DNA of 25,300 nucleotides from a virus: positions 1 through 25,300 of the IMG/VR virus record IMGVR_UViG_3300029267_000127. One strand, written 5' to 3'. Both the position numbers and the translations under genes were made by a program. This document shows, in pieces, positions 1 through 25,300 of this stretch; the first letter of the stretch is position 1; each line of letters opens with the position of its first letter. A model generated the notes under the pieces. It saw only the letters and a list, made by a program, of their open reading frames with translations. It was not told the DNA's origin and ran no database searches.

Positions 1-915
1 ATTATAAGTTCCTGTGCTGGGTGCGATATACTTATAAGTCGTCGTATTGAAGTTTCCTGGTGCGTCCAATTCAATATTATCATAAGGGATAATTTGTGAT
101 GTGAATTGATTATTATATTCTTCAATACTAACATTCAGTTCATTTTCTTTGTTTTCAACAATTATACTTTCATCATTTCCAAACGCAGATAAGTATAGTT
201 TTCTAAATAAATTGGAAGTCAAAAAAGTTGATGTATAAGAATATCCCGCTTCTTCAAATATCTTATCCCAAATGGCTTTAGCCCTTATCATCGGTTTGAA
301 CCTATTGATTGGAAGGGGGTTTCCTGTTCCCGATGAAGTGAAGTGTTTACCGACATTATCTTGTGATATACGGGTTTCAATTGGAATACCATCTTCGTCG
401 TAGTTCACCCCAAAATCAATCAATGGATACAATATATCACCTTGAAATAATCCATTTGTTAATGAAGGGGTATTTGGATACGCAGCCCAACTTAATATAA
501 CATTGGATATGTTTTGTGTGTGCGTATATTCGGATAAGTCAAGTTCATTCAAATAACCTTCCCCGACTGATGTTCCAAAATCTTTTGTTTCACCCAAAAA
601 GATAAGTTCGTAGTCAACCTTCTGTTGTTGTCCTGATAAGTATATCTTCTGTAGTCGGATTTGTCCAGTCCTGAATAACAAACTATCAACATATATGAAG
701 GCTTCCCTTTTTTGTGTTATATCAAAATCCAATCCGTTGATTTCAAATGCTGTTTTGAAAAACTGATTGTTATGTGAAGTCGCAGGAACACGGAATGTCC
801 TTGAAAAGACACTCTTCGCAGATGTATCCCGAATGTCTTCAATACTGAAGGTTAATTTCGGGGGGCTCTGTTCATATAAGTCAATTGAAATACCATCAAT
901 AATTAATTCAACCAT
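1..915 (-). CDS. Large tail structural protein, left copy, cut by window edge
   Basis: The frame is open from the ATG at 915 to the window edge, giving the first 305 residues of a protein that is complete at 19897-22116 (739 aa). The N-terminus (MVELIIDGISIDLYEQSPPK) is nearly identical to that copy, with scattered changes further in. The start overlaps the stop of the upstream 458-aa gene. By position, between that gene and the tape measure in the complete copy, it is probably a tail-tip or baseplate component; this is inference from context. The missing C-terminal part lies outside the window. Confidence 0.85.
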   Translation of the reverse strand, partial: MVELIIDGISIDLYEQSPPKLTFSIEDIRDTSAKSVFSRTFRVPATSHNNQFFKTAFEINGLDFDITQKREAFIYVDSLLFRTGQIRLQKIYLSGQQQKVDYELIFLGETKDFGTSVGEGYLNELDLSEYTHTQNISNVILSWAAYPNTPSLTNGLFQGDILYPLIDFGVNYDEDGIPIETRISQDNVGKHFTSSGTGNPLPINRFKPMIRAKAIWDKIFEEAGYSYTSTFLTSNLFRKLYLSAFGNDESIIVENKENELNVSIEEYNNQFTSQIIPYDNIELDAPGNFNTTTYKYIAPSTGTYN

Positions 916-2291
916 TATCCCCTTTGTATATTCAATTTATGTGCTGATTTCATCTGTATCTGATATTGGAAGAATTTGTCTTTTCTGAATGTTCGTTCAT
1001 TCCAAGTCGTATTCGTCAACACTACAGGAACCCAAGTAGTTGATGGATGAAAACGAGCACGAACATCAGGTGATACAAACAAACTTTTTAGTTTCAACGC
1101 ATCTTCATCAGATAAGAAATCTGTTGTGATTGTCCAACCTTCTTGAACATCAGTATGGTATACTTGTTCACCCCTTGAATAGTTTGGCAAACTGAATGTG
1201 GCTTCACCCCAAGTTCCTTCTGGTTTCACATAAGTTTCACGACTTATGGTATAGTTATTATCCGTCCTTTTGGTGAAATAATAATAATCACGAACACCAA
1301 AACTATTCAACCAACTTAATTGGACATAATCAAAGTCATTACATTGTTCATCAACAATATCCACCCTGATTGGAGCATATGTCGGTGTCGGACTATAATC
1401 ATCTTCTGTTGAACTACAATTTCCAGTTCCCTTCAATGTATAAGGGGCTAAATAGTAATGTGTTATGTTTTGAAAATTTGTCACCAGTCCTGCGTTTCTA
1501 TTTCCTGAATTGAAGTGAATAATATCATATGGATATACTGGGTCTGTTTCATCAAATAAGACATTATAAATGGTGTCCAATATAATTATTCCACTTGTGT
1601 TCACCAAAGTCATTCTGACTCCCCTAATTCCTTCACATCCCGTTGGTATTGGAAATGAAATATTTTCCCTTGAATAGTTCAACCACGAAGTGATGAAATC
1701 AACATCATTTCGGTGTCTTGTCAAACAATATACATCTTGTATTGACGCATCAGTTGAAATCCAGTCTGGTATGACACCAGTCAAAAATGTTTTGTTTTTT
1801 GTGGTGAACATATCAGATAATCCAACCCCTTTTTCTGATATGATTGGACACCCAACTACTCCCGCAAGTAAGGGGGTATAATTTTGATAAGGGAAGTCCA
1901 ATTCATTCCATTCTTTTCGTCCACCAATAACAATCTTATTGGATAATGTTCCTTGAACCACAAACACCCCAACACCATTGATGTATCCATATCTTAATGA
2001 ATACCTGAAGGTTTCGTCGGGGGCAAATGAAAACGCATTTGATGTTTCCGCACTATAGTTTGGTGTCGTATAATTTTGTAGTATCTTCTGAATATCAAAG
2101 TGAAAATACCCCTGAATATTTGGATATTGTTCCACAAGTGCTATTCGTGTTGATAAGTCCGTTGTCAAAATTTCAACGGCACATTTTTCACCTGTTTCAT
2201 TCAAATCAAAGAATGTATACAAGTTTTTTCCATAAGATTTTTCAACCTTATTTATATCAGAAATCAGTGATAAGTCAGGTGCTTCAGCCAT
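915..2291 (-). CDS. Tail-associated structural protein, 458 aa (left copy)
   Basis: I do not recognise a named family. The protein follows the gp10-like gene and precedes the large tail protein, so a virion tail or receptor-contacting role is likely. The reading frame opens at TTG 2297, but the ATG at 2291 (MAEAPDLSLI) is preferred and is conserved in the other copy. It is rich in aromatic and Thr/Ser residues with no signal peptide or membrane segment, as expected for a beta-rich virion protein. Compared with the copy at 22116-23492, substitutions cluster at residues 141-193 and 267-303, while the C-terminal 150 residues are nearly constant. It overlaps the upstream gp10-like gene by 8 nt and the downstream gene at base 915. 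Confidence 0.8.
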   Translation of the reverse strand: MAEAPDLSLISDINKVEKSYGKNLYTFFDLNETGEKCAVEILTTDLSTRIALVEQYPNIQGYFHFDIQKILQNYTTPNYSAETSNAFSFAPDETFRYSLRYGYINGVGVFVVQGTLSNKIVIGGRKEWNELDFPYQNYTPLLAGVVGCPIISEKGVGLSDMFTTKNKTFLTGVIPDWISTDASIQDVYCLTRHRNDVDFITSWLNYSRENISFPIPTGCEGIRGVRMTLVNTSGIIILDTIYNVLFDETDPVYPYDIIHFNSGNRNAGLVTNFQNITHYYLAPYTLKGTGNCSSTEDDYSPTPTYAPIRVDIVDEQCNDFDYVQLSWLNSFGVRDYYYFTKRTDNNYTISRETYVKPEGTWGEATFSLPNYSRGEQVYHTDVQEGWTITTDFLSDEDALKLKSLFVSPDVRARFHPSTTWVPVVLTNTTWNERTFRKDKFFQYQIQMKSAHKLNIQRG

Positions 2292-2736
2292 TTCCAAATT
2301 CTTTATTATAAATATTTATAAGTCGCTCTTCTATATCTTTTGGATAAAAATCAAAGGCGTCAATACCTGGAACCTTCTTTGGATTGTGTTTACTACCAAA
2401 CCTATATCCAACAGGTTCATTGAATGCCCCAGCGACTTCTGCGGGTATTCCAAACGCTCCATTTCTTTTGAAACCATCAACACCAAAACTTAAGAAATAA
2501 CCATAATACATCATTTGAATGATGAAGGCATCTTCTTCAATACGAACCCCTGAAAAACTCCGTCTTAAGTTTCCCGTCCTGTTTTTGAATGGTGCTCTGC
2601 GTGTTCCACCTTTGTATAATAAATTGTATACATCAGATAATAACACCGACAATTCACCATCAACCCCTTTGTCAAGGTATTCGGCTGTTTTCAGTATTTC
2701 GTTTGCCAATTCGTCTATATTGTCTTCAATCGGCAT
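2284..2736 (-). CDS. HK97 gp10-like neck/tail completion protein (left copy)
   Basis: This 150-aa protein has the hallmark of the HK97-gp10 family: a basic RTGNLRRS motif at residues 53-60, followed by YYGYFLSFG at 77-85. Known members join the head connector to the tail and help finish the neck. The N-terminal 45 residues look helical. The ATG at 2736 directly follows the stop of the 146-aa gene, and the 3' end overlaps the 458-aa gene by 8 nt, so the genes are probably co-translated. The copy at 23485-23937 has the same length and only a few residue changes. Confidence 0.8.
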   Translation of the reverse strand: MPIEDNIDELANEILKTAEYLDKGVDGELSVLLSDVYNLLYKGGTRRAPFKNRTGNLRRSFSGVRIEEDAFIIQMMYYGYFLSFGVDGFKRNGAFGIPAEVAGAFNEPVGYRFGSKHNPKKVPGIDAFDFYPKDIEERLINIYNKEFGNG

Positions 2737-2737
2737 A

Positions 2738-3178
2738 TCAAATTGGTTTGTCGCAAATGTCCAATGGACTATTATAAATTATTGTCAACGCTCCCGTAGC
2801 CCCAACCACATCATCTGAAAACCTTTCTTTGAATGGTGTTATGGTGAAGGGTGTTGATATTTCAACAAGGGGATGAACCAAAGTCATATTGAACTTTGAA
2901 ATCACATCAGTCAAATACTGAATACATAATGACTGGTGTTTAATTATATCCCTTTTGGTGTCCTTTGCTTGTGTCATACTGATAAGATTGAAGGTGAACC
3001 TTGAAACCTTATTGTCAGCCTGAATATTGATTGGATTAAGAAACATATACGGATAATCAGGTGCTTCATTTGTATCGGGGGTATTCATATCACTTATATC
3101 CCCGTATCCAAATGTGTTCACGAACTTATGATTTTCACATATACTTTCTATTGTTGTTATGATTTCTTCGTATGTCAT
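2738..3178 (-). CDS. Putative tail terminator/completion protein, 146 aa (left copy)
   Basis: A small soluble alpha/beta protein with no motif I can assign firmly. It sits next to the gp10-like gene, where tailed phages usually encode the tail terminator (gpU-like), so a tail-completion role is inferred from position. The frame opens at TTG 3181, but the ATG at 3178 (MTYEEII) is used because the right copy starts there. It overlaps the end of the 234-aa gene by 44 nt. The region FTFNLISMTQ is retained in both copies; the changes are scattered. Confidence 0.65.
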   Translation of the reverse strand: MTYEEIITTIESICENHKFVNTFGYGDISDMNTPDTNEAPDYPYMFLNPINIQADNKVSRFTFNLISMTQAKDTKRDIIKHQSLCIQYLTDVISKFNMTLVHPLVEISTPFTITPFKERFSDDVVGATGALTIIYNSPLDICDKPI

Positions 3179-3839
3179 CAATCTGTTTTTTTTCTTCTTC
3201 TAATTTATCTTTTTTCCATGCCAAGAAATTGAAACATTCCTTGACATTATGGTTCACGACTTCTTTGATATTCAGAAACTTTTCGTCAGCCAAAACCATA
3301 ATTAAGTCATACCACATATATTCGGGGGAAATCTTTTCTATTTCTTCTTTGATTTCCCCTTCTTCGTCAATACCAAATAATTTTGAATAACCTTTGAAGA
3401 TGGTTTCCCTATATCTGATATATGATTGTATCGCTCCCCAAACTTGTCGTAGTGTTATGTCCTTTGTGTCGTTTAATCCATATAATTTCTTCGCAATACC
3501 ATCAATGGTTTTTCTTAACCCCTTATTGAATAGTATTTCCAAATCAATGAAATCACCCAATGTAATGTCATCAAAGTTGATAAGTTTGTGTTCACCAATT
3601 TCTTTGACTATATCACAATCGGACGGATACAGGACATTATAAATAATTATCACCCCAACTGATTTGGTTTTGTCGGGGATTATTTCAATTTCGTCGTCGG
3701 GGATTTCCATTGCTTCCTTAAGAATGTATGCCCAACTAAATTCGGACTCCACATCAAAACGAGCCAAGTCCTTCCACTTATCCAAAGTGAAATCTTCGGG
3801 AACACTATATGTATTGTTATTTATGACGAAATCAAACAT
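3135..3839 (-). CDS. Conserved phage protein, 234 aa, after terminase (left copy)
   Basis: The frame is open from ATG 3902 (255 aa), but the right copy has no ATG there and starts at the position matching 3839 (MFDFVINNNTYSV), so 3839 is chosen. The protein is acidic and mostly helical. Its charged, Lys/Asn/Arg-rich C-terminal tail is the most variable part between copies. It starts 13 nt after the terminase stop and overlaps the next gene by 44 nt. Its place ahead of the neck and tail genes would suit a tail assembly chaperone or neck factor, but I see no motif that proves it. Confidence 0.65.
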   Translation of the reverse strand: MFDFVINNNTYSVPEDFTLDKWKDLARFDVESEFSWAYILKEAMEIPDDEIEIIPDKTKSVGVIIIYNVLYPSDCDIVKEIGEHKLINFDDITLGDFIDLEILFNKGLRKTIDGIAKKLYGLNDTKDITLRQVWGAIQSYIRYRETIFKGYSKLFGIDEEGEIKEEIEKISPEYMWYDLIMVLADEKFLNIKEVVNHNVKECFNFLAWKKDKLEEEKKQIDDIRRNHNNNRKYM

Positions 3840-3852
3840 ACTTAAAAATATA

Positions 3853-5070
3853 TTATCTAACCCAATTGTATGAACCCTTCTTCTTTTTTGTTTTTCGGGC
3901 ATAGTTGGTGATTGCTAATGACATAACGCAGTCGTCGTGAAACCCCTTTTCAGCACCATACTTAATGTTCCGTGTTGAAGGTGAATATTCAAATGTGAAG
4001 GTGTTTAATTCTTGAAATAAGGGGGGATATAATTCTTGTGAAGGTATGACTATACTTCCATCATTAAAATCCAATATCAGTCCTTCTATGATTTCCTGTT
4101 TGGTTTTTGTATTGGTGATGAAGGGTTCAATGTCTTTATATTCATCCCGTATCTGTTCATATATCACATCCCCTATACTATTCACTTCCACCAGTGCCGA
4201 TGCCTTGTGTTCCTTAAGTTTTTTGATGATGTTATTGATGATGATTTTCCAATCTTTTTTATTATCCCGATATATGTCAATCACATTCCCCGCATCATCC
4301 ATAAATGTTGCGACTGAATAATCCATTTGTCTTCCCAAGTCAATACCACAATATATCCGTCCTTGTGGTTTTGGATATTCATTGAAGGTGGTTATGTTAT
4401 GGAACACCTCTCCACCATCATCCACAAATTCAGCCAAGTATTCCTGTTTGTATACATTTTCAGGAAGTGTCTTCTTTGCTTCAATTACATCATTCTTATT
4501 GACATACGGATTGTCATAACTATTCCCGTGATATGATTTGTAGTCGGGGTATTCATCTGACTCCCCCATCTGATATAAATTATAAAACCAATTTTTTCCT
4601 TTCGGGGTTGATAAGAATAACACCTTCTTTCCCTTTACCAGTAGTGTCGGTTTGATGGCTTCAATCCATGCTTCTTCTTTGATGTATGCGGCTTCGTCAA
4701 TGATACAATAGTCAAATGTATACCCCCTGATGTTGTCGTATCTTTCCGCACTTCTGAAGATGATTTCCGAACCATTCTTCAGTATGATGATATTGTCCGA
4801 ATAATTACAAGTTTCCACTATTTCAGTGTCCACAATGTTTTTGAACAATTCTTTTTGAACTTTGTTGGTTTGTGAATATACGGGGGAAACCCATAAGATA
4901 CTTGTATTTGGATTATTTATTCCCCAATATAACATAAGGTTCATTGCCAACAAACTCTTCCCAGATTGTCTTGAAATGGATACAATGTGGTATTTTGATG
5001 AACCCCTGACTCCATCAAGAATTTCCTTCTGTTTCTTCGTCGGTATTATCCCTGTTATTTGCTTCGCCAA
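3853..5070 (-). CDS. terL: Terminase large subunit (packaging ATPase-nuclease)
   Basis: This 405-aa protein is the motor that translocates and cuts DNA during head filling. Walker A is SRQSGKS at residues 33-39, Walker B is CIIDEA at 122-127, and the coupling motif is LSTPKG at 153-158. The RNase H-like nuclease domain shows the expected acidic residues: D244 in GIDLGRQMDYS, E295 in VEVNSIG, and the DD pair at 379-380 in HDDCVMSLA. The start is TTG at 5070. An in-frame stop lies three codons upstream, and the next ATG comes after Walker A, so TTG is the best start. The 5' end overlaps the small-subunit candidate by 56 nt. Confidence 0.95.
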   Translation of the reverse strand: MAKQITGIIPTKKQKEILDGVRGSSKYHIVSISRQSGKSLLAMNLMLYWGINNPNTSILWVSPVYSQTNKVQKELFKNIVDTEIVETCNYSDNIIILKNGSEIIFRSAERYDNIRGYTFDYCIIDEAAYIKEEAWIEAIKPTLLVKGKKVLFLSTPKGKNWFYNLYQMGESDEYPDYKSYHGNSYDNPYVNKNDVIEAKKTLPENVYKQEYLAEFVDDGGEVFHNITTFNEYPKPQGRIYCGIDLGRQMDYSVATFMDDAGNVIDIYRDNKKDWKIIINNIIKKLKEHKASALVEVNSIGDVIYEQIRDEYKDIEPFITNTKTKQEIIEGLILDFNDGSIVIPSQELYPPLFQELNTFTFEYSPSTRNIKYGAEKGFHDDCVMSLAITNYARKTKKKKGSYNWVR

Positions 5071-5344
5071 ATTTGAATATCACTTGATTAAGGGGTTTGT
5101 CTTCACCCCCATTTATTTCAGTCCTTTGAAGTTTTGGAAGTATGTAGTCCGAATATCTTTCAACAATTAATAACGCTTTTTCGGGATTATCTTCCGCAAC
5201 CCGTTTCAACCATTTTTGAATATCAGGCAATGAACTTTCAATCAACATCTGAAACGCTTCACGAATTTCTTTTGTCGTCTTATTTGGAACACCCTTCGGG
5301 CGTCCGTTTGGATTGTTTGTATGTCCTTTTCTTCCTCTCGGCAT
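5015..5344 (-). CDS. terS: Putative terminase small subunit (DUF5681-like)
   Basis: The N-terminus carries RGRKGHTNNPNGRPKGVPNK, the basic glycine/asparagine-rich signature of DUF5681-type proteins found beside phage terminases. The middle (residues 25-75) is helical, with KTTKEIREAF and PEKALLIVERYSDYILPKL. The C-terminal 30 residues are acidic. A small terminase subunit would recognise phage DNA and load the large subunit; the role is inferred from motif and from the 56-nt overlap with terL. The frame opens at TTG 5356, but the ATG at 5344 is preferred because it places the basic motif at the usual N-terminal position. Confidence 0.75.
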   Translation of the reverse strand: MPRGRKGHTNNPNGRPKGVPNKTTKEIREAFQMLIESSLPDIQKWLKRVAEDNPEKALLIVERYSDYILPKLQRTEINGGEDKPLNQVIFKFGEANNRDNTDEETEGNS

Positions 5345-5380
5345 GACTTGTATCAACTTGTTGTCTTCAAATAAATATAA

Positions 5381-5659
5381 TTACTTGAAGAAATGATATT
5401 TTAGTTCAAAAATGATGTTTTGTGAACATATACCACATTTTCCTGGTGTCTTGTTTGATTTGAATAAATAATTATAAATTTCATATACCATATTAATTTC
5501 TTCTTTGGTTTTCTTTCGTGTTGAAAAGAATAAGTTTCTGTTATTCATCACCCAATTTTCATAATATTGTTCCTTTGACATACTGGGGGTTGGCGTCGGT
5601 TTTGGTGTTGTTTTTACCTTTCGTGGACGACCTGGTTTTCTTTTACCTGTATTTTCCAT
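5381..5659 (-). CDS. Small AT-hook protein with a C-terminal CxxC
   Basis: This 92-aa protein starts with a basic AT-hook (KRKPGRPRK, residues 6-14), followed by a Thr/Pro linker and a helical middle. Near the end there is a single CGIC (residues 75-78) that could be half of a zinc site. AT-hooks bind the minor groove of AT-rich DNA, so DNA binding is likely. The start overlaps the end of the sigma-like gene by 17 nt. Its place just before the terminase genes would fit a role in packaging or late regulation, which is inference. It belongs to no family I can name. Confidence 0.65.
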   Translation of the reverse strand: MENTGKRKPGRPRKVKTTPKPTPTPSMSKEQYYENWVMNNRNLFFSTRKKTKEEINMVYEIYNYLFKSNKTPGKCGICSQNIIFELKYHFFK

Positions 5660-6242
5660 AATTTTTTAATATTTGTGTTGTTATTATCTTTAATGATTTT
5701 CCCTTATACTTTGAATTATCATTAATTCTTTCCTGTAGTTTTTCCATAATAATTGAAACACCCTTTTTGTATTCAGTTGAAATATGACTTCTTGATACAT
5801 TCATTCTTCGTGCGACTTCAGAAAAATTATTTCCCAATGAAGAATATAATAATATTATCATTCCGTAGTATCTTTCCCTGTCATCACCTTCTAATAGTTC
5901 ATCTATACAATCAAACACTTTGTCGGTGATTATATCTTCATCAACATCATAATCTTCTATTGGTGTTTCAATGTTATTATCAAATTCAACAGATTTGAAT
6001 TTTCTATAATTTTTATGAAAAGGGGATGTGGAAGAATTCCAATTATTCGTTCCTATACGAATAATAAAAAATTTTCCATCACCCTTTTCAACTACCTTTT
6101 CAGTTTTTTTATTTTCAAGAAACATTGTTATGACTTCTTGAACAAAATCTTCGTATAATTCAGGTTTTTCACCTTTGGTGATATTATACATCCATTCCCT
6201 GATGTTTTCATAATTTTCACTTATCCATTTGTTTACCAGCAT
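5643..6242 (-). CDS. Sigma-70-like transcription factor, putative
   Basis: The 199-aa protein has the two-part plan of small sigma factors. Residues 30-45 (YEDFVQEVITMFLENK) resemble region 2, which grips core RNA polymerase. Residues 138-165 (NNFSEVARRMNVSRSHIS) form a helix-turn-helix like region 4, which reads the -35 element. An acidic linker (residues 86-110) joins them. It could direct host polymerase to late phage promoters. The same plan also occurs in some small-terminase-like proteins, so the role is not certain. The ATG at 6242 overlaps the small ORF at 6217-6300. Confidence 0.65.
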   Translation of the reverse strand: MLVNKWISENYENIREWMYNITKGEKPELYEDFVQEVITMFLENKKTEKVVEKGDGKFFIIRIGTNNWNSSTSPFHKNYRKFKSVEFDNNIETPIEDYDVDEDIITDKVFDCIDELLEGDDRERYYGMIILLYSSLGNNFSEVARRMNVSRSHISTEYKKGVSIIMEKLQERINDNSKYKGKSLKIITTQILKNYGKYR

Positions 6243-6300
6243 ATTTCCCTATTTGAAATGCGATGGTATACAAAATGATTAAAAATACTACTTTTTCCAT
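6217..6300 (-). CDS. Possible 27-aa membrane peptide
   Basis: A short frame from ATG 6300 encodes MEKVVFLIILYTIAFQIGKY plus seven more residues. Residues 4-17 are strongly hydrophobic and flanked by charge, as in a single-pass mini membrane protein. It overlaps the end of the 47-aa gene by 13 nt and the start of the sigma-like gene by 26 nt. That is typical of coupled phage genes, but also possible by chance at this length. It could be a small toxin, a lysis regulator or a random ORF. Confidence 0.3.
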   Translation of the reverse strand: MEKVVFLIILYTIAFQIGKYAGKQMDK

Positions 6301-6431
6301 TTCTTTTTTAATTCTTTTTTGAATGCCATTAATTTATTATATTTTCTTTGTTCTTCCACTTTATATAAATACAAGTCATACCAGTTTTTCAACGAAAACT
6401 GGAACTGGTTTTTTTTCATTTCTTCTTCCAT
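6288..6431 (-). CDS. Small basic protein, 47 aa, after the helicase
   Basis: The ATG at 6431 overlaps the helicase TAA by one base (TAATG), a usual translational-coupling arrangement. The product is highly charged and helical, rich in Lys, Tyr and Trp, and ends LKKKWKK. It fills what would otherwise be a 188-base gap in a gene-dense strand, which supports it being real. No family is recognised; nucleic-acid binding is possible from its charge. A short inverted repeat with a T-run lies inside its 5' part (6381-6416). Confidence 0.6.
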   Translation of the reverse strand: MEEEMKKNQFQFSLKNWYDLYLYKVEEQRKYNKLMAFKKELKKKWKK

Positions 6432-7657
6432 TATCCTAACATAAATTGTTCGTTTTCTTTTATTTCAATTTCCATTGTATTTGGATTCCATTTGATATTA
6501 TGTGCCGATGATGTTTTTCCGTATCTGTTTTTGATAATCGCAACATCCGCCTTATTGTCATCAATCTGTTGACTTGTTCGTGAAACACCCAATACCATTG
6601 TTGCTTTTTGTCCTTTGGATACGGAACCAGCCATCTGACTTAAGTCAGGTATTTCATTATTCAATCCACTTCTATTGGTTTGAACCGCAGTCCAAAATAC
6701 AATGTTATTCTTCCAACAGAATTCTTCCAATTCATTGGATGTATTTATTTCGCTCATCCAGTTTTCTTTTCTGACTTTCGTTGGAGCCAACAAATCCAAA
6801 TAGTCCAAACATATCGCATCGGGGGTGAACCCTTCAGCCTTTAGTGTTTCCATAAAATCTTGAATATCACTTAATGATGTTTTCCCCGAATACATTTTTA
6901 CCACCTTAAGATTTGGAATGGTTTTCCCCCTCTTTAAGAGTTCATTTGATGGATTGCCTAACTTCACCCTATGAAGACGAATATAATCGTTTGTTGCCCC
7001 CTCAAAAACGATATGAAGGACTTTCAGCCCCCTTAACATCAGTTGGTTCGCCATATATGATAAGAATACTGATTTTCCAATCCCCGTTGATGCCAACAAT
7101 ATTCCAATTTCGCCGCGCCCAACACCACCATTATTATCAATCAAATCCACCCCCGTTGGAATAACATCCCGTTCCAATTCTTCATCATAATCCCAAAGGT
7201 TTTTCACTTCGTAGTCATAATCATTCTTCTTCAGTTTTTCAATGTCTTTCAACTTTGAAAATAATGTATCAGTATCAATCTTATGTATTTCTTCACCAAC
7301 ATTGGAAATCATATTTTCCTCCAACTTTCGTTTCATATTATCAATCATATATTTCTTTTCCCCGTCAGTCATTTGAATATCTTGTATTTGGTATTTCACA
7401 TGCTCCATTATTTGTTTCTTCAGAATGTTTTTTTCAACACCATCTTCAATCTTTGAAGGAAGGTTTTCATCAATTCGTATATTCAGTATTTCATAAGTTG
7501 GTATTTCATTATACAAATCAAAGTGTTCCTTCACATTGGTATAAATAAAATCAATCGCTTTATTCTTAAACCTATACTTCTTCAGTATATTTTTATTCTT
7601 CTTAAAAAACTTTGGTTCTTCAAGTATCATCTTAATTAACAAGTTGTCATAATTCAT
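6431..7657 (-). CDS. DnaB-like replicative helicase
   Basis: The 408-aa protein has a RecA/DnaB-type ATPase core: Walker A ASTGIGKS at residues 189-196, Walker B ICLDYLDLL around D285, then TAVQTNRSG at 323-331 and KNRYGK near 376-381. The N-terminal 150 residues are helical, like the DnaB N-terminal domain. It would unwind DNA at the phage fork and probably recruits host primase and polymerase, since no other replication enzyme is encoded. The frame is open to 7717, but the ATG at 7657 (MNYDNLL) follows a clear A-rich leader and is the likely start. Repeats and an AT-rich tract lie directly upstream. Confidence 0.9.
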   Translation of the reverse strand: MNYDNLLIKMILEEPKFFKKNKNILKKYRFKNKAIDFIYTNVKEHFDLYNEIPTYEILNIRIDENLPSKIEDGVEKNILKKQIMEHVKYQIQDIQMTDGEKKYMIDNMKRKLEENMISNVGEEIHKIDTDTLFSKLKDIEKLKKNDYDYEVKNLWDYDEELERDVIPTGVDLIDNNGGVGRGEIGILLASTGIGKSVFLSYMANQLMLRGLKVLHIVFEGATNDYIRLHRVKLGNPSNELLKRGKTIPNLKVVKMYSGKTSLSDIQDFMETLKAEGFTPDAICLDYLDLLAPTKVRKENWMSEINTSNELEEFCWKNNIVFWTAVQTNRSGLNNEIPDLSQMAGSVSKGQKATMVLGVSRTSQQIDDNKADVAIIKNRYGKTSSAHNIKWNPNTMEIEIKENEQFMLG

Positions 7658-7757
7658 ATTTTTCTTTTTTTGATTGGATTGGTGAAGACGGAAATTTGTG
7701 TAGTGAAAACGGAACAAATTTGGATTCCGTCTTCACATACAATTCAATCTTTACCAT
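7647..7757 (-). CDS. Possible 36-aa leader ORF before the helicase
   Basis: A frame from ATG 7757 (MVKIELYVKTESKF...) ends at a TGA that overlaps the helicase start by 11 nt. It contains the repeated GTGAARACGGAA elements. The overlap would allow coupling to the helicase, but composition and length give weak support. The DNA may instead be purely regulatory or an origin. Confidence 0.2.
   Translation of the reverse strand: MVKIELYVKTESKFVPFSLHKFPSSPIQSKKEKYEL
7682..7736. repeat. Three GTGAARACGGAA repeats, iteron-like or operator
   Basis: GTGAAGACGGAA at 7682-7693 is repeated as GTGAAAACGGAA at 7703-7714 and inverted as TTCCGTCTTCAC at 7725-7736. The outer pair forms a perfect 12-bp inverted repeat. 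AAATTTGT (7692-7699) and ACAAATTT (7714-7721) extend the symmetry inside it. The set lies between a winged-helix gene and the helicase gene, so it could bind a replication initiator or act as an operator or mRNA hairpin for the helicase. Confidence 0.75.
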
Positions 7758-7812
7758 CTTTTTATTTTTATTTTTTTATTAATATATTATTTGATATAAT
7801 ATTGTGGAACAT
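7682..7812. other. Candidate replication origin
   Basis: The iteron-like repeats at 7682-7736 adjoin a run of almost pure A/T at about 7757-7812. That run includes T-rich tracts and a TATTATTTGATATAAT stretch, and could serve as a DNA-unwinding element. A winged-helix protein gene lies on one side and the helicase on the other, the usual neighbours of an origin. This is inferred from layout only; no host DnaA box was recognised. Confidence 0.35.
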
Positions 7813-7850
7813 TTTGACACTACGGGTGGATACATAATGTCCCCCCTTTT

Positions 7851-8144
7851 TTAATGTTTTTGTTCCCCGTAGTTTACCATTGGTTTTGGTTTCTTTTTAG
7901 TCAGATTCAAATATCTTATCTGTCTATTTTCAGTCAGATTTCTTCTGATATACCCCCCATCTTCCAGTTCTTTGATTTTTCTTTTTATTGTCATAATTGA
8001 ACAACCCATCAAACTGGATAATTTCTGATTGGATACATAACACGCTGCGTCCTTTGGAAAACCTTTGATGTATGAATATATTAAATTCATATACACATCA
8101 CCAAACCCCCAATCCTTATAAATAATGTATTCTTCTTTTTTCAT
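7851..8144 (-). CDS. Winged-helix DNA-binding protein, likely replication initiator or regulator
   Basis: The 97-aa protein has a helix-turn-helix at about residues 38-60 (SNQKLSSLMGCSIMTIKRKI), then a wing with GGYIRR and a basic tail. This resembles the HTH_36-type N-terminal domain of phage replisome organisers, although no separate C-terminal domain is present. It starts at ATG 8144, overlapping the stop of the RHH gene by one base. It lies directly upstream of the repeats and helicase, so binding the GTGAARACGGAA sites is a reasonable guess. A plain transcription regulator is the alternative. Confidence 0.7.
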   Translation of the reverse strand: MKKEEYIIYKDWGFGDVYMNLIYSYIKGFPKDAACYVSNQKLSSLMGCSIMTIKRKIKELEDGGYIRRNLTENRQIRYLNLTKKKPKPMVNYGEQKH

Positions 8145-8350
8145 TATTTCTTATATGGATTTGGAATATCAAATGGATGATTTTTTTGTTCTTCTTCAAT
8201 CCATTCAGACAATTGTTTGATAATAAGATGTTCCAACTTGTCCTTCATTGTTATGTCCCTATTGACACATTGTTTTTTGAATTCATTGTGAAGTCCCGCA
8301 GCGATATGGATGGTTCGCTTGTTTACCATTTTCAAACTTTCTTGTTTCAT
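8144..8350 (-). CDS. Ribbon-helix-helix (CopG/Arc-like) regulator
   Basis: This 68-aa protein has the RHH plan: a strand (KRTIHIAAG, residues 11-19), a helix (LHNEFKKQCVNR) and a second helix (TMKDKLEHLIIKQLSEW). RHH dimers read DNA with paired strands and usually repress their own promoters. It is the first gene of the leftward transcript, preceded by the divergent promoter region. An A-rich leader precedes ATG 8350. An AGTAGTATA motif upstream of it recurs at a second promoter (8750-8780), making it a candidate binder there. Confidence 0.75.
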   Translation of the reverse strand: MKQESLKMVNKRTIHIAAGLHNEFKKQCVNRDITMKDKLEHLIIKQLSEWIEEEQKNHPFDIPNPYKK

Positions 8351-8402
8351 AATTTTTAAGTTTTGTATTTTTATTTATATCCATAAATATAGTAGTAGTA
8401 TA

Positions 8403-8410
8403 CAAAAGTA
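8403..8410 (-). promoter_or_regulatory. Possible leftward promoter -7 box for the RHH operon
   Basis: On the minus strand TACTTTTG (8410 to 8403) matches the Bacteroidota -7 element TAnnTTTG. It would start a transcript near 8396 with a leader of about 45 nt before ATG 8350. No TTTG is found at the expected -33 distance, only an A/T run, so the promoter is weak or needs an activator. Confidence 0.4.
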
Positions 8411-8431
8411 TCAATAGTCCATAAAAAAAAT

Positions 8432-8462
8432 TTTGTGGATTGAAAACTTTGTCTTATATTTG
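8432..8462 (+). promoter_or_regulatory. Bacteroidota-type promoter for the 8467 gene
   Basis: TTTG at 8432-8435, a 19-nt spacer, and TATATTTG at 8455-8462 match the Bacteroidota consensus TTTG-N19-21-TAnnTTTG exactly. Transcription would begin at about 8466-8469, on or beside the ATG at 8467, so the mRNA may have essentially no leader. Confidence 0.75.
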
Positions 8463-8466
8463 TGGT

Positions 8467-8736
8467 ATGAAAATCATCAACATCCCCCAAACACTTAATC
8501 AAGTCAAATCACAATCAACTTTGGTTGGAAAACTTCAAGTCCTATACATCATTAAGGAACACGCTTTGTATCCACATCTGATGGATATGATTTCTAAATT
8601 GATTGATATGGACATGCGTGGTATTCATACCCAACAAGACACATTGAACTACATTGACGAAATTTGTGATGAATGTATCAATCAATTCAACAATCCCCCC
8701 AAAGTCAAAAAAGTTGACTCTGAACTTCCTTTTTGA
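8467..8736 (+). CDS. Small helical protein with an SSB-like C-terminal tail
   Basis: An 89-aa protein of unknown family on the plus strand, opposite to almost all other genes. It starts at ATG 8467 (MKIINIPQTLNQ). A TTG at 8440 in the same frame is rejected because it lies inside the promoter. Residues 8-75 look helical, and there are two Cys in DEICDECINQF. The C-terminus is basic (PPKVKK) and then ends VDSELPF, close to the acidic D-D-x-P-F tail by which bacterial SSB recruits partner proteins. It does not look like an OB-fold SSB. A role in capturing host replication or repair factors is inferred. Confidence 0.7.
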   Translation: MKIINIPQTLNQVKSQSTLVGKLQVLYIIKEHALYPHLMDMISKLIDMDMRGIHTQQDTLNYIDEICDECINQFNNPPKVKKVDSELPF

Positions 8737-8763
8737 CGACAAATTCAACAAGTAGTATATTTG
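8732..8763 (+). promoter_or_regulatory. Second Bacteroidota-type rightward promoter
   Basis: TTTG at 8732-8735, overlapping the end of the 8467 gene, a 20-nt spacer, and TATATTTG at 8756-8763 form a full consensus promoter. Its start point would be about 8767-8770. It lies 54 bases or more ahead of a strong terminator and about 105 bases ahead of the 8875 gene. An inverted repeat (8750-8780) straddles the -7 box. Confidence 0.65.
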
Positions 8764-8780
8764 TTATTAAGATACTACTT
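8750..8780. promoter_or_regulatory. Inverted repeat, candidate operator
   Basis: AAGTAGTAT (8750-8758) and ATACTACTT (8772-8780) are perfect 9-bp inverted arms with a 13-nt spacer, centred on the predicted start of the 8732 promoter. A protein bound here would block the -7 box. AGTAGTATA also occurs at 8394-8402 beside the leftward -7 box. The adjacent RHH protein is the obvious candidate, by inference. Confidence 0.5.
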
Positions 8781-8854
8781 TTGTTGCCATAATATTAGTA
8801 TATTGTATTTTTATTTTTTTGGATGGAGTGTCAACGGACACTCCATTTTTTTTT
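8768..8854 (+). ncRNA. Possible short RNA or attenuated leader
   Basis: The promoter at 8732-8763 is followed by the terminator at 8823-8854 with no ORF between them. Transcription would give an RNA of about 80-90 nt, or a leader whose terminator controls the 8875 gene. ATACTA (8772-8777) can pair with TAGTAT (8796-8801) as a 5' stem. No known RNA family is recognised. Confidence 0.35.
8823..8854 (+). terminator. Rho-independent terminator or attenuator, rightward
   Basis: TGGAGTGTC (8824-8832), loop AACG, GACACTCCA (8837-8845), then nine T residues (8846-8854). The 9-bp perfect stem with an A-T extension and a T-run only on the plus strand gives a clear direction. It ends the 8467 transcript and lies just before the 8875 gene. 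Confidence 0.85.
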
Positions 8855-8874
8855 CACATATATTATCTTATAGT

Positions 8875-9063
8875 ATGCCAAAAGGAATTAAGACATTACC
8901 CCAATCAAATAACCCCATTGACTACAATGAAACAATGGAAGCATTACGACGAATTGGATACGACACGACACAAAACATTAATCTTCAATTTAAGGACAAA
9001 ATAAGACGCATATACGGAGTTTCTTTGGATGATATGGATACTGACATTAAGTCAAAAAAATAA
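8875..9063 (+). CDS. Small protein of unknown function, 62 aa
   Basis: The ATG at 8875 starts MPKGIKTLPQSNNPIDYNET. The longer upstream frame runs through the terminator and is not used. The product is charged, with a helical segment (ETMEALRRIGYD) and a region LQFKDKIRRIYGVSLDDMDT, ending SKK. No family is recognised. No strong promoter lies between the terminator and this gene, so expression probably depends on read-through from 8732 or 8432. Its stop codon TAA forms one edge of the bidirectional hairpin at 9061-9081, where it meets the late genes head-on. Confidence 0.6.
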   Translation: MPKGIKTLPQSNNPIDYNETMEALRRIGYDTTQNINLQFKDKIRRIYGVSLDDMDTDIKSKK

Positions 9064-9081
9064 GGGGTTATTTACCCCTTA
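9054..9081 (-). terminator. Terminator of the late leftward transcript (hairpin shared by both strands)
   Basis: TAAGGGGT (9061-9068) pairs with ACCCCTTA (9074-9081) around a 5-nt loop. On the minus strand the stem is followed by seven T (9060-9054), giving a strong leftward terminator. On the plus strand only ATTTC follows, so rightward termination is weaker. The stop codons of the two converging genes form the outer ends of the stem. Confidence 0.85.
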
Positions 9082-9219
9082 TTTCACTTCAGTCAAACTC
9101 TTGACTATATCCTCAAGATTTTTTATTCTTTCTTCAAGTAGTTTCAAACTACCACTATTATTTTCGTTGATTGAAGGATTGATTTGTTGATAATCAATCC
9201 TTCTTTTTGTATAAGACAT
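9079..9219 (-). CDS. Small coiled-coil protein, 46 aa, last late gene
   Basis: The ATG at 9219 overlaps the stop of the holin gene by one base (TAATG), and the TAA at 9079-9081 closes in the terminator stem. The N-terminus is basic (MSYTKRRIDYQQ) and the C-terminus is a short coiled coil (LKLLEERIKNLEDIVKSL). It fills the gap between holin and terminator exactly, which supports it being real. Its place after the holin suggests a lysis or virion accessory role, but nothing in the sequence proves this. Confidence 0.65.
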   Translation of the reverse strand: MSYTKRRIDYQQINPSINENNSGSLKLLEERIKNLEDIVKSLTEVK

Positions 9220-9416
9220 TACGATTCAGTTTTCTTTTTCTTTGAAATAAAACTCCATACAAACCCCCCTAATGTCATTGTCGCTCCAATCACTTCCAAT
9301 AATGTCTGTTCGTCCAAATAACCTTTACTGACGAATATTCCGCCGATGAATGTCAACCCATGACGGATTAATCCACTTAATTCTCCATTTTCCATATCTT
9401 CAATATAATTAATCAT
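9219..9416 (-). CDS. Phage holin, Pam3 gp28-like
   Basis: This 65-aa protein has two hydrophobic segments, LIRHGLTFIGGIFVSKGYL (residues 16-34) and IGATMTLGGFVWSFI (43-57), and a charged KKKKTES tail. The pattern RHGLTFIGG...KGYLDEQTL...W matches small phage holins of the Pam3-gp28 type, which form membrane lesions at the end of infection. ATG 9416 directly follows the stop of the fibre gene. No endolysin gene is found next to it. Confidence 0.75.
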   Translation of the reverse strand: MINYIEDMENGELSGLIRHGLTFIGGIFVSKGYLDEQTLLEVIGATMTLGGFVWSFISKKKKTES

Positions 9417-10505
9417 TTATACAATTCTTATTTTAACAACACCTGATGTGTGATAAAATTGTCCTAATTGAACTCCACCTGCGGCTGCTGCTGTATCATC
9501 AGCAAAATCCAATGAAGCATATTGTGTCATTCTTAATTTATAAACAACCGCTTCGTCATCTTGTAGTGTTGTCTGTCCCTGTCCTCCAACAATAACACTT
9601 CTATTATGTGATACATTATTATTTATTCCACTTACAACGACTCCACCTTGTCCATTAGACACCCTATTACTTTCACCACCAATAACAACACTTCTTAATT
9701 TCTCCGCTCTGTTATTTCCACCACCACCAATAACCGCAGAATGTTCACCTGATGCGGTATTAGCAAAACCACTAACAACAGCATTATTACCTGATGCGGT
9801 ATTACTCTGTCCTCCTAAAGCAACGGCTCTATTACCAGTTACACTATTACCATTACCAGCAAAAATACCATTATCATCACCATTACTTTTTATGTTATTT
9901 CTTCCACCGATAATAACACCCTGCCAACCCTGACTTAAGTTATTATCTCTTCCTGCGAACATACCCCTTCTATAACTATCAAAGGACATATCATTACCTA
10001 TACCAGCAATAATAACATCATTACTACCTTGTGAGGCAATAGTATTACCATCACCTCCAATCATACCACTATTTATTCCTCCAAGTAAAGTGTTATTTTG
10101 TCCACCAATTAAATACCTATTACTATTTCCTGTGGTTATTCTATTACTTGTATCATCACCACCCGCTAAAAAGGTATTTGTATTACCTGATGTAATCGCA
10201 GATAATGGATAATAATCAGGAAGAACATTATTTGTTCCATCACCTGAAACAAACACTCCACCACCACCACCAGTTGAACCACTTAAATATATTGTTTGTC
10301 CTGATGTGGTTATGTCTATATTCGTTCCACTAAAGATTATATCCCCCGTCAAACTTTCCAATGAATTTACCCCCGTTCCATCACGCAAATCACTGACTTT
10401 GACTGAATATGTCGCAGTGTTTCCACTATCAACAACAGCCAATCTATCATCACTTGTGATGCCTGTCCTTAAGGGCAAATCAAATATTTTCTTGTTTCCA
10501 GCCAT
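9417..10505 (-). CDS. Tail fibre/adhesin with YadA-like head repeats
   Basis: A 362-aa protein. Residues 1-45 form a small attachment-like region (KIFDLPLRTGITSDDRLAVV). A Gly-rich hinge follows near residues 76-83. From about 107 to 312 there are many 12-18-residue repeats of the type GxxNxxxxxxxVxxGG (AVALGGQSNTASGNNAVVSG), the left-handed beta-roll of YadA-like trimeric adhesins. The C-terminal 50 residues (YKLRMTQYASLDFAD) look like a separate tip domain. It is likely a trimeric host-binding fibre; the trimer is inferred from the fold family. Confidence 0.75.
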   Translation of the reverse strand: MAGNKKIFDLPLRTGITSDDRLAVVDSGNTATYSVKVSDLRDGTGVNSLESLTGDIIFSGTNIDITTSGQTIYLSGSTGGGGGVFVSGDGTNNVLPDYYPLSAITSGNTNTFLAGGDDTSNRITTGNSNRYLIGGQNNTLLGGINSGMIGGDGNTIASQGSNDVIIAGIGNDMSFDSYRRGMFAGRDNNLSQGWQGVIIGGRNNIKSNGDDNGIFAGNGNSVTGNRAVALGGQSNTASGNNAVVSGFANTASGEHSAVIGGGGNNRAEKLRSVVIGGESNRVSNGQGGVVVSGINNNVSHNRSVIVGGQGQTTLQDDEAVVYKLRMTQYASLDFADDTAAAAGGVQLGQFYHTSGVVKIRIV

Positions 10506-10509
10506 AATA

Positions 10510-10812
10510 TTATAATTCTGTTATGACAACTGAAAAACCTTCGCCTTCCAATTGTGTTTTTATTTTGTTGCTAACAACATCTAATAAGTCAACACCATCC
10601 ACCGCTCTATCATAATCTACTCTAACCGGCAAATTAAGATTTGGTTCAATTTCACTTAAACCATTTGTATATGATGTTTGATTAACCCAAGATGCGTTCA
10701 TAACTCTTATTGAACTTCCATCAGTATCTAATAACGGGTTCAATCTTGTATAACAACCTTGAAGTGTTAATCCGTTATTTAATTCAATGTTTCCGCTAAT
10801 TTCTAAAGCCAT
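10510..10812 (-). CDS. Small fibre- or tail-associated protein, 100 aa
   Basis: The protein starts MALEISGNIELNNGLTLQGC and ends with a compact alpha/beta region (DLLDVVSNKIKTQLEGEGFS). It lies between two fibre-like genes with 4- and 24-nt gaps, so it probably belongs to the same appendage, as a connector or assembly factor. No family is assigned. Its start follows an A-rich leader. Confidence 0.6.
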   Translation of the reverse strand: MALEISGNIELNNGLTLQGCYTRLNPLLDTDGSSIRVMNASWVNQTSYTNGLSEIEPNLNLPVRVDYDRAVDGVDLLDVVSNKIKTQLEGEGFSVVITEL

Positions 10813-10836
10813 TTTTTTTATATTTAATTAATTAAT

Positions 10837-11757
10837 TTATTCGTATGCCAAAGCAAATCCGTCATTTGTTATTAATACTTCATCATCATTCGTTGTGATG
10901 AATGATGTTCCTATATTCAATTGATAATAAATATCAGGGTTCAAGAATACGCCTGCGGAGCCGACTGAATGTCCAACCCCCCTTTGTGCGTTTCCATCCG
11001 TATAGTCAGGTGATGAACTTAATGTTGAACTTGTTCCCAAATACAAAGCCCCCGCATCATAACCCGTGAAATTCACCAAACCTGTTATTTTCATTCCATC
11101 AGTCAAAGAATTCGTTCCCAAAGAAAAACCAATCAACTTATCATACGCATTTGATGATGTTGGATTTGAAACCCAATCTGTTCCATCCCAATAATATAAT
11201 CTTTCAGGTGTTGTTGTTGTTCCCGTTCCAATCTTCAATACATTCGTATCTTCACCTGTAGTGCTGAATGTGAATATATTTGTTCCAGTATCTTCTTCAA
11301 CATTAATACCTGTTCCACCACTGAAACTGATTTGTCCATCAAGTGCCGTTTGTCTTCCACTATCTTTGTATACCGCAACATTTCTTAATATACCATTTGA
11401 TGTTGTTGTTGACTCAAAATTCACATAAGCGTTCGCAAAATCAACTTCAGTTGCTCCAGTGAATGAAACCTTTGTAGTGTCATCAAACGACACATTAGCA
11501 CCATTGAAATCAACTGATGAACTTCTAAAATCAACATCAGTCAATCCCGAAAAACTAACCCTTGATGCGTCAACGAAATCAATTTCATCACGGAATTTCA
11601 CATAATTTTGTGAAATTGAAAATGGTATTCGTGCCCCCAATCCATCAGATAATTGAACGACATTACTACCAGTTCTTCCCGATAAGGAAGCATTATCAGA
11701 TATTTTTACTAAACTCTGATAAGTATCTTGTATTGTGAAACCTGATAATGTAGCCAT
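10837..11757 (-). CDS. Putative tail fibre with short V-x-F repeats
   Basis: This 306-aa protein has a run of 7-10-residue repeats at residues 52-114 (VSFSGLTDVDF, VDFNGANVSF, KVSFTGATEVDF), with alternating Val/Phe that suit a beta-solenoid or fibre shaft. Residues 139-190 resemble the GGTGINV and TGTNIFTF elements seen in phage fibres. The C-terminal third (GFSLGTNSLTDGMKITG...) is a globular region with no match I know. The start overlaps the connector stop by one base. A host-contact appendage is inferred. Confidence 0.65.
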   Translation of the reverse strand: MATLSGFTIQDTYQSLVKISDNASLSGRTGSNVVQLSDGLGARIPFSISQNYVKFRDEIDFVDASRVSFSGLTDVDFRSSSVDFNGANVSFDDTTKVSFTGATEVDFANAYVNFESTTTSNGILRNVAVYKDSGRQTALDGQISFSGGTGINVEEDTGTNIFTFSTTGEDTNVLKIGTGTTTTPERLYYWDGTDWVSNPTSSNAYDKLIGFSLGTNSLTDGMKITGLVNFTGYDAGALYLGTSSTLSSSPDYTDGNAQRGVGHSVGSAGVFLNPDIYYQLNIGTSFITTNDDEVLITNDGFALAYE

Positions 11758-12335
11758 TAGTTTTCGTTTTTGTTCCAGGGAGCATTTGCGTCATATCCCT
11801 TTGGTTCGGGATTACAAATCCAACTTTTATTTGGAATGACAATACCACTTGAATATCCATTCAATTTATTTGGCATCATTCCATCTATTCCAGGGTTCGT
11901 ATAGTCAGGAAATAATTCTTCATTATCAATCAAATATTCACGACTTCTTTCCCTATAAAATTCAGATGTATTTTTCACCTGTTCACGCATATATTTCAAC
12001 TGACTCAAATCAGTATTTTGTGCTTCTTCTGCGGAAGGGTTCAACAATGCCTTGTTTGTCATTTTGTAGTTGAACGAAGGAAGTGCCAAATATACTGAAT
12101 AATTCGCCAATGTTGGTGCGATGTATTCATTCAACAATGTTTCTTCAGCATCACTTGTCGTTCCACTGAAAACCCTGTTTTTCAAATTCTGATAAAATTT
12201 CGTTCCCAACAATTCTTGAATGTATATGTCCTGTGCCTGAATAACAAATGGTGTCAATTCATTTGGCTCCATATTGGCATGAACCGCAGTCAATTCTTTC
12301 AACCTGTTTTCTGATATTAATACTACATACGCCAT
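11757..12335 (-). CDS. Head-tail connector, DUF6712-like
   Basis: A 192-aa helical protein beginning MAYVVLISENRLKELTAVHA, with PFVIQAQDIYIQELLGTKFY and NEYIAPTLANYSVYLALP. This is the pattern of DUF6712-type proteins that follow portal genes in Bacteroidota phages. They are thought to act as head-completion adaptors below the portal. It starts at ATG 12335, sharing one base with the portal stop, so the two are probably coupled. The C-terminus (WICNPEPKGYDANAPW) is extended. Confidence 0.75.
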   Translation of the reverse strand: MAYVVLISENRLKELTAVHANMEPNELTPFVIQAQDIYIQELLGTKFYQNLKNRVFSGTTSDAEETLLNEYIAPTLANYSVYLALPSFNYKMTNKALLNPSAEEAQNTDLSQLKYMREQVKNTSEFYRERSREYLIDNEELFPDYTNPGIDGMMPNKLNGYSSGIVIPNKSWICNPEPKGYDANAPWNKNEN

Positions 12336-13435
12336 TATACTTCTCCTTGAATGTTTTTATTGAAGTCCAAACTTGAAGGAATAACCTGTATCGGATTTTC
12401 TATTCCAAACGGGATTAAGACACCCCTTAAGGACTTATTTATGGACTTCTGTATTGGTTCTATCACTGACGACATAAAATGGGTATATGCCACCTCAATT
12501 TCGTTTGCGTTGTTCCCCAAACCTGTTGAAGTATCCCTAATCCCGACTAAAAGAGGCGAAGTCAATCTGTGGGCTGTTATGACACGACTGGTGACTCTTT
12601 GTTCCAATGTGATATAATAATCATCAGTAGTTGAATTAATGGATTGTATTTGTGGAGCCAATTCCGGTCCATCACTGAATGATAAGAATAATCTTCCCGC
12701 ATTATCTGTTCCCGTGAATGATTGAACCATATCTTTGTATAGTGCCCGTTGCTCTTCAGGTGTTGGTTCGGAATTTGGAAGATTAATCATTATCCCCCCC
12801 GAAAATCCGTTGGAAATATTGTTGTTATGATAATTGGATATACGGGCATCCAATTGAATATCATTCAACGCTCCAACATAAGATGGAAGTGGATATATGT
12901 CATTACCAGGGGTATAGTCATAATAATAATATATTTGTGATGCGTTTTCACCCCTATTATCCGTCCTGTCAAATGATTTGTATTGAATTGGTTTGTATTT
13001 TCTTGTGTTTCCCCAATTTGATGAATAATAATAGTAGTCAACCTTATCTTCTTCATTCATCTTTTCACTACGAACATTATTAAATGGAAGGTGATATATT
13101 TCAACCACCTTATCCCCGCCTCTGTTCCAAATAGTGTTCAAACTATATCCACCGAAAATAATATAATCCAAACATATCTTCATATAAATGTCATTCAAAG
13201 TTTCACCATTCTGATTGATAATTGTTTCACCAAATTCTGAAATTCCTTCCCCAACCGACGCATCAACCTTCGCCTTTACGGCGGTGTTATGTATCGCAGA
13301 TGTTTGAAGAAGTTCAATAAGTTTTTGTGGATACAAATTATCACTTCCAAATGAAACCCAATCTTTTCCACGAACTTCTTTGAATTCAGGAAGTCCGATT
13401 GTGCTTAATTCAAGTATTTTTATAAATTGGTTCAT
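12335..13435 (-). CDS. Portal protein
   Basis: A 366-aa protein with portal-family features. The N-terminal FGSDNLYPQKLIELLQTSAIHNTAVKAKV resembles PBSX-type portals. A middle region includes DYIIFGGYSLNTIW and VEIYHLPFNNVRSE, and the helical C-terminal part includes ITAHRLTSPLLVGI and NEIEVAYTHF. The portal forms the ring through which DNA enters the head. It overlaps the 127-aa gene by 4 nt (ATGA). At 366 aa it is compact for a portal. It lies far from terL, after the capsid genes, which is unusual. Confidence 0.85.
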   Translation of the reverse strand: MNQFIKILELSTIGLPEFKEVRGKDWVSFGSDNLYPQKLIELLQTSAIHNTAVKAKVDASVGEGISEFGETIINQNGETLNDIYMKICLDYIIFGGYSLNTIWNRGGDKVVEIYHLPFNNVRSEKMNEEDKVDYYYYSSNWGNTRKYKPIQYKSFDRTDNRGENASQIYYYYDYTPGNDIYPLPSYVGALNDIQLDARISNYHNNNISNGFSGGIMINLPNSEPTPEEQRALYKDMVQSFTGTDNAGRLFLSFSDGPELAPQIQSINSTTDDYYITLEQRVTSRVITAHRLTSPLLVGIRDTSTGLGNNANEIEVAYTHFMSSVIEPIQKSINKSLRGVLIPFGIENPIQVIPSSLDFNKNIQGEV

Positions 13436-13815
13436 TTTCTAAAATATACAAATTGTTCATTAGTTTCATTATCACTTGTATAATCAATTTGTGGATTTGC
13501 CAAGTCATAATTATTTTTTACTTTACATAAGACATTATCATATTCCAACCACGCAACACCATAACCTTCTAATATTAAGTCATAATAACCCCCAATATTA
13601 TTGCTTCTTTGTATTGCGAAATCCAAAGGGTTTGTCCTAAATTCAGTCCATCCATCACCTTCCCTTATTAAGTCCAAAGTGATATAATCATATTCACCAT
13701 TGATAAGTGGTTTGTTATTGTATTTGCTTACCAAACGCATTCTCCAACCCGTTGATTTCGGGTATGTGCCGTATAAATACAATTGAACCCTTGTTGTCGT
13801 CAAATATAATGTCAT
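13432..13815 (-). CDS. Conserved structural-type protein, 127 aa, before the portal
   Basis: The frame opens at TTG 13851, but the ATG at 13815 (MTLYLTTTRVQLYLYGTYPK) is preferred: the promoter -7 box ends only five bases before it. The product is beta-rich with many Tyr/Trp (GWRMRLVSKYN, GDGWTEFRTNP), like small virion proteins. No family is assigned. It opens the portal-fibre-holin transcript and overlaps the portal start by 4 nt. Confidence 0.6.
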   Translation of the reverse strand: MTLYLTTTRVQLYLYGTYPKSTGWRMRLVSKYNNKPLINGEYDYITLDLIREGDGWTEFRTNPLDFAIQRSNNIGGYYDLILEGYGVAWLEYDNVLCKVKNNYDLANPQIDYTSDNETNEQFVYFRK

Positions 13816-13820
13816 ACTTA

Positions 13821-13852
13821 TAAATATAAAATGTTTCAGTTTTGTATACAAA
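13821..13852 (-). promoter_or_regulatory. Leftward promoter of the portal-fibre-holin operon
   Basis: On the minus strand TTTG (13852-13849), a 20-nt spacer and TATATTTA (13828-13821) match the Bacteroidota consensus with one mismatch at the last base. Transcription would start at about 13816, next to ATG 13815, so the mRNA may be leaderless. The -33 TTTG is the end of the preceding terminator's T-run, and sits in the palindrome TTTTGTATACAAAA (13840-13853). Confidence 0.6.
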
Positions 13853-13879
13853 AAAAGGGAGCCAATCGGCTCCCCTTTT
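13850..13879 (-). terminator. Rho-independent terminator after the capsid/tail-tube genes
   Basis: GGGAGCC (13857-13863) and GGCTCCC (13868-13874) form a 7-bp GC-rich stem with loop AATC. On the minus strand it is followed by seven T (13856-13850), and flanking A/T and G-U pairs can lengthen the stem. It closes the transcript of the capsid and tail-tube genes about 20 bases after the stop at 13900. Confidence 0.85.
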
Positions 13880-13899
13880 CATATATAGTGTTTCCCTGT

Positions 13900-14442
13900 T
13901 TACGACAAGATAAGTTCGTAAGCGGGAGATTTGCTGAACCCAGTCAGTTCAACCGACAAACCATTCCTATCACCAAATGCGGTTCCAGACTCGGCTGTTG
14001 AACTGGTGACAATAGCACCTGTTTCATTACCAACCAAGAAATAGTTGTCGTTATTCGTTTGGACAATACAAACCAACTTTGTGTTTCTTCCCAAAACATC
14101 CAAAGTATTCAATTTACTATAATCCAATTTATTAATCACCATTGTCAAAACGGACTGATAAAACGCAGTGCCGTTTTCTTCGGAAAAGTTTCCTGTTTCC
14201 GTCAACGAAGCCGATTGTCTGGGTTGTTGGAATTCAAATGAATTTTCACCTAATGTAGTCAAATCTTCAATTGATGTTGAACCCCAAGTTATACCAGTAA
14301 CCGCTCCGTTTGTGTTTGTTGAACCACCTGAAAAACTTAAGGAAATATCATCCCCTGTAGCCGAAGCCAAGAAGATTGTCTTAATTCCGCCTAAATTTTC
14401 ACGACAATCCAAACTCACATTTGAAGTCAATTCACAAGCCAT
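13900..14442 (-). CDS. Putative major tail (tube) protein
   Basis: A 180-aa, Ser/Thr/Gly-rich beta protein directly after the major capsid gene and before a terminator, the usual place of an abundant virion protein. The C-terminal stretch FLVGNETGAIVTSSTAESGT with FGDRNGLSVELTG is like tail-tube proteins of Bacteroidota phages. No collagen-like or fibre repeats are seen. With the tape measure it implies a long tail. A head decoration protein is the main alternative. Confidence 0.6.
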   Translation of the reverse strand: MACELTSNVSLDCRENLGGIKTIFLASATGDDISLSFSGGSTNTNGAVTGITWGSTSIEDLTTLGENSFEFQQPRQSASLTETGNFSEENGTAFYQSVLTMVINKLDYSKLNTLDVLGRNTKLVCIVQTNNDNYFLVGNETGAIVTSSTAESGTAFGDRNGLSVELTGFSKSPAYELILS

Positions 14443-14471
14443 CTTTTATTAATTTTTAATTAGTTTATTCA

Positions 14472-15356
14472 TTACGCCATAAACACCCAAAGTTCTGGCT
14501 GTGAAACCGCAACTCCGATTGCCCACTTCATTATTGTTCTTACTTCGTCTTCTGATTCATCATAAAAAACTCTGAATGTTTCAAAATCAGACGACAAGTC
14601 CGTTCCCAAGAATAATGTTGACGAACTTCCCAAGAATTTCTGTGCGTTTGAACATCCACTTGAACTTACCACTCTCACGGAAGTTCCAGGTATGAACAAT
14701 TCACCACCTGGAGCAATGTGATAATAGTTTTCCTGCGTGATTGCCAATTGGAAAATTCTGTATTGTTGTGGTGAACAAATCAAGATTAAGTCATCCATTG
14801 TCATCACTTCGTCAGCCAATTCAGCATACATTGATTGTGCTGTTTCAACAGCCCCTGACAATACCCAAGTCGCAGTATGTCCTGTATACTTGTTTGCTCC
14901 ATTTGCCGCTGTGATAATGTCTTCTAATCCATTGAATGAACCATCACCTTTGATAAGGAAATCTTCGTTCCACTTGTTTAATTTCTTTACGAAATAATCC
15001 GCCATCAATTCTTCAACGGGGATTGTTTCATTACCCGCAAATTGTCCCGCAGCCAATGACTGACTTAAGAATGTTTCACGGAGCGTGTTTGGACAATATG
15101 ATTGGTTCACTTTCGCTTGTTTCAAGTTCAAGTCAACTTGTGTTATTGTCGTTTCACCTGATGTTGTATATCCGCATGAACTTCCGTCAGCAACATAAAA
15201 ATCACCAGCCATTATGGGCATCTTATTTAAGCCCGCCTTCAAACCAATTCTGACATTCATATAGTCAGCCAAGGAAGTTTCTAAAACCGCCTTTGAAATT
15301 AATTCAAAACTATTCTGTTCTACATATCCAGAAATAGCACCTATATTAAAACTCAT
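14472..15356 (-). CDS. Major capsid protein
   Basis: This 294-aa protein follows the scaffold-like gene by 8 nt. Helical N-terminal segment (residues 15-50), a Thr-rich middle (SGETTITQVDLNLKQ), a spine-helix-like EELMADYFVKKLNKWNEDF, then LILICSPQQYRIFQLAIT and a C-terminal GVAVSQPELWVFM, all in keeping with an HK97-fold shell protein of small size. Its place between scaffold and tail tube, with a terminator after the tail tube, supports high expression. The start follows an A-rich leader (AATTTAAAAA). Confidence 0.8.
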   Translation of the reverse strand: MSFNIGAISGYVEQNSFELISKAVLETSLADYMNVRIGLKAGLNKMPIMAGDFYVADGSSCGYTTSGETTITQVDLNLKQAKVNQSYCPNTLRETFLSQSLAAGQFAGNETIPVEELMADYFVKKLNKWNEDFLIKGDGSFNGLEDIITAANGANKYTGHTATWVLSGAVETAQSMYAELADEVMTMDDLILICSPQQYRIFQLAITQENYYHIAPGGELFIPGTSVRVVSSSGCSNAQKFLGSSSTLFLGTDLSSDFETFRVFYDESEDEVRTIMKWAIGVAVSQPELWVFMA

Positions 15357-15364
15357 TTTTTAAA

Positions 15365-15934
15365 TTATTTATTATTTGATTTATTTCTTCTTAATTCAAC
15401 TAATTTCGCCATTCTTGACTCCATAATTGATTCAGATTTTCTGTTTAAGTCGTTCAAATTATTATAAATTTTTGGACTTCCTGGTTCATCCCTGAACTCT
15501 GAAAATTCACTATTAAGTGAATTAATCTTGTTTTCCAATTCCGCAATCTTATTGAAATGTGGCTCTAACCCCTTGACAATTTGACTAACAAAATCTTCCG
15601 ACAATTCTTCTTTTTGTTCCGTTTCTTCAACGGCATCAATGCTTGTGATAATACCTTCAGCGTCAACTGAAATCAACAAACCATCAGTGGTTTCGTGTCG
15701 TCCTTCAGGTGCTTGAATATCACCTTCAGCCGTTTCAACCAATAATTGTTTACCAACTTCAAAATCACCTTCAGTTTTCACAATTGTTCCATCAACCAAA
15801 GTTGCTGACGCCAATTCAACTTTTTCGGCTTCAACGACTTCCGTAGTTTCTGTTTGGTTTTTGACTTCCTTTGTTTCTTCGGACTCAAGCCCCAACATAA
15901 CTCTGATTTTTTCTATTGCTTCTAACGCAGTCAT
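15365..15934 (-). CDS. Scaffold-like protein before the capsid gene
   Basis: A 189-aa, highly acidic protein. Residues 40-100 contain ATLVDGTIVKTEGDFEVGKQ and DGLLISVDAEGIITSI, a small beta module I know from proteins preceding capsid genes in Bacteroidota phages. Residues 105-185 form a long coiled coil (KIAELENKINSLNSEF), ending in a basic RRNKSNNK tail that could touch the shell. It would guide head assembly and be removed by the protease. This is inference from position and shape. Confidence 0.65.
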   Translation of the reverse strand: MTALEAIEKIRVMLGLESEETKEVKNQTETTEVVEAEKVELASATLVDGTIVKTEGDFEVGKQLLVETAEGDIQAPEGRHETTDGLLISVDAEGIITSIDAVEETEQKEELSEDFVSQIVKGLEPHFNKIAELENKINSLNSEFSEFRDEPGSPKIYNNLNDLNRKSESIMESRMAKLVELRRNKSNNK

Positions 15935-15964
15935 TTTTAAAAAATTTTATTGTTTATTTAATAC

Positions 15965-15972
15965 CAAATATA
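15965..15972 (-). promoter_or_regulatory. Possible promoter -7 box for the scaffold-capsid genes
   Basis: TATATTTG on the minus strand (15972-15965) matches the -7 consensus exactly and lies about 30 bases ahead of ATG 15934. The -33 position holds only A residues, so the site is incomplete. It would make sense as a start for abundant capsid mRNA. Confidence 0.3.
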
Positions 15973-16155
15973 TTATGACTTTTTTTCGTCATTTTTTTCG
16001 GTTCTTAATTCTTTGAATGTTCTAATTAAGGTATAAATAATTGAAATACATAATAACATTATTTTCAATACATCTTGAACATCCATAAATGTTATTGATA
16101 ATGTGCCCGCATTGAAAAGGACTACCTTATCAGTCAATATTGTTTTCCACGACAT
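15973..16155 (-). CDS. Small membrane protein, possible second holin
   Basis: This 60-aa protein has one clear membrane helix (VLKIMLLCISIIYTLIRTF, about residues 29-47), a weaker hydrophobic stretch before it (VVLFNAGTLSITF) and a charged tail (ELRTEKNDEKKS). Small size and a positive C-terminus suit a holin or antiholin, but it lies between the protease and scaffold genes rather than with the holin at 9219-9416. The start overlaps the protease gene by 26 nt. A head-linked membrane role cannot be ruled out. Confidence 0.6.
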   Translation of the reverse strand: MSWKTILTDKVVLFNAGTLSITFMDVQDVLKIMLLCISIIYTLIRTFKELRTEKNDEKKS

Positions 16156-17791
16156 TTTCTAAAATATTTTTAATATCATTTAATTGCTTTTCAGCCTTCA
16201 CCAATGGACTCATTTTATTGATGAATTCACCAGCCAACGAAAAACCCCTTAATTCACCTGACTTAATCTTATTCCAAGTGTCGTCATCATTGATTTTATA
16301 CTTAACATACCAAGTTCCAACAGGAAGTGCGAAACCATATTTGTATGATTTGTCTTCCTTTATACTTTCACTTATCCAAGTTTCCAACAAAGTATTTTGC
16401 GTTGTTATGTTATTGTCGTGATTAATATCCGTATTATTATGTCTGTTGAATTTTAAAAATCTTTCCGCCATTTTTTCAATGGTTTTCCTACTGAAATAAA
16501 TATAAAAAGGTTCACCATTCTCTGTTCTTCTTAATATCATTTTGTTTGGAATCATCAATGGACCCAGCAAAATTCTTTTTTCAGTATCAATTGAAAATTC
16601 AAATTTTTGTGCTTGAATTCTTCGTGGACGAAGTGATGCGTTATTATCAGTCGCACCATTTGGTGAAGGGTGATTGATATTATTTGATTTCATCGCTCTG
16701 TCTTCGTCAATATTGTCGGCTTTGTTGGTGATAATAACCACCTTTTTTCCATCTTCATTTTTGAAAACCTTAAGTTTACTCCACCAATGTTTACAATTCA
16801 CCGAACCTTTCCATGCTAATTTTGAATAATTATTTATACCTCTGGGTCCGAAACCAGGGTTCAATCCATCCATTTTTGATAATTCTTCATCACTGAATAT
16901 TTTTCCCGCTTTGGATAATCTCATCATCGCTTTACAAAACCTTCTTTCAGCACTGGGTCCGGAATACCTCCAAAAAACCTTTGACTCTTCACCCCTTTTT
17001 ATACCCAATCTTTTTAATATATCCAATGAACGAATTGCCTTAATCACATCACCAACATTACTGAATTCATTTTTGGTGAAATCAACAATAGTATCTTCAT
17101 CAGACAAGTATATTCCGTTATTGTCGTCTTCAAACCATTCCAATAACATTTCCTGTTCATCTTCAGATAAGATATGATGTGAACAAGTATCACCTTCACA
17201 AGATAAGTTTTCTAATTCTTTAAGTTTTCTTTGTGCCCACAAAATTCCACTTTCACTTCCCCACGCATCAACCATCAAACCACCGCAGCCTTCACCATAA
17301 GGAACATCTTTGTGTTGAAGGTGTCGTGCGAATGAAGCCATTCTTGATATAGTATCTTCACTAATGTTTTCACCTTTACATAATTGATGTGCCCTTTGTT
17401 TTCCAACATCTGTTCCACAATCGCCCCAACCATTTTCTTCAGCCCACTTTACAGCCCGACATGCCGCATTCTTTGCGGACTTTGGATAATCATTATATGA
17501 CAATTCCTGTTCCCCTTCAAAATACGAATAACATACAGCCAATCTTTGCTCTTCGTTTGGAAATTCTGACTTCATCTTTTCATCGGACATACACCTTCCA
17601 ATAAATTCGTCTTCTGACTCATTTTGACGGGGGTATACGAACTCTTCTTTACTGAAGTAATGAAACCCTTCTTCAATTGCTGGTGCGTCCACAATGGACA
17701 CTATTTGGACTCCATAATCATCAAACATTTCATCGGGCAAACCCTCAATGTCAATGTCCATTTCAACTATTTTCTTTACATCTTCATTCAT
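16130..17791 (-). CDS. Mosaic prohead protease, XkdF-like, with inserted domains
   Basis: A 553-aa protein. Residues 23-46 (DDYGVQIVSIVDAPAIEEGF) and 395-530 both resemble XkdF-type prohead serine protease. H458 in DINHDNN and S518 in LRGFSLAGEF are candidate catalytic residues. Between them lie extra modules: 56-92 (RCMSDEKMKSEFP...LAVCY), 98-195 (a Cys-containing WAEENGWGDCGT...MASFARHLQHKDVP module) and 245-345 (AERRFCKAMMRL...KGSVNCKHWW). I know these modules from other phage head proteins; their jobs are unknown. The ATG overlaps the tape-measure stop by 4 nt. It probably trims scaffold and capsid during head maturation. Confidence 0.7.
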   Translation of the reverse strand: MNEDVKKIVEMDIDIEGLPDEMFDDYGVQIVSIVDAPAIEEGFHYFSKEEFVYPRQNESEDEFIGRCMSDEKMKSEFPNEEQRLAVCYSYFEGEQELSYNDYPKSAKNAACRAVKWAEENGWGDCGTDVGKQRAHQLCKGENISEDTISRMASFARHLQHKDVPYGEGCGGLMVDAWGSESGILWAQRKLKELENLSCEGDTCSHHILSEDEQEMLLEWFEDDNNGIYLSDEDTIVDFTKNEFSNVGDVIKAIRSLDILKRLGIKRGEESKVFWRYSGPSAERRFCKAMMRLSKAGKIFSDEELSKMDGLNPGFGPRGINNYSKLAWKGSVNCKHWWSKLKVFKNEDGKKVVIITNKADNIDEDRAMKSNNINHPSPNGATDNNASLRPRRIQAQKFEFSIDTEKRILLGPLMIPNKMILRRTENGEPFYIYFSRKTIEKMAERFLKFNRHNNTDINHDNNITTQNTLLETWISESIKEDKSYKYGFALPVGTWYVKYKINDDDTWNKIKSGELRGFSLAGEFINKMSPLVKAEKQLNDIKNILENVVENNID

Positions 17792-19881
17792 AATCTTGAT
17801 AAGTTTTCAATTTCAAAATCCGCTTCCTGTTGTGAAGTCATTTCAGTTGAAACGACATACGCCTTAATCGGTGGTTGTTGTCCAGGTGTTATTTGTTCAC
17901 CGGGATTTTGTAGTCCACCCAAATTTTGATTTGTATTATTTATTGCGTTTTGTGGATTGAACGAACGAACATCCGTTTGTGGTGTTTCAATATCACCACC
18001 ACCTGAACTTTGGAATTTCGTGTTTTTAATCTTAAGTATCTGTGCCGCACCCGTAGCCGCTGCGATTGCCGCACCAGGCAAACCTGCGGGTATACCCAAA
18101 CCTCCGGCTGCGGGGCTTATCGCACCAATGATTGCTGAAGCGGTGTTGATAAGTGCGGATGATATACCCAATGCTTTGTTGAACTTGAATGCCTTTTCTT
18201 GTTTCTTTTCATCATCACCTGCGGCTGCGTCGTTCAAAGCCATAATAGCGTCAATCCCCGCAGAAGCCAAACTCAATCCATTTTGAAGTTTCGCCATCTG
18301 TGCCTGTTTGTCTTTTTCAACATCTTCTTTACGGAATTTTTCATTCGCTTCTTTCAATGCCGCATTTTTTTCATCATTGATTTGTTTTTCAAGTTCGGCA
18401 TTACCCTTCACATTTTCCAACAAACCATCATAAAATGACGCTATATCCGACAATTCTTTTTCCCGTGCTGTTTGTTTTTTCGCATCCAATTGGTTCAAAA
18501 CTTCCTGTTCGTTTGCCAATCTTTCATCATTAAATTGTTGACGGGTGTTTTCTATTTGTTTGTCAAATTCCGCAGCCAACGCAGCCTTTTCTTCATCGGA
18601 TGCCTTCAACACATCCAATTCATTAAGGGCTTGTTTCTTTGCTAATTCAAGTGCTTTAATAGCCGCTTCTTCTTCGTTTTGAATGTTTTCATTACGAAGG
18701 GTTTCAATCGCATCATTAATAGCATTTTGTCTGTCCAATTCTTCCTGTTCCAACTCCCTTGATAATTTGGCGGCTTCCTGTTCCTTAATTGATAATTCAG
18801 TTTCCCGTGCTATTCGTTCCGCCTGTGCTTCAGCCAATTGTGTTTCTAATTCTTCCCTTTCTTCATAACTTGATGTTATGTCTAATTGTGCTTGTATTGC
18901 GGCTTCATTCGCACGGGCTTCATCCGCTGCGTTTTGTGCCAATTTGATGTTGGCTTCATTCACCTTATCCAAAGCCTTTTTTCTTTCTTCATAAGTCAAT
19001 GTGGTGTCTTCAGCAACTTTTTGGTTCAATTCCAATTCTTTTGTCAGGTTCGCATTTTCAACAATTAATTCCTGTTGAATATCCCTTAATTCCCTTTGTT
19101 TCACCACCAAATCATTGGTTGCTTCCACCGCTTCTTGAACCGCAGGAACAACATCATTGACAATAACATCACCCAATTGATATAATCCCGCAGTGACTGG
19201 GTTTAATGCCAAAGCCGAATCACCAATCTTTGTGAAACCATCTTTGGCATCCGCAATAGCCCCTTCAAAATCCCCTTTGAATGCCTTCTTAATCGCACTA
19301 CCAACCAATCCAAAACCATCCAATAATTGTTGAATTTTTCCAATAACAAATTCTTGTATTGTCGTTCCCAAATTCTTAATTGTTTCAACGGGGTTTTCAA
19401 ACGCTTCCTTAATCTTTGCGGGTATATCTGATAAGAAACCAATAAGTTTGTTTACAATAACTCCAATGGACTCAAACGCAACCCTTAATACCCTTGAACC
19501 TTCTTCAGTATTTTTGAAATAGTCAATCAAAGAAGCAATCGCAACTACCAACAAACCAATACCTGTTGAAGCGAAGGCTATTTTTAATGCCTTTGCCCCC
19601 TTCGTTCCCGTAGTGAAGAATGTCTTAATTCCCCGTGTCGCCAATTTGAAGTCAGCCTTTAATTTTTTGAAGGTGTCCTTAATACCATCAAATCTTTCTT
19701 GAAGAAAACCACCTTCTTCACCGGCTTCTTTTGACGACTTTGCCAAGTCATCTGTTTCCTTTGATGCGTCTTTGGTGGCACTCTGAACCTGTTTCAAAAC
19801 AGAATCCAAAGTTTCCAAATCATCAATATATGCTTCAAGTCCATTAATCTTGAAATATATGTCTATTTTCTGTTCCGCCAT
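17788..19881 (-). CDS. Tape-measure protein
   Basis: A 697-aa protein with the usual plan. The N-terminus is helical, followed by a hydrophobic segment near residues 102-120 (AFASTGIGLLVVAIASLI). A very long charged coiled coil runs through about 250-530. A Gly/Ala-rich hydrophobic stretch (SAIIGAISPAAGGLGIPAGL) follows. The end KAYVVSTEMTSQQEADFEI is typical of Bacteroidota phage tape measures. Its length sets tail length; 697 residues would suggest roughly 100 nm by the usual 1.5 angstrom per residue, as inference. It overlaps the protease start by 4 nt. No frameshifted chaperone pair was identified upstream. Confidence 0.9.
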   Translation of the reverse strand: MAEQKIDIYFKINGLEAYIDDLETLDSVLKQVQSATKDASKETDDLAKSSKEAGEEGGFLQERFDGIKDTFKKLKADFKLATRGIKTFFTTGTKGAKALKIAFASTGIGLLVVAIASLIDYFKNTEEGSRVLRVAFESIGVIVNKLIGFLSDIPAKIKEAFENPVETIKNLGTTIQEFVIGKIQQLLDGFGLVGSAIKKAFKGDFEGAIADAKDGFTKIGDSALALNPVTAGLYQLGDVIVNDVVPAVQEAVEATNDLVVKQRELRDIQQELIVENANLTKELELNQKVAEDTTLTYEERKKALDKVNEANIKLAQNAADEARANEAAIQAQLDITSSYEEREELETQLAEAQAERIARETELSIKEQEAAKLSRELEQEELDRQNAINDAIETLRNENIQNEEEAAIKALELAKKQALNELDVLKASDEEKAALAAEFDKQIENTRQQFNDERLANEQEVLNQLDAKKQTAREKELSDIASFYDGLLENVKGNAELEKQINDEKNAALKEANEKFRKEDVEKDKQAQMAKLQNGLSLASAGIDAIMALNDAAAGDDEKKQEKAFKFNKALGISSALINTASAIIGAISPAAGGLGIPAGLPGAAIAAATGAAQILKIKNTKFQSSGGGDIETPQTDVRSFNPQNAINNTNQNLGGLQNPGEQITPGQQPPIKAYVVSTEMTSQQEADFEIENLSRL

Positions 19882-19896
19882 ACTATAAAATATTAA

Positions 19897-22116
19897 TTAA
19901 AAAATTCCGTTCCATTCCATTGATGCTTCATCCCATCTGAAGTCCGCAGTATTCCAAACAATTTGTGGTGGAACGAAACCACCTGTATCAATGTCGTAGT
20001 CAACCAACTTAATTAAGTCCACTTTGACTAATGACTTTTTTCCAATCGGAACATCCGATATTTTTTCAACATAAAAATATGTGTTTTTAACGAATATAAC
20101 ATCATCAAAACTGAAATCCCTTAAGTCATTATAGTCCAACACAAAATAACCCGTCATTCGTCTTGAAAAGGGGTTATAAAGGGAGTCAATATACCCCTCC
20201 CAATATCTTTCATACGCAGATTGTCCATTCAACGCATTCGGGAAGTTATTTACATACCCCTGTTCCCTTTGCCAATTCAAATTGAATGATGATGACGAAG
20301 GTTCGTATACATCATAATATGAAACCATCGGATAATCATCCAAAGGGTTTCCAGCAAACGCTTCAATATACCAATCAATACCATCCGTATCTTTTCTTCC
20401 ATTATAAAATAATAACCTTGAATGTGGACGAATTGGTTTGTGTTGAATTGGAAATGAAGAGTCAGTTCCAGGTTCGTGGGCATGGATTTGTGGAATGACG
20501 AATGTATCCCCAATCGCAGTATTCTTTCGTTCAATTTGTGTTATTGGTGTCGGGGCGAAATTCGTTTTTATCGTTCGTTCACCCGATAAATAATCATTAC
20601 TTGAATTGACTATAAGTGAACCAAATACTTCATCAAATATGTCTTTATTCAATTCATTCAAAAAGTCCTTATCTTGTCCTTTGTCAGTGAAATTAATCAC
20701 CGATTGTTGTGTAAAGAATGTTGGTTCATATATCACATCTTTGGATAAGTCCAACTTATCAGTCCAATCAAATACTTGTCCTGTTCCAATATATTCCTGC
20801 CAAGGTTCAATATTGAAGTGTTTTGCTCTGACTTTGTCTGGAACTAATACCAATCTAAATTTGGTGATTATGTCCTTAATGAAATCAATCTTTTTATACT
20901 TGTCATCAAGAAGGGGAGCAATCGCTACATCACCAGGTGCCGATAATACCAACAAATCAGATGAAGAAATATTATACCTGTCAAAGTCAGGTGATATAAT
21001 ATTAATACGAACTTGTATTGTATCACCCGCAGTCAACGACAATACTTGAACACCAGAATCAAAACTTATATTTGTGATATTTTCACCAACGACATTGTAG
21101 TTTTGTGAATAAATTGTAGTGGTATTTCTTTCCAATTCAACTTGAATTGTTCCCGAACCAAATTCTGTTCCACCTAATATACCATATAATCGGGCTCTGA
21201 TATTATAAGTTCCGGATGCCGGAACTTCATACTTATAAGTCGTCGTATTGAAGTTTCCCGCAGCATCCAATAAAATATTATCATAAGGAATAATCTGTGC
21301 GTCAAATTGGTTATTGTATTCTTCAATACTGACTTCCAATTCATTCTCCCTGTTTTCAACAATTATACTTTCATCATTTCCAAACGCAGATAAGTATAAT
21401 TTTCTAAATAAATTGGAAGACAAAAAAGTTGATGTATAAGAATACCCCGCCTCATCAAATATCTTATCCCAAACCGCTTTGGCTCTTATCATCGGTTTGA
21501 ACCTGTTGATTGGAAGGGGGTTTCCTGTTCCCGATGAAGTGAAGTGTTTACCGACATTGTCTTGTGATATACGGGTTTCAATAGGTTCACCATCTTCGTC
21601 GTAGTTTACCCCAAAATCAATCAATGGATACAATATATCACCTTGAAATAACCCTTGTATCAACGAAGGGGTTTGCGGATACGCAGCCCAACTTAAAATG
21701 ACATTGGATATATTATGTGTATGTGTATATTCAGACAAGTCCAATTCATTCAAATAACCTTCCCCGACTGATGTTCCAAAATCTTTGGTTTCACCCAAAA
21801 AGATAAGTTCGTAGTCAACCTTCTGTTGTTGTCCTGACAAGTATATCTTCTGTAGTCGGATTTGTCCTGTCCTGAATAACAAACTATCAACATATATGAA
21901 GGCTTCCCTTTTTTGTGTTATGTCAAAGTCCAATCCATTGATTTCAAATGCCGTCTTAAAAAAATTGTTATTATGTGAAGTCGCAGGAACACGGAATGTC
22001 CTTGAAAAAACACTTTTCGCAGATGTATCCCGAATGTCTTCAATACTGAAGGTTAGTTTCGGGGGGCTCTGTTCATATAAGTCAATTGAAATACCATCAA
22101 CAATTAATTCAACCAT
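19897..22116 (-). CDS. Large tail-tip/baseplate-type protein, 739 aa (complete copy)
   Basis: The protein starts MVELIVDGISIDLYEQSPPK, then a conserved region SVFSRTFRVPATSHNN. The middle part has beta-rich stretches (TTTYKYEVPASGTYNIRARL, about residues 290-310). Towards the C-terminus it has GYFVLDYNDLRDFSFDDVIF and finally RWDEASMEWNGIF. No enzyme motif is seen. It lies directly before the tape measure with a 15-nt gap, so it is likely part of the tail tip or its hub. The copy at 1-915 covers the first 305 residues and has been changed mostly by scattered substitutions. Confidence 0.8.
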   Translation of the reverse strand: MVELIVDGISIDLYEQSPPKLTFSIEDIRDTSAKSVFSRTFRVPATSHNNNFFKTAFEINGLDFDITQKREAFIYVDSLLFRTGQIRLQKIYLSGQQQKVDYELIFLGETKDFGTSVGEGYLNELDLSEYTHTHNISNVILSWAAYPQTPSLIQGLFQGDILYPLIDFGVNYDEDGEPIETRISQDNVGKHFTSSGTGNPLPINRFKPMIRAKAVWDKIFDEAGYSYTSTFLSSNLFRKLYLSAFGNDESIIVENRENELEVSIEEYNNQFDAQIIPYDNILLDAAGNFNTTTYKYEVPASGTYNIRARLYGILGGTEFGSGTIQVELERNTTTIYSQNYNVVGENITNISFDSGVQVLSLTAGDTIQVRINIISPDFDRYNISSSDLLVLSAPGDVAIAPLLDDKYKKIDFIKDIITKFRLVLVPDKVRAKHFNIEPWQEYIGTGQVFDWTDKLDLSKDVIYEPTFFTQQSVINFTDKGQDKDFLNELNKDIFDEVFGSLIVNSSNDYLSGERTIKTNFAPTPITQIERKNTAIGDTFVIPQIHAHEPGTDSSFPIQHKPIRPHSRLLFYNGRKDTDGIDWYIEAFAGNPLDDYPMVSYYDVYEPSSSSFNLNWQREQGYVNNFPNALNGQSAYERYWEGYIDSLYNPFSRRMTGYFVLDYNDLRDFSFDDVIFVKNTYFYVEKISDVPIGKKSLVKVDLIKLVDYDIDTGGFVPPQIVWNTADFRWDEASMEWNGIF

Positions 22117-23492
22117 TATCCCCTTTGTATATTCAATTTATGTGCTGACTTCATCTGTATCTGATATTGGAAGAATTTGTCTTTTCTGAATGTTCGTTCA
22201 TTCCAACTTGTATTTGTCAACACTACCGGAATCCAAGTATTTGATGGACTGAAACGAGCACGAACATCAGGTGATACAAACAAACTTTTTAATTTGTCTG
22301 CGTCTTCATCAGATAAGAAATCTGTTGTGATTGTCCAACCTTCTTGAACTTCAGTATTGTATACCTGTTCACCCCTTGAATAGTCAGGCAAACTGAATGT
22401 TGCTTCACCCCAAGTCCCTTCAGGTTTCACATAAGTTTCACGACTTATTGTATAATTATTATCCTTCCTTTTTGTGAAATAATAATAATCACGAACACCA
22501 AAACTATTCAACCAACTTAATTGGACATAATCAAAGTCATTACATTGTTCATCAACAATATCAACCCTGATTGGTGCGTATGTTGGTGATGAACTATAAT
22601 AAGTTTCTGAAGCAGAACAAGTTCCCGCTCCCTGTAATGTATAAGGGGCTAAATAATAATGTGATAAGTTTTGATATTGCGTCACCAGTGATGTGTTTCT
22701 ATTTCCCGAATTGAAGTGAATAATATCTTGTGGATATACTGGGTCTGTTTCGTCAAATAACACATCATATATGGAGTCCAATACAATAATTCCACCTGTG
22801 TTCACCAAAGTCAATCTAACCCCCCTAATCCCTTCACAACCTGATGGAATTGGAAATGAAACATTCTCCCTTGAATAGTTCAACCACGAAGTGATGAAAT
22901 CAACATCATTTCTTTGTCTTTTCAAACAATATACATTTGATATACTACTATCATTTGAAATCCACGAAGGAACGGCACCTGGCAAAATGTTTTTACTTTG
23001 TATGGTGAACATATCAGATAATCCAACCCCTTTTTCTGTTATGACTGGACACCCAATAAGTCCTGTTATTGCGGGGGTATAATTTTGATAAGGAAAATCC
23101 AATTGGTTCCATTCCTTTCTTCCACCAATCACAATCTTATTGGTTAATGTTCCTTGAACTTGAAATACTCCAACACCATTGATGTATCCATATCTTAATG
23201 AATATCTGAAGGTTTCATCGGGGGCGAATGAAAATTGTGTTGGTGTTTCAGCACTATAATTCGGTGTCGTATAATTTTGTAGTATCTTTTGAATATCAAA
23301 GTGGAAATACCCCTTTGTATTTGGATATTGTTCCACCAATGCTATTCGTGTTGATAAGTCCGTTGTTAATACTTCAACGGCACATTTTTCACCTGTTTCA
23401 TTCAAATCAAAGAATGTATACAAGTTTTTTCCATAAGATTTTTCAATCTTATTTATATCGGAAACCAATGATAAGTCAGGTGCTTCAGCCAT
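22116..23492 (-). CDS. Tail-associated structural protein, 458 aa (right copy)
   Basis: Same length and start (MAEAPDLSLV) as the protein at 915-2291, aligned without gaps. It differs mainly at residues 141-193 (for example FTIQSKNILPGAVPSW here against FTTKNKTFLTGVIPDW) and 267-303. The C-terminus ERTFRKDKFFQYQIQMKSAH is identical. This suggests an outward-facing variable part and a conserved tail-binding part. The stop shares base 22116 with the start of the 739-aa gene. Confidence 0.8.
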   Translation of the reverse strand: MAEAPDLSLVSDINKIEKSYGKNLYTFFDLNETGEKCAVEVLTTDLSTRIALVEQYPNTKGYFHFDIQKILQNYTTPNYSAETPTQFSFAPDETFRYSLRYGYINGVGVFQVQGTLTNKIVIGGRKEWNQLDFPYQNYTPAITGLIGCPVITEKGVGLSDMFTIQSKNILPGAVPSWISNDSSISNVYCLKRQRNDVDFITSWLNYSRENVSFPIPSGCEGIRGVRLTLVNTGGIIVLDSIYDVLFDETDPVYPQDIIHFNSGNRNTSLVTQYQNLSHYYLAPYTLQGAGTCSASETYYSSSPTYAPIRVDIVDEQCNDFDYVQLSWLNSFGVRDYYYFTKRKDNNYTISRETYVKPEGTWGEATFSLPDYSRGEQVYNTEVQEGWTITTDFLSDEDADKLKSLFVSPDVRARFSPSNTWIPVVLTNTSWNERTFRKDKFFQYQIQMKSAHKLNIQRG

Positions 23493-23937
23493 TTCCAAAT
23501 TCTTTATTATAAATATTTATAAGTCGCTGTTCAATATCTTTTGGATAAAAATCAAAGGCGTCAATACCTGGAACCTTCTTTGGATTGTGTTTACTGCCAA
23601 ACCTATATCCAACGGGTTCGTTGAATGCCCCAGCGACTTCTGCGGGTATTCCAAACGCTCCATTTCTTTTGAAACCATCAACACCAAAACTCAAGAAATA
23701 ACCATAATACATCATTTGAATGATGAAGGCATTTTCTTCTATACGAACACCTGAAAAACTTCGTCTTAAGTTTCCTGTTCTATTTTTGAAGGGGGTTCTT
23801 CGTGTTCCACCTTTGTATAATAAATTATATACATCGGATAATAATACTGATAATTCACCATCCACCCCTTTATCAAGGTATTCAGCGGTTTTAAGTATTT
23901 CATTTGCTAATTCGTCTATATTATCTTCAATCGGCAT
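23485..23937 (-). CDS. HK97 gp10-like neck/tail completion protein (right copy)
   Basis: A 150-aa protein almost identical to that at 2284-2736: TPF for APF at residue 48, N for D at 69, and Q for E near 137. The RTGNLRRS signature is unchanged. Most nucleotide differences between the copies are silent, so both are functional genes. It ends 8 nt inside the 458-aa gene. Confidence 0.8.
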   Translation of the reverse strand: MPIEDNIDELANEILKTAEYLDKGVDGELSVLLSDVYNLLYKGGTRRTPFKNRTGNLRRSFSGVRIEENAFIIQMMYYGYFLSFGVDGFKRNGAFGIPAEVAGAFNEPVGYRFGSKHNPKKVPGIDAFDFYPKDIEQRLINIYNKEFGNG

Positions 23938-23938
23938 A

Positions 23939-24379
23939 TCAGAATGGTTTGTCGCAAATGTCCAATGGACTATTATAAATTATAGTCAACGCTCCCGTAG
24001 CCCCAACCACATCATCAGAGAAACGCTCCTTGAATGGTGTTATGGTGAAGGGTGTTGATATTTCAACAAGGGGATTATCCAAAGTCATATTGAACTTTGA
24101 AATCACATCAGTCAAATACTGAATACATAATGACTGGTGTTTGATAATATCCGCTTTGGTGTCCTTTGATTGCGTCATACTGATAAGATTGAAGGTGAAC
24201 CTTGAAGTTTTGTTGTCCGCTTGAATATTGATTGGATTAAGAAACATATATGGATAATCGGGCGCTTCATTTGTGTCGGGGGTGTTCATATCACTTATAT
24301 CCCCGTATCCAAATGTGTTTACAAACTTATGTGCTTCACATATAGTTTCTATTTTTGTTATTATTTCTTCGTAAGTCAT
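23939..24379 (-). CDS. Putative tail terminator/completion protein, 146 aa (right copy)
   Basis: Counterpart of 2738-3178, starting at ATG 24379 (MTYEEIITKIETICEAH). This start has no TTG extension and fixes the start of the other copy. Changes are scattered (HPL to NPL near residue 102, the C-terminal residue I to F). It overlaps the 234-aa gene by 44 nt, as in the left copy. Confidence 0.65.
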   Translation of the reverse strand: MTYEEIITKIETICEAHKFVNTFGYGDISDMNTPDTNEAPDYPYMFLNPINIQADNKTSRFTFNLISMTQSKDTKADIIKHQSLCIQYLTDVISKFNMTLDNPLVEISTPFTITPFKERFSDDVVGATGALTIIYNSPLDICDKPF

Positions 24380-25040
24380 TTAATCTTTTATTTTCTTCTT
24401 CCAATTTATCTTTTTTCCATGCCAAGAAATTGAAACATTCCTTCACATTATGTTTGACGACTTCTTTGATATTCAGGAACTTTTCATCCGCCAAAACCAT
24501 AATTAAGTCATACCACATATATTCGGGGGAAATCTTTTCAATTTCTTCTTTGATTTCCCCTTCTTCGTCAATACCAAATAATTTTGAATAACCCTTGAAT
24601 ATGGTTTCCCTGAATTTGATATATGATTGTATCGCTCCCCAAACTTGTCGTAATGTTATGTCCTTTGTGTCGTCAAGATTGTATAGTTTCTTTGATATTT
24701 TATCAATGGTTTTTCTTAACCCCTTATTGAATAAGATTTCCAAATCAATAAAATCACCCAAACTGATTTCATCAAAGTTGATAAGTTTGTGTTCACCAAT
24801 TTCTTTGACTATATCACAATCTGACGGATACAGGACATTATAAATAATTATCACCCCAACTGATTTTGTTTTGTCGGGGATTATATCAATTTCATCATCG
24901 GGGATTTCCATCGCCTCTTGAAGTATGTAAGCCCAACTGAATTCGGACTCCACATCAAACCGAGCCAAGTCCTTCCACTTATCCAATGTGAAATCTTCGG
25001 GAACACTATATGTATTGTTATTTATGACGAAATCAAACAT
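24336..25040 (-). CDS. Conserved phage protein, 234 aa (right copy)
   Basis: Counterpart of 3135-3839, starting MFDFVINNNTYSV at 25040. The upstream ATG available in the left copy is ACG here, so this start is shared. The C-terminal 20 residues (EENKRLNDLRRNNNKNRNYM) differ most, while the stretch GYSKLFGIDEEGEIKEEIEK is unchanged. Function is unknown; possible tail chaperone or neck factor by position. Confidence 0.65.
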   Translation of the reverse strand: MFDFVINNNTYSVPEDFTLDKWKDLARFDVESEFSWAYILQEAMEIPDDEIDIIPDKTKSVGVIIIYNVLYPSDCDIVKEIGEHKLINFDEISLGDFIDLEILFNKGLRKTIDKISKKLYNLDDTKDITLRQVWGAIQSYIKFRETIFKGYSKLFGIDEEGEIKEEIEKISPEYMWYDLIMVLADEKFLNIKEVVKHNVKECFNFLAWKKDKLEEENKRLNDLRRNNNKNRNYM

Positions 25041-25053
25041 ACTTAAAAATATA

Positions 25054-25300
25054 TTATCTGACCCAGTTGTATGAACCTTTCTTCTTTTTAGTTTTTCGTG
25101 CGTAGTTGGTTATTGCCAAAGACATAACGCAGTCGTCGTGAAACCCCTTTTCAGCACCATACTTGATGTTCCGTGTTGAAGGTGAATATTCAAATGTGAA
25201 GGTGTTTAATTCTTGAAATAAGGGGGGATATAATTCTTGTGAAGGTATGACTATACTTCCATCATTAAAATCCAATATCAGTCCTTCTATGATTTCCTGT
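25054..25300 (-). CDS. terL: Terminase large subunit, C-terminal part (right copy, cut by window edge)
   Basis: The frame is open to the right edge and encodes the last 81 residues of the terminase. These include the nuclease-domain end GFHDDCVMSLAITNYARKTK and the terminal YNWVR, as in the complete gene at 3853-5070. The 135 bases next to the edge are identical to that gene. The rest of the gene lies beyond the window. Confidence 0.9.
   Translation of the reverse strand, partial: QEIIEGLILDFNDGSIVIPSQELYPPLFQELNTFTFEYSPSTRNIKYGAEKGFHDDCVMSLAITNYARKTKKKKGSYNWVR

Follow-up and report, generated by a model that had tools for sequence, protein, structure and literature searches.

The locus raises the question whether a small phage protein works, through its last six residues, like the tip of bacterial SSB. 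The ORF was analysed within a 25.3-kb virus record, of which the whole length is referred to as the window. An earlier note had placed a plus-strand gene for an 89-aa protein at 8467..8736 (+), and the translation bears this out. The ORF starts with ATG, has the C-terminus NNPPKVKKVDSELPF-stop and ends KKVDSELPF, with the codons of the SSB-tip-like DSELPF at 8716..8733 (+). The full translation is MKIINIPQTLNQVKSQSTLVGKLQVLYIIKEHALYPHLMDMISKLIDMDMRGIHTQQDTLNYIDEICDECINQFNNPPKVKKVDSELPF, and the C-terminal tail peptide of the protein is PPKVKKVDSELPF.

The two ends of the window (1-4099 and 21202-25300) represent two versions of the same region with 90.95% identity, and the junction is spanned by L075, a near-identical contig (about 98%). 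The repeated ends together with this contig indicate a genome length of about 21.2 kb, and two strain variants seem to have been joined in the record around a genome that is circular or terminally redundant. The 89-aa gene is oriented divergently from the leftward early/replication operon. The predicted early promoter and control region of this operon (8360..8416, −) lies upstream of the early genes and shares 80% identity over 56 bp with the corresponding stretch before the early operon in the relatives L065/L012. Gene 1 of the operon (8144..8350, −) encodes a weakly ribbon-helix-helix-like (Arc-like) protein (weak profiles, E 0.16-0.21), of which a 49%-identical homologue is found in the contig L080. 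The operon also encodes an HTH_36 replication-initiation or helicase-loader-like protein (7851..8144, −; Pfam HTH_36 E 1e-9, phrog_270 E 1.9e-9) and a DnaB-like replicative helicase (6431..7657, −; phrog_19 E 5e-52). The earlier view that the phage encodes only a helicase for replication is contradicted by the initiation-like protein. Further products of the phage are a sigma-like protein, a terminase, a portal, a tape measure protein and a Pam3-type holin, and no SSB was recognised in profile searches of the phage proteins scanned. The tail-region protein encoded at 9417-10505 (−), which has a counterpart in L060, contains repeats similar to ice-binding beta-rolls and YadA heads and is probably a tail fibre or adhesin. 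The portal is 51% identical to one encoded by a Flavobacteriaceae MAG contig and has a relative in Nonlabens phage P12024S. Because of these portal relatives, the phage probably infects a member of the Flavobacteriaceae.

In a single-sequence AlphaFold2 prediction, the 89-aa protein formed an all-helical bundle without strands, with predicted helices at residues 6-15, 19-29, 36-50 and 56-75. The best model had a mean pLDDT of 73 and the other models 56-66; with five models spanning 56-73 and a single sequence as input, such a model is weak evidence and the fold assignment tentative. Within this limit, the model agrees with the helical nature proposed before and tentatively rules out an OB fold, as the five-stranded barrel is missing. 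Residues 80-89 are predicted to be disordered (pLDDT <50). No SSB or OB-fold family of Pfam, PHROGs or NCBIfam matched the protein, and no PDB chain was similar to it in sequence. A fold search with the helical model yielded nothing significant in the PDB (best E 3.4) or BFVD (best E 0.98). The top VIA-align Z of 6.7 was dismissed as a sign of homology, because such values are common among helical bundles. As judged from profiles and model, the protein is not a member of the SSB family.

Homologues of the 89-aa protein were found neither in viral contigs, 50,697 phage records, 72,556 plasmid records and genome contigs nor in the whole records of 19 relatives and five further records including L080. 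A search of 395 class-level and 397 family-level genomes gave no accepted homologue either; two family-level matches in one genome (E 2e-4 and 0.01) lay inside a long protein, interpreted as signal peptidase I, and were discarded as chance matches. Since no relatives are known, the match to the SSB tip is not yet separable from luck. Apart from the near-identical but partial L075, a single syntenic relative, the 22.2-kb contig L080, carries this replication module together with upstream sequence (identity to the window 87% for the HTH protein, 61% for the helicase and 66% for the terminase). L075 ends within the helicase gene and therefore provides no strain variant of the 89-aa gene. L080 contains no homologue of the protein and no ORF ending in PF, and the gene is also absent from L065, a more distant relative that has the control stretch with 80% identity. 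Judging from its absence in both contigs, the 89-aa gene occupies a variable position with the early promoter on one side and the late genes on the other, and its absence from the sole relative with the same replication module makes it look accessory.

The divergent gene of L080 encodes a 57-aa protein with weak similarity to the product of window positions 8875-9063 (+). The latter, a protein of 62 aa, is weakly similar to L080:9432-9605 and, by eye, to L059:1623-1904. The motif IG[YL]....I[NH].QF..K..YGV is common to 8875-9063 and L059:1623-1904, possibly marking a tiny phage protein family. L059 and L060 belong to the 28.3-kb contig of L003, which encodes two different terminase large subunits and carries a methyltransferase start repeated at its end; the contig therefore looks chimeric. 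In L065, four direct repeats of ~21 bp are located within the first early gene (3485-3580) and resemble the origin iterons in a lambda O-type initiator gene.

The tip was compared with the ends of 20 housekeeping SSBs of ~150 aa (the long class), taken from Flavobacteriaceae genomes. Eighteen of these end in -DDLPF and one each in -NDLPF and -TEPF, so that -DLPF closes 19 of the 20 proteins. The 89-aa protein ends in -ELPF; its final LPF is identical to that of the same 19 host SSBs, an acid is present at −4, and the stop directly after LPF leaves a hydrophobic residue, Pro and Phe with a free carboxylate at the C-terminus. In the docking sites of SSB partners, a pocket takes the terminal Phe, a basic lip its carboxylate and a basic ridge the acids, and docking requires the terminal Phe, the Pro and the acids (PMC10164576). 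The 89-aa protein shares with the Flavobacteriaceae form of the SSB C-terminus (-DDLPF) the LPF end, acids at −4 and −6 and the C-terminal position after a disordered stretch. It differs in that it has no OB-fold domain, E instead of D at −4, S at −5 and a short tail, and in that its flank is basic (K-V-K-K) instead of acidic. The basic linker reported in the earlier note is present (K at −8, −9 and −11), and the tip holds two acids only (−4 and −6). Owing to the K-V-K-K flank, the last nine residues sum to a net charge of 0, compared to −2 to −6 in the host SSBs, and by inference from the docking geometry the flank should weaken docking.

Given the residue composition at the C-termini of 777 ORFs of related viral contigs, a [DE][LI]PF end has a chance of 2.1e-5 per protein, or 4e-6 with a further acid at −5/−6. 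Two of the 777 proteins have such a tail, namely the 89-aa protein and L082:2683-3684. The latter matches PHROG 1192, an SSB family, and provides a positive control, since the tail, apart from the case in question, is the mark of an SSB in these phages. This SSB ends KDEEDLPF, and gp20 (DUF3127) of Nonlabens phage P12024S ends DADPLF. Like the 89-aa protein, both are phage-encoded and have a hydrophobic tip with nearby acids; unlike these two members of SSB families, the 89-aa protein matches no SSB family, and its model is a helical bundle. Over ~28 genes, about 6e-4 [DE][LI]PF tails are expected per window, a value that is only suggestive and no proof, because many other motifs could have been singled out. 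In 31 Flavobacteriaceae genomes, the count of DNA encoding E-[LF]-P-F-stop did not exceed that of the reversed control, and inspection of 30 sampled matches revealed none that clearly closes a real gene.

A match to a flavobacterial-type promoter, TTTG-N19-TATATTTG, is located at 8432..8462 (+), for a pattern with 3.2 chance matches expected within the window. The −7 box of this promoter lies at 8455-8462. In Flavobacterium psychrophilum, a TAnnTTTG box is located at −12 to −5 from the transcript start, and 5.5% of the mapped mRNAs are leaderless (PMC9723704). With the same spacing, the transcript is predicted to begin with the A of the ATG (8467), and the mRNA of the 89-aa gene is expected to be leaderless. 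Downstream of the gene, a strong intrinsic terminator with a 12-bp stem and a T run was identified at 8821..8848 (+). A second promoter-like match (8732..8763, +) overlaps the 3' end of the gene and could give rise to an early RNA of about 80 nt ending at the terminator, which lies 60-85 bases further on. Such an RNA would fold with a z of −4.7, to which the terminator hairpin is the main contributor. No Rfam family exceeded the threshold for the 8732-8848 region, and a known RNA element was therefore rejected here.

This second promoter match also fits the reading that the ORF is untranslated and that the region up to the terminator is a non-coding early region or encodes a short RNA. Although the ORF is the longest ATG ORF of its region, an ATG ORF of at least 89 codons was present in 109 of 3000 Markov shuffles (3.6%), corresponding to p about 0.04 from length alone, and its codon score of 0.04 bits/codon is lower than that of every accepted gene (0.14-0.51). 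However, spurious plus-strand ORFs scored −0.19 on average (sd 0.15), which puts the ORF 1.5 sd above them, and the other two forward frames of 8467-8736 scored below its own frame. In addition, the predicted transcript start falls exactly on the ATG, and the modelled fold is a plausible helical bundle. The positions of promoter and terminator lend further support to the ORF, which we regard as very probably a real gene; an untranslated region is accordingly improbable. If the protein is made, DSELPF might be directed at the host beta sliding clamp instead of imitating SSB. Clamp-binding hexapeptides are QLxLP[LF]-like, for example QLSLPL in Hda, and usually have Q followed by an aliphatic residue at positions 1-2. 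The terminal L-P-F suits the second half of such a hexapeptide and shares its L-P-hydrophobic end with Hda, and a phage that brings its own helicase but in which no polymerase is recognised has to connect to the replisome of its host. The tip nevertheless has D and S at positions 1 and 2 in place of Q and an aliphatic residue, and a C-terminal location is not required of the clamp motif, yet the tail stops exactly at F as in SSB. A clamp-binding role is thus very unlikely, and both this and the untranslated ORF are less likely than tip mimicry or chance.

A coincidental tail has to be taken far more seriously. The protein could be an ordinary fast-evolving accessory protein (a regulator, or a protein for host takeover or anti-defence) with its function in the helical domain and no SSB-related role of the tail. 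The missing homologues and the absence from L080 are typical of small accessory proteins, the tip is low in acidity with a basic flank, and at ~2e-5 per protein such tails are inevitable over very many windows. Together with the low codon score and the free choice of the motif, the same points weigh against mimicry. On the other hand, only about 6e-4 such tails were expected in this one window, and it is the exact LPF of the host, with the acid at −4, that is found. The disordered tail beyond the helical domain suits a docking tip, tails of this kind are rare and the only other owner among the 777 proteins is an SSB. Moreover, the gene adjoins the helicase and initiator-like genes, with its own promoter and terminator, and the scanned phage proteins include no recognised SSB. 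Of the results that the earlier note named as refuting, neither was seen, since the searches and the model revealed neither homologues that end differently nor another clear fold or function. Taken together, we consider it plausible, with a probability of roughly 0.4, that the 89-aa protein works like an SSB tip, and a chance resemblance is about equally probable. The fuller proposal, that a helical, non-OB early phage protein copies the host SSB tip and thereby diverts or blocks host replication and repair factors, is put forward tentatively and is somewhat less probable. In the literature searched, which covered few subscription journals, no phage mimic of the SSB tip is described.

According to this proposal of tip mimicry, the 89-aa gene would be an accessory gene of a ~21-kb phage probably infecting Flavobacteriaceae. 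The host RNA polymerase would start early transcription at the gene's own promoter and proceed away from the replication operon. The product, a small helical protein with a flexible C-terminal tail ending in -ELPF, would use this tail to occupy the conserved pocket in at least one of the host proteins that interact with SSB, such as RecO, RecQ, PriA, exonuclease I or primase. The last Phe would lie buried in the hydrophobic pocket, with its carboxylate on the basic lip and D84/E86 on the basic ridge. As an outcome, the host factor may be recruited to phage replication or kept off the phage DNA.

With a tail due to chance, the gene would be an ordinary orphan. If tip mimicry is true, the protein would be a compact case of a phage that takes over the host SSB interaction hub by means of a copied six-residue tip, an example of a short linear motif that mimics SSB in a protein lacking any SSB domain. 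The 89-aa protein would then point to those SSB partners that matter during the infection of Flavobacteriaceae.
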